This document shows, in pieces, positions 1-64,000 of a stretch of 64,000 nucleotides of DNA. Location of the stretch: assembly GCF_002968285.2 (NCBI RefSeq), contig NZ_CP134400.1:1364001-1428000 (forward strand), given 5' to 3'. This DNA is from Mycobacterium sp. ITM-2016-00318 (GTDB lineage Bacteria; Actinomycetota; Actinomycetes; Mycobacteriales; Mycobacteriaceae). Each line of letters opens with the position of its first letter. Position 1 is the first letter of the stretch. A program made the translations under genes and the position numbers. Under the pieces are notes generated by a model. The model was not told the origin of the DNA. It was given only the letters and a program-made list of their open reading frames with translations, and made no database searches.

Positions 1-1
1 C

Positions 2-496
2 ACCATCATCGAGGACCACCCGTACCTCAACGATCCGGACGGAGTGACACCGGTTCCGGGTGCATCCAACGCTCTGCGAAAGCTACGGGACCGCGGGCTG
101 CTGCTCGGTATCGTCAGCAACCAATCCGGTGTGGCGAAGGGTTTGATCACCCACGACGAGTTGGCTGCGGTGAACACACGGGTGGACGAGGTTCTCGGCC
201 CGTTCGACGCGTGGCAGGTCTGCGTGCACGATGACGGCGACGGCTGCGGTTGCCGCAAGCCTGCGCCGGGGATGGTGGTGGCCGCGGCCGATGCACTCGG
301 CGTGGATGCGACGCGGTGCGTGGTCATCGGCGACACCGGGGGCGACGTCAACGCCGCGCTCGCGGCAGGCGCCGATGCGGTGCTGGTTCCGACCGAACGC
401 ACCCTGCGTCACGAGATCAGTGACGCGCAGATGCGCGCGCGGGTCGCCGCCGATCTTCCCGCCGCGGTGTCACTGGTGTTGAGGGAGTGCCGATGA
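2..496 (+). CDS. gmhB: HAD-family phosphatase, GmhB-like (5' truncated)
   Basis: The frame is open from base 2, so the start and the N-terminal DxDGT nucleophile motif lie before the window. Visible motifs fit the HisB/GmhB branch of HAD phosphatases: an SNQSGV segment, a zinc-type cluster CVH...CGC just before RKPAPGM (from about base 221), and the GDTGGD motif near base 330. GmhB removes the 7-phosphate from heptose 1,7-bisphosphate, the step between the two HldE activities. The last bases overlap the downstream GT9 start (ATGA), and gmhA and hldE follow, so a heptose role is well supported by context. The zinc loop is shorter than in the enterobacterial enzyme. Histidinol-phosphatase activity is the alternative. 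Confidence 0.8.
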   Translation, partial: TIIEDHPYLNDPDGVTPVPGASNALRKLRDRGLLLGIVSNQSGVAKGLITHDELAAVNTRVDEVLGPFDAWQVCVHDDGDGCGCRKPAPGMVVAAADALGVDATRCVVIGDTGGDVNAALAAGADAVLVPTERTLRHEISDAQMRARVAADLPAAVSLVLRECR

Positions 497-1509
497 GCCA
501 CGCCCTCGTCGCCCGACTCGACAGCGCCGGTGATGTGCTCATCACCGGGCCCGCGGTGCGAGCAATCGCGGCTGCCAACGACTCGGTGACCTTCCTGTGC
601 GGGCCACGTGGCCGCGAGGCCGCGGAGCTGCTGCCCTCGGTGGACGAGGTGATCGAGTGGCAGGCGCCGTGGGTCGACTTCGACTCGCCGGAACTCACTG
701 CTGGACACGTTGATGCACTGATCAAGCAGCTGCGCGACATTCGGCCGGACCGGGTGTACATCTTCACGTCGTTTCACCAGTCACCGCTTCCGCTCGCCCT
801 CATCTGCCGCATGGCAGGGGCGCCGTGGGTCGGTGCGATCTGCGAGGACTATCCCGGCACGCTTCTCGACCTGCGACACCGCGTGCCCGACGGGATTCCG
901 GAACCGGAGCGGGCGCTCTCGCTCGCCCGCGCGGGCGGCGCTCCGCTGCCAAGCGGCGACGACGGTGCGCTGCGGATAAAATCTCCTGGGCCTGCCGCCC
1001 ACCTTGCCGACATCGTCACGGCCGCACCGTTTGTCGCCTTTCATCCCGGCGCCGCGGTCCCGGCGCGGCGACCGACCGCCGATCGCAGCGCCGCAATGGT
1101 GCGGGCCCTCGTCGGCAGCGGCTACCGGGTTCTCGTGACCGGCGCGCCCGACGAGAAGAGCCTGACCGCGGAGGTCGCGGGTGACGTGGCCGTCGACCTC
1201 GGCGGTCATACCACCTTGGCGACACTCGCCGCGGTCTACGCCTGCGCGCAGGTCGTCGTCGTACCGAACACCGGACCCGCGCACCTGGCCGCAGCGGTGG
1301 GCGTGCCGGTGGTGTCGCTCTTCGCGCCCGTTGTGCCCGCGTCGCAGTGGTTGCCGTACGGGCACAACGTGATCTGGCTCGGTGACCAGGACGCACCGTG
1401 CCAGCTGACCCGGGCCCGCGAATGCCCGGTGGCCGGCCACCCGTGTCTGGACGGCATCACCGACGCCGAACTGCTCGCCGCGGTCGCTCGATTGGAGGAG
1501 AACTCATGA
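493..1509 (+). CDS. Glycosyltransferase family 9 (heptosyltransferase-like), first copy
   Basis: A 338-residue GT9-like protein. The GT-B C-terminal half is visible: an FHPGAA segment that begins the nucleotide-sugar domain, and NTGPAHLAAAVGVPVVSLFAP, the GT9 hallmark found in WaaC/WaaF/WaaQ. GT9 enzymes transfer heptose from ADP-heptose. The start at 493 (ATG overlapping the preceding stop) is chosen over an in-frame GTG at 487. The stop overlaps the gmhA start (ATGA at 1506-1509), indicating translational coupling. Context (gmhB, gmhA, hldE) makes heptose the likely donor sugar; the acceptor cannot be read from sequence. Confidence 0.8.
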   Translation: MSHALVARLDSAGDVLITGPAVRAIAAANDSVTFLCGPRGREAAELLPSVDEVIEWQAPWVDFDSPELTAGHVDALIKQLRDIRPDRVYIFTSFHQSPLPLALICRMAGAPWVGAICEDYPGTLLDLRHRVPDGIPEPERALSLARAGGAPLPSGDDGALRIKSPGPAAHLADIVTAAPFVAFHPGAAVPARRPTADRSAAMVRALVGSGYRVLVTGAPDEKSLTAEVAGDVAVDLGGHTTLATLAAVYACAQVVVVPNTGPAHLAAAVGVPVVSLFAPVVPASQWLPYGHNVIWLGDQDAPCQLTRARECPVAGHPCLDGITDAELLAAVARLEENS

Positions 1510-2081
1510 TCCACAGCCACATGCAGGCATTGGGTGAGGCCGTGGGCCGCATCGGCCCCGAGGCTTCGCGACTCGCACTCTGGGGCAGGCAGCTTGCCGG
1601 CGTGTTGACCGGCGGCGGGCGGTTACTCGCCTGCGGCAACGGAGGTAGCGCCGCCGAGGCGCAACATCTGACCGCCGAGCTGGTCGGCCGGTTCCGTGAC
1701 GAACGAGCCCCCCTGTCGGCCATCGCGTTGCACGCCGACACCTCCGCACTTACCGCCATCGGCAACGACTACGGAATCGACGAGGTGTTCGCCCGCGGTG
1801 TGCGTGCACACGGCAGACCCGGCGACGTGCTCGTCTCCCTATCCACCAGCGGTACCAGCAGCAATGTGTTGACCGCCGTCAAGGCCGCGCACGAGGGTGG
1901 CCTGACCACCTGGGCACTGACCGGTCCGGCGCCGAACCCGTTGGCGGCGATGTGCGATGACGCGGTCTGTGTCGAGGCGAAGTCCACGGCGACAGTGCAG
2001 GAGATCCATCTTCTGCTCGTGCACGCGTTGTGCATCGCGATCGACGACGTGTTGATCGGCGAGGGGAGGCACAGTGCCTAG
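1506..2081 (+). CDS. gmhA: Sedoheptulose-7-phosphate isomerase GmhA
   Basis: A 191-residue SIS-domain protein, the usual GmhA length. It has GNGGSAAEAQH at residues 44-54 and the phosphate-binding STSGTSSN loop at 113-120, with a conserved Q-E-I-H segment in the C-terminal helix. GmhA converts sedoheptulose 7-phosphate to D-glycero-D-manno-heptose 7-phosphate, the entry step of nucleotide-heptose synthesis, in the cytoplasm. It overlaps the upstream GT9 by 4 bp and hldE by 8 bp. DiaA-type SIS proteins are the main alternative, but the neighbouring hldE and gmhB-like genes settle the assignment. Confidence 0.9.
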   Translation: MIHSHMQALGEAVGRIGPEASRLALWGRQLAGVLTGGGRLLACGNGGSAAEAQHLTAELVGRFRDERAPLSAIALHADTSALTAIGNDYGIDEVFARGVRAHGRPGDVLVSLSTSGTSSNVLTAVKAAHEGGLTTWALTGPAPNPLAAMCDDAVCVEAKSTATVQEIHLLLVHALCIAIDDVLIGEGRHSA

Positions 2082-3396
2082 GCCGCTGGTCGTCATCGGC
2101 GACGTGATGCTCGATGTCGACGTCGAGGGCTCGGCGAGCAGGCTGAGCCCGGAAGCGCCGGTGCCGGTCGTCGACACCGATCGGGTCTGGCGCCGCCCGG
2201 GGGGCGCCGGACTGGCCGCGGTACTGGCGGCGCGCACCGATTCCCCCGTGGTGCTGGTGACGGCGCTCGCCGATGATGCCGACGGACACGCGCTCCGCGA
2301 ACTCCTCGACGAGGCGGGGGTGGACGTCGTTGCGCTGCCGCTGAACGGAAGCACTGTGTGCAAGACGAGAATCCGCGCGCGGGGTCAGTCGATGCTGCGC
2401 CTCGACCACGGTGACGGGACCGCGGCAACGGAGCCGCTTCCGCGGCGCGCTGTCGACGTGCTCGAGGAGGCCCGCGCCATCTGCGTGGCGGACTACGGCC
2501 GTGGCGTCGCCGCCCATCCGGAGATCCGCGAGGCACTCACCCGGGCCTGCGAACACATTCCGGTGGTGTGGGACCCACATCCGCGGGGGGCGTCGCCGAT
2601 TCCCGGTTGCTGGTTGGTGACGCCGAACCAGGCCGAAGCACAGGACGCGTCGGCGGCGTCGCTGCTGCAGCAGTGGTCTGCCCGAGCGGTCTCGGTGACC
2701 ATGGGCGCGAGCGGTGCCCTTCTGGCCACAGGTGACGGGTCGGTGCATGTCCCGACACACGGGGTGTCGGCTGCCGGTGATCCCTGCGGTGCGGGGGACC
2801 GGTTCGCCGTCGCGGCCGCGCTGGCGTTCGCCGAGAACGCCGATGCGCACGAAGCGGTCACCGCCGCCGTCGGCGCAGCAACGGATTTCATCGCGGCGGG
2901 CGGTGCCGTCGGGGTATCTCGCCCGGCGCCGGTGGGTGCGCGGGGGAGCGGCAACGCGGCCGGTGGCGTGGAGGCCGTCCGTCGAAGGGGCGGCAGGCTG
3001 GTGGCCACCGGCGGATGCTTCGACCTGCTGCATACCGGTCACGTCCGTCTGCTGCACGAGGCCCGCCAACTCGGCGATGCCCTCGTGGTGCTGCTCAACT
3101 CCGACGATTCGGTTCGGGCTATGAAGGGGCCGACGAGGCCGGTGATGGCCGCAGCGGACCGTGCGCGGGTGCTGTCGGCACTCGAATGCGTCGACGAGGT
3201 GATCATCTTCGACGAGCATTCGCCCGAGACGGCGTTGGAGCAGCTTCGGCCCGACGTGTGGGTCAAGGGCGGTGACTACGTGGAGGCCGATCTGCCAGAG
3301 GCCGCGGTGGTGCGAAGGCACGGCGGTGAGGTCGTGCTACTGCCCACGGTGGCGGGCTACTCCTCATCCAAACTGATCGCAGCGGCGCGGTCATGA
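2074..3396 (+). CDS. hldE: Bifunctional heptose 7-P kinase / heptose 1-P adenylyltransferase HldE
   Basis: A 440-residue two-domain protein, slightly shorter than the roughly 477 residues of E. coli HldE. The N-terminal PfkB-type kinase (about 1-285) carries GDVMLD at 9-14, a RLSPEAPVPVV segment as in HldE, and the anion-hole motif GAGD at 239-242. The C-terminal nucleotidyltransferase (about 307-440) carries GCFDLLHTGH at 314-323 with the HxGH signature, then KGGDY. It makes heptose 1,7-bisphosphate, and after GmhB dephosphorylation joins the 1-phosphate to ATP giving ADP-heptose. Starts with GTG inside the end of gmhA. As I recall, M. tuberculosis instead has a GDP-heptose type set (gmhA/gmhB/hddA) elsewhere, so hldE here is notable. 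Confidence 0.9.
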   Translation: MPRPLVVIGDVMLDVDVEGSASRLSPEAPVPVVDTDRVWRRPGGAGLAAVLAARTDSPVVLVTALADDADGHALRELLDEAGVDVVALPLNGSTVCKTRIRARGQSMLRLDHGDGTAATEPLPRRAVDVLEEARAICVADYGRGVAAHPEIREALTRACEHIPVVWDPHPRGASPIPGCWLVTPNQAEAQDASAASLLQQWSARAVSVTMGASGALLATGDGSVHVPTHGVSAAGDPCGAGDRFAVAAALAFAENADAHEAVTAAVGAATDFIAAGGAVGVSRPAPVGARGSGNAAGGVEAVRRRGGRLVATGGCFDLLHTGHVRLLHEARQLGDALVVLLNSDDSVRAMKGPTRPVMAAADRARVLSALECVDEVIIFDEHSPETALEQLRPDVWVKGGDYVEADLPEAAVVRRHGGEVVLLPTVAGYSSSKLIAAARS

Positions 3397-3419
3397 TCTT
3401 CAGTCAAAGGAGCCAAATC

Positions 3420-4106
3420 ATGACATTGGGCAACATCCTCATCACCGGGGGCGCATCCGGCCTCGGCGCAGCGACCGTGAAAGCAGTTGCACGCCACGGC
3501 GGTACACCGTTGGTGATCGACCAGCGAAACGTCGAAGGGGACATCGCGTTCGAGCCGGCCGACCTCGCCGACACCGCCGCGGTCGATGCGGCGGTGCGCG
3601 CCCTCGCCGATCGGGTCGGCGACCGCATCGACGGTGTGTTCACCGCCGCGGGCATCGACTCGTGCGGCAAGCTCGACGACGTCGCGGCCAAGGAGTGGGA
3701 GCGGGTCATCCACGTCAACCTGCTGGGCACCGCCGCGGTCATCCGGGCCGCGTTGCCGTACCTGAAGACGACCGGCGGCCGAATCGTCACGTGCGCCTCG
3801 ACATTGGGCATCAAGGCGGTCAGCGACGCCACCGCGTACTGCGCCTCGAAGTTCGGGGTCGTCGGGTTCAGCAGGGCACTCGCCGCCGAGCTCGCCGGCG
3901 AAGTCGGTGTCACGACACTGATTCCCGGCGGAATGCACACGCCGTTCTTCGACGGTCGCACCGAGCAGTACAAGCCGCCGCCGGACGCGAAACTGAACAA
4001 GCCCGAAGACGTCGCGGAGACGGTCGTCTTCGCACTGATGCAGCCGGCGGGGTGCGAGGTGCGCGAATTGGTGGTGTGTTCGTCGACGGAGTCTTCATGG
4101 CCATGA
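3420..4106 (+). CDS. Short-chain dehydrogenase/reductase of the heptose operon
   Basis: A 228-residue classical SDR: TGGASGLG cofactor loop near the N terminus, the IHVNLLGTA segment, and the YCASK catalytic motif. Start 3420 is preferred because AAAGGAG lies at 3406-3412; an upstream ATG at 3393 overlaps the hldE stop. The gene ends inside the next GT9 gene (10-bp overlap). It is not HldD: that epimerase is an extended SDR of about 310 residues. The substrate is unknown; a sugar or sugar-nucleotide carbonyl is an inference from the operon only. Confidence 0.8.
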   Translation: MTLGNILITGGASGLGAATVKAVARHGGTPLVIDQRNVEGDIAFEPADLADTAAVDAAVRALADRVGDRIDGVFTAAGIDSCGKLDDVAAKEWERVIHVNLLGTAAVIRAALPYLKTTGGRIVTCASTLGIKAVSDATAYCASKFGVVGFSRALAAELAGEVGVTTLIPGGMHTPFFDGRTEQYKPPPDAKLNKPEDVAETVVFALMQPAGCEVRELVVCSSTESSWP

Positions 4107-5038
4107 CGCGCGGGACGATCGTCGTCCTTCGCGCCCTCGGGCTCGGTGACCTGCTCACCGGGATTCCGGCGTTGCGCGGACTTCGCAACGCCTATCCCGA
4201 TGCGAACATCGTCCTCGCCACGCCGGAACCGCTGCGCTCGCTGGCGATGCACAGCCAAGCGATCGACGAGGTGCTGCCCACCGCCGGACTTGGCGCCCTG
4301 CCACCGTTGCGTCCTCCGCCGGACATGGCGGTGAACCTGCACGGCAGCGGTCCGGAAAGCATCGCCGACCTTCGGGCGCTGGCTCCAGGGACACTGCTGA
4401 GCCACCGCCACCAGGACCACTCCGACCTGGCGGGTCCGCCATGGCGGTCCGACATGCATGAGGTCGACCGGTGGTGCGCAATGCTGGAATGGTTCGGCAT
4501 CCCCTGCGGTCCGAACGACTTGGGTCTCGCCCGGCCATCCGGTCACCCCGACCGCTCCGGCACGGTCGTCATACATCCTGGCGCGGCGGCGGCGGCACGG
4601 CGATGGCCTGCCAATCGGTTCGCCGCGGTGGCTTCCGCACTCGTCGCACAGGGCAACGACGTCGTCATCACAGGAAGCGCAGGCGAACTGGAGTTGGCCC
4701 ACTCGGTGGCCGGGCAGGCGGGGCTGCCCGAAACCGCTGTGCTGGCAGGCTTGTTGGACCTGATGGATATGGTCGCGTTGATTCACGACTGCAAGCTCCT
4801 CGTCTGCGGGGACACCGGCGTCGGTCATATCGCGACGGCCACCGGAACACCGTCTGTGGTGCTGTTCGGACCGACGCCGCCGCAGTGGTGGGGACCGCGT
4901 GGCAATGGGCCACATGTCGCCGTCTGGGCGGGCGACAGAGGTGATCCGCACGCCGAGGTGCCCGATCCGGGTCTGCTGCTCATCACCGTGGCGCGGGTAC
5001 TGGAAGCGACGCGGGAAGTTCTTCGGGAGTGCGCATGA
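4097..5038 (+). CDS. Glycosyltransferase family 9 (heptosyltransferase-like), second copy
   Basis: A 313-residue GT9 protein with an N-terminal LRALGLGDLLTGIPALRGL segment typical of heptosyltransferases (acceptor-side domain) and the C-terminal GDTGVGHIATATGTPSVVLFGPT motif. It begins inside the SDR gene (ATG 4097; another ATG at 4103 overlaps the SDR stop) and ends with an ATGA overlap with the dehydrogenase gene. It diverges clearly from the first GT9 copy at 493, so the pair may act one after the other on a growing glycan, as WaaC and WaaF do. Donor and acceptor are inferred. Confidence 0.82.
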   Translation: MAMTRGTIVVLRALGLGDLLTGIPALRGLRNAYPDANIVLATPEPLRSLAMHSQAIDEVLPTAGLGALPPLRPPPDMAVNLHGSGPESIADLRALAPGTLLSHRHQDHSDLAGPPWRSDMHEVDRWCAMLEWFGIPCGPNDLGLARPSGHPDRSGTVVIHPGAAAAARRWPANRFAAVASALVAQGNDVVITGSAGELELAHSVAGQAGLPETAVLAGLLDLMDMVALIHDCKLLVCGDTGVGHIATATGTPSVVLFGPTPPQWWGPRGNGPHVAVWAGDRGDPHAEVPDPGLLLITVARVLEATREVLRECA

Positions 5039-6336
5039 CAGGACGACGTGTTGGTGTTGTCGGCGCGGGCTACGTCGGGTTGACGACCGCTGTCTGCCTT
5101 GCCGAAACCGAGCACGACACGGTGTGTGTCGATGTCGATGTCGCCAAAGTCGACAGTCTGAGCCGAGCCGCCACGATGCTCGACGAACCCGGACTGCCCT
5201 TCCTTCTGGTGCGTGGACTCCGGTCGGGAGACCTGCGCTTCACATCCGACTACGCGGAGTTGGCCGACCGTGACGTTGTTTTCGTCTGCGTTCCGACTCC
5301 GAGCGCGGCCGACGGGTCGACGAATCTCAGCTTCGTCGACGCTGCCGTCGGCGAGCTCGCCTCGGTGCTGCGTCCTGGAGCTGTCATCGCGCTGAAATCG
5401 ACTGTTCCGGTCGGAACGACGCGACGAGTCGCGCAGCGGTTGCACGAGACAGGGATCTCCGTCGTCGCGAACCCGGAATTCCTCCGCGAGGGACACGCCA
5501 TCTACGACTTCCGTCATCCCGACCGAATCATCGTCGGAGCCGACGGCGGGCGCGCCGCGACGACGGTGGCCGAGTTGTGCGGCAGCGCAGGGGCATACAC
5601 GCTGCAGATGAGCCCCGAGAGTGCGGAACTGGCCAAGTACGCGAGCAACGCCTTTCTGGCCGTGAAGATCTCGTATGCGAACTCGCTGGCACGACTCTGC
5701 GCACAAGTGGGGGCGAACATCGACGACGTCACCCGATGCATGGGAGCCGATGTCCGCATCGGCGGTCACTTCCTGGCACCCGGTCCCGGTTGGGGTGGTT
5801 CGTGTCTGCCCAAGGACACCGCCTCGCTGCTGCACAGCGGTCGGTCCAACGGTGTCGAGTTGGCCGAGGTGGCGGCGGCATGCGAGACCAACGCCGCCCA
5901 ACCCGGCCGCGTCGCTGCGACGCTCGACCGCGCGATGGGTGTTCCGCTGCGGACGGCAAGGGTGACCGCATTGGGGCTGACGTTCAAGGCGGGCACCAAC
6001 GATGTGCGTGATTCGCCCGCGCTGACCATCTGCGGCGAGCTGATCCGGGCCGGCGCCCAGATCACCGGCTTCGATCCGAAGTTGGCGTCGATCGATCCGG
6101 CTGCGTTGCGGCACTCCTCGATCGTCGCCGTCGATGATGCCTACCTGGCCGCCAAGGGCGCCGACGCCATCGTGCTGCTGACCGAATGGCCCGAGTTCAG
6201 GGACCTGGACTGGTCGGCGATCGCCGACCAGGCACCCGGCGCGGTCGTGCTCGACACCCGCAACCTGCTCGACGCCGCGGTCATCACCGACGCCGGGCTG
6301 CGCTATATCGGTAACGGCGTCCCCGGCGGTTTCTAG
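5035..6336 (+). CDS. ugd: UDP-glucose/nucleotide-sugar 6-dehydrogenase
   Basis: A 433-residue member of the UDP-glucose/GDP-mannose dehydrogenase family. The Rossmann motif GAGYVGL is at residues 10-16, the NPEFLREG segment is present, and the catalytic cysteine is Cys257 in GGSCLPKD; the C-terminal UDP-binding domain follows. The reaction is a two-step NAD+ oxidation of UDP-glucose to UDP-glucuronate. Start 5035 (ATGA overlap) is preferred; GTG 5029 is possible. As the last gene of the heptose operon it suggests that the glycan also carries a uronic acid, unless the enzyme acts on a heptose nucleotide, which the sequence cannot show. Confidence 0.88.
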   Translation: MTGRRVGVVGAGYVGLTTAVCLAETEHDTVCVDVDVAKVDSLSRAATMLDEPGLPFLLVRGLRSGDLRFTSDYAELADRDVVFVCVPTPSAADGSTNLSFVDAAVGELASVLRPGAVIALKSTVPVGTTRRVAQRLHETGISVVANPEFLREGHAIYDFRHPDRIIVGADGGRAATTVAELCGSAGAYTLQMSPESAELAKYASNAFLAVKISYANSLARLCAQVGANIDDVTRCMGADVRIGGHFLAPGPGWGGSCLPKDTASLLHSGRSNGVELAEVAAACETNAAQPGRVAATLDRAMGVPLRTARVTALGLTFKAGTNDVRDSPALTICGELIRAGAQITGFDPKLASIDPAALRHSSIVAVDDAYLAAKGADAIVLLTEWPEFRDLDWSAIADQAPGAVVLDTRNLLDAAVITDAGLRYIGNGVPGGF

Positions 6337-7349
6337 CCGCGCGCCACCTTCCGGATCAGCCGTGCGGTGCTGTCCTCCAGAATGGCCTGCTTCTCACCGG
6401 CGTTCCTGACGCGGTCGGCCCGCCGCACGCCTGCGGCGATGGTCAGGCCCTTCTCGTAGCCCTCGACAACCCGAGGGTCGACATACGAACTGCGGGCCAC
6501 GGCGGGCGTGTTGCCCAGCTCTTCGGAAACCTCTTTCATCACCGCGGACTCCACCCGCTTGATGACGGTTTTGTTCACCGGCGGATCGGTGTCGACGAAG
6601 GCCGCGGCCGCCAGCACCGTGCCGTGCCAGGTTCGCAGATCCTTCACGGTGTACTCGGCGCCGACGAGTTCCTTGAACCTCGCGTTGAGATCGTCGGAGT
6701 GGATGTCGCGCCATTCGTTCGCGCTACGGCACGACAGGAAGCGATCGGTTCTGTTCGGCCGCCGCAGCAGCGCACGCACCGAACGCACCACCTCGGGGTC
6801 GTCGATCAGCAGCGTGCGGCGGACCCCGCTCTTGGCGGGGAAGTCGAACTCGACCGCTTCTCGCTGCAGCGAGACGTGCTCGCACAGCAGCGTCGAGATG
6901 CCGAAGGAGTTGTTCTCCTCGGCGTACTGCTCGCCGCCGGCCCGGAAGTACCCGAGGTCGAGGAGTTGCAGCGCCAGGGCGAGCACCCGTTCGCGGTCGA
7001 GTCCGCGCCTGCGCAGGTCAGCCGCGATGTGTCTGCGCATTTCGGGCAACGACTTCGACATCTCCAGCACCCGGTCGAACTTCTCCTCGGCGCGTTCCTC
7101 CTGCCACTTCTCGTGATAGAGGTATTGCCTGCGCCCCGCGGCGTCGGTTCCCACGGCCTGGATGTGGCCGTTCTCATACGGGCAGATCCAGACTTTCTTC
7201 CAGGCAGGCGGAATGACGAGGTCCTTGATTCTGGTGAGCGTCGCCTCGTCGCTGATGGGTTTGCCGTCTGGGTCGTGATAGGAGAATCCGCGCCCGCGCC
7301 GGACTCGGCTGAGTCCGGGGCCGCTCACTAGGCTTCGGCGCAGCCGCAT
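6333..7349 (-). CDS. DNA topoisomerase IB (poxvirus/bacterial type)
   Basis: A 338-residue type IB topoisomerase of the compact bacterial class. The N-terminal DNA-binding lobe includes FSYHDPDGKPISDEATLTRI and IPPAWKKVWI; the catalytic domain contains KSGVRR, RTWHGT and a candidate nucleophile Tyr289 in RSSYVDPRV. These enzymes relax supercoils through a 3'-phosphotyrosyl intermediate without ATP. The ATG at 7349 gives the full domain. It is convergent with ugd, and the two TAG stops share the CTAG at 6333-6336. It is accessory to the essential TopA and gyrase. Confidence 0.88.
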   Translation of the reverse strand: MRLRRSLVSGPGLSRVRRGRGFSYHDPDGKPISDEATLTRIKDLVIPPAWKKVWICPYENGHIQAVGTDAAGRRQYLYHEKWQEERAEEKFDRVLEMSKSLPEMRRHIAADLRRRGLDRERVLALALQLLDLGYFRAGGEQYAEENNSFGISTLLCEHVSLQREAVEFDFPAKSGVRRTLLIDDPEVVRSVRALLRRPNRTDRFLSCRSANEWRDIHSDDLNARFKELVGAEYTVKDLRTWHGTVLAAAAFVDTDPPVNKTVIKRVESAVMKEVSEELGNTPAVARSSYVDPRVVEGYEKGLTIAAGVRRADRVRNAGEKQAILEDSTARLIRKVARG

Positions 7350-7360
7350 GTAGGCCTGCC

Positions 7361-7386
7361 GTTACAGATTCGCTCAGGTTGGGTAT
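7361..7386 (+). promoter_or_regulatory. Candidate SigF promoter for usfX-sigF
   Basis: GTTA at 7361-7364 is followed after 16 nt by GGGTAT at 7381-7386, matching the mycobacterial SigF consensus (GTTT, 15-17 nt, GGGTAT) except for one -35 base. It lies between the divergent topoisomerase gene and usfX, about 170 nt before the usfX ATG. An autoregulated SigF promoter before usfX-sigF is established in mycobacteria, so position supports the call. Confidence 0.5.
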
Positions 7387-7558
7387 CAGACATCGATGTC
7401 ACTGCATCATCGGCGCGCGGCGCGACAGCTGGAAGGCGTTCATCCAGCGTTATTACCCCGCCGAAAGTCACATCACACGTGTCAGATTGTCGGGTACTCC
7501 GGTGGTTAGCTGGGATATCACTTGGAGTAATGTCGGGGCGACATTGCCGGGAGGTTTT

Positions 7559-7990
7559 ATGGCGGACGAGCACAACAACAACGGTCACCAACGCGGTGAT
7601 CGTCCAGTCGAGGTCCGCGTTTCGGCGCAACTGGAAAATCTTGCCGTGGTGCGCACCGTCGTCGCCGCCATCGGCACATTCGAGGATCTCGACTTCGACG
7701 CGGTGTCCGACCTCCGACTCGCTGTCGACGAAGCCTGCACGAGGTTGATCCGGTCGGCCATGCCGGACTCGACACTTGTGCTCGTCGTCCACCCCCGGGA
7801 TACCGAGGTGGTGGTCGAGGCGTCGACCACATGCAAGAGCCAGGACATCCTGACTCCGGGCAGCTTCAGCTGGCATGTGCTGAGCTCGCTGACCGATGAA
7901 GTGAAAACCTTCCACGACGGCCGGGGCGCCGAAGAGGGCCGGTTGTTCGGCATATCCATGACGACGAGGCGAGCGAGTTCGCTCAGGTGA
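7559..7990 (+). CDS. usfX: Anti-sigma F factor UsfX (RsbW family)
   Basis: A 143-residue HATPase_c-type anti-sigma factor. The N-box region DLRLAVDEACTRLI (51-64) and a shortened C-terminal ATP-lid region are visible. UsfX binds SigF and holds it inactive until STAS-domain antagonists displace it. ATG 7559 is preceded by GGGAGG, a good ribosome binding site; an open frame extends upstream but has no support. The stop overlaps the sigF GTG (GTGA at 7987-7990), the usual coupling of anti-sigma and sigma genes. Equivalent to Rv3287c. Confidence 0.9.
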   Translation: MADEHNNNGHQRGDRPVEVRVSAQLENLAVVRTVVAAIGTFEDLDFDAVSDLRLAVDEACTRLIRSAMPDSTLVLVVHPRDTEVVVEASTTCKSQDILTPGSFSWHVLSSLTDEVKTFHDGRGAEEGRLFGISMTTRRASSLR

Positions 7991-8775
7991 GTCCGCAGCG
8001 GTCCCAGGGTTCGTCACGATCGAACTCTGAATACGCGGATGTCGCCGACATGTTCCGCGAGTTACAGGGCTTGCCGGACGACTCCGCTCAGTTCGTCCGG
8101 CAACGCGACCGGATCGTCGAGCGCTGCCTTCCGCTGGCCGACCACATTGCTCGACGGTTCGACGGGCGCGGTGAGCCGCGCGACGACCTCGTTCAGGTCG
8201 CCCGTGTCGGCCTCGTCAACGCCGTGATCCGCTTCGACGTCGACGCCGGCTCGGACTTCGTGTCCTTCGCCGTGCCGACGATCATGGGCGAGGTGCGCAG
8301 GCACTTCCGCGACAACAGCTGGTCGGTGAAGGTGCCGCGCCGGCTCAAGGAACTGCACCTGCGCCTCGGCGCGGCGACCGCGGAGCTGTCGCAACGGCTC
8401 GGTCGTGCCCCCACCCCGACCGAACTCGCCGCCGAACTCGGCATGGACCGCGACGAGGTCGTCGAGGGTCTGGTCGCAGGCAGCTCCTACAACACGCTGT
8501 CGATCGACAGCGGCGGTGGGAGTGGCACCGAGGACGCGCCCGCGATCGCCGACACCCTCGGCGACGTCGATCTCAGCCTGGATCAGATCGAGAACCGAGA
8601 AGCTCTGCGCCCCTTGCTCGAAGCCCTGCCGGAACGTGAGCGCACCGTGCTGCTGCTCAGGTTCTTCGAATCGTTGACCCAGACTCAGATCGCCGAACGC
8701 GTCGGCATTTCACAGATGCATGTGTCGCGGCTTCTGGCGAAATCGCTAGCGCGGCTCCGTGACCAGTTGCAGTAA
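7987..8775 (+). CDS. sigF: RNA polymerase sigma factor SigF
   Basis: A 262-residue SigB/SigF-type sigma-70 protein with regions 2, 3 and 4: DDLVQVARVGLVNAVIRFD (region 2.1-2.2), PTIMGEVRRHFRD (2.3-2.4), and the helix-turn-helix SLTQTQIAERVGISQMHVSRLL near the C terminus (4.2). It directs the general stress, pigment and stationary-phase regulon in rapid-growing mycobacteria. GTG start overlaps usfX. Its 3' end overlaps the convergent STAS gene by 30 bp. Equivalent to Rv3286c. Confidence 0.93.
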   Translation: MSPQRSQGSSRSNSEYADVADMFRELQGLPDDSAQFVRQRDRIVERCLPLADHIARRFDGRGEPRDDLVQVARVGLVNAVIRFDVDAGSDFVSFAVPTIMGEVRRHFRDNSWSVKVPRRLKELHLRLGAATAELSQRLGRAPTPTELAAELGMDRDEVVEGLVAGSSYNTLSIDSGGGSGTEDAPAIADTLGDVDLSLDQIENREALRPLLEALPERERTVLLLRFFESLTQTQIAERVGISQMHVSRLLAKSLARLRDQLQ

Positions 8776-9174
8776 CCGGCGCTGGTCAGCCTGAAGTTGC
8801 GACAGCGCCGCCGACATCGTGGCCGCGAACGGCAACGTCGAATCCGGATCGCAGATGCGGAGCAGTCTGCTCACAGCGGTGCTGGGCACCAGCACCCACT
8901 CGACACCGGCGCCCGCGCACCGGACGTTCAGCGTGTGCAGCGCGGAGAAGCCTGCGGTGCCGAAGAAGTCGACACCGGTCAGGTCGAGCGCCAGTCGCCG
9001 GGTGCGGTCCGCATCGCGGAGCGCGTAGTCGACGAGTTCCTGGGCATTGGACGCGTCGAGTTCACCGATGGCGGTGATCACCGCGACCGACGGTTGCAGC
9101 CACCGTGTCGTGAACGACGCTGTGCTGCTGTCCCGACGGTCGACGGAACGATTAGTGGTGATAGCAGTAGACAT
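8746..9174 (-). CDS. STAS-domain anti-sigma factor antagonist
   Basis: A 142-residue protein with one STAS domain (about 25-125): ITAIGELDASNAQELVDYAL, then LALDLTGVDFFGTAGFSAL. Such proteins bind RsbW-type kinases and free the sigma factor. Location tail-to-tail with sigF suggests it targets UsfX. The canonical DSSG phosphorylation loop reads GTAG here, so the usual phosphoserine position is Ala with Thr before it; the phospho-switch may be lost or moved. ATG 9174 is chosen; 9189 and 9231 are in-frame alternatives that add no domain. Regulation of SigF is inference from context. Confidence 0.82.
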   Translation of the reverse strand: MSTAITTNRSVDRRDSSTASFTTRWLQPSVAVITAIGELDASNAQELVDYALRDADRTRRLALDLTGVDFFGTAGFSALHTLNVRCAGAGVEWVLVPSTAVSRLLRICDPDSTLPFAATMSAALSQLQADQRRLLQLVTEPR

Positions 9175-9493
9175 GATTTGTGACTCCATCAGTCGAAGAA
9201 TTTTCGAACTGTGGATCACGCCAAAGTTCAAGGCCCTGGAGTCTCAAAGCCCATCGCTGCAGGAGTTCCACATCCTGCACGTCGATGACGTATCCCTCGG
9301 CTGCGAACTCAACCTTGTGTAAACCCTACGCCCATGAGTAGTGGTTCTGTCAATCACGAAACCGCACTCTCATAAAGCCCGGTCAGCGCGGCGATTCGGC
9401 TTAGATTTCCACTGCACCGATGACGAGTTCGTCAAAATACCGAATACGAAAAGCAGTTAGCCGATTCGCGCAAGCGTCGGTCACACTGATGGC
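9175..9493. other. Intergenic region between STAS gene and MobA-like gene
   Basis: No convincing gene is seen. The stretch is richer in A and T than its surroundings and must hold the outward promoters. For the rightward gene, CACACT at 9482-9487 lies 6 nt before the GTG at 9494 and could be a -10 of a leaderless transcript, though its first base is off consensus. Nothing certain is seen for the STAS gene. Confidence 0.4.
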
Positions 9494-10048
9494 GTGACAA
9501 CGCGCGTTGGCGGCATCGTCCTCGCCGCGGGTGCGGGCATCCGTTTCGGCATGCCGAAGGTGCTCGCGTCAGAGGGGCGATGGCTTCGCAACACGGTCGC
9601 CGCCCTTCACGACGGCGGGTGCGACGACATCGTCGTGGTACTCGGAGCCGCCGTCGTCGACGTGCCGGCACCCGCGCGGCCGGTCGTGGCCGCCGACTGG
9701 GCGGAGGGGATGAGCGCGTCGTTGCGGGCGGGGATCTCGGTGCTCGAGGCCGGACCGGCCGACTATGCCGCCGTATTGACCGTCGACACCCCCGATATCG
9801 GCGCCGATACCGTCCGCCGCGTGCTGGACGCCGCGCGGGCCTCGCGGTCGGGCATCGCGCGGGCCCGCTACGGGCAGCGCCCGGGCCATCCCGTCGTCAT
9901 CGGCCGTCGGCACTGGAATGAACTCCTCGGAACACTGCACGGTGACGAGGGCGCGCGGCCGTTTCTGCGCTCCCGCGACGACGTGGTGCTCCTGGACTGC
10001 GCCGACCTTGCGACCGGCGCCGATATCGACGTCAATCAGCAACCGTGA
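9494..10048 (+). CDS. MobA-like nucleotidyltransferase (NTP_transf_3 family)
   Basis: A 184-residue protein with the signature GGIVLAAGAGIRFGMPK at the N terminus (LAAGxGxRFGxxK, nucleotide binding), DTPDIGADTV (metal/nucleotide site) and GHPVVIGRRHW, the pattern of MocA/MobA-type transferases such as molybdopterin cytidylyltransferase. It would transfer a nucleotide to a cofactor or similar phosphate acceptor. No molybdenum-cofactor genes are adjacent, so the acceptor is unknown. The 3' end overlaps a convergent small gene by 17 bp. Confidence 0.75.
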   Translation: MTTRVGGIVLAAGAGIRFGMPKVLASEGRWLRNTVAALHDGGCDDIVVVLGAAVVDVPAPARPVVAADWAEGMSASLRAGISVLEAGPADYAAVLTVDTPDIGADTVRRVLDAARASRSGIARARYGQRPGHPVVIGRRHWNELLGTLHGDEGARPFLRSRDDVVLLDCADLATGADIDVNQQP

Positions 10049-10268
10049 TGCCGAGCGCCTGTGCGGCGAAGCCGCGCACCGCCCGCTCCGCCACCTCGAT
10101 CGCTTCGGTGTTGTCACCGACGGAGGACAGCGTTGCCGTATTCGGGTCAAGGGTCACCTCGGCGACCACGTCACCCGTGATGGGTTCACAGACGTGCCAC
10201 CGGTAGCGGGTATCCGAACGCGCGCCGCGCAGATACCAAGAGCCGGCATTGATTTCCACCGGGTCCAC
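10032..10268 (-). CDS. Small conserved-looking hypothetical protein
   Basis: A 78-residue protein, start GTG 10268 (VDPVEINAGSWYLRG). A TACTAT hexamer lies 8 nt upstream on the minus strand (10277-10282), which fits a leaderless promoter and supports this start. The segment EINAGSWYLR resembles N termini I have seen in actinobacterial acetyltransferase-like proteins, but no full domain is present. Its promoter region overlaps that of the divergent Rossmann gene at 10286, and its 3' end overlaps the MobA-like gene by 17 bp. Function unknown. Confidence 0.55.
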   Translation of the reverse strand: MDPVEINAGSWYLRGARSDTRYRWHVCEPITGDVVAEVTLDPNTATLSSVGDNTEAIEVAERAVRGFAAQALGITVAD

Positions 10269-10285
10269 GGGAGGTAATAGTAGGC

Positions 10286-10981
10286 ATGAAGATCGCGGTG
10301 ATAGGGGCAAGCGGCCTGATCGGAACTCAGCTCGTCGAATCGCTGACCGCCGAAGGGCACGAGGTCGTCGCCGCGTCCCGCAGCACCGGGGTCGACGTCC
10401 TCACCGGTGACGGAGTGGCCGATGCGGTGAACGGCGCCGACGTGGTGGTCGACGTGGTGAACTCACCGTCGTTCGAGGACGCCGCGGTGATGAACTTCTT
10501 CATCACCTCGACCACGACCCTCACGGCGGCCGCGAAGGACGCGGGCGTGGGTCACTACGTCGCGTTGACGATCGTCGGGCAGGACGAACTGCCCGGCAGC
10601 GGATACATGCGCGCGAAGGTCGCTCAGGAGAAGATCATCGCCGGTTCGGGTCTGCCCTACACGTTCGTGCGTGCCACGCAGTTCGACGAGTTCACCGATC
10701 AGATCACCGACTCGCTGGCCGCAGGCGACGAGGTGCACGTGCCGGATGCCTTGATCCAGCCGATCCCGACCTGGAAGGTGGTCTCGGTCCTCACCCGCGC
10801 CGCGGCTGCCCAGCCGCTGAACGGCTGCGTCAACATCGGTGGGCCGCAGAAGATCTCGTTCGAGCAGATGGCCCGCGACTCGCTGGCGCGGCGCGGCGAG
10901 AACAAGGCCGTCGTCGTCGACAGGGACGCCACGTACTTCGGCACCGCGCTGCAGCAGCGCAGTCTGGTGACGCCGGACTGA
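10286..10981 (+). CDS. NAD(P)-binding atypical SDR / NmrA-like protein
   Basis: A 231-residue Rossmann protein with GASGLIG at residues 7-13 and the NmrA/YwnB-type layout: dinucleotide loop, NSPSFEDAAVMNFF, then YVALTIVGQDELPGSGYMRAK and the LPYTFVRATQFDEF segment found in atypical SDRs that often bind NADP without a full Tyr-Lys catalytic pair. GGAGG at 10269-10273 precedes the ATG. Substrate unknown. It ends 1 base before the convergent accA3 gene. Confidence 0.78.
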   Translation: MKIAVIGASGLIGTQLVESLTAEGHEVVAASRSTGVDVLTGDGVADAVNGADVVVDVVNSPSFEDAAVMNFFITSTTTLTAAAKDAGVGHYVALTIVGQDELPGSGYMRAKVAQEKIIAGSGLPYTFVRATQFDEFTDQITDSLAAGDEVHVPDALIQPIPTWKVVSVLTRAAAAQPLNGCVNIGGPQKISFEQMARDSLARRGENKAVVVDRDATYFGTALQQRSLVTPD

Positions 10982-10982
10982 A

Positions 10983-13011
<2,029 letters not shown>

Positions 13012-13422
13012 TCAGCGCAGGTGCTTCTTGATCCTGGCCAGCATCGCCGACATGCCGCGCAGCCGCAGCGGGCTGATCAACGCCGCCAGGCCGAGCTCGC
13101 CGTAGAAGTCGTCGGGCACGGCGAGGATGTCGTCGGCGGACTGCTTGTCGAGCCCCTGGGCGAGGATCGAGGCGAAGCCACGCGTCGTCGGCGCCTCGGG
13201 CGGTGCGCTGAAGTAGAGCCGGACGTGGCCGCGGTCGCCGGCGTCGACGTGCAGGAACAGCGGTGACTGGCATTCCGGCACCGGCTCCATCGCCGCTTCC
13301 TCGAGGTCGGCGGGAAGCGGAGGTAGCTCGCCCGAGAACTCGAGGAGCAGCTGCAGCTTGTCCTGGCCGGTGACCTCTTTGAAGTCCGACACCACCTCGG
13401 CCAGCGGCGCAGGCATGCTCAT
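13012..13422 (-). CDS. SufE-family sulfur acceptor protein
   Basis: A 136-residue SufE-type protein with the conserved cysteine at residue 51 in [10 protein letters not shown], the sulfur acceptor site. SufE proteins take persulfide from a cysteine desulfurase for Fe-S cluster assembly. The ATG at 13422 overlaps the stop of the sulfurtransferase gene (ATGA), forming a sulfur-handling pair. Longer upstream reading adds only arginine-rich translation of the neighbour. Equivalent to Rv3284. Confidence 0.87.
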
Positions 13423-14306
13423 GGCGCGGCGCCTGGTTCCTCTCCGACGGCGACGGGCACCCGCACCGCATTGCCCCACTCGGTCCACGAGCCGTCGTAG
13501 TTGCGCACGCCCTCTTTGCCGAGCAGGTGGGTCAGCACGAACCACGTGTGGCTGGACCGCTCACCTATACGGCAATACACGACGGTCTTGTCGTCGGGCT
13601 GCAGGAAGCCGTACAGGTCGTCGAGCTCCTTGCGGCTGCGGAACCGGCCGTTGTCCTGTGCGGCCTTCGCCCACGGGATCGAGCGCGCGGTCGGGATGTG
13701 ACCACCGCGCAGCGCGCCTTCTTCGGGGTAATCCGGCATGTGGGTGCGCTCGCCGGTGTACTCCTGCGGGGAACGGACGTCGATCAGCGGTTCCGCGCCG
13801 AGGATGGCGAGCACGTCGTCCTTGTATGCCCGGATCGGTGCGTCATCGCGTTGCACCACGGGGTAGCCGGTGGTCTGCTTGTTCGGCACGTCGAGCGTGG
13901 TGTCGCGGCCATCGGAGATCCACAGGTCGCGCCCGCCGTCGAGAAGTCGCACGTCGGGGTGGCCGAACAGGGTGAACACCCACAGCGCGTAGGCGGCCCA
14001 CCAGTTGCTCTTGTCGCCGTAGATGACCACCGTGTCGTCGCGTGAGATGCCTTTGCGGTTCATCAGCTCGGCGAACTGCGCGCCGTCGATGTAGTCGCGC
14101 ACGTGTGGGTCGTTGAGGTCGGTGTGCCAGTCGATCTTCACCGCACCGGGAATGTGGCCGGTGTCGTAGAGCAGAACGTCTTCGTCGGATTCGACGACGG
14201 CAAGCCCCGGCCTGCCGAGATTTCCCGACAGCCAGTCGGGTGTGACCAGCCGTTCCGGGTGGGCGTACGAGGCGAGACTGGGATCGGGATCTGGAGGCAG
14301 TGGCAC
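13419..14306 (-). CDS. sseA: Thiosulfate/3-mercaptopyruvate sulfurtransferase SseA
   Basis: A 295-residue tandem rhodanese protein. The inactive N-terminal domain (about 20-140) is followed by a catalytic domain with Cys245 in [11 protein letters not shown], the active-site loop. It transfers sulfane sulfur to cyanide or a thiol acceptor in the cytoplasm; the adjacent sufE gene suggests a role in persulfide trafficking. Start is GTG 14306, 9 bp after maf. Equivalent to Rv3283. Confidence 0.88.
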
Positions 14307-14315
14307 AACACGAGC

Positions 14316-14950
14316 CTACAGCGGGTTGTCAGCCCAGAGTCCGCCGATCGAGAGCCCCACACGGGTGAAAAGTGTGCGCATCGTCGGTAGCGAAAGGCCG
14401 ATCACGTTCGACGGATCGCCGTCGATGCCGTCGACGAACCAGCCGCCGAGGCCGTCGATCGTGAAGGCGCCCGCCACCCGCAGCGACTCGCCGCTGGCCA
14501 GATACGCCGTCAGCTCGTCGTCCGTCGGTGTACCGAAATGAACTCTGGTCGTGCCGCATTGGACTTCGCGGTGGGTCACCGTGCCGTCGCGCAGCCGGAT
14601 GACACAGTGGCCGGAATGCAGGATGCCGGGGCTTCCGCTCATCGACTCCCACTGCCGCCGCGCCTCATCGATCGACTGCGGCTTGCCGCGCAGGGCGCCG
14701 TCGACAAACAACATCGAATCACAGCCGATCACAACGCAATCCGACGCCAGAGTCGGTTCGAGGTCGGCCACGACGTGCTCGGCCTTCGCGGCGGCGAGCG
14801 CATTCGCCACGTCCGCGGGGTCGGCGTCAGTGCCTTGCGCCGCGATGACCGCGTTCTCGTCGACGCCGGAGACCACCACGACGGGATCGATCCCTGCCTG
14901 GCGCAACACCATTCGCCTGCCGGGGGAGGCCGACGCGAGGACCACCCGCG

Positions 14951-14954
<4 letters not shown>
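14316..14954 (-). CDS. maf: Maf-family nucleotide pyrophosphatase
   Basis: A 212-residue Maf/YhdE-type protein: [18 protein letters not shown] at the N terminus (SxSPRR signature), the catalytic GCDSML segment, and a central KAEHVVADL region. Maf proteins hydrolyse nucleoside triphosphates to monophosphates, removing non-canonical or excess dTTP/UTP. Its ATG at 14954 overlaps the accE5 stop (ATGA). Equivalent to Rv3282. Confidence 0.88.
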
Positions 14955-17672
<2,718 letters not shown>

Positions 17673-17682
17673 AGTTCTGCGC

Positions 17683-18216
17683 GTGGGTTATCCCGATAGC
17701 GTGCTGGCCGCCGACGAGAGGGTGGTGCTTCACCGCCACCCGCACTGGAAGCGGCTCATCGGCCCGGTGCTGCTGTTGTTCGTCGCCTCGGCGGCGGCGG
17801 CTTTCGGCGCCGCGGTGGTCAACACGCAGAACTGGGGCACCGCGAAGACGGTCGTGCATCTGGTCATCCTGGCCGTCTGGCTGCTACTGGTCGGATGGCT
17901 GACCGTCTGGCCGCTCCTGAACTGGCTGACGACACACTTCGTCATCACCGATCGTCGGGTGATGTTCCGCCACGGCGTCCTCACCCGTCAGGGCATCGAC
18001 ATTCCGTTGGCGCGGATCAACAGCGTGGAGTTCCGGCACGGACTCATCGACCGGATGGTGCGCACCGGCACGCTGATCATCGAGTCGGCGTCACAGGATC
18101 CGTTGGAGTTCCACGACATTCCGCAAGTGGAGCGCGTCCACTCGCTGCTGTATCACGAAGTTTTCGACACGCTCGGCGGCGAGGAGTCCGACAGCCGGTC
18201 CTCCGGCAGGCGCTGA
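17683..18216 (+). CDS. Membrane protein with bacterial PH domain (bPH2/YdbT-like)
   Basis: A 177-residue protein with a short N-terminal EERVVLHRHPHW-type segment, two transmembrane helices at about 25-45 and 55-78, and a C-terminal PH-like domain (FVITDRRVMFRHGVLTRQGIDIPLARINSVEF). Members are usually membrane-anchored with unknown ligand. TAGAGT at 17670-17675 lies 7 nt before the GTG start. It sits 10 bp after birA and overlaps the convergent gtrA gene by 64 bp. Equivalent to Rv3278c. Confidence 0.85.
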   Translation: MGYPDSVLAADERVVLHRHPHWKRLIGPVLLLFVASAAAAFGAAVVNTQNWGTAKTVVHLVILAVWLLLVGWLTVWPLLNWLTTHFVITDRRVMFRHGVLTRQGIDIPLARINSVEFRHGLIDRMVRTGTLIIESASQDPLEFHDIPQVERVHSLLYHEVFDTLGGEESDSRSSGRR

Positions 18217-18845
18217 CGGCGCGCACGCTCGATCGGAGTGACGTTGGTGGAGCCCAGCGCGGTCCCGAGTGACGGATCGTGCGCCTCGCGCACATCCTCC
18301 ATCACCTCGGCGATGCCGCCGCCGGTGAGCGTGGCCTCCAGCGCCTTCTCCTGGTCGCGGCCGAACTCGTCGGGGAACACCCAGCGCCGGAACGCCCAGA
18401 ACCGGAATGCCATCTGCAACAGGTTGCCCAGGATGTAGGCCGAGACGAAGTCGGCGAGGTTCTCGGTCATCAATGACACGTCGGGCACGCGAAGAAGCAG
18501 TACGTAGCTGGAGAACCACAGCGGAGCCATCGACAGCAGGACGCCGACACCGCTGAACCCGAAGAACAGCAGCGCCTCGTGGTGGCGTTCGCGGCCACCC
18601 CGGTTCTGGAAGCTCCACTCCCTGTTGAGGATGTAGGAGGCGATGACGGCGACGATGCCCGCGATGATTTTCGCGGTCACCGGCTTCGGCTCGAGCACCG
18701 TCAACTTCAGCGTGTAGAACACCGACGAGTCGATGACGAAGGTCGTCGCACCGACGATCGCAAACTTGATGAGTTCGTGGTGCCGTTCAAAGTATGGCCG
18801 GATCGGGCGGGGCAGCCGCGCGATCGTGGCATCGGTGAAGGACAC
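18153..18845 (-). CDS. GtrA-family membrane protein
   Basis: A 230-residue GtrA-like protein with four predicted transmembrane helices (IKFAIVGATTFVIDSSVFYTL; AKIIAGIVAVIASYILNREWSF; FFGFSGVGVLLSMAPLWFSSYVLLL; ADFVSAYILGNLLQMAFRFWAF) and a long charged cytoplasmic tail. GtrA proteins are thought to help move lipid-linked sugars across the membrane. GTG 18845 matches the remembered Rv3277 N terminus and has TACACT 8 nt upstream (18854-18859); GTG 18884 is the longer option. The tail overlaps the PH-domain gene by 64 bp. Confidence 0.85.
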   Translation of the reverse strand: MSFTDATIARLPRPIRPYFERHHELIKFAIVGATTFVIDSSVFYTLKLTVLEPKPVTAKIIAGIVAVIASYILNREWSFQNRGGRERHHEALLFFGFSGVGVLLSMAPLWFSSYVLLLRVPDVSLMTENLADFVSAYILGNLLQMAFRFWAFRRWVFPDEFGRDQEKALEATLTGGGIAEVMEDVREAHDPSLGTALGSTNVTPIERARRQRLPEDRLSDSSPPSVSKTS

Positions 18846-18926
18846 GACAAGCGAGTGTACGGAAACAACGGCTTTCACGCGCACCCGTGCAGGTCAGCCC
18901 CAACGCGGACGTGACACCATGAAGGC

Positions 18927-20091
18927 GTGCCGACACCCAAAGTGACCATGATCGGCGGCGGACAGCTGGCCAGGATGACCCATCAGTCAGCTATCGCGCT
19001 CGGACAGACGCTTCGTGTGCTTGCCGTCACGCCCGAGGACCCAGCCGCTCAGGTCACACCCGACGTGGTGATCGGATCGCACACCGACCTCGACGCGCTG
19101 CGTCGTGCGGCCGAAGGCAGCCAGGCGCTCACCTTCGACCACGAACACGTGCCGACAGAGTTGCTCGAGAAGCTGGTCGCCGAGGGTGTCAACGTGGTCC
19201 CGCCGCCGGAGGCGCTGATCCACGCCCAGGACAAGCTGGTGATGCGACGGCGGCTGGAAGCCATCGGGGCGCCGATCCCGCGCTACGCCGAGGTGACCGA
19301 CGCCTCGCAGTTGGACGCGTTCGCACCCGGCGAGCCGATCGTGCTGAAGACGGCGCGCGGCGGCTATGACGGCCGCGGCGTGCTGCTGGCCCGAGACCTC
19401 TACGAGGCGCGCGAGTTCGCGCGCCGCAATCTGGACGAGGGAAATCCAGTGCTGGTCGAGGAACGGGTCGCGATGCGACGGGAGTTGGCGGCTCTGGTGG
19501 CCAGGTCGCCGTTCGGCCAGGGTGCCGCATGGCCGATCGTCGAAACCGTGCAGCGCGACGGCATCTGCGTCGAGGTGATCGCACCCGCACAAGGTTTGAG
19601 TGCCGAGAGTGCCAGCGCGGCCGGGGAGTTGGCGTTGCGGCTGGCCGACGAACTCCGCGTGGTCGGCGTGCTGGCCGTCGAGTTGTTCGAGACCGTCGAC
19701 GGTGAGCTGATGGTCAACGAGCTGGCGATGCGGCCGCACAACTCTGGACACTGGACGATGGACGGCGCGACCACGAGCCAGTTCGAGCAGCACCTGCGAG
19801 CGGTGCTCGACTATCCGCTCGGCGACACCAGCCCCGTCGCCCTTGTCACGGTGATGGCCAATTTGCTTGGCGCACCGGAGAAGCCGGCGATGGGGATGGA
19901 CGAGCGACTGCACCATTTGTTCGGCCGGATTCCCGACGCGAAGGTGCACCTGTACGGCAAGGAGGAGCGTCCCGGCCGCAAGATCGGGCACGTCAACATC
20001 GCAGGCGAAGACGTCGAGAAGTTGCGTGAACGGGCCAGGCGGGCGGCACACTGGTTGTCGCATGCGGAGTGGACCGACGGATGGGACGGAC

Positions 20092-20099
<8 letters not shown>
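18927..20099 (+). CDS. purK: N5-carboxyaminoimidazole ribonucleotide synthase PurK
   Basis: A 390-residue ATP-grasp enzyme: GGGQLARM at 8-15 (N domain), FDHEHVP, the [12 protein letters not shown] glycine loop, and [16 protein letters not shown], which matches the PurK metal and product-binding segment. It carboxylates AIR to N5-CAIR using ATP and bicarbonate in purine synthesis. Starts with GTG; overlaps purE by 8 bp, so product passes to PurE. Equivalent to Rv3276c. Confidence 0.93.
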
Positions 20100-20646
<547 letters not shown>

Positions 20647-20658
20647 CAAGGAGTTCTC

Positions 20659-21819
20659 ATGGCTGATAACCCTGACTTCGACGTGTTCAAGCTGCCCGAG
20701 GAGCACGACGAGTTGCGCGCTGTGCTGCGTGATCTGTGTGAGAAGGAGATCGCCCCGCACGCAGGCGACGTCGACGAGAATTCGCGGTTCCCCGACGAGG
20801 CGCTCAAAGCCCTCAACGAGTCGGGGTTCTCGGCGGTGCATGTGCCAGAGGAGTACGACGGCCAGGGCGCGGACTCGGTGGCGACATGCATCGTGATCGA
20901 AGAGGTCGCCCGGGTGTGCGCGGCGTCGTCCTTGATCCCCGCGGTCAACAAGCTCGGCACGATGGGGCTGATCCTTTCGGGCAGCGACGAGCTCAAAAAG
21001 CAGGTGCTGCCGTCGATCGCGTCGGGTGAGGCGATGGCGTCCTACGCCCTCTCGGAGCGCGAAGCCGGCAGCGACGCGGCGGCGATGCGAACCCGCGCCC
21101 GCGAGGACGGCGACTCGTGGATCCTCAACGGCACAAAGGCCTGGATCACCAACGGCGGCAAGTCGACGTGGTACACGGTGATGGCGTCCAGCGACCCCGA
21201 CAAGGGCGCCAACGGTATCTCGGCGTTCATGGTGCACCGCGACGACGAGGGTTTCACGGTCGGGCCGAAGGAACGCAAGCTCGGGATCAAGGGCTCGCCG
21301 ACCACTGAGCTCTACTTCGAGAACTGCCGGATCCCCGGCGACCGCATCATCGGCGAGCCCGGCACCGGCTTCAAGACCGCGCTGCGCACCCTCGACCACA
21401 CTCGCCCGACGATCGGCGCCCAGGCTGTCGGCATCGCGCAGGGCGCGCTGGACGCGGCGATCGCATACACCAAGGACCGCAAGCAGTTCGGCAAGCCGGT
21501 CAGCGACTTCCAGGGTGTCCAGTTCATGCTCGCCGACATGGCGATGAAGGTCGAAGCCGCGCGATTGATGGTCTACTCCGCGGCGGCCCGCGCCGAACGC
21601 GGCGAACCCGCGTTGGGCTTCATCTCCTCGGCGTCGAAGTGCTTCGCCTCCGACGTGGCCATGGAGGTGACCACCGACGCCGTGCAGCTGTTCGGCGGCG
21701 CGGGCTACACGCAGGACTTCCCGGTCGAGCGGATGATGCGCGACGCCAAGATCACCCAGATCTACGAGGGCACCAACCAGATTCAGCGCGTCGTGATGTC
21801 ACGGGCGCTGCTGAAGTAG
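20659..21819 (+). CDS. fadE25: Acyl-CoA dehydrogenase FadE25
   Basis: A 386-residue acyl-CoA dehydrogenase: N-terminal helical domain, YALSEREAGSDAA (FAD/substrate segment), WITNGG, and the C-terminal QIYEGTNQIQR motif with Glu370 as the likely catalytic base. It performs FAD-dependent alpha-beta desaturation of acyl-CoA. AAGGAG precedes the ATG by 7 nt. It follows purE by 12 bp and could be cotranscribed. Chain-length preference is not visible. Equivalent to Rv3274c. Confidence 0.92.
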   Translation: MADNPDFDVFKLPEEHDELRAVLRDLCEKEIAPHAGDVDENSRFPDEALKALNESGFSAVHVPEEYDGQGADSVATCIVIEEVARVCAASSLIPAVNKLGTMGLILSGSDELKKQVLPSIASGEAMASYALSEREAGSDAAAMRTRAREDGDSWILNGTKAWITNGGKSTWYTVMASSDPDKGANGISAFMVHRDDEGFTVGPKERKLGIKGSPTTELYFENCRIPGDRIIGEPGTGFKTALRTLDHTRPTIGAQAVGIAQGALDAAIAYTKDRKQFGKPVSDFQGVQFMLADMAMKVEAARLMVYSAAARAERGEPALGFISSASKCFASDVAMEVTTDAVQLFGGAGYTQDFPVERMMRDAKITQIYEGTNQIQRVVMSRALLK

Positions 21820-21837
21820 AGCCGAGAGGACACGGGG

Positions 21838-22545
21838 CTAACCCTTGGTGGTTTTCTCGGTCCGGCGGCGGCGGTCCATGGCCGCCGGATCGGGATTGGT
21901 GACCTGCACCAGCGATGCGCCCGCGGCGAACACTGCGAACAGGTTCTCCGTCAGTTCGTCGGCGCTGTCCCAGCGGGCGGTCGACAGCACACGGTCATCG
22001 GCGGTGAAGCCCTGTGCGGCAGCGGAATCGGCGGTGGCGCCGAGGAGTTCGGTTACCGATCGACCCTCCAACGCCGGGCCTGGGTTGCGTTCGGGAACTA
22101 TCTGGTCGCCGTGCACCCGTACCGACGTCGCGTAGTCCGTCATCCCGATCGGCAGGTCCGCCACCGGCTTACCGAATGGATCAAGGGACAGCACCGCAAC
22201 CTCACCCGGGCCGACGGCGGCATCGGCGTCGTCGATCCGGTCCGCCGTGCACAGCGCGACATCGGCCTCCGCCGGCCCGAGCACCACCTCCGCGCCGATG
22301 TACCAGACGCCGAGCAGGACCGCGGCGGTCTGCCAGTGTGCGGGCAGCAGCACAGCGATCCGGCTGCCTGGGCCTACGCCGAGTTCGTCGCGAAGCAGGT
22401 TGGCGGTCTTGGCCGCCCAGTTGGCCAGCGTGACGGTCGACAGCTCGATCCGCTCACCCGTCGCGTCGTCGTAGTAGGTGATGCGCGGGCCGACCGGATC
22501 CCGGTCCAACAAGGGGTCAAGCAGCGCCTGACTTACGGTCGTCAA
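21838..22545 (-). CDS. TIGR03089-family protein (truncated AMP-ligase-like)
   Basis: A 235-residue actinobacterial protein matching the start of adenylate-forming enzymes (RITYYDDATGERIELS, NWAAKTANLLRDELGVGPGSRIAVLLPAHWQT) but lacking the C-terminal catalytic part, so ligase activity is unlikely. It overlaps the lcp gene by 4 bp (ATGA), implying a shared transcript and maybe a role in envelope assembly. Function unknown. Equivalent to Rv3268. Confidence 0.8.
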   Translation of the reverse strand: MTTVSQALLDPLLDRDPVGPRITYYDDATGERIELSTVTLANWAAKTANLLRDELGVGPGSRIAVLLPAHWQTAAVLLGVWYIGAEVVLGPAEADVALCTADRIDDADAAVGPGEVAVLSLDPFGKPVADLPIGMTDYATSVRVHGDQIVPERNPGPALEGRSVTELLGATADSAAAQGFTADDRVLSTARWDSADELTENLFAVFAAGASLVQVTNPDPAAMDRRRRTEKTTKG

Positions 22546-24014
22546 TTCACACAGTCGGGGTTGTCCGAGGCCGCCGTGATGATCGGCGACGGGGCAGGCG
22601 GGGCGTCCTCGCCCGTCGACTCGCTCGCCGCAGGATCGGCCGTCGCGAGCGTCGGGTCGGTGCCGTCGAGGCCGGATCCCGGTCCGGTGTAGTCGTTGCC
22701 GAGCACCACCCGAACGGTTCCCGGTGGCACGCTCGGGTCGGCGATGATCGGCAGTCCACCGAGATCCTTGGAAACCGCCTGCGCGCCAAGGTCGTCCGCC
22801 TTCTCCGCAAGTACCTGGCTGGTCTCAAGGACGCCCGCATCATGGTTGCCGAGGGGGCCCGGCGCGAAGCCGTTGTTGGTGAGCGCGGCCGACACCGCGG
22901 CGGCCAGGCCGTTGATGTCGGTGGCGTTGATCACCTCGGCTGCGGTCTTGGCGGGTGTGTAGGCGAGTTCCTCGGTCTTGCCCTTGTCCTGCTCCTGCAG
23001 CAGGCCGTCGACCCAGTCGCGCACCTCCGTGCCATCCACCCGCACGACGCTCTGCATTCCGTCGTCGCTCCAGCCGTTCTCGTCGAGCACCGGGATGGTG
23101 GCGAAGGCGACGTTGCCTGCCGCCAGCTTCTGCAGTTGTTCGGCGAACTGCATGACGTCCCAACCGTCGGACAGCACCACCGACCGTTGCACCGCTTCTT
23201 GCAGCCGGTTCAGTGTTGCCGGGCTCGACAGCGTCTTACCCGAGATCACCTGGTGCGCAAGCGAAGCCATCACCACTTGTTGGCGCACCACCCGGTCGAG
23301 GTCGCCGCGGGGCAGGTCGTGGCGCTGCCGCACGAAGCTCAGCGCCTGCGGTCCGTCCAGCTTCTGCCAGCCCGCCGGAAAATCTGCACCCGAAAGGGGC
23401 TCGTAGACAGGACTTTTGAGGCAGACATTGACGCCGCCGAGCGCGTCGGTGATCAGCGCGAAACCGAGCAGGCCGATCTCCGCGTAGTGGTCGACGGTGA
23501 CGCCGGTCAGATTCGCGACGGTCTTGATCAGTGCCTCGCGGCCCGCTTCGTTGGCTTCCGGCTCGGCGACCGACGGGTCGACGCCCTGCTCTTCGACCAG
23601 CTCCTTGAGCTTCTCCAGGTGCTCCGACCCGTAGACGCCGTTGATCTTCATCTTGCCGATGCCCGGCGCCTCGACGTAGGAGTCGCGCGGGATCGAGATC
23701 GCGGTCGCCGACTGCCCGTTGTTGGGGATGCGGATCAGGATGATGGTGTCGGTGTTGGTGGACTCGTCGTCACCGGCACGCAGAGTGGCCAGCTCGTCGG
23801 CCGACAGCGGGTTGCCGTGCGCGTCGGTGCGGCTGTCCAACCCGACCAGCAGGATGTCGATCGCACCGTCCTCCCCGCCGCCTCCGAGCGCCGCCGACGA
23901 GATGTGGTTGATGCCGGATTCGAACGACCGGATCTTGCTCCACGCCACGCCCGTGCCGATGACGATCGCCGCCGCGAGCATGACGGCAACGGTCCGGAAC
24001 AGGCGGGCGGGCAT
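22542..24014 (-). CDS. LytR-CpsA-Psr family cell-wall ligase (Lcp1-like)
   Basis: A 490-residue LCP protein: a signal-anchor helix at about 7-25, the LCP domain (DILLVGLDSRTDAHG, IPRDSYVEAPG, KINGVYGSEH, LSFVRQRHDLPRGDLDRVVRQQ) and a C-terminal LytR_C domain with VINATDINGLAAAVSAALTNNGF. The arginines of the RQRHD...DRVVRQQ segment bind polyprenyl pyrophosphate. The M. tuberculosis homologue Rv3267 is Lcp1, which ligates arabinogalactan to peptidoglycan. Divergent from rmlD and wbbL, which build the linker sugar it attaches. Confidence 0.9.
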   Translation of the reverse strand: MPARLFRTVAVMLAAAIVIGTGVAWSKIRSFESGINHISSAALGGGGEDGAIDILLVGLDSRTDAHGNPLSADELATLRAGDDESTNTDTIILIRIPNNGQSATAISIPRDSYVEAPGIGKMKINGVYGSEHLEKLKELVEEQGVDPSVAEPEANEAGREALIKTVANLTGVTVDHYAEIGLLGFALITDALGGVNVCLKSPVYEPLSGADFPAGWQKLDGPQALSFVRQRHDLPRGDLDRVVRQQVVMASLAHQVISGKTLSSPATLNRLQEAVQRSVVLSDGWDVMQFAEQLQKLAAGNVAFATIPVLDENGWSDDGMQSVVRVDGTEVRDWVDGLLQEQDKGKTEELAYTPAKTAAEVINATDINGLAAAVSAALTNNGFAPGPLGNHDAGVLETSQVLAEKADDLGAQAVSKDLGGLPIIADPSVPPGTVRVVLGNDYTGPGSGLDGTDPTLATADPAASESTGEDAPPAPSPIITAASDNPDCVN

Positions 24015-24081
24015 CAGCCCAGGTTACTTGGGGGAGAGGCGCAGAGCCGGTAGCCGCTGCCCGGCGTGCCAGACTCGGCGG

Positions 24082-24933
24082 ATGGCCAATCGCATGGTGA
24101 TCAGCGGAGCGGGCGGGCAGGTCGGGCGCGTCCTGGCCGCCGAAGCCGGCAGGCGGGGCCTCGACGTGCTGGCCCTGACCTCGGCGCAATGGGACATCAC
24201 CGACGCCGACGCAGCGCAGCGGATCGTTGCCCGCGGCGACGTCGTGGTCAACTGCGCGGCTTTCACCGCCGTGGATGCCGCCGAAAGCGAGCCCGAGCGC
24301 GCCCACGCCGTCAACGCCGTTGGGCCCGGCACCGTCGCGCGGGCGTGCGCGAGCGCGGGCGCCAGGATGATCCACATCTCCACCGACTATGTATTCGACG
24401 GGTCGTTCGACGGGGCGCCCCGGCCCTACGACGTCGACGACCCGACGCGGCCCCTCAGCGTTTACGGCAAGACCAAGCTGGCGGGGGAGCAGGCGGTGCA
24501 CGCCGCGCTGCCCGACGCCCACGTGGTGCGGACGGCGTGGGTGTACACCGGCGCCGGTTCGGACTTCGTCGGCGTCATGAGGCGGCTGGCGGCCGGCGAC
24601 GGTCCCGTCAACGTGGTGGTCGACCAGATCGGTTCGCCGACCTACAGCGCAGATCTGGTGTCTGCTCTGCTAGAGATCGCCGGCCGGCCGGCGACGCCGC
24701 CGCTGCTGCATGTCGCCAACGAGGGCGCGGCGAGCCGGTTCGAGCAGGCGCGCCTGGTGTTCGAGGGTGTCGGCGCCGATCCGGACAGGGTGCTGCCCGC
24801 GGCCGCAGAGGACATGCCGCGGCCTGCGGCCCGCCCGCCGTACTCGGCGCTGTCGAACCGTGCTGCGGCCTCTGCGGGGCAGACGCCGCTGCGGCCGTGG
24901 CGCGACGCGTTGGCCGCGGCGTTGGCCGATTGA
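24082..24933 (+). CDS. rmlD: dTDP-4-dehydrorhamnose reductase RmlD
   Basis: A 283-residue extended SDR: GAGGQVG at 9-15, VVNCAAFTAVDAAE, STDYVFDG, and the catalytic YGKTKLAGE. It reduces dTDP-4-keto-L-rhamnose to dTDP-L-rhamnose with NADPH, supplying the rhamnose of the arabinogalactan linker. ATG 24082 is chosen because it begins the Rossmann strand; a longer frame upstream is antisense to the lcp gene. wbbL follows after 22 bp. Equivalent to Rv3266c. Confidence 0.93.
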   Translation: MANRMVISGAGGQVGRVLAAEAGRRGLDVLALTSAQWDITDADAAQRIVARGDVVVNCAAFTAVDAAESEPERAHAVNAVGPGTVARACASAGARMIHISTDYVFDGSFDGAPRPYDVDDPTRPLSVYGKTKLAGEQAVHAALPDAHVVRTAWVYTGAGSDFVGVMRRLAAGDGPVNVVVDQIGSPTYSADLVSALLEIAGRPATPPLLHVANEGAASRFEQARLVFEGVGADPDRVLPAAAEDMPRPAARPPYSALSNRAAASAGQTPLRPWRDALAAALAD

Positions 24934-24955
24934 TCCTCCCGCTACCCTCGACGCC

Positions 24956-25864
24956 GTGAGCGACGAATTGACGGTGGTTACGGTGACGTACTCACCCGGC
25001 CCTCACCTGGGCCGATTCCTCGCCACGCTGGCACATGCCACCGAACGGCCAGTGGCCGTGATCATGGCCGACAACGGCTCGACCGACGGCAGCCCGGAGG
25101 AAGCGCTCGAGCGATTTCCCAATACCCGGTTGCTGCGCACCGGTGCAAACCTGGGTTACGGCTCCGCGGTGAACCGTGCCGTCGCCGAACTTCGCAGGGA
25201 CGCCGTTGACCTCGACCTCTTCATCGTCGCCAACCCAGACGTGCAATGGGGCCCCGGCAGCATCGACGCGATGCTCGAGGCTGCGGGCCGATGGCCAAGG
25301 GCGGCGTCGCTGGGGCCGCTGATCCGTGACCCCGACGGTTCGGTCTACCCGTCGGCCCGCCACCAACCAAGCATCATCCGCGGCGGCATGCATGCGGTCG
25401 TCGGTCCGGTGTGGCGGACCAACCCATGGACAGCCGCCTACCGGCAGGACCGGTTGGAGCCCAGCGAACGCCAGGTCGGATGGCTGTCGGGCTCGTGCCT
25501 GTTGCTGCGCGGGGCCGCATTCGATGAGGTAGGCGGCTTCGACGAGCGCTATTTCATGTACATGGAAGACGTCGACCTGGGAGATCGGCTCGAGAAGGCC
25601 GGCTGGCAGAACGTATACGTCCCCGCGGCAGAGGTTTTGCATGACAAGGGTCACTCCACCGGCCGCGACCCCGCCCGCAACTTGGCCGCGCACCATCGCA
25701 GTACCTACACTTTTCTCGCCGATCGGTACAACAGGCGGTGGCAGGCGCCGCTGAGGTGGACGATGAGGGGCGCGCTCGCGGCGCGTTCGCGGCTGGTGGT
25801 CAGACTCCGCGCACGCGAGGAGCGAGACAGACGCAGTCGGCGGAAGGCGAGAGGACAGGTCTAA
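24956..25864 (+). CDS. wbbL: Rhamnosyltransferase WbbL
   Basis: A 302-residue GT2 enzyme: VVTVTYSPGPHL, ADNGSTDGSPEEAL, the metal-binding ANPDV, GSCLLLRGAAFDEVGGFDERYFMYMEDVDL and a C-terminal helical region. WbbL transfers rhamnose from dTDP-rhamnose to decaprenyl-PP-GlcNAc, building the linker between peptidoglycan and arabinogalactan. TACCCT at 24943-24948 lies 7 nt before the GTG, a possible leaderless -10. The next gene starts 1 bp after the stop. Equivalent to Rv3265c. Confidence 0.92.
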   Translation: MSDELTVVTVTYSPGPHLGRFLATLAHATERPVAVIMADNGSTDGSPEEALERFPNTRLLRTGANLGYGSAVNRAVAELRRDAVDLDLFIVANPDVQWGPGSIDAMLEAAGRWPRAASLGPLIRDPDGSVYPSARHQPSIIRGGMHAVVGPVWRTNPWTAAYRQDRLEPSERQVGWLSGSCLLLRGAAFDEVGGFDERYFMYMEDVDLGDRLEKAGWQNVYVPAAEVLHDKGHSTGRDPARNLAAHHRSTYTFLADRYNRRWQAPLRWTMRGALAARSRLVVRLRAREERDRRSRRKARGQV

Positions 25865-25865
25865 C

Positions 25866-26954
25866 GTGGCGGATTCCATAGACCCACGTGGCGTGGACGC
25901 CGTCATCCTCGTCGGCGGGCAGGGGACCCGGCTGCGGCCGCTCACCCTTTCGGCGCCCAAACCGATGCTGCCGACGGCCGGGCTCCCGTTTTTGACCCAT
26001 CTGCTGTCGCGGATCGCCGCGGCCGGGATCGAGCACGTCATCCTCGGCACCTCCTATAAGGCGGGCGTCTTCGAGTCGGAGTTCGGTGACGGCTCGAAGC
26101 TGGGCCTGCAGATCACCTACGTGGTCGAGGAGGAGCCGATGGGCACCGGCGGCGCGATCGCCAACGTCGCCCACAAGCTGAGGCACGACACCGTGATGGT
26201 CTTCAACGGCGACGTGCTGTCGGGCGCCGACCTGGGAGCGCTGCTCACCACTCATCACGACCACGGCGCCGACGTCACCCTGCATCTGGTCCGCGTCGGC
26301 GACCCGCGGGCGTTCGGTTGCGTGCCCACCGATTCCGACGGAGTGGTCACCGCCTTCCTGGAGAAGACCGAGGATCCGCCGACCGACCAGGTCAACGCAG
26401 GCTGCTACGTGTTCAAGCGCAAGGTGATCGACCGTTTGCCCAAGGGCCGAGCGCTCTCGGTTGAGCGTGAGGTGTTCCCGCAACTGCTGGCAGAGGGCTA
26501 CAAGCTGTGCGGGCACGTCGACGCCTCGTACTGGCGCGACATGGGGACGCCGGAGGATTTCGTCCGCGGCAGCTCCGACCTTGTTCGCGGCATTGCGCCG
26601 TCGCCTGCGCTGCACGGCCACCGTGGCGAGTCGCTGGTGCACGACGGCGCCGCGGTCGCCCCCGGGGCACTGCTGATCGGCGGCACCGTCGTCGGCAGGG
26701 GCGCCGAGATCGGTCCTGGCGCACGACTCGACGGCGCGGTGATCTTCGACGGGGTGCGCGTCGAAGCGGGATCGGTGATCGAACGGTCGATCATCGGTTT
26801 CGGCGCCCGCATCGGTCCGCGCGCCCTCATCCGCGACGGCGTGATCGGCGACGGCGCCGACATCGGCGCGCGGTGTGAACTGTTGCGCGGCGCCCGGGTG
26901 TGGCCGGGGGTGGCCATCCCCGACGGCGGCATCCGCTACTCGACCGACGTCTGA
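25866..26954 (+). CDS. manB: Mannose-1-phosphate guanylyltransferase
   Basis: A 362-residue sugar-nucleotidyltransferase: the signature LVGGQGTRLRPLTLSAPKP, VFNGDVLSG, then a C-terminal left-handed beta-helix of hexapeptide repeats (GTVVGRGAEIGPGARLDGAVIF and following). It makes GDP-mannose from mannose-1-phosphate and GTP for PIM, LM and LAM. Named manB (Rv3264c) in M. tuberculosis, manC in other schemes. Start is GTG; it is in an operon with rmlD and wbbL and its 3' end overlaps the convergent Nudix gene by 19 bp. Confidence 0.9.
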   Translation: MADSIDPRGVDAVILVGGQGTRLRPLTLSAPKPMLPTAGLPFLTHLLSRIAAAGIEHVILGTSYKAGVFESEFGDGSKLGLQITYVVEEEPMGTGGAIANVAHKLRHDTVMVFNGDVLSGADLGALLTTHHDHGADVTLHLVRVGDPRAFGCVPTDSDGVVTAFLEKTEDPPTDQVNAGCYVFKRKVIDRLPKGRALSVEREVFPQLLAEGYKLCGHVDASYWRDMGTPEDFVRGSSDLVRGIAPSPALHGHRGESLVHDGAAVAPGALLIGGTVVGRGAEIGPGARLDGAVIFDGVRVEAGSVIERSIIGFGARIGPRALIRDGVIGDGADIGARCELLRGARVWPGVAIPDGGIRYSTDV

Positions 26955-27481
26955 CGAGCCGCCGCGGCGGCCAGCTGCGCCAGCCCGAAGTCGGTGCCAT
27001 CGGGGAGCGTGGCGAGCGGCCACCAGCGCAGGTCCAAGGACTCGTCACTGCAGACGATCTCAGCGCCCTCAGGGGCGTGGGCGATGAATTGCAGGTCCAG
27101 GTGACGGGTCGGCACGCCGAGCGAACAGGTCACCGGATGCACGTGGATCGCCGCGATGGCGGGATCGACTGTCAGCCCTGCGATTCCGGACTCCTCCGAG
27201 GCTTCGCGCAGGGCGGCGGAGACGATATCGGCATCGCCGTCGTCGCAATGCCCTCCGAGCTGCAACCAGCGACCGACTCGGGGATGCAGCGTGAGCACCG
27301 CGTGCGTCGCGGTGTGGTCGAGCACCAGCGCCGAGGCCGTGATGTGACCCGGCGCGCACTCCCGCTTACAGGCGTCGTCGCGGGCCAGCACGAACGACAG
27401 CACCGCATGCCGCAGTGTGTCCTGCGCGGGGTCGGGCGCGTGCCACCCAGTCAGCGCTTCGACGACGGACTCGCGCAGCAT
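26936..27481 (-). CDS. Nudix hydrolase
   Basis: A 181-residue protein with a Nudix box beginning GHCDDGDADIVSAALREASEESGI (GX5EX7REUXEEXGU with Asp in place of the first Glu). These enzymes hydrolyse nucleoside diphosphate derivatives; the substrate is unknown. ATG 27481 (MLRESVVEAL) is preferred because GAGGAG is 7 nt upstream; ATG 27484 is adjacent. The upstream 80 bp is a tandem repeat of this same initiation region. It follows fbiB and is probably cotranscribed. Overlaps manB tail-to-tail by 19 bp. Confidence 0.82.
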   Translation of the reverse strand: MLRESVVEALTGWHAPDPAQDTLRHAVLSFVLARDDACKRECAPGHITASALVLDHTATHAVLTLHPRVGRWLQLGGHCDDGDADIVSAALREASEESGIAGLTVDPAIAAIHVHPVTCSLGVPTRHLDLQFIAHAPEGAEIVCSDESLDLRWWPLATLPDGTDFGLAQLAAAAARQTSVE

Positions 27482-27534
27482 CATTGTGCTCCTCGCGTGC
27501 GCAGCATCAATTGTGCTCCTCGCGTGCGCAGCAT
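27481..27534 (-). other. Possible 17-codon leader ORF before the Nudix gene
   Basis: Within the repeat, ATG 27534 with GAGGAG 8 nt upstream opens a frame encoding MLRTRGAQ twice, with a leucine between, then TGA at 27483-27481. That stop overlaps the Nudix ATGATG start. If translated it would couple or compete with Nudix initiation. This is inference; it may simply be a by-product of slippage. Confidence 0.4.
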
Positions 27535-27559
27535 CAATTGTGCTCCTCGCGTGCGCAGC
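27483..27559 (-). repeat. 27-bp tandem repeat carrying a ribosome binding site and start codon
   Basis: Two full 27-bp units (27483-27509, 27510-27536) and a 23-bp partial unit (27537-27559), identical over their length. On the minus strand each contains GAGGAG (27489-27494, 27516-27521, 27543-27548), and the junctions read CACAATTGATGCTGCGC, mimicking the true Nudix start CACAATGATGCTGCGC. It fills the gap between the fbiB stop and the Nudix start. Confidence 0.9.
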
Positions 27560-27566
27560 CCCGCCT

Positions 27567-28907
27567 TCACTTGCGCACCAGGAGCCCCTCGGTCGACGCC
27601 GGTTCCCGCGGACCCGACGGCTCCGCCGGGTACCCGACGGCGATAGCCCCAAGCGGTTCCCAGTCACTCGGCAGATTCAGCTCGGAGCGCACGAGATCAG
27701 CGGCGAATATCGTCGATCCGATCCAGCAGCTCCCCACCGCGCGGACCGCCAGCGCGACGAGCAGCGCCTGCACGGCGGCGCCAACCGCGACCGTGAACAT
27801 GGTGTGCTCGGCGGCGGTCCGGTCCGCGTCGGGATAGCTGTGCGCGCCGTCCGGCACGAGGAACGGGATAACCAGTTCGGGTGCTTCGTAAAGGATCTGG
27901 CCGCGGCCGACCCGGCGCTCGAGGGCCTCGGCTGACACGCCGTCACTCGAAAGGTCGGCGCGCCACTTGTCCTTCATCCTGTCCAGCAGGCGGGTCCGGG
28001 TCGCGCTGTCGGCCAGCCACACGAACCGCACCGGGCGGGTGTGATGCGGGGCGGGCGCGGTGAGTGCCTCTGCGACGGCGTCCTCGATGATGCCGGGCGG
28101 GACGGGCTCGTCGCTGAATCGCCGGACCGAACGGCGCAACATCTGCGCCTGGCGCCGGCCCATCGCGAGCGACTCTTCGGTGCCGAGCCAGAACAGGTCT
28201 TCCTCGCCGGAACGCAGCAGTGTGTGCGCATTGGATCCGTTGTCGTGCAGGGACAGACCACGCACGACCGCGACGGGAATACCGGTCAGCTTGCCCTTGA
28301 CCAGGTCGGCGGCCGCAGCGATCTCGTCGGCGACAGCGACCTCGGTGACGACGAGCTCATTGCCGTGCACATCGTGGCTACCCGCGTAACCGTGCAACAC
28401 GGTCAGGCCCGCCGCGCCGATGGCGGCATCGATTTGGCCGTTGCGCCAGGCCCTGCCCATCGTGTCGGTGACGACAACGCCGACGGTCACGCCGAGCCGA
28501 TCGCGCAGCCCGTCGCGCAGTGCCGCGGCGCTGCCGTCGGGATCCACAGGAAGCAGGGCGAGTTCGGTCGCGCCGACGTTTGAGCCGTCCACTCCTGCCG
28601 CGGCCTGCACGATGCCGAGGTTGTTCTCGGTGATCAGCGTGCGGCCCTTGCGCGCAAGTACTCTAACCGCCTCCTCGTCGATCAGCTTGCGGCGCAGCCT
28701 GTCTCGCTCTTCCGGGTCCTGCGGCGCCGCCACGATGCGGCCCTCGCATTTGGACAGCACCTTGCTGGTGACCACCACGACGTCGTCGTCGCGCAGCCAC
28801 GGTGCGGCGGTGGCGAGCGCCGCGACGAGATCGTCGCCCGGCCGGAACTCGGGTAGCCCGGTCACCGGAAGCAATTCGACAGCGGCGGCAGCGCCGTGCT
28901 CGGTCAC
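27567..28907 (-). CDS. fbiB: Coenzyme F420:L-glutamate ligase FbiB
   Basis: A 446-residue two-domain protein. The N-terminal half (about 1-245) is the F420-0:gamma-glutamyl ligase fold ([46 protein letters not shown]); the C-terminal half is a nitroreductase-like FMN domain ([22 protein letters not shown]) that also reduces dehydro-F420. It adds the poly-gamma-glutamate tail. GTG 28907 overlaps the fbiA stop (GTGA). Equivalent to Rv3262. Confidence 0.93.
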
Positions 28908-29890
28908 GGTTTGACTCCCGCCAGATCCAATCCCGCGCGGACCATTTCGGCCGTCACCGACGGATCGGTCATCAGCAGGGGTACCGACCGCACGTCGACT
29001 CCGGCGACCTCGGCGTCGTCGCCCTCGTGCACCAGCCAGCCGTCGAGAATGCCGACACCGGACCGAGCGCCGTAGTGGCTGCCGACGGCCTCCGAGGTGC
29101 TGGCCACCCCGATGACCGACAGGCATTCATCTGCCATGCCGCGCAACGGTTTTCCTGCGACGATGGGTGAGAAGCCGATGACCTGTGCCGATGTCGACCG
29201 AAGTGCTCCCCGGATGCCGGGGATCGCGAAGATGGAGCCGATGCTGACCACCGGGTTGGATGGTGCCAGCAGCACCACGTCGGCCGACGCGATCGCATCG
29301 GTGACACCGGGGCCCGCCGTGGCCTTGTCCGCGCCGACGAAAGCGAAGCTGTGCGTCGGCACCTGCGCGCGGTAGCGCACCCACCACTCCTGGAAGTGGA
29401 TCGCCTTCCGGTCGCCGGTCGTGGGATCGGTGATGACGACGTGGGTTTCGCTGCGGTCGTCGCTGGCGGGCAGCAGGTGGGCGCCGGGGGACCAGCGCTT
29501 GCACAACGCCTCGGTGACCTCAGACAGCGGATAGCCCGCCCTAAGCATCTGACTGCGGACCAGATGGGTGGCGAGGTCTCGGTCGCCGAGGCCGAACCAG
29601 TCCGGCTGCACCCCGTAGGCCGCGAGCTCCTCCTTGGCATGCCAAGTCTCGTCGCGATGTCCCCACCCGCGCTCGGGATCGATTCCGCCGCCGAGGGTGT
29701 ACATGCAGGTGTCCAGGTCCGGGCAGATGCGCACGCCGTACATCCATGCGTCGTCGCCGATGTTGACGACGGCAGAAAGCGAATGATCTTGTGGTTCCGC
29801 GCGTGCGAACTGCCCGAGGCCGAGCAGGTGCTGGACGCCCAACAGGAACCGCGCACCACCGACCCCGCCGACCAGAACGGTGACCTTCAC
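28904..29890 (-). CDS. fbiA: 2-phospho-L-lactate / EPPG transferase FbiA
   Basis: A 328-residue CofD-family enzyme: [22 protein letters not shown] at the N terminus, [27 protein letters not shown], and [17 protein letters not shown]. It transfers the phosphoenolpyruvyl/lactyl moiety from the guanylyl donor to Fo, giving dehydro-F420-0 in mycobacteria. GTG 29890 matches the family start, and TAGTGT 8 nt upstream (29899-29904, minus strand) supports a leaderless transcript from there; GTG 29917 would add 9 residues. First gene of the fbiA-fbiB operon. Equivalent to Rv3261. Confidence 0.92.
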
Positions 29891-30203
29891 ACCGATCGAC
29901 ACTAGGCCTTGGGTCACGATGAGGTCTCGGCAGCCGCACTATATCGAACTGTGACAGACACGCCGGAGCTGGAATTTCGGCGGACACGCCGAATCGAGAT
30001 AACGAGATGGTATGAAAATCGGTTCCAACGCTTGACCCCGGCAGCTAACAAGTGTGTAATCACACCAGTGTCATTTTTCGGTTGGCCGGCCGGTTCCGGT
30101 GTCGCAGACCGAGATTCGATCACTTGTTCGAATTGAAGAGGTCGCACATCTCCATCGTGGGACTCCATAGCGTTTCAGCGATACCTAGGTGAGGAGGGGG
30201 AAG
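29891..30203. promoter_or_regulatory. Divergent promoter region fbiA / whiB2
   Basis: A 313-bp gap with lower GC. It contains the minus-strand TAGTGT before fbiA and the long untranslated leader of whiB2. GAGGAGGGGG at about 30191-30200 is a strong ribosome binding site for whiB2. No gene or clear operator is seen; exact whiB2 promoter elements cannot be assigned by eye. Confidence 0.5.
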
Positions 30204-30602
30204 ATGTCTTTTGAGCAGGTCGATTTCGGCCACCACATTCGGTTCGAGAACCGCATGCTCGGCTTCGTAGACAACGTCCCGCACACCAATACCGGCCCGG
30301 CACCGATGACGTCCCTCGGACGTCCCCAACTGAGTTTGGTGCCGGAACGTCCGGAACTCGATGCCATTGCGCCGGCAACGCCGGACGACGAATGGCAGGA
30401 GCGCGCACTGTGTGCGCAGACCGATCCCGAGGCGTTCTTCCCCGAGAAGGGTGGCTCGACCCGGGAGGCCAAGCGCATCTGCCAGGGCTGCGAGGTGCGC
30501 GATGCGTGCCTTGACTACGCCCTGGCCCACGATGAGCGCTTCGGCATCTGGGGCGGCCTCTCCGAACGGGAGCGCCGCCGCCTCAAGCGCGGCATCATCT
30601 GA
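30204..30602 (+). CDS. whiB2: WhiB-family Fe-S transcription factor WhiB2 (WhmD)
   Basis: A 132-residue Wbl protein with four cluster cysteines Cys70, Cys93, Cys96 and Cys102 (C...CxxC...C), the GIWGG turn at 114-118 and a basic ERERRRLKRG tail for DNA contact. The 4Fe-4S protein binds SigA region 4 and controls septation and division genes; WhmD is essential in M. smegmatis. ATG 30204 with GAGGAGGGGG upstream is preferred over GTG 30189. Convergent with the next gene, 9 bp apart. Equivalent to Rv3260c. Confidence 0.93.
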   Translation: MSFEQVDFGHHIRFENRMLGFVDNVPHTNTGPAPMTSLGRPQLSLVPERPELDAIAPATPDDEWQERALCAQTDPEAFFPEKGGSTREAKRICQGCEVRDACLDYALAHDERFGIWGGLSERERRRLKRGII

Positions 30603-30611
30603 GCGCGCGAC

Positions 30612-31034
30612 TCACTCGTCGTCGATCGAAGGGTCGATGACGGACGGTTCGACGCCCAGATACGTGGCCACCTGGGCCACAAGGACCTCATGCAGTAGAT
30701 CGGCGAGCTCGATGGTGTCCTTCGCGCGGCGCTCGATCGGCTTGCGGAACAACACAATTCGCGCGCGAGTCGAGTTGCCGCGCACGTCCACGCCCGCGGG
30801 TATCAGCCGGGCAAGCGCGATCGGGCCGTCGGCCACCACCTCGGGTGGCCACTGAACGCTTTCAGGATCCTTGGGCGACATTCGCGGGATCTCGTCGACG
30901 GCGACGTCGAGTGTGCTCACCCGGTCCTGCCAGCGCCGTTCGATCGGCTCGTAGGCCTCCAGCACCGCCATGTCGAACCGCTCGGCCCGGCTGCGCCAGC
31001 CGGGCACGCTGGGTGGAAGCAGCGGGCCGCGCAT
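30612..31034 (-). CDS. Metallopeptidase-fold family protein with degenerate motif
   Basis: A 140-residue actinobacterial protein similar to Rv3259 and placed in the minimal zincin-like family (as I recall, PF06262). The region LADLLHEVLVAQVATYLG sits where HExxH would be, but only HE is kept, so zinc protease activity is doubtful. ATG 31034 (MRGPLLPP) matches the remembered homologue; an upstream ATG at 31109 adds an arginine-rich stretch. Divergent from the DUF3499 gene. Function unknown. Confidence 0.75.
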   Translation of the reverse strand: MRGPLLPPSVPGWRSRAERFDMAVLEAYEPIERRWQDRVSTLDVAVDEIPRMSPKDPESVQWPPEVVADGPIALARLIPAGVDVRGNSTRARIVLFRKPIERRAKDTIELADLLHEVLVAQVATYLGVEPSVIDPSIDDE

Positions 31035-31164
31035 GTCGCGGCCTCGGCGTGATCGCCGCAGATTCCGCTCGGCCACCTGAAGAACTGTAACGGTTGGAAG
31101 TCGGCGCACAGACCGCTGCGTGTCCGGTGCCCTGCGGGGTTTGTCCCGCGATAGCCTTCCGTTC

Positions 31165-31578
31165 GTGAATGTTCCCCGTCGCTGCTGCAGGCCCGGGTGT
31201 CCCCACTATGCGGTCGCGACATTGACGTTCGTCTACTCCGATTCCACGGCGGTGGTTGGTCCGCTTGCCACGGTCTCGGAGCCACATTCCTGGGACCTCT
31301 GCGTGAACCACGCGGGCCGGATCACCGCCCCGCGGGGCTGGGAACTCGTTCGCCACGCGGGGCCGCTGCCCGCCCATCCCGACGAAGACGACCTGATTGC
31401 TCTCGCCGAGGCCGTGCGCGAGGGGCGCGAAGCTCCCATGGGCGGAATCGCGGCCGGTTTCACCGATCCGGTCACCGGCGCCCACGGCGGCGCGTTGATG
31501 GCGCCGCCCGCTCCGCGGCCCGAGACGAATGGCCGCAGGCGTGGTCACCTACGGGTGCTACCGGACCCTTCTGAGTAG
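31165..31578 (+). CDS. DUF3499 protein
   Basis: A 137-residue actinobacterial protein. The N terminus RRCCRPGCPHYAVATLTFVYSDSTAVVGPL carries a C-x3-C pair and a later Cys in WDLCVNHAGR that resemble a small metal-binding ribbon; the C-terminal third is Pro/Ala/Gly-rich and probably disordered. TAGCCT at 31152-31157 is 7 nt before GTG 31165, supporting that start and a leaderless mRNA. Upstream of pmmA by 65 bp. Function unknown. Equivalent to Rv3258c. Confidence 0.82.
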   Translation: MNVPRRCCRPGCPHYAVATLTFVYSDSTAVVGPLATVSEPHSWDLCVNHAGRITAPRGWELVRHAGPLPAHPDEDDLIALAEAVREGREAPMGGIAAGFTDPVTGAHGGALMAPPAPRPETNGRRRGHLRVLPDPSE

Positions 31579-31604
31579 TTTGGGGTAGCTTTCGCCGCGG
31601 CGGA

Positions 31605-31610
31605 TAGGCT
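31605..31610 (+). promoter_or_regulatory. pmmA: Candidate -10 element of pmmA
   Basis: TAGGCT lies about 33 nt before the pmmA ATG, followed by a GAGGAG ribosome binding site 7-8 nt before the start. No convincing -35 is seen at 17 bp. It would start the pmmA-TobH-manA transcript. Confidence 0.4.
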
Positions 31611-31643
31611 GGCGCCAGCAGCCAAGAATCCACGAGGAGATCA

Positions 31644-33032
31644 ATGTCCCGGCCCGCCGAGGTAGTGCACCGCGTCATCAAGGCGTACGACGTGCGCGGC
31701 CTGGTCGGTGACGAGATCGACGATGGCTTTGTCGCCGACGTCGGAGCGGCGTTCGCGAGAATGGTCCGCGACGAGGGCGCCCGGCAGGTGGTCATCGGCC
31801 AGGACATGCGGGCCAGTTCGCCGCCGCTGGCGACCGCCTTCGCCGAAGGGGCGGCGTCTCAAGGTCTCGACGTCGTCCGGATCGGGCTGGCCTCGACCGA
31901 TCAGCTGTATTTCGCGTCCGGCTTGTTGAACTGCCCGGGCGCCATGTTCACCGCGAGTCACAACCCGGCGGCCTACAACGGCATCAAGCTGTGCCGCGCG
32001 GGAGCCAAGCCCGTCGGCAAGGACACCGGGCTGAAGACGATCAGCGACGACGTGATTGCGGGAGTGCCCGCCTACGACGGCCCGGTGGGCACATCGGTGG
32101 ACCGCGACGTGCTGACCGAATACGGCGAATTTCTCCGGTCGCTGGTGGATCTGACCGACCGGCGCACGCTGCGGGTCGCCGTGGACGCGGGCAACGGGAT
32201 GGCAGGCCACACCGCGCCCGCGGTGCTGGGCGCCATCCCGGCGCTCGAGGTGATGCCGCTGTATTTCGAACTCGACGGCACCTTCCCCAACCACGAGGCC
32301 AACCCGCTGGATCCGGACAACCTCGTCGACTTGCAGAAGCACGTGATCGCGACCGGTGCCGACATCGGGCTGGCCTTCGACGGCGACGCCGACCGGTGTT
32401 TCGTGGTCGACGAATCAGGGCACCCGGTATCGCCGTCAGCGGTGACCGCCCTGGTCGCCGCGGGCGAGCTGAGCAGGGAGATCGGTGCAACCGTGATCCA
32501 TAATCTGATCACCTCACGGGCGGTGCCGGAACTGGTCGTCGAACGCGGCGGCACGCCGGTGCGTTCCCGGGTGGGGCACTCCTATATCAAGGCGTTGATG
32601 GCCGAAACCGGCGCAATCTTCGGCGGCGAGCACTCGGCGCATTACTACTTCCGCGACTTCTGGGGCGCCGACTCGGGCATGCTGGCGGCTCTTCACGTGC
32701 TGTCGGCGTTGGGCGAACAGCGCAGGCCGCTGTCCGAGCTGATGGCCGACTACCAGCGCTACGAGGCCTCCGGCGAGATCAACTACACCGTCGACGACTC
32801 GCAGACGTGCGTCGAGGCGGTGCTGAAGTCGTTGGGTGAACGCATCCGGTCCATCGACCACCTTGACGGTGTGACCGTCGATCTCGGTGACGGCAGCTGG
32901 TTCAACCTTCGCACCTCCAACACCGAGCCGCTGCTGCGGCTCAACGTCGAGGCCCGCACCGCCGAGGACGTCGACAAGGTGGTGGAGCTGGTGGCCAACG
33001 AGATCGCCTCGCACACCGAAGAATCGACATGA
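31644..33032 (+). CDS. pmmA: Phosphomannomutase/phosphoglucomutase
   Basis: A 462-residue alpha-D-phosphohexomutase: phosphoserine loop TASHNP at 103-108 (Ser105), metal loop DGDADR at 246-251, sugar-binding GGEHSAHYYF and a C-terminal phosphate loop RTSNTEPLLRLN. It interconverts mannose 6- and 1-phosphate for GDP-mannose. ATG with GAGGAG upstream. Overlaps the next gene by 4 bp. Called manB in some annotations. Equivalent to Rv3257c. Confidence 0.93.
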   Translation: MSRPAEVVHRVIKAYDVRGLVGDEIDDGFVADVGAAFARMVRDEGARQVVIGQDMRASSPPLATAFAEGAASQGLDVVRIGLASTDQLYFASGLLNCPGAMFTASHNPAAYNGIKLCRAGAKPVGKDTGLKTISDDVIAGVPAYDGPVGTSVDRDVLTEYGEFLRSLVDLTDRRTLRVAVDAGNGMAGHTAPAVLGAIPALEVMPLYFELDGTFPNHEANPLDPDNLVDLQKHVIATGADIGLAFDGDADRCFVVDESGHPVSPSAVTALVAAGELSREIGATVIHNLITSRAVPELVVERGGTPVRSRVGHSYIKALMAETGAIFGGEHSAHYYFRDFWGADSGMLAALHVLSALGEQRRPLSELMADYQRYEASGEINYTVDDSQTCVEAVLKSLGERIRSIDHLDGVTVDLGDGSWFNLRTSNTEPLLRLNVEARTAEDVDKVVELVANEIASHTEEST

Positions 33033-34102
33033 CCGCCCCGGCCACCATCGACTTCGACGACGCTGAGGGTCTGCTGGCCGCCGACCGCGGTGGGCTGCTT
33101 CGCGGCGCGTCGATGGCCGGAGCTCAAGTGCGTGCGACAGCGGCCGCACTCGATGAGGGAGCGCTGGAGCCCGTCGCAGGCGATTCGCCCCGCACGGTGA
33201 TCTGGGTCGCCGGCCGCGGCAACGCCGAGACGGCAGGCTCGATACTGGCTGCGGCCGTTGGCGCTTCGGCGGCCTCGCCGATCGTCGTCTGCGCCGAGGT
33301 GCCACCCTGGATCGGCGCGCTCGACGTGCTCGTCATCGCGGGTGACGACCCCGGTGATCCAGCGCTCGTCAGCGCCGCGGCGACCGCAGTGCGACGCGGC
33401 GCACGCGTCGCTGTCGTCGCGCCCTATGAGGGACCGTTGCGCGACGCCACGGCTGGTCGTGCGGCCGTACTCGAGCCGCGCCTGTGGGTTCCCGACGAGT
33501 TCGGACTGCCCAGATATCTGGCCGCGGGCCTCGCGGTTCTGCACGTGATCGATCCGGACCTGCGCACCGATCTTGCCGCCCTCGCCGACGAACTCGATGC
33601 CGAAGCGCTTCGCAACAGCGCCGCGCGCGAACTCTTCACCAACCCGGCCAAGACGCTGGCCGACCGGATATCCGGACGGGCGGTCGTGCTGGCAGGCGAC
33701 AACGCGGCGACGCTGGCACTGGCCCGCCACGGTGGCTCCGCCATACTCCGCATCGGACACCAGGCCGTCGCGGCCGTCGGTCTCGCCGACGCGATCGTGG
33801 CGCTGCGCACCGGGTTCGGCGCGCAGTCCGACACCGACCGCGAGTCCGCGCTGTTTCACGACGACGACCTCGACGGGCCGCTGCCCGAGCGGGCAAGAAC
33901 CATCGCGCTGACGCTGGACGCCGAGCGGGCCGTGGTGACGGCCCGCGTCGCGGGGCTCGACGACGTCGACATCGTCGGCGCGGAGGACGTACCCGACGTC
34001 GGTGAGTCCCCGGTGCGGTCGGGCGGTCCTGAGCAGCAGTTGGCCGTGTTGGCCGTTCGGCTGGAGATGGCGGCCACCTACCTGCGACTGGTTCGGGGAT
34101 AG
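33029..34102 (+). CDS. TobH-like SIS-domain protein
   Basis: A 357-residue protein resembling double-SIS phosphosugar isomerases of the bifunctional phosphoglucose/phosphomannose type, with weak conservation of catalytic segments (IVVCAEVPPWIGALDVLVIAGDDPGDPAL; LTLDAERAVVTARVAGLDDVDIVG). It lies between pmmA and manA with a 4-bp overlap upstream and 3-bp gap downstream, so mannose metabolism is likely. Isomerase activity is not proven by visible residues. Equivalent to Rv3256c. Confidence 0.75.
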   Translation: MTAPATIDFDDAEGLLAADRGGLLRGASMAGAQVRATAAALDEGALEPVAGDSPRTVIWVAGRGNAETAGSILAAAVGASAASPIVVCAEVPPWIGALDVLVIAGDDPGDPALVSAAATAVRRGARVAVVAPYEGPLRDATAGRAAVLEPRLWVPDEFGLPRYLAAGLAVLHVIDPDLRTDLAALADELDAEALRNSAARELFTNPAKTLADRISGRAVVLAGDNAATLALARHGGSAILRIGHQAVAAVGLADAIVALRTGFGAQSDTDRESALFHDDDLDGPLPERARTIALTLDAERAVVTARVAGLDDVDIVGAEDVPDVGESPVRSGGPEQQLAVLAVRLEMAATYLRLVRG

Positions 34103-34105
34103 CGA

Positions 34106-35332
34106 GTGAACCTTCTCCGAGGAGCACTGCGGACATATGCCTGGGGTTCGCGTACGGCGATCGCAGACTTCACCGGAAGGCCAAGTCCAACAGCGCATCC
34201 CGAAGCCGAGCTCTGGTTCGGCGCGCATCCGGCCGACCCTGCGTATCTGGAGACCGACGAGGGCGACGAGTCGCTGCTTGATGCCGTGCGCACCGATCCC
34301 GAGGGACAGCTGGGTACCGCGGTGTGCAAGCGGTTCGGCACCGGGCTGCCGTTTCTGATGAAGGTGCTCGCCGCCGAGGAACCGCTCTCCCTGCAGGCCC
34401 ACCCAAGCGAGGAGCAGGCCGTCGAGGGCTTCACCCGCGAGGACCGACTCGGCATTCCGGTGACCTCGCCGATCCGCAACTACCGCGACCGCAGCCACAA
34501 ACCGGAGCTGCTGGTTGCGCTGGACACCTTCGAAGCGCTCGCGGGCTTCCGGCCCGCGGCCGAATCGGTGAACCTGCTTCGGACACTTGCGGTTGCCGAC
34601 CTCGACCCGTATCTCAACCTGCTGGCGGGCCAACCGGACGCCGACGGCCTTCGGGCGCTGTTCACCACCTGGATCACCGCGCCGCAGCCGGATCTCGACG
34701 TGCTGGTGCCCGCCGTCATCGACGGCGCGATCCACTACGTCCGATCGCGCGAGAAGCAGTTCGCGGCCGAAGCCAAGACCGTGCTCGAGCTGGGCGAGCG
34801 CTATCCCGGCGACGCGGGCGTGCTGGCGTCGCTGCTGTTGAACCGTCTGACCTTGCGCCCCGGTGAAGGGATCTATCTGCCCGCGGGCAACCTGCATGCC
34901 TACATTCGCGGGGTCGGAATCGAGGTGATGGCCAACTCCGACAACGTGCTTCGTGGCGGCCTCACCCCGAAGCACGTCGACGTCCCCGAGCTGTTGCGGG
35001 TGCTGGACTTCACCCCGGCCAGCGAGGAGGCGCTGCGGCCGGCGACGTCCGAGGAGGGAATGGAAACGGTGTACGAGACGCCCGCGCCGGAGTTCTCGGT
35101 GTCGGTGCTCGGCATCGACGGCGACCTGCTCGGCCACGAAGTCGACGCACCCTCGCGGCACGACGGCCCGCAGATCCTGTTGTGCGCCGAGGGTTCGGCA
35201 GTGGTGCACGCCAAGTCCAGCGTGGTCACAATGGATCGCGGTGCGGCGGCGTGGGTTTCGGCCGACGACGGGCCCATCCGGCTGGTCGCCCAGCGCCCGA
35301 CGAAGCTCTTCCGCGCGACCGTGGGCATCTGA
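34106..35332 (+). CDS. manA: Mannose-6-phosphate isomerase ManA
   Basis: A 408-residue type I PMI: LRGALRTYAWGSRTAIADF and EAELWFGAHPADPAYL at the N terminus, FLMKVLAAEEPLSLQAHPSEEQA with the zinc ligands (Q-x-H), HKPELLVAL, and GIYLPAGNLHAYIRGVGIEVMANSDNVLRGGLTPKHVD. It links fructose 6-phosphate to mannose 6-phosphate. GTG start. The stop lies within CTGA at 35329-35332, which may also be the start of the next gene. Equivalent to Rv3255c. Confidence 0.93.
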   Translation: MNLLRGALRTYAWGSRTAIADFTGRPSPTAHPEAELWFGAHPADPAYLETDEGDESLLDAVRTDPEGQLGTAVCKRFGTGLPFLMKVLAAEEPLSLQAHPSEEQAVEGFTREDRLGIPVTSPIRNYRDRSHKPELLVALDTFEALAGFRPAAESVNLLRTLAVADLDPYLNLLAGQPDADGLRALFTTWITAPQPDLDVLVPAVIDGAIHYVRSREKQFAAEAKTVLELGERYPGDAGVLASLLLNRLTLRPGEGIYLPAGNLHAYIRGVGIEVMANSDNVLRGGLTPKHVDVPELLRVLDFTPASEEALRPATSEEGMETVYETPAPEFSVSVLGIDGDLLGHEVDAPSRHDGPQILLCAEGSAVVHAKSSVVTMDRGAAAWVSADDGPIRLVAQRPTKLFRATVGI

Positions 35333-36273
35333 GTGTCGGCGAGGGCAGCACACGGGCGATCTTCGCGGCACTGCTCGCCAACGCGGGCATCGCGGTCGCG
35401 AAGTTCGTCGGCTTCCTGATCACCGGCAGCTCGTCGATGCTCGCCGAATCCGTGCACTCGGTCGCCGACACCAGTAACCAGGGACTGCTGCTGCTCGGCC
35501 AGCAGCAGTCGCGCAAGGAGGCCGACCCGCTGCACCAGTTCGGGTACGGCCGCAGCCGTTACTTCTATTCGTTCGTGGTGGCGCTGGTGCTGTTCACGCT
35601 CGGCTCGGTGTTCGCGCTCTACGAGGGCTACCACAAGATCACGCACCCGGAGGAGCTGACGTCGCCGATCGTGGCGGTCGCGATCCTCGTCATCGCGCTC
35701 ATGTTGGAGGGCTACAGCTTTCGCACCGCGGTCAGGGAGTCGCGGCCGCTGAAGCAGTCCGGCGGCTGGTGGCGCTTCATTCGGGCGTCGCGCAACCCCG
35801 AACTGCCGGTGGTGCTCCTCGAGGATTCGGGTGCGCTGGTCGGCCTTATCCTTGCGCTGGCCGGTGTCGGGCTGACGATGCTCACTGGCGACCCGGTATG
35901 GGACGGCATTGGCACGATCGGTATCGATGTGCTGCTCGGCGTCATCGCCGTTGTGTTGATGATCGAGATGCACAGTCTGCTGATCGGTGAGGGCGCGACG
36001 CGTAAAGAGGACGAGGCCATCCGTTCGGCGCTCGAGCAGACCGACAACATCGACCGGCTGATTCACCTTCGCACGCAGTACCTCGGCCCAGAGGAGATGC
36101 TCGTCGGCGCGAAGATCGCGCTGCCGCCGGCTACCGACCTGGCGACGGTGGCGAGAACCATCGATGCCGCGGAGGCGGCGATCCGTGCGGCGGTGCCCGC
36201 CGCCGCGGTCATCTACCTGGAACCAGACCTCGACCGGACGACGAGGAACCAGCCGCCCGCTTCTGCGCCATGA
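35329..36273 (+). CDS. Cation diffusion facilitator transporter
   Basis: A 314-residue CDF protein if started at CTG 35329. Helices include IFAALLANAGIAVAKFVGFLITG, SFVVALVLFTLGSVFALYEGYHKI, VAVAILVIALMLEGYSFRTAV, VGLILALAGVGLTML and GIDVLLGVIAVVLMIEMHSLLIG. Metal-site residues appear in SMLAESVHSVADT (His, Asp) and LLEDSGALVG. It probably exports Zn, Mn or Fe. No ATG or GTG lies near the first helix; the in-frame GTG 35251 falls deep in manA and would add 26 Arg/Pro-rich residues. CTG overlapping the manA stop fits the local start/stop pattern. The 3' end overlaps the FAD gene by 65 bp. Confidence 0.8.
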   Translation: MSVGEGSTRAIFAALLANAGIAVAKFVGFLITGSSSMLAESVHSVADTSNQGLLLLGQQQSRKEADPLHQFGYGRSRYFYSFVVALVLFTLGSVFALYEGYHKITHPEELTSPIVAVAILVIALMLEGYSFRTAVRESRPLKQSGGWWRFIRASRNPELPVVLLEDSGALVGLILALAGVGLTMLTGDPVWDGIGTIGIDVLLGVIAVVLMIEMHSLLIGEGATRKEDEAIRSALEQTDNIDRLIHLRTQYLGPEEMLVGAKIALPPATDLATVARTIDAAEAAIRAAVPAAAVIYLEPDLDRTTRNQPPASAP

Positions 36274-37588
36274 ACAACGCCATGTTGTGCTTGATGGTCC
36301 GCCCGACCAGTTTCATCGACGGGACCATGTAGAGGCTGTCGAGCAGGCTGAACCTCCGCAGAAACCATTCGGCGAGAACGGGATCCGTCTCCGCTGCGCC
36401 GAGGAACTGATCGAAGAGGCTGCCGACCGGGCGGTACCACCACGGCATCGGGCCCGAGGCGCGGTGCATGACCAGGTCCCCGATCGCGTTCATGGTCCAC
36501 ACCGGGAACGTCGACTTCGCGGCCTCGGCGTTGAACGTCGCGGGACGACTGTCCTCCGGTGACTCGAGCGCGCGGCGCAGGTGACCCGCCTGCAGTGAGG
36601 TCATCGTCATGCCCTGCCCGAAGGTGGGGTTGTAGCTGGCGACCGCATCGCCGAAGGGCAGGATGCCGAGCGGAAAACGTTCGAGCTTGTGGTACCGGCG
36701 CCACCGGCTCGTCGGGTACTTGTGGAATGCCACGTCGCCGACCGGTTCGGACTTCCGGATCGCCGCTGCGACATGCGCAGGCACGATTTCGTCTGCGAGG
36801 TCGCACATTCCGGCGAAATCGTGTGGCGGCTCGACCTTTCCGACGCCGAAGGTCGTCAGACCCCAGGTGCCGTCCTCGTAGCAGAGCATGCCGAGCCCGA
36901 GCGGCTGCTCCTTGTGCGCGCCTGCCACCACGACTTTCTCGGCGATCAGGTCGTCGGGCATGCGCAGCTGTTGCGAGGCGTAGCTGATGCCGACGTCGAC
37001 GGTCGCCTCGGGGGGCCGGTCGAATCCCCACTGCTCCAACCACACCGGCAGCCGGGTGCCGCGACCCGCGGTATCGACGACGAGATCGGCGGCCACCTCC
37101 TCACCGGTGTCCAACCGCACGCCGGTCACTCGCTGCTTCGTCACATCGAAAATCGGTTCCGTGACGCCCGCGTGGACGATGTCGACGCCTGCGATCGCCG
37201 TCGCCCTGCGACGGATCTGCCATTCGAGATGCGGGCGGCTCGGCACGTACGCGGTGAATTCGTCGTGCAGTTCGCGCGTCGTCCCGAGCACATGGCCTGC
37301 CGCGCCGAAGTGAATGCAGTCCGGCCGGTTTTCCAGAATCGGCACGCCCGCGGCCACCATGTCGTCGAGCAGGCCGGGAAAGAGAGAGTCGAATTCCGCG
37401 GCGCCGCGGGCCATCAGCAGATGGACGTGTCTGCCCTGGGGCACCGCCGTTCGATTGGCCGGCTCGGCGGGCAGGTCGTCGCGTTCGTACAGCGTGACCC
37501 GGTCATAGAAGTCCGACAGCACCCGCGCAGCGCACAACCCCGCGATGCTGGCCCCGATGACGACAGCGTGCTCCCCATTCCGCCCCAT
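36209..37588 (-). CDS. FAD-dependent oxidoreductase (geranylgeranyl reductase / monooxygenase type)
   Basis: A 459-residue flavoprotein: HAVVIGASIAGLCAARVLSDF (FAD Rossmann, GASIAG at 12-17), VVDTAGRGTRLP, and GILPFGDAVASYNPTFGQGMTMTSLQA (the GD motif of the aromatic hydroxylase/GGR fold). The substrate is unknown; similar to Rv3254. ATG 37588 begins the FAD strand. Divergent from the APC permease with an 89-bp gap. The C terminus overlaps the CDF gene by 65 bp on the other strand. Confidence 0.83.
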   Translation of the reverse strand: MGRNGEHAVVIGASIAGLCAARVLSDFYDRVTLYERDDLPAEPANRTAVPQGRHVHLLMARGAAEFDSLFPGLLDDMVAAGVPILENRPDCIHFGAAGHVLGTTRELHDEFTAYVPSRPHLEWQIRRRATAIAGVDIVHAGVTEPIFDVTKQRVTGVRLDTGEEVAADLVVDTAGRGTRLPVWLEQWGFDRPPEATVDVGISYASQQLRMPDDLIAEKVVVAGAHKEQPLGLGMLCYEDGTWGLTTFGVGKVEPPHDFAGMCDLADEIVPAHVAAAIRKSEPVGDVAFHKYPTSRWRRYHKLERFPLGILPFGDAVASYNPTFGQGMTMTSLQAGHLRRALESPEDSRPATFNAEAAKSTFPVWTMNAIGDLVMHRASGPMPWWYRPVGSLFDQFLGAAETDPVLAEWFLRRFSLLDSLYMVPSMKLVGRTIKHNMALFMAQKRAAGSSSSGRGLVPGR

Positions 37589-37677
37589 TGCCGCCGACAG
37601 TACCCGTCCTCGCTTTTGCCTCAACCGGCCTCCGGGTATCCGTTAGATTCCGGTCACACGACCAAAAAGGAAAACCG

Positions 37678-39144
37678 ATGGCCTGGCGAACCAAGTCTGT
37701 TGAGCAGTCGATTGCGGACACCGACGAGCCGTCGACCCGATTACACAAAGATCTGAACTGGTGGGACCTGACCGTGTTCGGGGTGTCCGTGGTCATCGGC
37801 GCGGGCATCTTCACCATCACCGCCTCTACGGCAGGTGGCATCACCGGGCCCGCCATCTCCATCTCGTTCGTCATCGCCGCGACCGCCTGCGGGCTGGCGG
37901 CGCTGTGCTACGCCGAGTTCGCATCGACGGTGCCGGTCGCGGGCAGCGCGTACACCTTCTCCTACGCGACATTCGGTGAGTTCATCGCGTGGATCATCGG
38001 CTGGGACCTGATACTGGAGTTCGCGGTGGCTGCCGCCGTCGTCGCCAAGGGCTGGTCGAGCTATCTCGGGACGGTGTTTAACTTCGGCGGCGCCACAACG
38101 CAACTAGGCGGGTTCGAGCTCGACTGGGGTGCGCTGCTCATCATCGCCTTCGTCACCGCCATCCTCGCCTGGGGCACCAAGCTGTCGGCAACGGTGAGCC
38201 TGGTCATCACCGTCATCAAGGTCGCGGTCGTGCTGCTGGTGGTTGCCGTCGGGGCGTTCTACATCAAGGCGTCCAACTACACGCCGTTCATCCCGCCCGC
38301 GGAGTCCGGCGGCGGGGGAGACACCGAACAGTCGCTGCTGTCGCTCATCACCGGTGCCGAGGGCAGCATCTACGGCTGGTACGGGCTGCTGGCGGGCGCG
38401 TCGATCGTGTTCTTCGCGTTCATCGGCTTCGACATCGTGGCCACCACCGCCGAGGAGACCAAGGACCCCCAGCGTGACATCCCGCGCGGCATCCTCGCCT
38501 CGTTGGCGATCGTCACGGTGCTCTACGTCGCGGTCGCCGTGGTGCTGACCGGAATGGTGAACTACACCCAACTCAAGGGCGAGGGGGCGAACCTCGCGAC
38601 GGCCTTCACCGAGAACGGGGTGACCTGGGCGGCCAAGGTGATCTCGATCGGTGCGCTGGCCGGACTGACGACCGTCGTCATCGTGCTCGTGCTCGGTCAG
38701 ACGCGGGTGCTGTTCGCGATGTGCCGCGACGGATTGCTGCCGAGGGCGATGGCCAAGACCGGACCGCACGGCACCCCGGTACGCATCACGATCCTGGTGG
38801 GCGTTCTGGTCGCGATCGCCGCCTCGGTGTTCCCGATGGGCAAGCTCGAGGAGATGGTGAACATCGGCACCTTGTTCGCCTTCGTGCTGGTGTCGGCCGG
38901 GGTGATCCTGCTGCGTCGTTCGCGGCCCGACCTGAAGCGCGGCTTCCGAGTGCCGCTGGTGCCCTTTCTGCCGATCGCCGCGATCCTGGCCTGCGTCTGG
39001 CTGATGTTGAACCTCACCGCGCTGACCTGGATCCGCTTCCTGATCTGGATGGCCATCGGCGTGGCGGTCTACTTCCTCCACGGCAGGCGCCATTCGGTGC
39101 TCGGCAGCCGGGAACTCGCGACTTCAACCACTTCGCCGAAGTAA
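37678..39144 (+). CDS. APC-family amino acid permease
   Basis: A 488-residue integral membrane protein with about 12 helices. TM1 carries the APC unwound segment GVSVVIGAGIFTITA; helix 6 region has FFAFIGFDIVATTAEETKDPQRDIPRGI. It resembles cationic amino acid transporters (Rv3253c). ATG 37678 has AAAAAGGA upstream; the open frame begins earlier but overlaps the divergent FAD gene start. Substrate not readable. Confidence 0.88.
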   Translation: MAWRTKSVEQSIADTDEPSTRLHKDLNWWDLTVFGVSVVIGAGIFTITASTAGGITGPAISISFVIAATACGLAALCYAEFASTVPVAGSAYTFSYATFGEFIAWIIGWDLILEFAVAAAVVAKGWSSYLGTVFNFGGATTQLGGFELDWGALLIIAFVTAILAWGTKLSATVSLVITVIKVAVVLLVVAVGAFYIKASNYTPFIPPAESGGGGDTEQSLLSLITGAEGSIYGWYGLLAGASIVFFAFIGFDIVATTAEETKDPQRDIPRGILASLAIVTVLYVAVAVVLTGMVNYTQLKGEGANLATAFTENGVTWAAKVISIGALAGLTTVVIVLVLGQTRVLFAMCRDGLLPRAMAKTGPHGTPVRITILVGVLVAIAASVFPMGKLEEMVNIGTLFAFVLVSAGVILLRRSRPDLKRGFRVPLVPFLPIAAILACVWLMLNLTALTWIRFLIWMAIGVAVYFLHGRRHSVLGSRELATSTTSPK

Positions 39145-39266
39145 GCGCCTTCAGGCCGACAGTTGCGCCGACTTCTGCATGAGGGCTGTGCAGAGGCCGC
39201 TTCAACGACCCTCCTGCAGAACTCGCTCTACCGAGTGCACGCCCAGGTTTACAAATACCGTATCTG

Positions 39267-39299
39267 TGTCTAGACAGGCGACAAAAGTCGCTCTATAGT
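39267..39299 (+). promoter_or_regulatory. alkB promoter with two palindromic operators
   Basis: -35 TAGACA (39271-39276), 17-bp spacer, -10 TATAGT (39294-39299), then 7 nt to the alkB ATG, so the mRNA should be leaderless. The perfect palindrome TGTCTAGACA (39267-39276) covers the -35 and a second inverted repeat, GCGAC-AAAA-GTCGC (39278-39291), fills the spacer. AlkX, encoded downstream, is the likely repressor. Confidence 0.65.
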
Positions 39300-39306
39300 C
39301 AACCGC

Positions 39307-40530
39307 ATGACCCAGAGCAATGGCGCACTGACACAACACGAGATCGACCAGTGGCGGGACCGCAAGAGGTATCTGTGGCTGATGGGCCTGATCGCACCGA
39401 CGGCCCTGTTCGTGATGCTGCCGTTGGTGTGGACGTTCAACCAGTGGGGCTGGCACGCCGCGGCGCAGGTGCCGTTCTGGATCGGCCCGATCCTGCTGTA
39501 CGTATTGCTGCCCGCGCTGGACCTGCGCTTCGGGCCCGACGGGCAGAACCCGCCCGACGAGGTGATGGAGCGGCTGGAGAACGACAGGTACTACCGCTAC
39601 TGCACGTACATCTACATCCCGATCCAATACGCCAGCGTCGTCTTCGGCGCGTACCTGTTCACCGCATCCGACCTGAGTTGGCTGGGCTTCGACGGCGGGC
39701 TGGGCTGGCCGGCGAAGATCGGGCTCGCGCTGTCGGTGGGCGTGCTCGGAGGGGTGGGCATCAACACCGCCCACGAGATGGGGCACAAGAAGGACGAACT
39801 CGAGCGCTGGCTGTCCAAGGTCACGCTCGCGCAGACCGCATACGGCCACTTCTACATCGAGCACAACCGCGGCCATCACGTCCGCGTCGCCACCCCGGAG
39901 GACCCCGCGTCGGCGCGCTTCGGCGAGACCTTCTGGGAGTTCCTGCCGCGCAGCGTCTACGGCAGCCTGAAGTCTTCGTGGGAGTTGGAGGCCAAGCGGC
40001 TCGAGCGGGCAGGCAAGAGCAGATGGCACTGGTCAAACGACGTGCTCAACGCATGGGCGATGTCGGTGGTGCTCTACGGCGCACTGATCGCGGTCTTCGG
40101 CCTGGCGCTCATCCCGTACGTCGTCATCTCCGCGGTGTTCGGCTTCACGCTGCTGGAGACCGTCAACTACCTGGAGCACTACGGGCTGCTGCGGCAGAAG
40201 ACCGAGAGCGGCCGTTACGAACGGTGCGCACCGGCGCACAGCTGGAACTCCGACCACATCGTGACCAACCTGTTCCTCTACCACCTGCAGCGCCACAGCG
40301 ATCACCACGCCAACCCGACCCGGCGCTACCAGACGCTGCGGAGCATGGACGGCGCACCGAATCTGCCCAGCGGGTACGCGTCGATGATCGGGCTGACGTA
40401 CTTCCCGCCGCTGTGGCGCAAGGTGATGGACCACCGGGTGCTCGAGCATTACGACGGCGACATCAGCAGGGTGAATGTGCACCCGCGGGTGCGCGACAAG
40501 GTGCTGGCTCGATACGGGGCGAACGTCTGA
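39307..40530 (+). CDS. alkB: Alkane 1-monooxygenase AlkB
   Basis: A 407-residue membrane di-iron hydroxylase. Histidine boxes: HEMGH at 156-160, EHNRGHH at 185-191 and HSDHH at 330-334; the AlkB signature [10 protein letters not shown] is at 287-296. Helices cluster at about 25-70, 105-150 and 245-285. It oxidises medium-chain n-alkanes to 1-alkanols with electrons from rubredoxin. First gene of alkB-rubA-rubB-alkX; its stop overlaps the rubA ATG (TGATG). Equivalent to Rv3252c. Confidence 0.94.
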
Positions 40531-40703
40531 TGGCCGTCTACCGCTGCAGCGGCTGCGATTACACCTACGACGAGGCGAAAGGGGCTCCGCGAGAGGGGTT
40601 TCGCGCTGGCACGGCCTTCGACGACATCCCCGAAGACTGGTGCTGCCCGGACTGTGCAGTGCGCGAGAAGGTCGATTTCGAAAAGATTGGAGCGATGAAG
40701 TGA
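40530..40703 (+). CDS. rubA: Rubredoxin RubA
   Basis: A 57-residue rubredoxin with iron ligands Cys6, Cys9, Cys39 and Cys42 (CSGC, CPDC); an extra Cys38 precedes the second pair. It carries electrons from a reductase to AlkB. TGATG overlap with alkB and GTGA overlap with rubB show tight coupling. The AlkG1-type distinction between the two rubredoxins cannot be settled from length alone. Equivalent to Rv3251c. Confidence 0.93.
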
Positions 40704-40882
40704 ACGACTACAAATTGTTCGTCTGCGCGCAGTGCGGTTTCGAATACGACGAGGAGAAGGGCTGGCCGGAGGACGGTATCGCGCCAGGCACCCGATGGGA
40801 CGACATTCCCGACGACTGGAGCTGCCCGGACTGCGGTGCGGCCAAGTCAGATTTCGAGATGGTCGAGGTCGCCCGTTCGTGA
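40700..40882 (+). CDS. rubB: Rubredoxin RubB
   Basis: A 60-residue rubredoxin with ligands Cys9, Cys12, Cys42 and Cys45 (CAQC, CPDC) and the usual [20 protein letters not shown] middle. The second electron carrier of the alkane hydroxylase operon, probably the AlkG2-type form that can replace the Pseudomonas protein. GTG start overlaps rubA by 4 bp. Equivalent to Rv3250c. Confidence 0.93.
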
Positions 40883-40899
40883 GCGCTAGTCTCGCGCGT

Positions 40900-41580
40900 G
40901 TGAGTGACGGTCGCGCACGCGTGGGGGTACCTCCCGCCCGAAGGGCAGGGGGAGAGCGGATCGAAACGAGAAGCGCGCCGCGCATTCCGTACGCCGAGGC
41001 GTCGAGGGTGCTGCTGCGCGATTCGATTCTCGACGGCATGCGCGACTTGTTGACCACACGGGACTGGTCGTCGATCACGCTGTCGCACGTCGCGACCGCG
41101 GCGGGCATCAGCAGGCAAACCATCTACAACGAGTTCGGCTCCCGGCAGGGCCTGGCTCAGGGGTATGCCATGCGGCTGGCCGACCGCCTGGTCGACGCGG
41201 TCGCCAACGCGGTCACCGGCAATGTCGGCGACATCTATGCCGCATTCCTCGAGGGCTTCAGGGACTTCTTCGCCGAGTCCGCCGCCGACCCGCTGGTCAT
41301 CTCGCTGCTGTCCGGCGACACCAAGCCCGACCTGCTCGCGCTCATCACCACCGACAGCGGCCCGATCATCACGCACTGCTCGTCACGGCTGACGTCGACC
41401 TTCACCACCAGCTGGGTCCGCGTCAGCGAGGAGGACGCCGGCGTGCTGGCCCGCGCCGTCGTGCGGCTGGCCATGAGTTACGTCTCGATGCCGCCCGAGG
41501 CCGACCATGATGTGGCCCGCGACCTGGCACGTCTCATGACACCGTTCGCCGAACGGTACGGTGTCATCGAATCCGATTAG
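40900..41580 (+). CDS. alkX: TetR-family regulator AlkX
   Basis: A 226-residue TetR protein: HTH at about 65-85 (ITLSHVATAAGISRQTIYNEFGSRQGLAQGYAMRLAD), then an effector domain. The homologue Rv3249c follows rubB in M. tuberculosis; AlkX-type repressors respond to long-chain acids or alkanes. In-frame GTGs exist at 40879 (overlapping the rubB stop), 40900 and 40921. GTG 40900 is favoured because TAGTCT (40887-40892) lies 7 nt upstream, a possible internal leaderless promoter. The N-terminal VGVPPARRAGGER comes from a palindromic repeat at 40921-40954. Confidence 0.85.
   Translation: MSDGRARVGVPPARRAGGERIETRSAPRIPYAEASRVLLRDSILDGMRDLLTTRDWSSITLSHVATAAGISRQTIYNEFGSRQGLAQGYAMRLADRLVDAVANAVTGNVGDIYAAFLEGFRDFFAESAADPLVISLLSGDTKPDLLALITTDSGPIITHCSSRLTSTFTTSWVRVSEEDAGVLARAVVRLAMSYVSMPPEADHDVARDLARLMTPFAERYGVIESD
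40921..40954 (+). repeat. GC-rich palindromic element (MIRU-like) in the start of alkX
   Basis: Begins GTGGGGGTACCTCCC; CTCCCGCCC (40931-40939) can pair with GGGCAGGGGGAG (40943-40954) over a GAA loop. I recall closely similar 30-40 bp elements scattered in mycobacterial genomes. It is read in frame as the first residues of alkX. Confidence 0.6.
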
Positions 41581-41587
41581 CCGCGGC

Positions 41588-41617
41588 TTGGGAGACCAGG
41601 ACGGCGCGGGCTAATGT
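41588..41617 (+). promoter_or_regulatory. sahH: Candidate sahH promoter
   Basis: TTGGGA (41588-41593) and TAATGT (41612-41617) are separated by 18 bp; a second hexamer TAAGCT lies at 41623-41628. The ATG is at 41659. No SAH riboswitch fold is recognisable in the short leader. Confidence 0.4.
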
Positions 41618-41658
41618 GTAACTAAGCTAACTAATTGCGCGCGAGACGAAGGACGACC

Positions 41659-43131
<1,473 letters not shown>

Positions 43132-43211
43132 CCGACCTCGAGACTGCGGACAGATCGCGATAAGTCTGTAAGCAACGATCTGACAGCAGAATCGGCACTA
43201 GGTTTGCCCTC

Positions 43212-44528
43212 ATGGGTCGGGGATTCGTGGGGGTTTTGCTTGCGCTGCTGTTGATCGGATCGCTTGGCGTTGCGCCACCGGTCACGGCCGACGATCCGAC
43301 GAACGATGCGCACGACCCGTATTTCAACGAGGACGAGTACCAGGCGTTCTACACCCCGCCGGACCCGTTACCGCCCGGTGCGCCGGGTGACCTGATCCGC
43401 ACCGAGCCGTCGCGGCTCGTACTCGAACCGTCCGGTCAGCTCGGCATGATCATGGCTGACGCCACGCGAATCATGTACCGCAGCACCGATATTCACGGCA
43501 ATCCGATGCCGGTCACCGGCACCTACTTCGAACCGTACAACGACTGGCCCGGCGGCGGTCCACGACCGCTGCTGGTGTACGGCCCCGGTACGCAGGGCCA
43601 AGGCGACCATTGCGCGCCGTCGCGCCAGTTCAACCAGGGCATCCACTGGCGCCCGTATCTGGACCTCGCGTTCAACTACGAGGAGTTGTTCGTCTCGACG
43701 ATGGTCGCGCGCGGTTTCGCGATCGTGATGACGGACTATCAGGGCCTCGGCACGCCCGGTCTGCACACCTACGTCAGCCGGGTAGCGCAGGGCAACGCGA
43801 TGCTCGATGCCGCCCGCGCCGCGAAGCGGCTGCCCGACACGTCGCTGAAAAGCGAAGGCCCGGTCGCCTTTTGGGGCTACTCGCAGGGCGGCGGAGCGGC
43901 CGCCTCTGCAGCCGAACTGGCCTCACAGTACGCACCCGAGCTCGACGTCGTCGGCACCTACGCTGGTGCCCCGCCCGCCGACCTGAAGGAACTGTTTCCC
44001 TACGCCGACGGCAGCGTGCTGGTCGGGGCGGTCGGCTATGCGCTCAATTCGGTCATCACGGCATATCCGGAGCACGCCGAGGAGATCCGCTCCAAGCTGA
44101 CGCCGCGCGGCGCGGACCTGCTCTTCAAGGTTCAGGATCAGTGCGTCGCCGAGACGCTCACGAAGTTCATGTTCCGCCACCTGCAGCCCTACTTCACCGA
44201 GGACATCTATCAACTCGTCAACGAGGAGCCGTTCTCCAGCCTGTTCGACGAGCAGAAGCTCGGCCGCTTCAAACCCGATGCGCCCGTAATGATCCTGAGC
44301 AACCGCTTCGACCCGTTGGTGCCGTGGACGGCCGCCAACCAGCTCGGCCGCGACTGGTGTGCACAGGGCGCCGATGTCCTGTTCTGGACCAACGAGGAGC
44401 CGCCATTCCTCAACAAGGCGATCGTCAACCACGGGCTGCCCATGTTGGTCGACGGCGAGCGGGCCATGCAGTGGGTCGCCGATCGGTTCAACGGAGTGCC
44501 GACGACACCGAACTGCGGCGAGTTCTAG
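43212..44528 (+). CDS. Secreted lipase/esterase, alpha/beta hydrolase (LIP family)
   Basis: A 438-residue exported hydrolase. Signal peptide at 1-26 (hydrophobic VGVLLALLLIGSLGV, then PPVTADD). The nucleophile elbow GYSQGG is at 222-227 with Ser224; Asp in NRFDPLVPW and His in IVNHGLP are plausible triad partners. It resembles PF03583 secretory lipases of actinobacteria. TAGGTT (43199-43204) is 7 nt before the ATG, pointing to a leaderless mRNA. Not part of the M. tuberculosis order between sahH and tmk as I recall it, so probably accessory. Confidence 0.85.
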   Translation: MGRGFVGVLLALLLIGSLGVAPPVTADDPTNDAHDPYFNEDEYQAFYTPPDPLPPGAPGDLIRTEPSRLVLEPSGQLGMIMADATRIMYRSTDIHGNPMPVTGTYFEPYNDWPGGGPRPLLVYGPGTQGQGDHCAPSRQFNQGIHWRPYLDLAFNYEELFVSTMVARGFAIVMTDYQGLGTPGLHTYVSRVAQGNAMLDAARAAKRLPDTSLKSEGPVAFWGYSQGGGAAASAAELASQYAPELDVVGTYAGAPPADLKELFPYADGSVLVGAVGYALNSVITAYPEHAEEIRSKLTPRGADLLFKVQDQCVAETLTKFMFRHLQPYFTEDIYQLVNEEPFSSLFDEQKLGRFKPDAPVMILSNRFDPLVPWTAANQLGRDWCAQGADVLFWTNEEPPFLNKAIVNHGLPMLVDGERAMQWVADRFNGVPTTPNCGEF

Positions 44529-44687
44529 GGTGTCGAGGCCGGATCACCGCAGCGGTTCTTGATGTCCGGCAACGGCCGGCGGATGCCTGCGAGGTCGGCC
44601 GCGCTGCAGTTCGGCGGAGCGGCGGCGGCGATCTAGCAGCGGTCCGGCAGGAAACTCGAAGACAACGAGGAGGGTTACGCTCGCGGC

Positions 44688-45317
44688 GTGCTGATCGCGA
44701 TAGAGGGTGTCGACGGTGCGGGCAAGCGCACGCTGACCGACGGGTTGCGCGCCTGTTTCAAGGCCGACGGCAAGACCGTCGCCAGCCTGTCCTTCCCGCG
44801 CTACGGGCAGTCGGCGCCGGCGGACATCGCCGCGGAGGCTCTGCACGGCGGACACGGCGACCTCTCGACGTCGGTCCATGCGATGGCGGTGCTCTTCGCG
44901 CTCGACCGCGCCGACGCCCGCGACGAGATCGCGTTGCTGAGGCACCAGTACGACGTACTGATTCTCGACCGGTACGTCGCGTCCAACGCGGCCTACAGCG
45001 CCGCCCGCCTGCACCAGGACGCCGGGGGCAACGTGGTGGCCTGGGTACGCGAGCTCGAGTACGAGCGGCTGCGGCTGCCTGCGCCCGACTGGCAGGTGCT
45101 TCTCGACGTGCCCGTCGAGCTGGCCGCCGAGCGGGCCGAGCACCGCGCCAACACCGAAGCCGACCGGACCAAGGACGCCTACGAGCGCGACGACGGGCTT
45201 CAGCGGCGCACCGCAGAGGTCTACTCGGGGCTTGCGGCCGCCGACTGGGGCGGCCGGTGGCTGGTCGCCGAACCCGACGTCGAGGTGCCCGCCCTGGCCG
45301 CGTTGTTGACGCGCTAG
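44688..45317 (+). CDS. tmk: Thymidylate kinase
   Basis: A 209-residue dTMP kinase: P-loop region EGVDGAGKRTL at the N terminus, the DRYVASNAAY segment (DRY motif) and a lid region with AEHRANTEADRTKDAYERD. It makes dTDP from dTMP. TACGCT at 44676-44681 lies 6 nt before the GTG start. 159 bp of apparently empty sequence separates it from the lipase gene. Followed by mtrA. Equivalent to Rv3247c. Confidence 0.92.
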   Translation: MLIAIEGVDGAGKRTLTDGLRACFKADGKTVASLSFPRYGQSAPADIAAEALHGGHGDLSTSVHAMAVLFALDRADARDEIALLRHQYDVLILDRYVASNAAYSAARLHQDAGGNVVAWVRELEYERLRLPAPDWQVLLDVPVELAAERAEHRANTEADRTKDAYERDDGLQRRTAEVYSGLAAADWGGRWLVAEPDVEVPALAALLTR

Positions 45318-45365
45318 CCGACTCGCGGCGTTGCTAGCAGCGTTTTATCGCGCTTTGGTGACACC

Positions 45366-46052
45366 ATGGACTCCATGAGGCAAAGGATTCTGGTCGTCGA
45401 CGACGACCCTTCGCTCGCGGAGATGCTGACGATCGTGCTGCGCGGTGAAGGGTTCGACACCGCCGTCATCGGGGACGGCACCCAGGCGCTCACCGCCGTG
45501 CGTGAGCTGCGGCCGGATCTGGTCCTGCTGGACCTGATGCTGCCAGGCATGAACGGGATCGACGTGTGCCGTGTGTTGCGCGCGGACTCGGGCGTGCCGA
45601 TCGTGATGCTGACCGCCAAGACCGACACCGTCGACGTGGTGCTCGGCCTCGAGTCCGGCGCGGACGACTACGTGATGAAGCCGTTCAAGCCCAAGGAGCT
45701 CGTGGCCCGCGTGCGCGCCCGGCTGCGTCGCAACGACGACGAGCCCGCCGAGATGCTGTCGATCGCCGATGTGGACATCGATGTGCCCGCTCACAAGGTG
45801 ACCCGCCAGGGAGAGCAGATTTCGCTGACACCGCTGGAATTCGACCTGTTGGTGGCGCTGGCACGCAAACCGCGGCAGGTGTTTACTCGAGATGTGCTTC
45901 TCGAACAGGTGTGGGGGTATCGGCACCCGGCCGACACCCGTTTGGTGAACGTGCATGTCCAGCGTTTGCGGGCCAAGGTCGAGAAGGATCCTGAGAATCC
46001 GCAAGTTGTGCTGACTGTTCGAGGAGTGGGATACAAGGCCGGACCTCCGTGA
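45366..46052 (+). CDS. mtrA: Response regulator MtrA
   Basis: A 228-residue OmpR-family regulator, the usual length. Receiver domain with VDDD acidic pocket, phosphoacceptor Asp56 in LLDLMLPG and Lys in KPFKPKEL; C-terminal winged helix with [33 protein letters not shown]. It controls division, peptidoglycan hydrolase and DnaA-linked genes and is essential in M. tuberculosis. Nearly identical to Rv3246c as remembered. mtrB follows after 22 bp. Confidence 0.96.
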
Positions 46053-46074
46053 CCTTGATCGCTCGGCGGTCGCC

Positions 46075-47724
46075 ATGATCTTCAGCTCGAGGCGGCGCAT
46101 TCATCGGCGTTCTGCACCACTGGTACGCGGATTGGGTGCGCTGGGTCGAGCTTTCAGCCTTGCGTGGCGTCGCTCCCTGCAACTGCGGGTGGTGACACTT
46201 ACGCTCGGGTTGTCACTTGCCGTGATCCTGGTGCTCGGCTTCGTGCTGACGAGCCAGATCACCGATCGCATCCTCGAGGTGAAGGTGCGCGCGGCCACCG
46301 AGGAGATCGATCGGGCGCGCAACACCGTCAGCGGCATCGTCGGCGGTGAGGAGACCCGGTCGCTGGACAGCAGCCTGCAGCTGGCGCGCAACACCCTCAT
46401 CGACCGCAAGGCAGATGCCGGCGCAGGGCTCGCGGGCGCATTCGACGCAGTACTGGTCGTCCCGGGCGACGGCCCTCGCGCGGCGACCGCGGCCGGGCCT
46501 GTCGCCCAGGTCCCCAACGCCCTGCGCGACTTCGTCAAGGCGGGCCAGGTCAGCTACCAGTACGCGACGGTGCGCACCGAGGAATTCTCGGGGCCCGCGC
46601 TGATCATCGGCACGCCGACGCCCTCGACGGTCACCAACCTCGAGCTCTACCTCGTCTTCCCGTTGAACAACGAGGAGTCCACCATCGCCCTGGTGCGCGG
46701 CACGATGGCCACCGGCGGTGTGGTGCTGCTGCTCATGCTCGCCGCCATCGCGCTGATCGTCGCCCGCCAGATCGTGCTGCCCGTGCGGTCGGCATCGCGG
46801 ATCGCCGAACGCTTCGCCGACGGCCACCTGGCCGAGCGGATGCCGGTGCGCGGCGAGGACGACATGGCGCGGCTGGCGGTGTCGTTCAACGACATGGCCG
46901 AGAGCCTGCAGCGGCAGATCGCCCAGCTCGAAGAGTTCGGCAACCTGCAGCGCCGGTTCACCTCCGACGTCAGCCACGAGCTGCGCACTCCGCTGACGAC
47001 CGTGCGGATGGCGGCCGACCTGATTCACGAGCACAGCGAGGAGCTCGAGCCGGCGCTGCGCCGGTCGACCGAACTGCTCGTCAGCGAGCTCGATCGGTTC
47101 GAGATGCTCCTCAACGACCTGCTCGAGATCTCCCGCCACGACGCCGGTGTCGCCGAGTTGTCGGTCGAGGCCGTCGACCTGCGCGGCACCGTGCAGAGCG
47201 CACTGGACAACGTCGGCCACCTCGCCGACGATGCCCAGATCGACCTCATCGTCGACATGCCGACCGACGAGGTCATCGCCGAGGTCGACCCTCGCCGGGT
47301 GGAACGCATCCTGCGCAACCTCATCGTCAACGCCATCGATCACGCCGAGAGCAAGCCGGTGCGGATCAGGATGGCCGTCGACGAGGACACGGTCGCCGTC
47401 ACGGTCCGCGACTACGGCGTCGGGCTGCGGCCCGGCGAGGAGAAGCTGGTGTTCAGCAGGTTCTGGCGGTCCGACCCGTCGCGGGTGCGCCGCTCCGGCG
47501 GTACCGGCCTCGGCCTCGCGATCAGCATCGAGGACGCCAGGCTCCATCAGGGCAGGCTCGAGGCGTGGGGCGAACCCGGCAAAGGCGCCTGCTTCCGGTT
47601 GACGCTGCCCCTGGTGCGCGGTCACAAGGTGACGACGAGTCCGCTGCCGCTGAAACCAGTTGGGCGGGACCGTAAGCCGCGGCAGCCGGCGAGGGAGCGG
47701 CAACCGGCGGGAGAATCCGTGTGA
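46075..47724 (+). CDS. mtrB: Sensor histidine kinase MtrB
   Basis: A 549-residue HK: TM1 at about 37-60, an extracytoplasmic sensor of about 150 residues, TM2 at about 212-231, HAMP 232-284, and the H box [18 protein letters not shown] with His301. N, G1 and G2 boxes follow ([28 protein letters not shown]). It phosphorylates MtrA and localises to septa and poles. The Pro/Arg-rich C terminus is probably disordered. Overlaps lpqB by 4 bp. Equivalent to Rv3245c. Confidence 0.95.
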
Positions 47725-49487
47725 ACCGCATCCGTGCGTTCGCGGCGGCCTTTTTCGCATGCGCGGTGGTGTTGGCCGGGTGCGCAGGCGTGCCGAGTTC
47801 GTCGGCGCCGCAGGCCATCGGAACCGTCGACCGCCCCGCGCCACCGAGTCTGCCGAAACCGACACCGGACATGGACCCCGATGTGCTGCTGCGGGAATTC
47901 CTCAAGGCCACCGCCGACCCGTCCAACCGTCATCTGGCCGCACGGCAGTTCCTCACCGAATCGGCCTCCAACGCCTGGGACGACGCGGGCAGCGCGCTGC
48001 TCATCGACCGGGTGGTCTTCGTCGAAGCACGGGACTCCGAACGGGTTTCGGTCACCATGCGGGCCGACATCCTCGGCTCGCTCTCCGATATCGGGGTTTT
48101 CGAGACCGGCGACGGGGCGCTGCCCGACCCTGGCCCGATCGAGCTGGTGAAGACGTCGGGCGGCTGGCGCATCGACCGGTTGCCGAACGGCATTTTCCTC
48201 GACTGGCAACAGTTCCAGGAGACCTACAAGCGCAACACCCTGTACTTCGCGGACCCGACCGGTAAGACCGTGGTGCCCGACCCGCGCTATGTCGCGGTGT
48301 CGGACCCCGACCAGTTGGCCACCGAACTCGTCACCAAGCTGATCGCGGGCCCGCGTCCCGAGATGGCCAACACGGTGCGCAACCTGCTCGGCCCGCCGCT
48401 GCGGCTGCGCGGACCGGTCACCCGTGCCGACGGCGGCAAGATGGGCGTCGGTCGCGGCTACGGCGGAGCGCGCATCGATCTGGAGAACCTCTCGACCACC
48501 GATCCGCACAGCAGGCAACTGCTTGCCGCACAAGTCATCTGGACGCTATCGCGGGCCGGCATCAACGGACCGTATGTCATCAACGCCGACGGCGCCGCGC
48601 TGGACGACCGGTTCGCCGACGGCTGGCAGACCTCCGATGTGGCGGCCACCGACCCCGGCGCCGCCGACGGCGCCGCGGCCGGTCTGCATGCGCTGGTCGG
48701 CGGGTCGCTGGTGGCGCTCGACGGTCAGCGCGCGCCGCGGGTGTCCGGCCCGTTCGGCGCGACACCCAACCAGACCGGAGCCGCCGTGTCGCGCAGCGGT
48801 CAGCAAGCGGCCTCGGTCGTGACGCTCAATGCGGGCGCACCGGATATGGCGTCGTCGCTGTGGGTGGGTCCCCTCGGCGGAAACCCGTTGCAGGCCATGG
48901 ACGGTCGCATACTGTCCAGGCCGACCTGGTCACTGGATGACGCGGTGTGGGTGGTCGTCGACGGCAACACCGTGGTGCGCACGGTCCAGGACGCGTCAGG
49001 GCAGCCGGGCCGCATACCCGTCGACTCCACGGCGGTGTCCACCCGCTTCCCCGGACCGATCGCCGATCTGCAGCTGTCACGGGACTCCACGCGCGCGGTG
49101 ATGGTGATCGAGGGTCAGGTGATCCTCGTCAGTGTCGAGCAGACTCCCGGCGGCGGCTTCGCACTCACTTACCCGCGACGGCTGGGTTTCGGGCTGAAGA
49201 ACACGGTGGTGTCGCTGGCGTGGCGCACCGGTGACGACATCGTCGTCAGCCGCACCGACCCGCAGCATCCGGTGTCCTACGTCAACCTCGACGGCGTGAA
49301 CTCCGACGGTCCGAGCCGCAATCTGGCGATGCCGGTGGGAGCCGTGGCCGCCAGCCCGTCGACGGTGTACGTCGCCGACGCCCGAGGCATCCTGCAGCTT
49401 TCCGGTTCCGCGGCGGAGAACGACCCGCGGTGGGTGGAGGTCCGCCCGTTGATGACGCCGGGTGCCATACCTGTTCTGCCAGGCTGA
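47721..49487 (+). CDS. lpqB: Lipoprotein LpqB
   Basis: A 588-residue exported lipoprotein: signal peptide with lipobox VLAGC (Cys21), an N-terminal GerMN-type region and a C-terminal beta-propeller-like region typical of LpqB. It associates with the MtrB sensor domain and modulates MtrA activity. GTG start overlaps mtrB (GTGA). The end of the conserved mtrA-mtrB-lpqB operon; in M. tuberculosis comFC lies close downstream, but here an accessory block follows. Equivalent to Rv3244c. Confidence 0.94.
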
Positions 49488-49570
49488 ATCGGCGTTCTTT
49501 CGCCGTTGGGCAGACAAATCGGCGTCGGTGTCCTTTGCTGGTACAGGCCCAGCCCGCCGAGAGGATCCCC

Positions 49571-50014
49571 ATGCCGTTCGATGATCTCCAGATCCCGAGA
49601 CAACATGTGATCCGAGCGGCCGGCCTCGTGCTGACCGCAGGCACTCTTGCGGCGTGCGGCGCCGAGGGCGACAAGGACGACAAGCCCGCCGCAGGCGGCG
49701 AGGCCTCGACGTCGTCGGCGCCCACCGAGGCACCGTCGGGCGCTATCGCCAAGATCGCGGACGTACCGGTCGGCTCGGGGATCATCGTCGACGACGTCGT
49801 GGTGACCCAGCCCGCCGCCGGTGAGTTCAAGGCGTTCTCCTCGTCCTGCACACACAAGGGTTGCGCGGTGAACAAGGTGGCCGACGGCACCATCGACTGT
49901 CCGTGCCATGGCAGCAAGTTCAACCTGGACGGCTCGGTCGCCAAGGGACCCGCTGCGAAGCCGTTGGAGGCGAAACCCGTCACTGTTGAGGGCGATTCGA
50001 TCGTCCTGAGCTGA
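49571..50014 (+). CDS. Rieske [2Fe-2S] lipoprotein
   Basis: A 147-residue exported protein. The N terminus has a signal segment ending LAACG (lipobox Cys29), a Ser/Thr/Ala-rich linker and a Rieske domain at about 57-147. Cluster ligands Cys93 and His95 (CTHKGC) and Cys110 and His113 (CPCHGS); Cys98 and Cys112 could form the disulfide seen in high-potential Rieske proteins. It is a small electron carrier with no oxygenase domain. GAGAGGAT precedes the ATG. The partner is not encoded nearby. Confidence 0.88.
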   Translation: MPFDDLQIPRQHVIRAAGLVLTAGTLAACGAEGDKDDKPAAGGEASTSSAPTEAPSGAIAKIADVPVGSGIIVDDVVVTQPAAGEFKAFSSSCTHKGCAVNKVADGTIDCPCHGSKFNLDGSVAKGPAAKPLEAKPVTVEGDSIVLS

Positions 50015-50025
50015 GCCGGCCTACG

Positions 50026-51330
50026 TCACGTAGAGCTGACCCCAGGAATTCTGCCCTCGCGGAAGGCCTCGACGAAGTGTCGGTGATCGTCACGCACCGT
50101 CTTGGCGTACTCGAGCCCGAAATCGACCATGTCGGAGACGAATTCGTCGTCGCGGTCACCGATGTGCTCGTCGATGGCATCCTCGGTCTGGAAGTCGACG
50201 AGTTCCTGATCGCTGTCGGCGTCACCGACGCAGTGCACCTTGGCGACGGCACGGCCTAGTTGCTCGATCACCTCGGTGAGTTCGTCGGGCTCGGTCAGCT
50301 CGGTCCAGTCGAGGTCGGACTCGTACGGCGACAGTTCGGCCACCACGAACCCGACGTCGTCGAGCTCGGTGTAGCCCAACAGCGGATCGGCATGCGCCTG
50401 CAGCGCGCGCTGCGACACCGCGGTGCGGTGCCCGTGGTGCTTGAAGTACTTGTGCACGGCTTCGTCGTTCACGACGCGGCTGGGCGCCGCGACGTTGCCC
50501 TGCTTCATCGAAAGCACGATGTCGTTGTCGAGTGCCTGGTTGAAGCCCTCGATGAGCACGTTGTAGCTCGGCAGGCCCGCGCTGCCGATCCCGAAACCGC
50601 TCCGCCCGACGATGTCCTTGACGTCGTACGCGATCTCCCTGAACTTCTTCGACTTCGGGATGGTGTCCTGGTAGGCCTCGAATGCGGCGTTGACCTTGTC
50701 GTATTCTCCTGAGTCGAGCCTGCGCACGCCCGCGCTGTCGCGGAACCGGCGCTCCGACTCGTCGACGTGGGTCATCCGGTCGAGCATCGAGGAGCGGGTC
50801 GACATCCGGGCGGTGTCCAATGCAACACGCACGGCGCCCTTGGCGGTGTCGAGGTTCAGCGAGAAGCTCGCGTCGTCGTCGGTCTGGCGGAACCAGCGAA
50901 CCTGATCCAGATAGGACCGCACGAAAGTCGCGTTCAGCTCATTGATCACCTCGTCCGACAGGGCCTTCTGCCAGCACATCAGCGCCACGCTGGCCACGAA
51001 GCGCTGTAGGTCCCACGTGAAATGCCCGACGAACGCCTCGTCGAAATCGTTGACGTCGAAGATCAGTTTTCCCGCGCCGTCCATATAGGTCCCGAAGTTC
51101 TCCGCGTGCAGATCACCCTGGATCCAGACCCGGCCGGTCCGATTGTCGGCCCAGCTGTCCTCGCGGTCGGCGACGTCGGCGTAGAACACGCATGCGCTGC
51201 CGCGGTAGAACGCGAACGGATCGGCGGCCATCTTGCGGAACTTGGTGCGAAACGCGTCCGGGTCTGCCGTCATCAGATCGTCGAAAGCCCGCTTGAGGCA
51301 TTCGACTATGAAGGACTCCCGATTCGACAT
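50026..51330 (-). CDS. DUF2252 protein (kinase-like fold)
   Basis: A 434-residue DUF2252 protein. The segment VWIQGDLHAENFGTYMDG followed by LIFDVNDFDEAFVG resembles the catalytic and metal-binding loops (GDxHxxN, then DFD) of aminoglycoside/choline-kinase-type phosphotransferases, so small-molecule kinase activity is possible. Substrate unknown. A minus-strand GATTT-N16-GGGTAC (51340-51366) upstream looks like a SigF promoter. Divergent from the arsR gene. Confidence 0.8.
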   Translation of the reverse strand: MSNRESFIVECLKRAFDDLMTADPDAFRTKFRKMAADPFAFYRGSACVFYADVADREDSWADNRTGRVWIQGDLHAENFGTYMDGAGKLIFDVNDFDEAFVGHFTWDLQRFVASVALMCWQKALSDEVINELNATFVRSYLDQVRWFRQTDDDASFSLNLDTAKGAVRVALDTARMSTRSSMLDRMTHVDESERRFRDSAGVRRLDSGEYDKVNAAFEAYQDTIPKSKKFREIAYDVKDIVGRSGFGIGSAGLPSYNVLIEGFNQALDNDIVLSMKQGNVAAPSRVVNDEAVHKYFKHHGHRTAVSQRALQAHADPLLGYTELDDVGFVVAELSPYESDLDWTELTEPDELTEVIEQLGRAVAKVHCVGDADSDQELVDFQTEDAIDEHIGDRDDEFVSDMVDFGLEYAKTVRDDHRHFVEAFREGRIPGVSST

Positions 51331-51339
51331 CGATAGGGA

Positions 51340-51366
51340 GTACCCAGAGTTGGCTTCGGCGAAATC
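51340..51366 (-). promoter_or_regulatory. Candidate SigF promoter for the DUF2252 gene
   Basis: On the minus strand GATTT (51366-51362) is followed after 16 nt by GGGTAC (51345-51340), about 10 nt before the ATG. This differs by one base in each element from the SigF consensus. The position is close to the start, so the leader would be very short or absent. Confidence 0.33.
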
Positions 51367-51425
51367 TGCACGAGGGTCGCTTTGTCGTCGGGCCGACTGC
51401 CGCCGCGCAGATCTCGCGGCAGGTC

Positions 51426-51470
51426 TTGACGGGCGACCCCCGCTTCGCTAGTTTGCAAATATGCGAAATA
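51426..51470 (+). promoter_or_regulatory. arsR-phzF-ocd promoter and overlapping operator
   Basis: -35 TTGACG (51426-51431), 17-bp spacer, -10 TAGTTT (51449-51454), 6 nt, then the ATG at 51461: a leaderless promoter. A 22-bp imperfect inverted repeat (51449-51470; half-site TAnTTnGCA, 16 of 22 positions symmetric) covers the -10, start site and first codons. Autorepression by the ArsR-like protein is the obvious reading. Confidence 0.65.
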
Positions 51471-51793
51471 ACGAAGCGGCTGTCGGCGCGCAACCGCTGC
51501 TGCAGACGCTGAAGGCGGTCGCCAGTCCGGTGCGGCTGGAGGTCCTGTCCCTGCTGAAGGACCCGGTGAAGCACTTTCCCCCGCAGACCGACGGCGACCT
51601 TGTTCGCGACGGCGTCTGCGCCGACTTCATCCGCGAGAGGCTGGCGATCGCGCCTGCAACGGCTTCACGCCACCTGACGCTGCTGACCGAGGCCGGTCTC
51701 TTGACCGCGACGCGGAAGAAGGGGTGGACCTTCTATCGCCGCGACGAGTCGGCGATCCGCCGGTTCGCCCAAACACTGGGGGCGCAGCTGTGA
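51461..51793 (+). CDS. ArsR-family winged-helix repressor
   Basis: A 110-residue winged-helix protein: LKAVASPVRLEVLSLLKD, recognition helix region IAPATASRHLTLLTEAGLL and wing ATRKKGWTFYRRDES. Only one Cys is present (GVCADFI) and no CxC metal motif, so the inducer is probably organic rather than metal. The start codon lies inside its likely operator. GTGA overlap with the phzF-like gene shows it governs that operon. Confidence 0.85.
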   Translation: MRNNEAAVGAQPLLQTLKAVASPVRLEVLSLLKDPVKHFPPQTDGDLVRDGVCADFIRERLAIAPATASRHLTLLTEAGLLTATRKKGWTFYRRDESAIRRFAQTLGAQL

Positions 51794-52668
51794 CGAAACC
51801 CGTGAATCTGACCTACAGACTCGTCGATGTCTTCAGCCGGGTTCCCTTCGGTGGCAACAGTCTGCCGGTCTTCTCCGACGCAGCGGACCTGAGCGCAGCG
51901 CAGATGCTGCGGATCACCCAGGAGCTGCGGCACTTCGAGGCGGTCTTCCTGCAACCCACCGACAGGCCGGCCGCCGTTCGAGCCAGGATCTTCGACCTGT
52001 TTTCCGAATTGCCCTTCGCCGGGCATCCGATCATCGGCGCCGCCGCGGTACTGCACCACCGGTCACGGGCGGCGGGCGCGCAGAGCTGGCGCTTCGAGTT
52101 GCCCAGCAAGACAGTCGGAGTCAGCACGGAGTTGGCGGCGGGCCACTACGCGGGCTCGCTGGACCAGGGCTGCCCGGAATTCCTCGGCACCGTCGACGAC
52201 CGAACCCGGATCGCCCGCGCCGTCAACCTGTCGCAGGCGGATCTCGATCCCGACCTGCCGATGGAGGTGGTGAGCACGGGACTGCGCTACCTGATCGTGC
52301 CGGTGCGACCCGGCGCACTGGAAACGGCGCGGATATCTCGCGACATCAGCGACCTGTTGCATGGCTTCGGCGCCCAGTTCGCGGTCTTGTTCGATGAGTC
52401 CGCAGTAGAGGTGCGGCACTGGAACAACGACGGGATCATCGAGGACGTGGCGACCGGAAGCGCCGCCGGAACAATCGGTGCCTACCGCCTGCGCCATGGA
52501 TTAGCCCGCGGCGGAGAGACGTTCACCCTGAACCAAGGTCGCTTCACCGGTCGACCGAGCCTGCTGCGCGTACGTCCGCACGGCAGTCCCGACCATGTCG
52601 AAGCCGTCAGCGTCGGCGGTGATGTCGCCTTCGTCGGACACGGTGTCATCGAAGGTGTGCCGTCGTGA
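51790..52668 (+). CDS. PhzF-family isomerase/epimerase
   Basis: A 292-residue PhzF/DapF-fold protein: YRLVDVFSRVPFGGNSLPVF, a catalytic-type Glu in LRHFEAVFLQP, LPFAGHPIIGAAAVLH, and the C-terminal GSAAGTIGAYRL loop. PhzF isomerises dihydro-hydroxyanthranilate; most relatives have unknown substrates. It is flanked by an arsR and an ornithine cyclodeaminase-like gene with 4-bp overlaps on both sides, so it probably acts on an amino-acid-derived metabolite. No phenazine genes are present. Confidence 0.85.
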   Translation: MTKPVNLTYRLVDVFSRVPFGGNSLPVFSDAADLSAAQMLRITQELRHFEAVFLQPTDRPAAVRARIFDLFSELPFAGHPIIGAAAVLHHRSRAAGAQSWRFELPSKTVGVSTELAAGHYAGSLDQGCPEFLGTVDDRTRIARAVNLSQADLDPDLPMEVVSTGLRYLIVPVRPGALETARISRDISDLLHGFGAQFAVLFDESAVEVRHWNNDGIIEDVATGSAAGTIGAYRLRHGLARGGETFTLNQGRFTGRPSLLRVRPHGSPDHVEAVSVGGDVAFVGHGVIEGVPS

Positions 52669-53636
52669 GTACACGCATGGTCGACGCCGAGACCCTACGC
52701 GCCACAGTGAATTTCGACGATCTTGTGGAGCCGGTTGCGCGGGCCTTCGCCGAGACCAGCGCGGGTCTGGCCGACAACGGTCTGATCGTCATGTTTCCCG
52801 CCGAGCGTCGCGAATCAGGTGATGTCTACGTCAAGACGGGCAGCCTGCGCGGCCACGCCGTCTACATCGTCAAGGTGTCGCCATGGTTCGAAGCGAACCG
52901 CCACGACGGCAAACCTCAGGGCGGATTCGTCGCCGTCTTCGACAGCCGCACTGGACACACGCTCGCCTTATTGCACGACGAGCATTACCTGTCCGACATC
53001 CGAACCGCCGCTGCAGGAGCGGTTGCCGCGCGACTGCTCGCGCCACCGACCGTCGACAGCGTCGCGGTGCTCGGCGCGGGCGTGCAGGCCTATTGGCAGC
53101 CGTTGGCGCTTTACGGCGAGCGGCCTTTCGCACGGCTGTCGATCTGGGCTCGCAGCATGCCGAAAGCCGAAGCGCTCAAGGCACGGCTGAGCGGCGCTCT
53201 GCCCGACGTCGAGATCCACTGCGTGACCGATATCGAGAGCACCGTGCGCAACGCCGACGTTCTGATCACCGCAACGCAGGCGCGCGAACCACTGGTGGAG
53301 GGGCAGTGGCTGCGCGACGGCGCGCACATCACCGCGGTCGGCGCGGACGACCCAACCAAATGCGAACTGGACGCGACGGCGCTGCGGCGCGCGAAGGTCT
53401 TCGTCGACGCCCGCGATACCGCAGAGGTCAACGGCGACATCCACCGGGCGATCCGCGCCGGCCGATACTCCATCGACGAAATCTCCGGCGAGCTCGGCGA
53501 GGTGATATCGGGGCGGGCCGCGGGACGCACGGCTGACGACGACATCACCGTGGCCAAGCTGGTCGGGATCGGCGCGCAGGACCTCGTTGCGGCCGAGGTG
53601 GCGCTGGCGCAAATGGCCGCCCGTCAACCTCAGTAG
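52665..53636 (+). CDS. Ornithine cyclodeaminase / mu-crystallin family protein
   Basis: A 323-residue OCD-family protein: an N-terminal substrate domain with VYVKTGSLRGHAVYIVKV and KPQGGFVAVFDSRTGHTLALL, then a Rossmann domain with AVLGAGVQAYWQPLAL and ITATQAREPLV. Relatives are NAD(P)-dependent ornithine cyclodeaminases, ketimine reductases, alanine dehydrogenases or SbnB-type siderophore enzymes; which applies is not clear. GTG 52665 (ATG 52677 possible). Third gene of the arsR operon. Confidence 0.85.
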   Translation: MSTRMVDAETLRATVNFDDLVEPVARAFAETSAGLADNGLIVMFPAERRESGDVYVKTGSLRGHAVYIVKVSPWFEANRHDGKPQGGFVAVFDSRTGHTLALLHDEHYLSDIRTAAAGAVAARLLAPPTVDSVAVLGAGVQAYWQPLALYGERPFARLSIWARSMPKAEALKARLSGALPDVEIHCVTDIESTVRNADVLITATQAREPLVEGQWLRDGAHITAVGADDPTKCELDATALRRAKVFVDARDTAEVNGDIHRAIRAGRYSIDEISGELGEVISGRAAGRTADDDITVAKLVGIGAQDLVAAEVALAQMAARQPQ

Positions 53637-53671
53637 GCCGTCGTGTCAGCCCTCTCCGCGACACTGGCGGG

Positions 53672-54304
53672 GTGCTCGACCTGGTTCTTCCGCTGGAGTG
53701 CGGCGGCTGCGGGTGCCCACGCACCCGCTGGTGTCCGGCGTGTGCGCACCAACTCCGGGTGCGCGCCGACGAACCACACGTCATCACTCCGCGCGTTGAC
53801 CCCGGCGTTCCCGTCTTCTCACTCGGTCGGTACGCCGGCCCGCGCCGCACCGCGATCGTGGCGGTCAAGGAACACGGCCGCACCGACCTGGTCGGTCCGC
53901 TCGGCACCGCGTTGCGCGGCGGGTTGCGACAGCTGCTGGCCTGGGGAGTACTGAACGCGCCGCTGGCCGTCGTCCCGGCGCCCACCCGCCGCTCTGCGGC
54001 CCGCAGGCGTGGTGGCGACCCCGTCACCCGGATCGCGCTGGCCGCCACGTCGGGCGGTCGAGGCGTTACCGTCGTGCAGGCGCTGCGGATGAAAGCCCTG
54101 GTGAGAGACTCGGTCGGACTGTCCGGCGCGGCGAGACAGCGAAACGTCGCGGGCCGTGTCGCGTTGACGGCGAACGTGCCCAACGGGGATCTCGTGCTCG
54201 TCGACGACATCGTCACCACCGGCGCCACCGCCTCCGAAGCGGTGCGTGTCCTGCAAACATCCGGCACCGGGGTGGTTGCCGTCCTCGCGCTCGCCAACGC
54301 CTGA
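53672..54304 (+). CDS. comFC: ComF-family phosphoribosyltransferase-like protein
   Basis: A 210-residue ComFC-type protein: N-terminal zinc-ribbon-like cysteines (CGGCGC, CPAC), and the PRPP-binding motif LVLVDDIVTTGATASEA. In other bacteria ComFC aids uptake of transforming DNA; the role in mycobacteria is unproven. GTG start. 35 bp after the OCD gene. In M. tuberculosis (Rv3242c) it lies near lpqB, which shows the 49.5-53.6 kb block to be an insertion relative to that order. Confidence 0.85.
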   Translation: MLDLVLPLECGGCGCPRTRWCPACAHQLRVRADEPHVITPRVDPGVPVFSLGRYAGPRRTAIVAVKEHGRTDLVGPLGTALRGGLRQLLAWGVLNAPLAVVPAPTRRSAARRRGGDPVTRIALAATSGGRGVTVVQALRMKALVRDSVGLSGAARQRNVAGRVALTANVPNGDLVLVDDIVTTGATASEAVRVLQTSGTGVVAVLALANA

Positions 54305-54611
54305 GCAGAGGCGTTCGCGAGGCAGTGACGGAGCGGCCAATTTCGGTTGCATCAAACCCGCGTGAAGAACTGAAAACAGGTAGGCCAAATTAGTGGCACT
54401 AGTAGGTGAACACGGACTACCTTGGGGCCAACATCCGTGAACACCACACGGCGGCGCTCAACACGACGCGCCATCCATCGCCGAGCGGTAGGAGGTGACT
54501 CATCGACACCTCGTACCGGCGAGCGGCGACATAACGAGGCCCCTCCGGTGCAGTTCTGCCAGGTAGGCACGCAGCGCGCGTGCGACGCGAAAGAGAAACG
54601 AGTCGCCAAGC
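54305..54611. promoter_or_regulatory. Upstream region of hpf
   Basis: This 307-bp gap has lower GC near 54360-54410. It includes the short inverted repeat TAGTG-G-CACTA (54391-54401). No gene is supported; a 77-codon rightward frame is Arg/Thr-rich and looks random. Stress-sigma promoter elements were sought and no strong match was found. The long leader suggests post-transcriptional control of hpf. Confidence 0.4.
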
Positions 54612-55283
54612 ATGTCAATCCGTTCCATGGAAACCGACCGCTCGATGATCGTTGAGGATGAGACGTCCGCGCCCGCGCCAAGCGCCGAGGTCGTCGTCAA
54701 GGGCCGCAACGTCGAGATCCCCGACCACTTCCGCACCTACGTCTCAGAGAAACTCTCTCGCCTCGAGCGGTTTGACCGCAGCATCTACCTCTTCGATGTC
54801 GAACTCGACCATGAGCGCAACCGGCGCCAACGCAAGAACTGTCAGCACGTGGAGATCACCGCGCGAGGCCGCGGTCCGGTGGTGCGGGGCGAGGCCTGCG
54901 CCGACAGCTTCTACGCCGCCCTCGAATCGGCGGTCTGCAAACTCGAGAACCGGCTGCGGCGAGCCAAGGATCGGCGCAAGGTGCACTACGGGGACAAGAC
55001 CCCGGTGTCACTCGCCGAGGCGACCAAGATCTCAGCGCCGGAAGCCTTCGCCCCCACGAACGGGGAGCCGGCCATCCCGCATGACGGTGTCGAGGTGCAC
55101 GAACCCGGCCAGGTGGTGCGCACCAAGGAGCACCCGGCCACGCCGATGACCGTCGACGATGCGCTCTACGAGATGGAACTGGTCGGGCACGACTTCTTCC
55201 TGTTCCATGACAAGGAGAGCGACAAGCCGTGTGTCGTCTACCGCAGGCACGCCTACGACTACGGGCTGATTCGCCTGTCCTGA
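54612..55283 (+). CDS. hpf: Long ribosome hibernation promoting factor
   Basis: A 223-residue long-form HPF: N-terminal ribosome-binding domain at about 25-125 (VVKGRNVEIPDHFRTYVSEKL, HVEITARGRGPVVRGEACADSFYAALESAVCKLENRLRR) and a C-terminal dimerisation domain (ALYEMELVGHDFFLFHDKESDKPCVVYRRHAYDYGLIRL). It inactivates and pairs 70S ribosomes in stationary phase. A short low-complexity N terminus precedes the fold. Equivalent to Rv3241c; secA1 follows. Confidence 0.92.
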   Translation: MSIRSMETDRSMIVEDETSAPAPSAEVVVKGRNVEIPDHFRTYVSEKLSRLERFDRSIYLFDVELDHERNRRQRKNCQHVEITARGRGPVVRGEACADSFYAALESAVCKLENRLRRAKDRRKVHYGDKTPVSLAEATKISAPEAFAPTNGEPAIPHDGVEVHEPGQVVRTKEHPATPMTVDDALYEMELVGHDFFLFHDKESDKPCVVYRRHAYDYGLIRLS

Positions 55284-55326
55284 ACCCTCAGCTCTGGCTT
55301 TCGACCAGCCACTTCGGCGTGTCACC

Positions 55327-55332
55327 TAGGAT
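55327..55332 (+). promoter_or_regulatory. secA1: Candidate -10 of secA1
   Basis: TAGGAT lies 52 nt before the secA1 GTG; a weak TTCGAC is 21 bp further upstream. AGGGGAAA just before the start is the ribosome binding site. Confidence 0.35.
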
Positions 55333-55384
55333 GGACGCCGTCTGATACGCGACGGGATCCATCAACCCACAGGGGAAACAAGCC

Positions 55385-58182
<2,798 letters not shown>

Positions 58183-58204
<22 letters not shown>

Positions 58205-58263
58205 TCGGACGACGATCAAGCGGCGAGGCACGAGCCGCGTTGAGAAGGCCGGCAAGAAGGGCT
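58183..58263 (+). repeat. 20-bp direct repeat at the secA1 3' end
   Basis: GAAGGCCGGCAAGAAGGGCT occurs at 58183-58202 (encoding the terminal KAGKKG) and again at 58244-58263, in a different frame, just after the stop. Both copies are followed by a stop codon (TAG, TGA). No hairpin with a T-run is seen. Confidence 0.85.
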
Positions 58264-58274
58264 GAGCCCGAGCG

Positions 58275-58781
58275 TCATCCAATCTGCAGGGCCACCACGT
58301 GCCAGCGCCCCTCGGTGGCCTCGATGCGGCCCGCGATGGCGCGGACGCGTTCGCCGCGGGTGTAGGTCGCGAACACCTCCGCGGCGCTGGCCTGCTGCGG
58401 ATCGCCCTCGTCGACAGCCGCGGTGCGCAGTCGCACCCGCTGCAGCACCGCCGCCTTGTCGGGTCCTGCGGTGCGGGTGAGGGTGAAGACCATGTCGAGA
58501 AGCGGCGGCGTCAGCATCGGACGCAGCTGCGCGATCGGCCTGCGTCGATCGATCACCTCCAGCACCCGGCGCAGTGCCGCGTCGGTGAACTTTCCCGCCT
58601 CTGCGGGAAGCGCAACGCCTGCGGTGCGTTCGACGGCTCGCAACTGTCGCCGGGGCGGCCGGTGCAGAGCCGCTGGGGTCGGCGACGGGCACGGAACCGC
58701 CGCGTCGAAGGGCGGGGGCTCGTAGTCGACGATGCGCGTGGTCAGGGCGCCGGTCGGGAAGGGGATGCGCGATACGGTCAA
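58275..58781 (-). CDS. DUF6459 (Rv3235-like) protein
   Basis: A 168-residue Ala/Arg/Pro-rich protein. The core AALRRVLEVIDRRRPIAQLRPMLTPPLLDMVFTL and VRLRTAAVDEGDPQQASAAEVFATYTRGERVRAIAGRIE matches the Rv3235 family. The start is TTG 58781 with GGAGAGG about 5 nt upstream. Convergent with secA1 and divergent from the WS/DGAT gene, an arrangement kept from M. tuberculosis (Rv3235 by Rv3234c). Function unknown. Confidence 0.8.
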   Translation of the reverse strand: MTVSRIPFPTGALTTRIVDYEPPPFDAAVPCPSPTPAALHRPPRRQLRAVERTAGVALPAEAGKFTDAALRRVLEVIDRRRPIAQLRPMLTPPLLDMVFTLTRTAGPDKAAVLQRVRLRTAAVDEGDPQQASAAEVFATYTRGERVRAIAGRIEATEGRWHVVALQIG

Positions 58782-58967
58782 CGGACCTCTCCAGCAATCG
58801 GTCAGGCGGAAAGTGGCGTCTGCTGGAGAGGAACAGACACGTCCATGATCCCATGGTTCACGGGCCCGACACGCACCCGTGATGCGGTTCGACAGAATCG
58901 GCGGCTACCGTGTCGGGGGTTCGATGAGAGTCGACGTCAAGACCTAGGGGAGGGGTGGCGCCGCAAA

Positions 58968-60377
58968 ATGGTGACCAGGTTGTCGGCGGCTGATGCGTCG
59001 TTCTTCGGCCTGGAGAACTCGTCGACGCCGATGTACGTCTCGTCGCTGTCGATTCTCCGCAAGCCGCGCAACGGGCTGAGCTATGAGACCCTGCTCGAGA
59101 CGGTCGAGCAGCGCCTGCCGCAGATTCCGCGTTACCGGCAGAAGGTGCGCGAGGTAACCCTCGGGCTGGCCAGGCCGGTGTGGATCGACGACCGCGACTT
59201 CGACATCACCTACCACATCCGCAGGTCGGCGCTGCCGTCTCCGGGCAGCGACGCTCAGCTGCACGAGCTGGTGGCGCGGTTGGGGTCGCGGGCGCTGGAC
59301 AAGACGCGACCGCTGTGGGAGATGTACCTTGTCGAGGGGCTGGCCGGAAACCGGCTGGCGATCTACACCAAATCGCATCAGGCGCTGGTCAACGGCATGA
59401 CCGCTGTCGAGATCGGCCACGTGATCGCCGATCGCACGCAGAAGCCGCCCACGTTCGGCGAGGACATCTGGATTCCGGCCCGAGAGCCCGGCGACGCACA
59501 ACTGGTGATGGGGGCCCTCGGGGAATGGATCGCGCGACCCGGCGCGCAGCTGTCCGCCGTGCGGTCGGCGGTCACCGAGGTGGCCACCAATTCCGGACAG
59601 CTGCTCGAGGTGGGTCGCCGGTTCACCGCCGCCGCGAGGACCTTCGCGCGGGGTGCGGCACCGTCCAGCCCGCTGAACACGAAGGTGTCGCGCAACCGCC
59701 GGTTCACTGTGGCCCGCGCAAAGCTGGAGGACTACCGCAACCTACGGGCTCGCTACGACTGCGACGTCAACGACGTCGTCCTGGCGGTGATCGCGGGAGC
59801 GCTGCGCAACTGGCTGCTGTCTCGAGGGGAGCCGGTCGCGCCGACGACCACGGTGCGGGCGATGGCGCCGATGTCGGTCTATCCGGACGAGGAACTGGAC
59901 TCGTCGGGACCCGGCCAGGCGATCAGCGAGGTGGCGCCCTTCCTTCTGGATCTGCCGGTGGGGGAGGGCAACGCGGTTGTGCGGCTATCGCAGATCGCTC
60001 ACATGACCGAGTCGCACCCGACGGCCAGGAGCCTCGTCGATGCGAGGACCATCGTCACGCTGTCGGGCTTCGCGCCACCAACGTTGCACGCCATGGGAAT
60101 TCGGGTCGCCACCACGTTCCCGGCCAGACAGTTCAACCTGTTGATCACCAACGTCCCGGGTGCTCAGAAGCAGATGTACATCGCGGGCACCAAGCTGCTG
60201 GAGACGTATGCGGTGCCACCGCTGCTGGACAGCCAGGTGCTGGCGATCGGCGTCACGTCCTACAACGGGATGCTGTATTTCGGCATCAACGCCGACCGCG
60301 ACGCAATGAGCGATGTCGACGTCCTGCCTGCCCTGCTGCGGGAAGCTCTCGACGAATTGCTGGAAGCCGCTCAGTAA
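58968..60377 (+). CDS. WS/DGAT-family acyltransferase with altered active site
   Basis: A 469-residue wax ester synthase/diacylglycerol acyltransferase-like protein: N-terminal LSAADASFFGLE, DFDITYHIRRSALP, RPLWEMYLVEGL, and the C-terminal NVPGAQKQMYIAGTKLLETYAVPPLLDSQVLAIGVTSYNGMLYFG. The catalytic HHxxxDG is replaced by HQALVNG at 137-143, so the second His and the Asp are lost. In M. tuberculosis the counterpart is split into Rv3234c (tgs3) and Rv3233c; here it is one gene. ATG 58968 begins the family N terminus. Acyl transfer is uncertain. Confidence 0.85.
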   Translation: MVTRLSAADASFFGLENSSTPMYVSSLSILRKPRNGLSYETLLETVEQRLPQIPRYRQKVREVTLGLARPVWIDDRDFDITYHIRRSALPSPGSDAQLHELVARLGSRALDKTRPLWEMYLVEGLAGNRLAIYTKSHQALVNGMTAVEIGHVIADRTQKPPTFGEDIWIPAREPGDAQLVMGALGEWIARPGAQLSAVRSAVTEVATNSGQLLEVGRRFTAAARTFARGAAPSSPLNTKVSRNRRFTVARAKLEDYRNLRARYDCDVNDVVLAVIAGALRNWLLSRGEPVAPTTTVRAMAPMSVYPDEELDSSGPGQAISEVAPFLLDLPVGEGNAVVRLSQIAHMTESHPTARSLVDARTIVTLSGFAPPTLHAMGIRVATTFPARQFNLLITNVPGAQKQMYIAGTKLLETYAVPPLLDSQVLAIGVTSYNGMLYFGINADRDAMSDVDVLPALLREALDELLEAAQ

Positions 60378-60385
60378 CACGATCG

Positions 60386-60538
60386 TTGGGTTTCCAGGGC
60401 TTGACGCGCACCGACCCGCTGATGGGTCGGCGCCGGTATGCCGCCGAGGCGGTGGACAGCGCGGTGGTGCACGGTGTGAGTGCGCACGGCGATGACTACA
60501 TGATCTCCGTCGAGAGGGATCCCGACTCCGACCGCTAA
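60386..60538 (+). CDS. Possible small protein
   Basis: A 50-codon frame (TTG 60386, or 38 codons from ATG 60422) between the WS/DGAT and DUF6912 genes: MGRRRYAAEAVDSAVVHGVSAHGDDYMISVE. The composition is protein-like, but no family is recognised and an antisense frame overlaps. Low confidence. Confidence 0.3.
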   Translation: MGFQGLTRTDPLMGRRRYAAEAVDSAVVHGVSAHGDDYMISVERDPDSDR

Positions 60539-60547
60539 CCTCGCCTC

Positions 60548-61084
60548 GTGCGTGTCTATGTGCCTGCGACCCTGGCAATGCTGTCCAAGCTCGTCGCCGA
60601 CCGTTCGGTCAGCCCCGTCAACGGCACGGCGTTCGCGGTGACCCCTGCGCTGCGCGAGTCGTACTCCGAGGGCGACGACGACGAACTGAACGAGGTGGCG
60701 TTGCGCGAGGCGGCGCTGGCGTCGGTGCGGCTGCTGGCGGGCGCTGCCGACGAGGGATCTGCCCCTGATGTCGCCGGCCAAGCGGATTCGGCTGCCCTCC
60801 CGGTCCGACGCGCGGTGCTGGTCGCCGAGGTCGACGACGTGACAGTCCGGCCGGACCTCGATGACGCCGTGGTGCGGCTGTCCGGACCGGTCAACTACGA
60901 CCAGGTGGTGGCGGCCTATGTCGACAATCAGGCCGCTGAGACGGCGGTACTGGCCGCGGTCGACGCGGTCGACGCCGCGGATCTGGGGGATGAGGACGCC
61001 GAACTGACCGTCGGGGATGCTCAAGATCACGATCTGGCGTGGTATGCCACGCAGGAACTGCCGTTTCTGCTGGATCTGCTGTAA
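60548..61084 (+). CDS. DUF6912 (Rv3231c-like) protein
   Basis: A 178-residue actinobacterial protein beginning [16 protein letters not shown], acidic in its second half ([36 protein letters not shown]). No catalytic motif is seen. GTG start. Adjacent to the reductase gene but separated from it by a regulated promoter. Equivalent to Rv3231c; function unknown. Confidence 0.8.
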
Positions 61085-61103
61085 TTCCGACTGGATACGG
61101 GAG

Positions 61104-61126
61104 CGTAGGTTACGGTACCGTAGGTT
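61104..61126 (+). promoter_or_regulatory. Operator/promoter of the ferredoxin reductase gene
   Basis: Half-site CGTAGGTTAC at 61104-61113 and CGTAGGTT at 61119-61126, 15 bp apart, flank the palindrome TACGGTACCGTA (61111-61122). TACCGT (61116-61121) is 6 nt before the GTG at 61128, so a leaderless mRNA is likely and the operator would cover its -10. The same 15-bp-period repeats occur before desA3. Confidence 0.65.
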
Positions 61127-61127
61127 C

Positions 61128-62264
61128 GTGGCCAAGAACACCATCAAAATCTCGGCCAATGTCGCCGACACCATGCGCCCGAAGATCGCCGGGGCCAAGG
61201 AGCGACCGGGCTGGCACGCCCTGCGCACCATCGCCGGACGCATCACTACCCCGCTGTTGCCCGACGACTACCTGAAGCTCGCCAACCCGCTGTGGTCGGC
61301 TCGTGAGCTGCGAGGTCGGGTGCTCGAGGTCCGCCGCGAGACCGAGGACTCCGCGACCTTGGTCATCAAGCCCGGCTGGGGCTTCTCCTTCGACTATCGG
61401 CCAGGTCAGTACGTCGGCATCGGACTGCTGATGGACGGGAGATGGCGATGGAGGTCGTACTCGCTCACCTCGAGCCCGGTCAAAGGCGCTCGCATCATCA
61501 CGATCACTGTCAAGGCGATGCCCGAGGGCTTCCTGTCGACGCACCTCGTCGGCGGGGTGGAACCTGGCACGATCGTGCGACTGGCCGCACCGCAGGGCAA
61601 TTTCGTCATGCCCGACCCGGCACCGGCATCCGTGCTGTTCCTCACCGGCGGTTCCGGCATCACCCCGGTGATGTCGATGCTGCGCACGCTGTCGCGTCGC
61701 GATCAGATCGCCGACATCGTTCACTTGCACTCCGCGCCAACGGAATCCGGCCTCCTCTTCGCGACCGAACTTGCCGAGCTACAGCGCAGCCATCCGGGTT
61801 ACCGGCTGCGCACCCGCCTGACACGCGAGCACGGCCGCCTCGACCTGTCGCGGCTTGACGACGAGGTGCCGGACTGGCGCGATCGCCATACCTGGGCATG
61901 CGGCCCGGAGGGAATGCTGACCGCCGCCGAGCTCGCGTGGTCTGCGGCGGGTGTCGCCCACCGTTTGCATCAGGAGCGGTTTGCGGCGACGAGGGCCGCC
62001 GTGCACGGGCAGGGCGGAACGGTGGAATTCGCCAGAAGCGGGAAGTCGGTCACAGTGGACGCCGCAACGCCGCTCATGGAAGCCGGAGAGAACGCCGGGA
62101 TCCGGATGCCGTTCGGCTGCCGGATGGGCATCTGCCAGTCCTGCGTCGTCGGACTGCTCGACGGGCACGTGCGGGACCTGCGGTCAGGCGTCGAACACGA
62201 GCCCGGCAGCCGGGTACAGACATGCATTTCCGCAGCTTCCGGCGATTGTGTGCTTGATGCCTGA
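61128..62264 (+). CDS. Ferredoxin reductase / oxidoreductase partner of DesA3
   Basis: A 378-residue protein with FAD domain ([21 protein letters not shown]), NAD(P) domain ([26 protein letters not shown]) and a C-terminal plant-type [2Fe-2S] domain with Cys331, Cys336, Cys339 and Cys366. The homologue Rv3230c gives NADPH electrons to DesA3 in stearoyl-CoA desaturation. GTG 61128 matches the leaderless promoter; upstream codons lie in the DUF6912 gene. Shares an operator type with desA3. Confidence 0.92.
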
Positions 62265-62294
62265 CGGCGCGAGGTGCAGGACACCAGAGATTTA

Positions 62295-62340
62295 CTGACT
62301 GGTAACCTACGAAGCCGTAGGTTACGGTAGCGTAGGTCAC
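62295..62340 (+). promoter_or_regulatory. Operator/promoter of desA3
   Basis: A perfect inverted repeat, GTAACCTACG (62302-62311) and CGTAGGTTAC (62316-62325) around AAGC, lies between CTGACT (-35, 62295-62300) and TAGGTT (-10, 62318-62323, 17-bp spacer). A third half-site CGTAGGTCAC is at 62331-62340, 15 bp from the second. A strong ribosome binding site AAGGAAGGA follows. Confidence 0.7.
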
Positions 62341-62358
62341 GAAGGAAGGAGTTGAACG

Positions 62359-63606
62359 ATGGCTATCACAGACGTTCCAGAATTCGCGCACTTGACCGAC
62401 GCGGACATCGAGCAGCTCGCCGTCGAGCTGGACGCAATTCGGCAGGACATCGAAGACTCTCGCGGAGAGCGCGACGCGCGCTACATCCGCCGCACGATCG
62501 CCGCTCAGCGGGCCCTCGAGGTCGCGGGCAGGCTCATGCTGACCGCCAGCTCCAAGCGCTCTGCCTGGTGGGCAGGCACTGTCACGCTCGGCGTCTCCAA
62601 GATCATCGAGAACATGGAGATCGGCCACAACGTCATGCACGGCCAGTGGGACTGGATGAACGATCCGGAGATCCACTCGTCGACATGGGAGTGGGACATG
62701 AGCGGCGCCGCGAAGCACTGGCGGTTCACTCACAACTTCATGCACCACAAGTACACCAACATCCTGGGCATGGACGACGACGTGGGCTACGGGGTCATCC
62801 GGGTCACCCGCGACGCGAAGTGGAAGCCGTTCAACCTCTACGGCAACCTGCTCTTCAACACGCTGCTCGCGATCGGGTTCGAGTGGGGCGTCGGACTGCA
62901 GCACCTCGAGCTCGGCAAGATCTTCAAGGGCCGCGACGACCGCGCCGGCACCATGAAGCGCGTGCGCGAGTTCGGTGTGAAGGCCGGCCACCAGGTGGCC
63001 AAGGATTACGTGGCCTACCCGGCGCTGACGTCCTTGTCGCCCGGCGCGACGTTCTCCTCGACGCTCAAGGCCAATGCGGTGGCCAACGTCATCCGCAACG
63101 TGTGGGCCAACGCGGTCATCTTCTGCGGCCACTTCCCCGACGGCGCCGAGAAGTTCACCAAGACAGACATGGTCGGCGAAACCAAGGGCGAGTGGTACCT
63201 GCGCCAGATGCTCGGCAGCGCCAACTTCGAGAACGGACCGGCGCTGCGGTTCATGAGCGGCAACCTGTGCCACCAGATCGAGCACCACCTGTATCCGGAC
63301 CTGCCGAGCAACCGGCTTTACGAGATCTCGTTCCGGGTGCGCGAGCTGTGCGACAAGTACGACCTCACGTACACCACGGGTTCTTTCCTTGTGCAGTACG
63401 GCAAGACATGGCGCACGATCGCCAAGCTGTCGCTGCCGGACAGGTTTCTGAGCGACACCCGCGACGATGCGCCGGAGACCCGCAGCGAGCGGATGTTCGA
63501 TGGGCTCGAGCCAGCGCAGCGCCGCGGGCTCAAGTCGGCCATCGCGGCCGTGCGTGAGCGCCGTCGGGAGAAGCGGGCGGAGCGGCAGACGCCGCGCGCG
63601 GCTTAG
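62359..63606 (+). CDS. desA3: Stearoyl-CoA delta-9 desaturase DesA3
   Basis: A 415-residue membrane di-iron desaturase: histidine boxes HNVMH at 90-94, HNFMHH at 125-130 and HQIEHH at 305-310, with hydrophobic segments between. It makes oleoyl-CoA using the neighbouring NADPH reductase. The basic C-terminal tail (RERRREKRAERQ) is probably cytoplasmic. ATG with AAGGAAGGA upstream. Equivalent to Rv3229c. A tetR gene follows in the same direction, unlike in M. tuberculosis. Confidence 0.93.
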   Translation: MAITDVPEFAHLTDADIEQLAVELDAIRQDIEDSRGERDARYIRRTIAAQRALEVAGRLMLTASSKRSAWWAGTVTLGVSKIIENMEIGHNVMHGQWDWMNDPEIHSSTWEWDMSGAAKHWRFTHNFMHHKYTNILGMDDDVGYGVIRVTRDAKWKPFNLYGNLLFNTLLAIGFEWGVGLQHLELGKIFKGRDDRAGTMKRVREFGVKAGHQVAKDYVAYPALTSLSPGATFSSTLKANAVANVIRNVWANAVIFCGHFPDGAEKFTKTDMVGETKGEWYLRQMLGSANFENGPALRFMSGNLCHQIEHHLYPDLPSNRLYEISFRVRELCDKYDLTYTTGSFLVQYGKTWRTIAKLSLPDRFLSDTRDDAPETRSERMFDGLEPAQRRGLKSAIAAVRERRREKRAERQTPRAA

Positions 63607-63612
63607 AAAACT

Positions 63613-63636
63613 GGACCAGCGCGTTACAGTTGGTCC
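63613..63636 (+). promoter_or_regulatory. Operator/promoter of the downstream tetR gene
   Basis: Inverted repeat GGACCA (63613-63618) and TGGTCC (63631-63636) with a 12-nt spacer. TACAGT (63625-63630) lies 6 nt before the GTG at 63637, suggesting a leaderless autoregulated transcript. The site differs from the desA3 operator. Confidence 0.55.
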
Positions 63637-64000
63637 GTGTCGTCGCAAGGTGGCCGCGGGGCCGGCAAGCTCGGCAAGCCGAGGCTGACGTCCCGCGGAG
63701 CCGCGACCCGCAACCGGATCGTGCTGGCGGCTGCGGAGCTCATGCATGTGAAGGGCGTCGCGACGACGACCATCGACGAGGTGCTCGCGGCGAGCGCGAC
63801 CAGCAAGTCGCAGTTCTATCAGCACTTCGACGACAAGTCCGAGCTTGTCTACGTGGTCATCACACTGCGGGCCGACGAGATCCTGTCCTGGCAGCGGCTG
63901 AGGCTGGAGAAGGTCGACTCGCTACGCGGACTTCACCAGTGGCGCGACGCGATGGTGCAGCGCTGCGTGCTGCGGCGGGGGTTGTGGGGGTGCGAGTTGG
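63637..64000 (+). CDS. TetR-family regulator (3' truncated by window)
   Basis: The first 121 residues of a TetR protein: a basic N-terminal arm, HTH within TRNRIVLAAAELMHVKGVATTTIDEVLAASATSKSQFYQHFDDKSELVYVVI, then the start of the effector domain. GTG start fits the leaderless promoter. It follows desA3 by 30 bp, so desaturase control is possible, but its own inverted repeat does not match the desA3 operator; it may regulate itself or genes beyond the window. Confidence 0.85.
   Translation, partial: MSSQGGRGAGKLGKPRLTSRGAATRNRIVLAAAELMHVKGVATTTIDEVLAASATSKSQFYQHFDDKSELVYVVITLRADEILSWQRLRLEKVDSLRGLHQWRDAMVQRCVLRRGLWGCEL

Follow-up and report, generated by a model that had tools for sequence, protein, structure and literature searches.

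A twelve-gene mycobacterial cluster with predicted heptose enzymes, probably an actinobacterial cell wall glycan operon of the cwg type

Introduction

The cwg genes of Streptomyces coelicolor (SCO6179-6190) have been described as an operon putatively making a cell wall glycan (Hong et al. 2002, as cited in PMC6767563 and PMC5839063). In the accessible parts of these two citing papers, the operon is partly sigma-E-dependent and is induced by vancomycin, and a wall product is predicted for it; no identified product of cwg was found in the literature. Mycobacterium tuberculosis has a set for GDP-D,D-heptose (GmhA, HddA, GmhB and HddC) that starts from sedoheptulose 7-phosphate, according to the accessible part of PMC7705670. 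The LPS core of Pseudomonas carries a carbamoylated heptose, and the accessible part of PMC8005017 names WapO as the putative carbamoyltransferase. A genome survey, in the portion of its text that is accessible, confines the ADP-linked L-glycero form of heptose to the Gammaproteobacteria (PMC7725333). Among the matches listed for the open-access literature, none described HldE or ADP-heptose from a mycobacterium.

Results

The window analysed here, a stretch of 64,000 nucleotides from Mycobacterium sp. ITM-2016-00318 (contig NZ_CP134400.1, positions 1,364,001 to 1,428,000), opens with seven genes that the first-pass annotation had described as a heptose synthesis and transfer operon. Their positions, strand and overlapping ends were as described, but the run is only the right half of a 12-gene cluster of 13 kb, which extends 6.7 kb to the left of the window, to its start at contig position 1357328. 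The cluster genes within the window are all on the + strand and overlap at their ends; the one exception is a gap of 23 bases in front of the SDR gene, if this gene starts at 3420 and not at the alternative 3393. The five further genes, left of the window, encode two GT4s, a GT2 on the - strand, a UXS-like epimerase and a carbamoyltransferase of the NodU/TobZ type. The cluster ends at 6336, facing a convergent topoisomerase IB gene, and its GC content (67.5-68.8%) is similar to that of the surroundings (67.2-67.7%). Six of the 12 genes encode glycosyltransferases; no flippase, polymerase, ligase or acyltransferase was found among the 12, nor an aminotransferase, PKS or NRPS, a lipid-making gene or a target gene. 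The features are as follows.

1..496, + strand: 3' end of a GT2-GmhB fusion, GmhB-like HAD phosphatase domain (best solved relative E. coli GmhB, 1.4e-20)
493..1509, + strand: GT9a, glycosyltransferase family 9 (PF01075, 73.4 bits; gathering score 22)
1506..2081, + strand: GmhA-like sedoheptulose-7-phosphate isomerase, SIS (PF13580, 85.7 bits; PDB phosphoheptose isomerase, 2.6e-49)
2074..3396, + strand: HldE-like heptose-7-phosphate kinase/heptose-1-phosphate nucleotidyltransferase (PDB 5x9q, 2.4e-29; 4e84, 1.7e-15)
3420..4106 (alternative start 3393), + strand: SDR oxidoreductase with YCASK (PF00106, 128 bits)
4097..5038, + strand: GT9b, second glycosyltransferase family 9 (PF01075, 92.2 bits, gathering score 22; PDB 3tov, 1.4e-17; WaaF 1psw, 1.4e-15)
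5035..6336, + strand: UGD-like UDP-sugar dehydrogenase, last gene of the cluster (TIGR03026, 407 bits; cut-off 189.8)
6333..7349, - strand: topoisomerase IB (PF01028, 98.5 bits), convergent, the boundary and outside the cluster

The GmhA-like protein scored 168.5 bits against TIGR00441, below the cut-off of 209.45, and is the only SIS_2 protein of the genome. We use the label HldE-like for its neighbor because the curated HldE cut-offs were missed: PRK11316 (273.6 against 521), TIGR02199 (177.5 against 181.5) and TIGR02198, where the kinase domain lies far below the threshold (137.4 against 345). The orthologues in two other genomes, G004 and G011, exceed the TIGR02199 cut-off. The GAGD and HxGH motifs are present, and the end motif in the window is TVAGYSSSK (T-V-A-G-Y-S-S-S). 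Since its YSSS departs from the described (F/L)XXGXSTT, the nucleotide used by this predicted enzyme is uncertain. Reviews give the motif STTR5, (F/L)XXGRSTT, for NTP-promiscuous heptose nucleotidyltransferases; the protein in the window does not match it, and the Rathayibacter and Streptomyces-like proteins have Arg at that site.

What had been read as a whole gmhB gene at 2-496 is instead the last 164 residues of a GT2-GmhB fusion of 497 aa, whose start lies at contig position 1363003, 997 bases left of the window. When the window part of the fusion was scored, it missed the GmhB cut-offs (NF006506, 108.3 against 178; TIGR00213, 62.6 against 149.6). The DRDDT motif is present in all 33 fused orthologues, and the C.H and C.C residues, which we take to be zinc ligands, align with those of E. 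coli GmhB. Because hydrophobic segments lie between the GT2 and GmhB domains of the protein in the window, assembly at the membrane is plausible; in the orthologues these segments are weak, and at the chosen threshold 13 of the 33 show none.

GT9a and GT9b are the only two GT9s of the genome, and neither reached the heptosyltransferase equivalogs. The GD, NT..H and C..C..H.C positions of GT9a are invariant in an alignment of 29 sequences, and GT9a is also found in mycobacterial loci and in Micrococcaceae, Rathayibacter and other actinobacterial versions. LpxC had no match in this genome, so an LPS product is very unlikely; HldD gave nothing over the cut-off (best 83 bits against 274.6). Thus, the earlier reading was borne out in that this mycobacterium, which shows no signs of LPS, has a heptose-nucleotide set and two GT9s, and the UGD-like enzyme likewise upholds the uronate step then proposed. 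This enzyme missed the sugar-specific equivalogs (for example TuaD, 329.3 against 700), and GSCLPKD is present in 27 of 27 mycobacterial orthologues. Given that the best solved relative of the upstream UXS-like enzyme is human UDP-glucuronate decarboxylase (1.5e-94), UDP-xylose is a likely end product. The SDR proteins keep YCASK in 75 of 75 orthologues.

The families are partly those of the Gram-negative ADP-heptose pathway (GmhA-HldE-GmhB-HldD, with WaaC/WaaF): isomerase, kinase/nucleotidyltransferase, phosphatase and GT9s are in common, whereas the mycobacterial locus has no HldD over the cut-off and no LpxC, misses the equivalogs and has distant GT9s. As far as the accessible descriptions go, the M. 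tuberculosis set shares the start from sedoheptulose 7-phosphate but relies on HddA/HddC and GDP where an HldE-like protein is encoded here (PMC7705670), and Pseudomonas likewise places a carbamoyltransferase alongside heptose transfer, in a different envelope and with a different gene set (PMC8005017). The form that the survey finds only in Gammaproteobacteria is L-glycero, in its accessible part, and the form predicted here is D-glycero (PMC7725333).

Within the genus, 99 of the 396 genomes carry HldE; at E <= 1e-70 it also turned up in 27 of the 103 genera sampled across the class, so it is no trait special to one strain, as had been supposed. HldE and GT9b occur together in 91 of the 396; eight genomes have HldE without GT9b (seven belonging to a second lineage and one remnant), and two have GT9b without HldE. 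The gene order is conserved in 35 mycobacterial loci, save at contig ends and for some absent peripheral genes, and with this arrangement repeated from locus to locus among those examined, the grouping is far beyond chance. Matches to the 12 genes contained no in-frame stop across the 35 loci, and median dN/dS was 0.12-0.26 for seven genes (11-12 hand-picked, partly overlapping pairs); a pseudogene cluster was rejected on these grounds. Scattered pseudogenes in relatives, raised earlier as a possibility, were seen in only a few genomes: deletion remnants in G079 and G349 and a decayed copy in G282. In a FastTree analysis of actinobacterial rows, with no proteobacterial row, the mycobacterial HldEs of the operon type form one clade (47 rows, support 99*). 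Apart from operon genes and topoisomerase IB, no neighbor group, as defined without a family search, was present in more than 14 of 36 loci. A plasmid-borne cluster was also rejected: tblastn with HldE on a plasmid collection returned 53 records, all less than 60% identical, with no mycobacterial one among the 25 matches listed or the ten genera tallied by name.

The reference for the cwg layout was a Streptomyces-like genome; its HldE reaches 96% identity with named Streptomyces proteins. Its 12-gene operon (L107) has the order UXS-CarbT-GT2-GmhB-GT9-GT4-GT4-GmhA-HldE-GT9-GT2-GT2, which agrees at eight positions (cwgB, C, D, E, G, H, I and J) with the labels in the accessible part of the published cwg description; the cwgD match counts only if its 'dehydratase' is a HisB-like GmhB, as we infer it to be. 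By the same labels, GmhA is eighth and HldE ninth in both operons. Every L107 family (GmhA, HldE, GmhB, GT9, GT4, GT2, carbamoyltransferase and UXS-like) is clustered in the mycobacterium; the comparison with S. coelicolor runs through L107 and the published labels. That the set is of an unrecognised kind, as first thought, is not supported, since its layout resembles the visible part of the S. coelicolor operon. There are twelve genes in both, but in the mycobacterium one lies on the opposite strand and the order is partly shuffled: unlike in cwg, both GT4s are at the front, one GT2 is on the other strand, the GmhB is fused with a GT2, an SDR follows HldE and a UGD closes the cluster. The fusion, the UGD and the SDR are also present in L113, a locus from the same family as L107. 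Among four loci of the L107 genus, two have the cwg-like layout (one cut by a contig end), one is rearranged and one has HldE without the others. GmhA, a GmhB domain, HldE and GT9s co-occur in mycobacterial, Micrococcaceae, Rathayibacter, Streptomyces-like and Nonomuraea loci.

A sigma-E-like promoter, such as precedes the first gene in S. coelicolor, was sought upstream of 27 loci; the strict pattern was present in none and the loose one in three, against 3.8 for random windows, so the motif was not enriched and gave sigma-E control no support. Because mycobacterial sigma factors differ, the lack of the motif need not speak against such control. Separately, a loosely defined -10 pattern was found upstream more often than in the control windows, which are not intergenic (15 of 27 against 5.4).

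Discussion

The operon probably represents, in mycobacteria, the cwg-type cell wall glycan operon of Actinobacteria, and it is best read as a new mycobacterial variant of this known but undeciphered kind. From the sequences, we infer the reactions, the composition and the envelope location of the product. GmhA would convert sedoheptulose 7-phosphate to D,D-heptose 7-phosphate, and since this genome has no HldD over the cut-off, the heptose made would be the D,D form and not L,D. The UGD- and UXS-like enzymes would supply UDP-glucuronate and UDP-xylose. The two GT9s would use the heptose, and two GT4s and two GT2s would add other sugars, the GmhB-fused GT2 probably acting at the membrane. The NodU/TobZ-type enzyme would O-carbamoylate a sugar, the SDR would modify a sugar or sugar nucleotide, and the product would be an envelope oligo- or polysaccharide. 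The best reading of the glycan is thus of D,D-heptose with xylose or glucuronate, O-carbamoylated and located in the envelope. The heptose- and perhaps uronate-containing glycan of the first-pass annotation stands in its heptose set, two GT9s and uronate step, is refined with UDP-xylose and the carbamoyltransferase, and loses its restriction to one strain and its unrecognised kind.

There is some, albeit small, probability that the operon yields no envelope glycan but a small molecule that contains heptose and is secreted, a natural product akin to aminoglycosides or septacidin. That the 12 genes include none for export, a polymerase or a ligase would fit this, as would the Streptomyces plasmids pFRL3 and pFRL5, where HldE, a GT9 and a carbamoyltransferase belong to natural-product-like clusters with radical SAM, P450 and SHMT genes; reviews also state that septacidin in Streptomyces draws on ADP-heptose. 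However, six glycosyltransferases with no aminotransferase, PKS or NRPS argue for a glycan, as do the breadth of HldE across 27 of the 103 sampled genera and, in the accessible accounts, the response of the same-layout S. coelicolor operon to a cell-envelope-stress sigma factor.

It is unlikely that the target of the glycosyltransferases is a lipid or a protein, with a LOS- or GPL-like glycolipid or a protein bearing heptose as the product. Protein heptosylation is known in E. coli (according to a review), and the hydrophobic segments of the GT2-GmhB protein make membrane assembly plausible; these segments are nevertheless absent at the threshold in 13 of 33 orthologues, no lipid-making or target gene is among the 12, and the neighbor groups, defined without a family search, offer no partner beyond the operon and topoisomerase IB in more than 14 of 36 loci. 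We consider it quite improbable that the HldE-like enzyme and its partners act on another sugar phosphate and make no heptose: the missed equivalog cut-offs and the unusual YSSS motif point that way, but the G004 and G011 orthologues exceed the TIGR02199 cut-off, and GmhA, the GmhB domain and HldE stand beside GT9s in all five groups of loci named above. Acquisition of an LPS-core type set from a Gram-negative bacterium, suggested by family names only, was rejected on the HldE identities (among the plasmid-collection matches listed, 47-56% to Actinomycetes and about 37-41% to Gram-negatives such as E. coli), the 99* clade among actinobacterial rows (a tree with no proteobacterial row), the native GC and the absence of LpxC and HldD; moreover, other mycobacteria hold a set closer to the LPS type that looks different from this operon.

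On the cwg-type reading, it is possible, though less likely than not, that about a quarter of mycobacterial species make a surface glycan not yet described, built of D,D-heptose and xylose and carbamoylated, of the kind whose operon is induced by vancomycin in Streptomyces, and that, through NDP-heptose, they are producers of an ALPK1 agonist; reviews describe NDP-heptoses as potent ligands of this innate-immune kinase. As reviews call NDP-heptose enzymes widespread among bacteria and other kingdoms, mycobacteria may sit unremarked in the survey behind that statement. The heptose glycan, if true, would be a new component of the mycobacterial envelope, and the mycobacterial version of the enzymes predicts which sugars to seek in both Streptomyces and mycobacteria.

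Organization of the cluster

The genome of Mycobacterium sp. ITM-2016-00318 is a single contig of 5.46 Mb, of which the window covers bases 1364001-1428000. The left edge of the window falls within the cluster, and when 17 kb of left flank were added (L002) and read jointly with the window, the cluster comprised twelve genes:

Genes of the cluster
contig 1357328-1358299, GT4a (glycosyltransferase)
contig 1358319-1359527, GT4b (glycosyltransferase)
contig 1359539-1360405, opposite strand, GT2 (glycosyltransferase)
contig 1360446-1361411, UXS-like (UDP-xylose-synthase-like)
contig 1361393-1363006, carbamoyltransferase
contig 1363003-1364496, GT2-GmhB fusion
after the fusion, to window base 6336, GT9a, GmhA, HldE, SDR, GT9b and UGD (UDP-sugar dehydrogenase), in that order

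The genes that the first-pass annotation had assigned to a heptose operon were all observed in the window; its gmhB, however, is not a separate gene, the GmhB-like domain being the second part of the fusion. Overlaps of 4 to 19 bases in seven of the 11 adjacent gene pairs suggest that the cluster may be translationally coupled.

Enzymes and the type of heptose

The UXS-like protein had human UDP-glucuronate decarboxylase as its top solved relative (1.5e-94; next class, 1.4e-39), and the carbamoyltransferase matched solved carbamoyltransferases (top 1.5e-92; TobZ 6e-86). The GmhB domain matched E. coli GmhB (1.4e-20), HldE matched 5x9q (named putative cytidylyltransferase) and the heptose kinase 4e84, and GmhA matched a phosphoheptose isomerase, while GT9a and GT9b gave weak matches to 3tov and WaaF. 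Counting against these assignments, HldE, GmhA and GmhB all scored below the NCBIfam equivalog cut-offs, the HldE shortfall being 4 bits in the nucleotidyltransferase domain and 208 bits in the kinase domain; UGD exceeded the cut-off of the general nucleotide-sugar-dehydrogenase model and passed none of the sugar-specific ones. Motifs were conserved among orthologues of HldE (HxGH 74/74, GAGD 73/74), the fusion (DRDDT 33/33), SDR (YCASK 75/75) and UGD (GSCLPKD 27/27). The C-terminal motif of mycobacterial HldE differs from that of promiscuous enzymes, with Tyr replacing Arg and SSS or close variants replacing STT, so we can only infer the nucleotide used. A Cys-x7-Cys-x4-His-x-Cys arrangement in the C-terminal part of GT9a (window 1399-1446), present in 78/78 orthologues counted, is a possible metal site.

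The only two GT9 proteins and the only SIS_2 protein of the genome lie in the cluster, LpxC had no match in the genome, and the top HldD match scored 83 bits, below the cut-off (274.6). LPS is therefore very unlikely in this organism, and the same background, including the HldD score, indicates that the sugar is likely D,D-heptose, unless altered by the SDR. PMC7705670 mentions lipopolysaccharide in mycobacteria, which the present data do not support.

A distinct, more LPS-like heptose set, with an HldE of a second lineage, was observed in four other mycobacteria (L094, L096, L097 and L093 in G293, G313, G034 and G322), at loci of 58-61% GC. HldD exceeded the 274.6 cut-off in L094 (354) and L097 (301), which also carry GmhB, GT9 and a Wzz-like gene (called by eye in L094); L097 has Wzx- and Wzy-like genes besides, and the L096 HldE scored 713.9 (cut-off 521).

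Resemblance to the cwg operon

As described in PMC6767563 and PMC5839063, the Streptomyces coelicolor cwg operon (putative cell wall glycan, SCO6179-6190) has 12 genes, encoding transferases (B, C, E, G, J), a dehydratase (D), a phosphoheptose isomerase (H) and a bifunctional synthase/transferase (I), and is partly sigma-E-dependent and vancomycin-induced. Two Streptomyces-like genomes, represented by L107 and, up to its contig end, L109, showed the order UXS-CarbT-GT2-GmhB-GT9a-GT4a-GT4b-GmhA-HldE (CarbT, carbamoyltransferase); in L107, GT9b-GT2-GT2 follow, giving twelve genes, and the HldE of this locus shares up to 96% identity with proteins from named Streptomyces. The two further loci of that genus differ: in L106 the genes are rearranged, and in L108 HldE stands without the others. 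From this gene order and the published cwg labels, we consider the mycobacterial cluster very probably a cwg-type operon, orthologous to cwg. A sigma-E-like motif was not enriched upstream in mycobacteria.

Among 246 genomes of the class, HldE was found at E 1e-70 or better in 47 (27/103 genera). In ten HldE-positive genomes, with one stretch each (L106-L115), eight loci combine HldE, GmhA, GT9a, GT4b and carbamoyltransferase, the last being absent at L108 and L115. Arthrobacter L036 and Rathayibacter L054 show GmhB-GT9a-GT4a-GT4b-GmhA-HldE-SDR, and the remaining Micrococcaceae and Rathayibacter loci are similar. Within L032-L076, most members of a group made up of the Arthrobacter, the Pseudarthrobacter and a subset of the Rathayibacter loci carry a pair of distinct HldE genes; the second of these is preceded in L036 by a 480-residue gene (aldehyde dehydrogenase by eye). 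Streptomyces plasmids pFRL3 (L104) and pFRL5 (L118) bear natural-product-like clusters in which an HldE-type protein of 650 residues is accompanied by radical SAM, P450, SHMT, GT9 and carbamoyltransferase genes and by either an epimerase or an oxidoreductase.

In a tree built with FastTree from 128 HldE rows, all from outside the Proteobacteria, the cluster-type mycobacterial rows formed a single clade (47 rows, 99*). With an unstarred support of 85, this clade adjoined Nonomuraea, another genus of that family and a third group; deeper joins are uncertain because of long branches.

Maintenance in mycobacteria

When 13 proteins were compared by tblastn with 89 loci, the relatives being limited to the best 80 of 97 from an HldE look-up, the cluster was recovered in order in mycobacterial loci, including those recorded as M. 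gordonae, M. scrofulaceum, M. persicum, M. asiaticum and Mycolicibacterium senegalense. Among 35 loci of named mycobacteria, individual genes were found in 25 (GT2, minus strand) to 35 (GT9a, GmhA, HldE), no in-frame stops occurred in the matches, and two matches were short away from a contig end (one GT4b, one UGD). Peripheral genes varied: tblastn did not find UXS and UGD in L007, or the two GT4s in L014 or L065. Median dN/dS was 0.12-0.26 for seven genes (11 or 12 hand-picked, non-independent pairs).

Across 396 genomes of the genus, HldE occurred in 99 and GT9b in 93, with both in 91, HldE only in 8 and GT9b only in 2. HldE was one near-full-length stretch in 87 of the 91, as read from the match table, and in pieces or partial in G377, G267, G308 and G100. 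Seven of the HldE-only genomes carry the second lineage (36-39% identity) and one (G282) a remnant, its locus L100 being a decayed copy of the cluster. L098 (G079) and L099 (G349) have undergone a big internal deletion that took out the central part of the cluster; what survives is GT9b, UGD and the SDR, the last incomplete in L099.

Predicted product

Hong et al. 2002 and Tang et al. 2024 are cited as reportedly described in other papers. The literature drawn on also included PMC11461863, PMC11573728, PMC12507525, PMC7725333, PMC8005017, PMC3902916 and PMC13011467. An envelope glycan is moderately favored over a small molecule or another product; this reading is weakest at the acceptor, the export and the nucleotide, and the cluster contains no acceptor or export gene. 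Synthesis of NDP-heptose is highly probable, carbamoylation is probable, and xylose is fairly likely. The likeliest product of the cluster would be a glycan of the envelope that contains heptose together with xylose or glucuronate and bears an O-carbamate.
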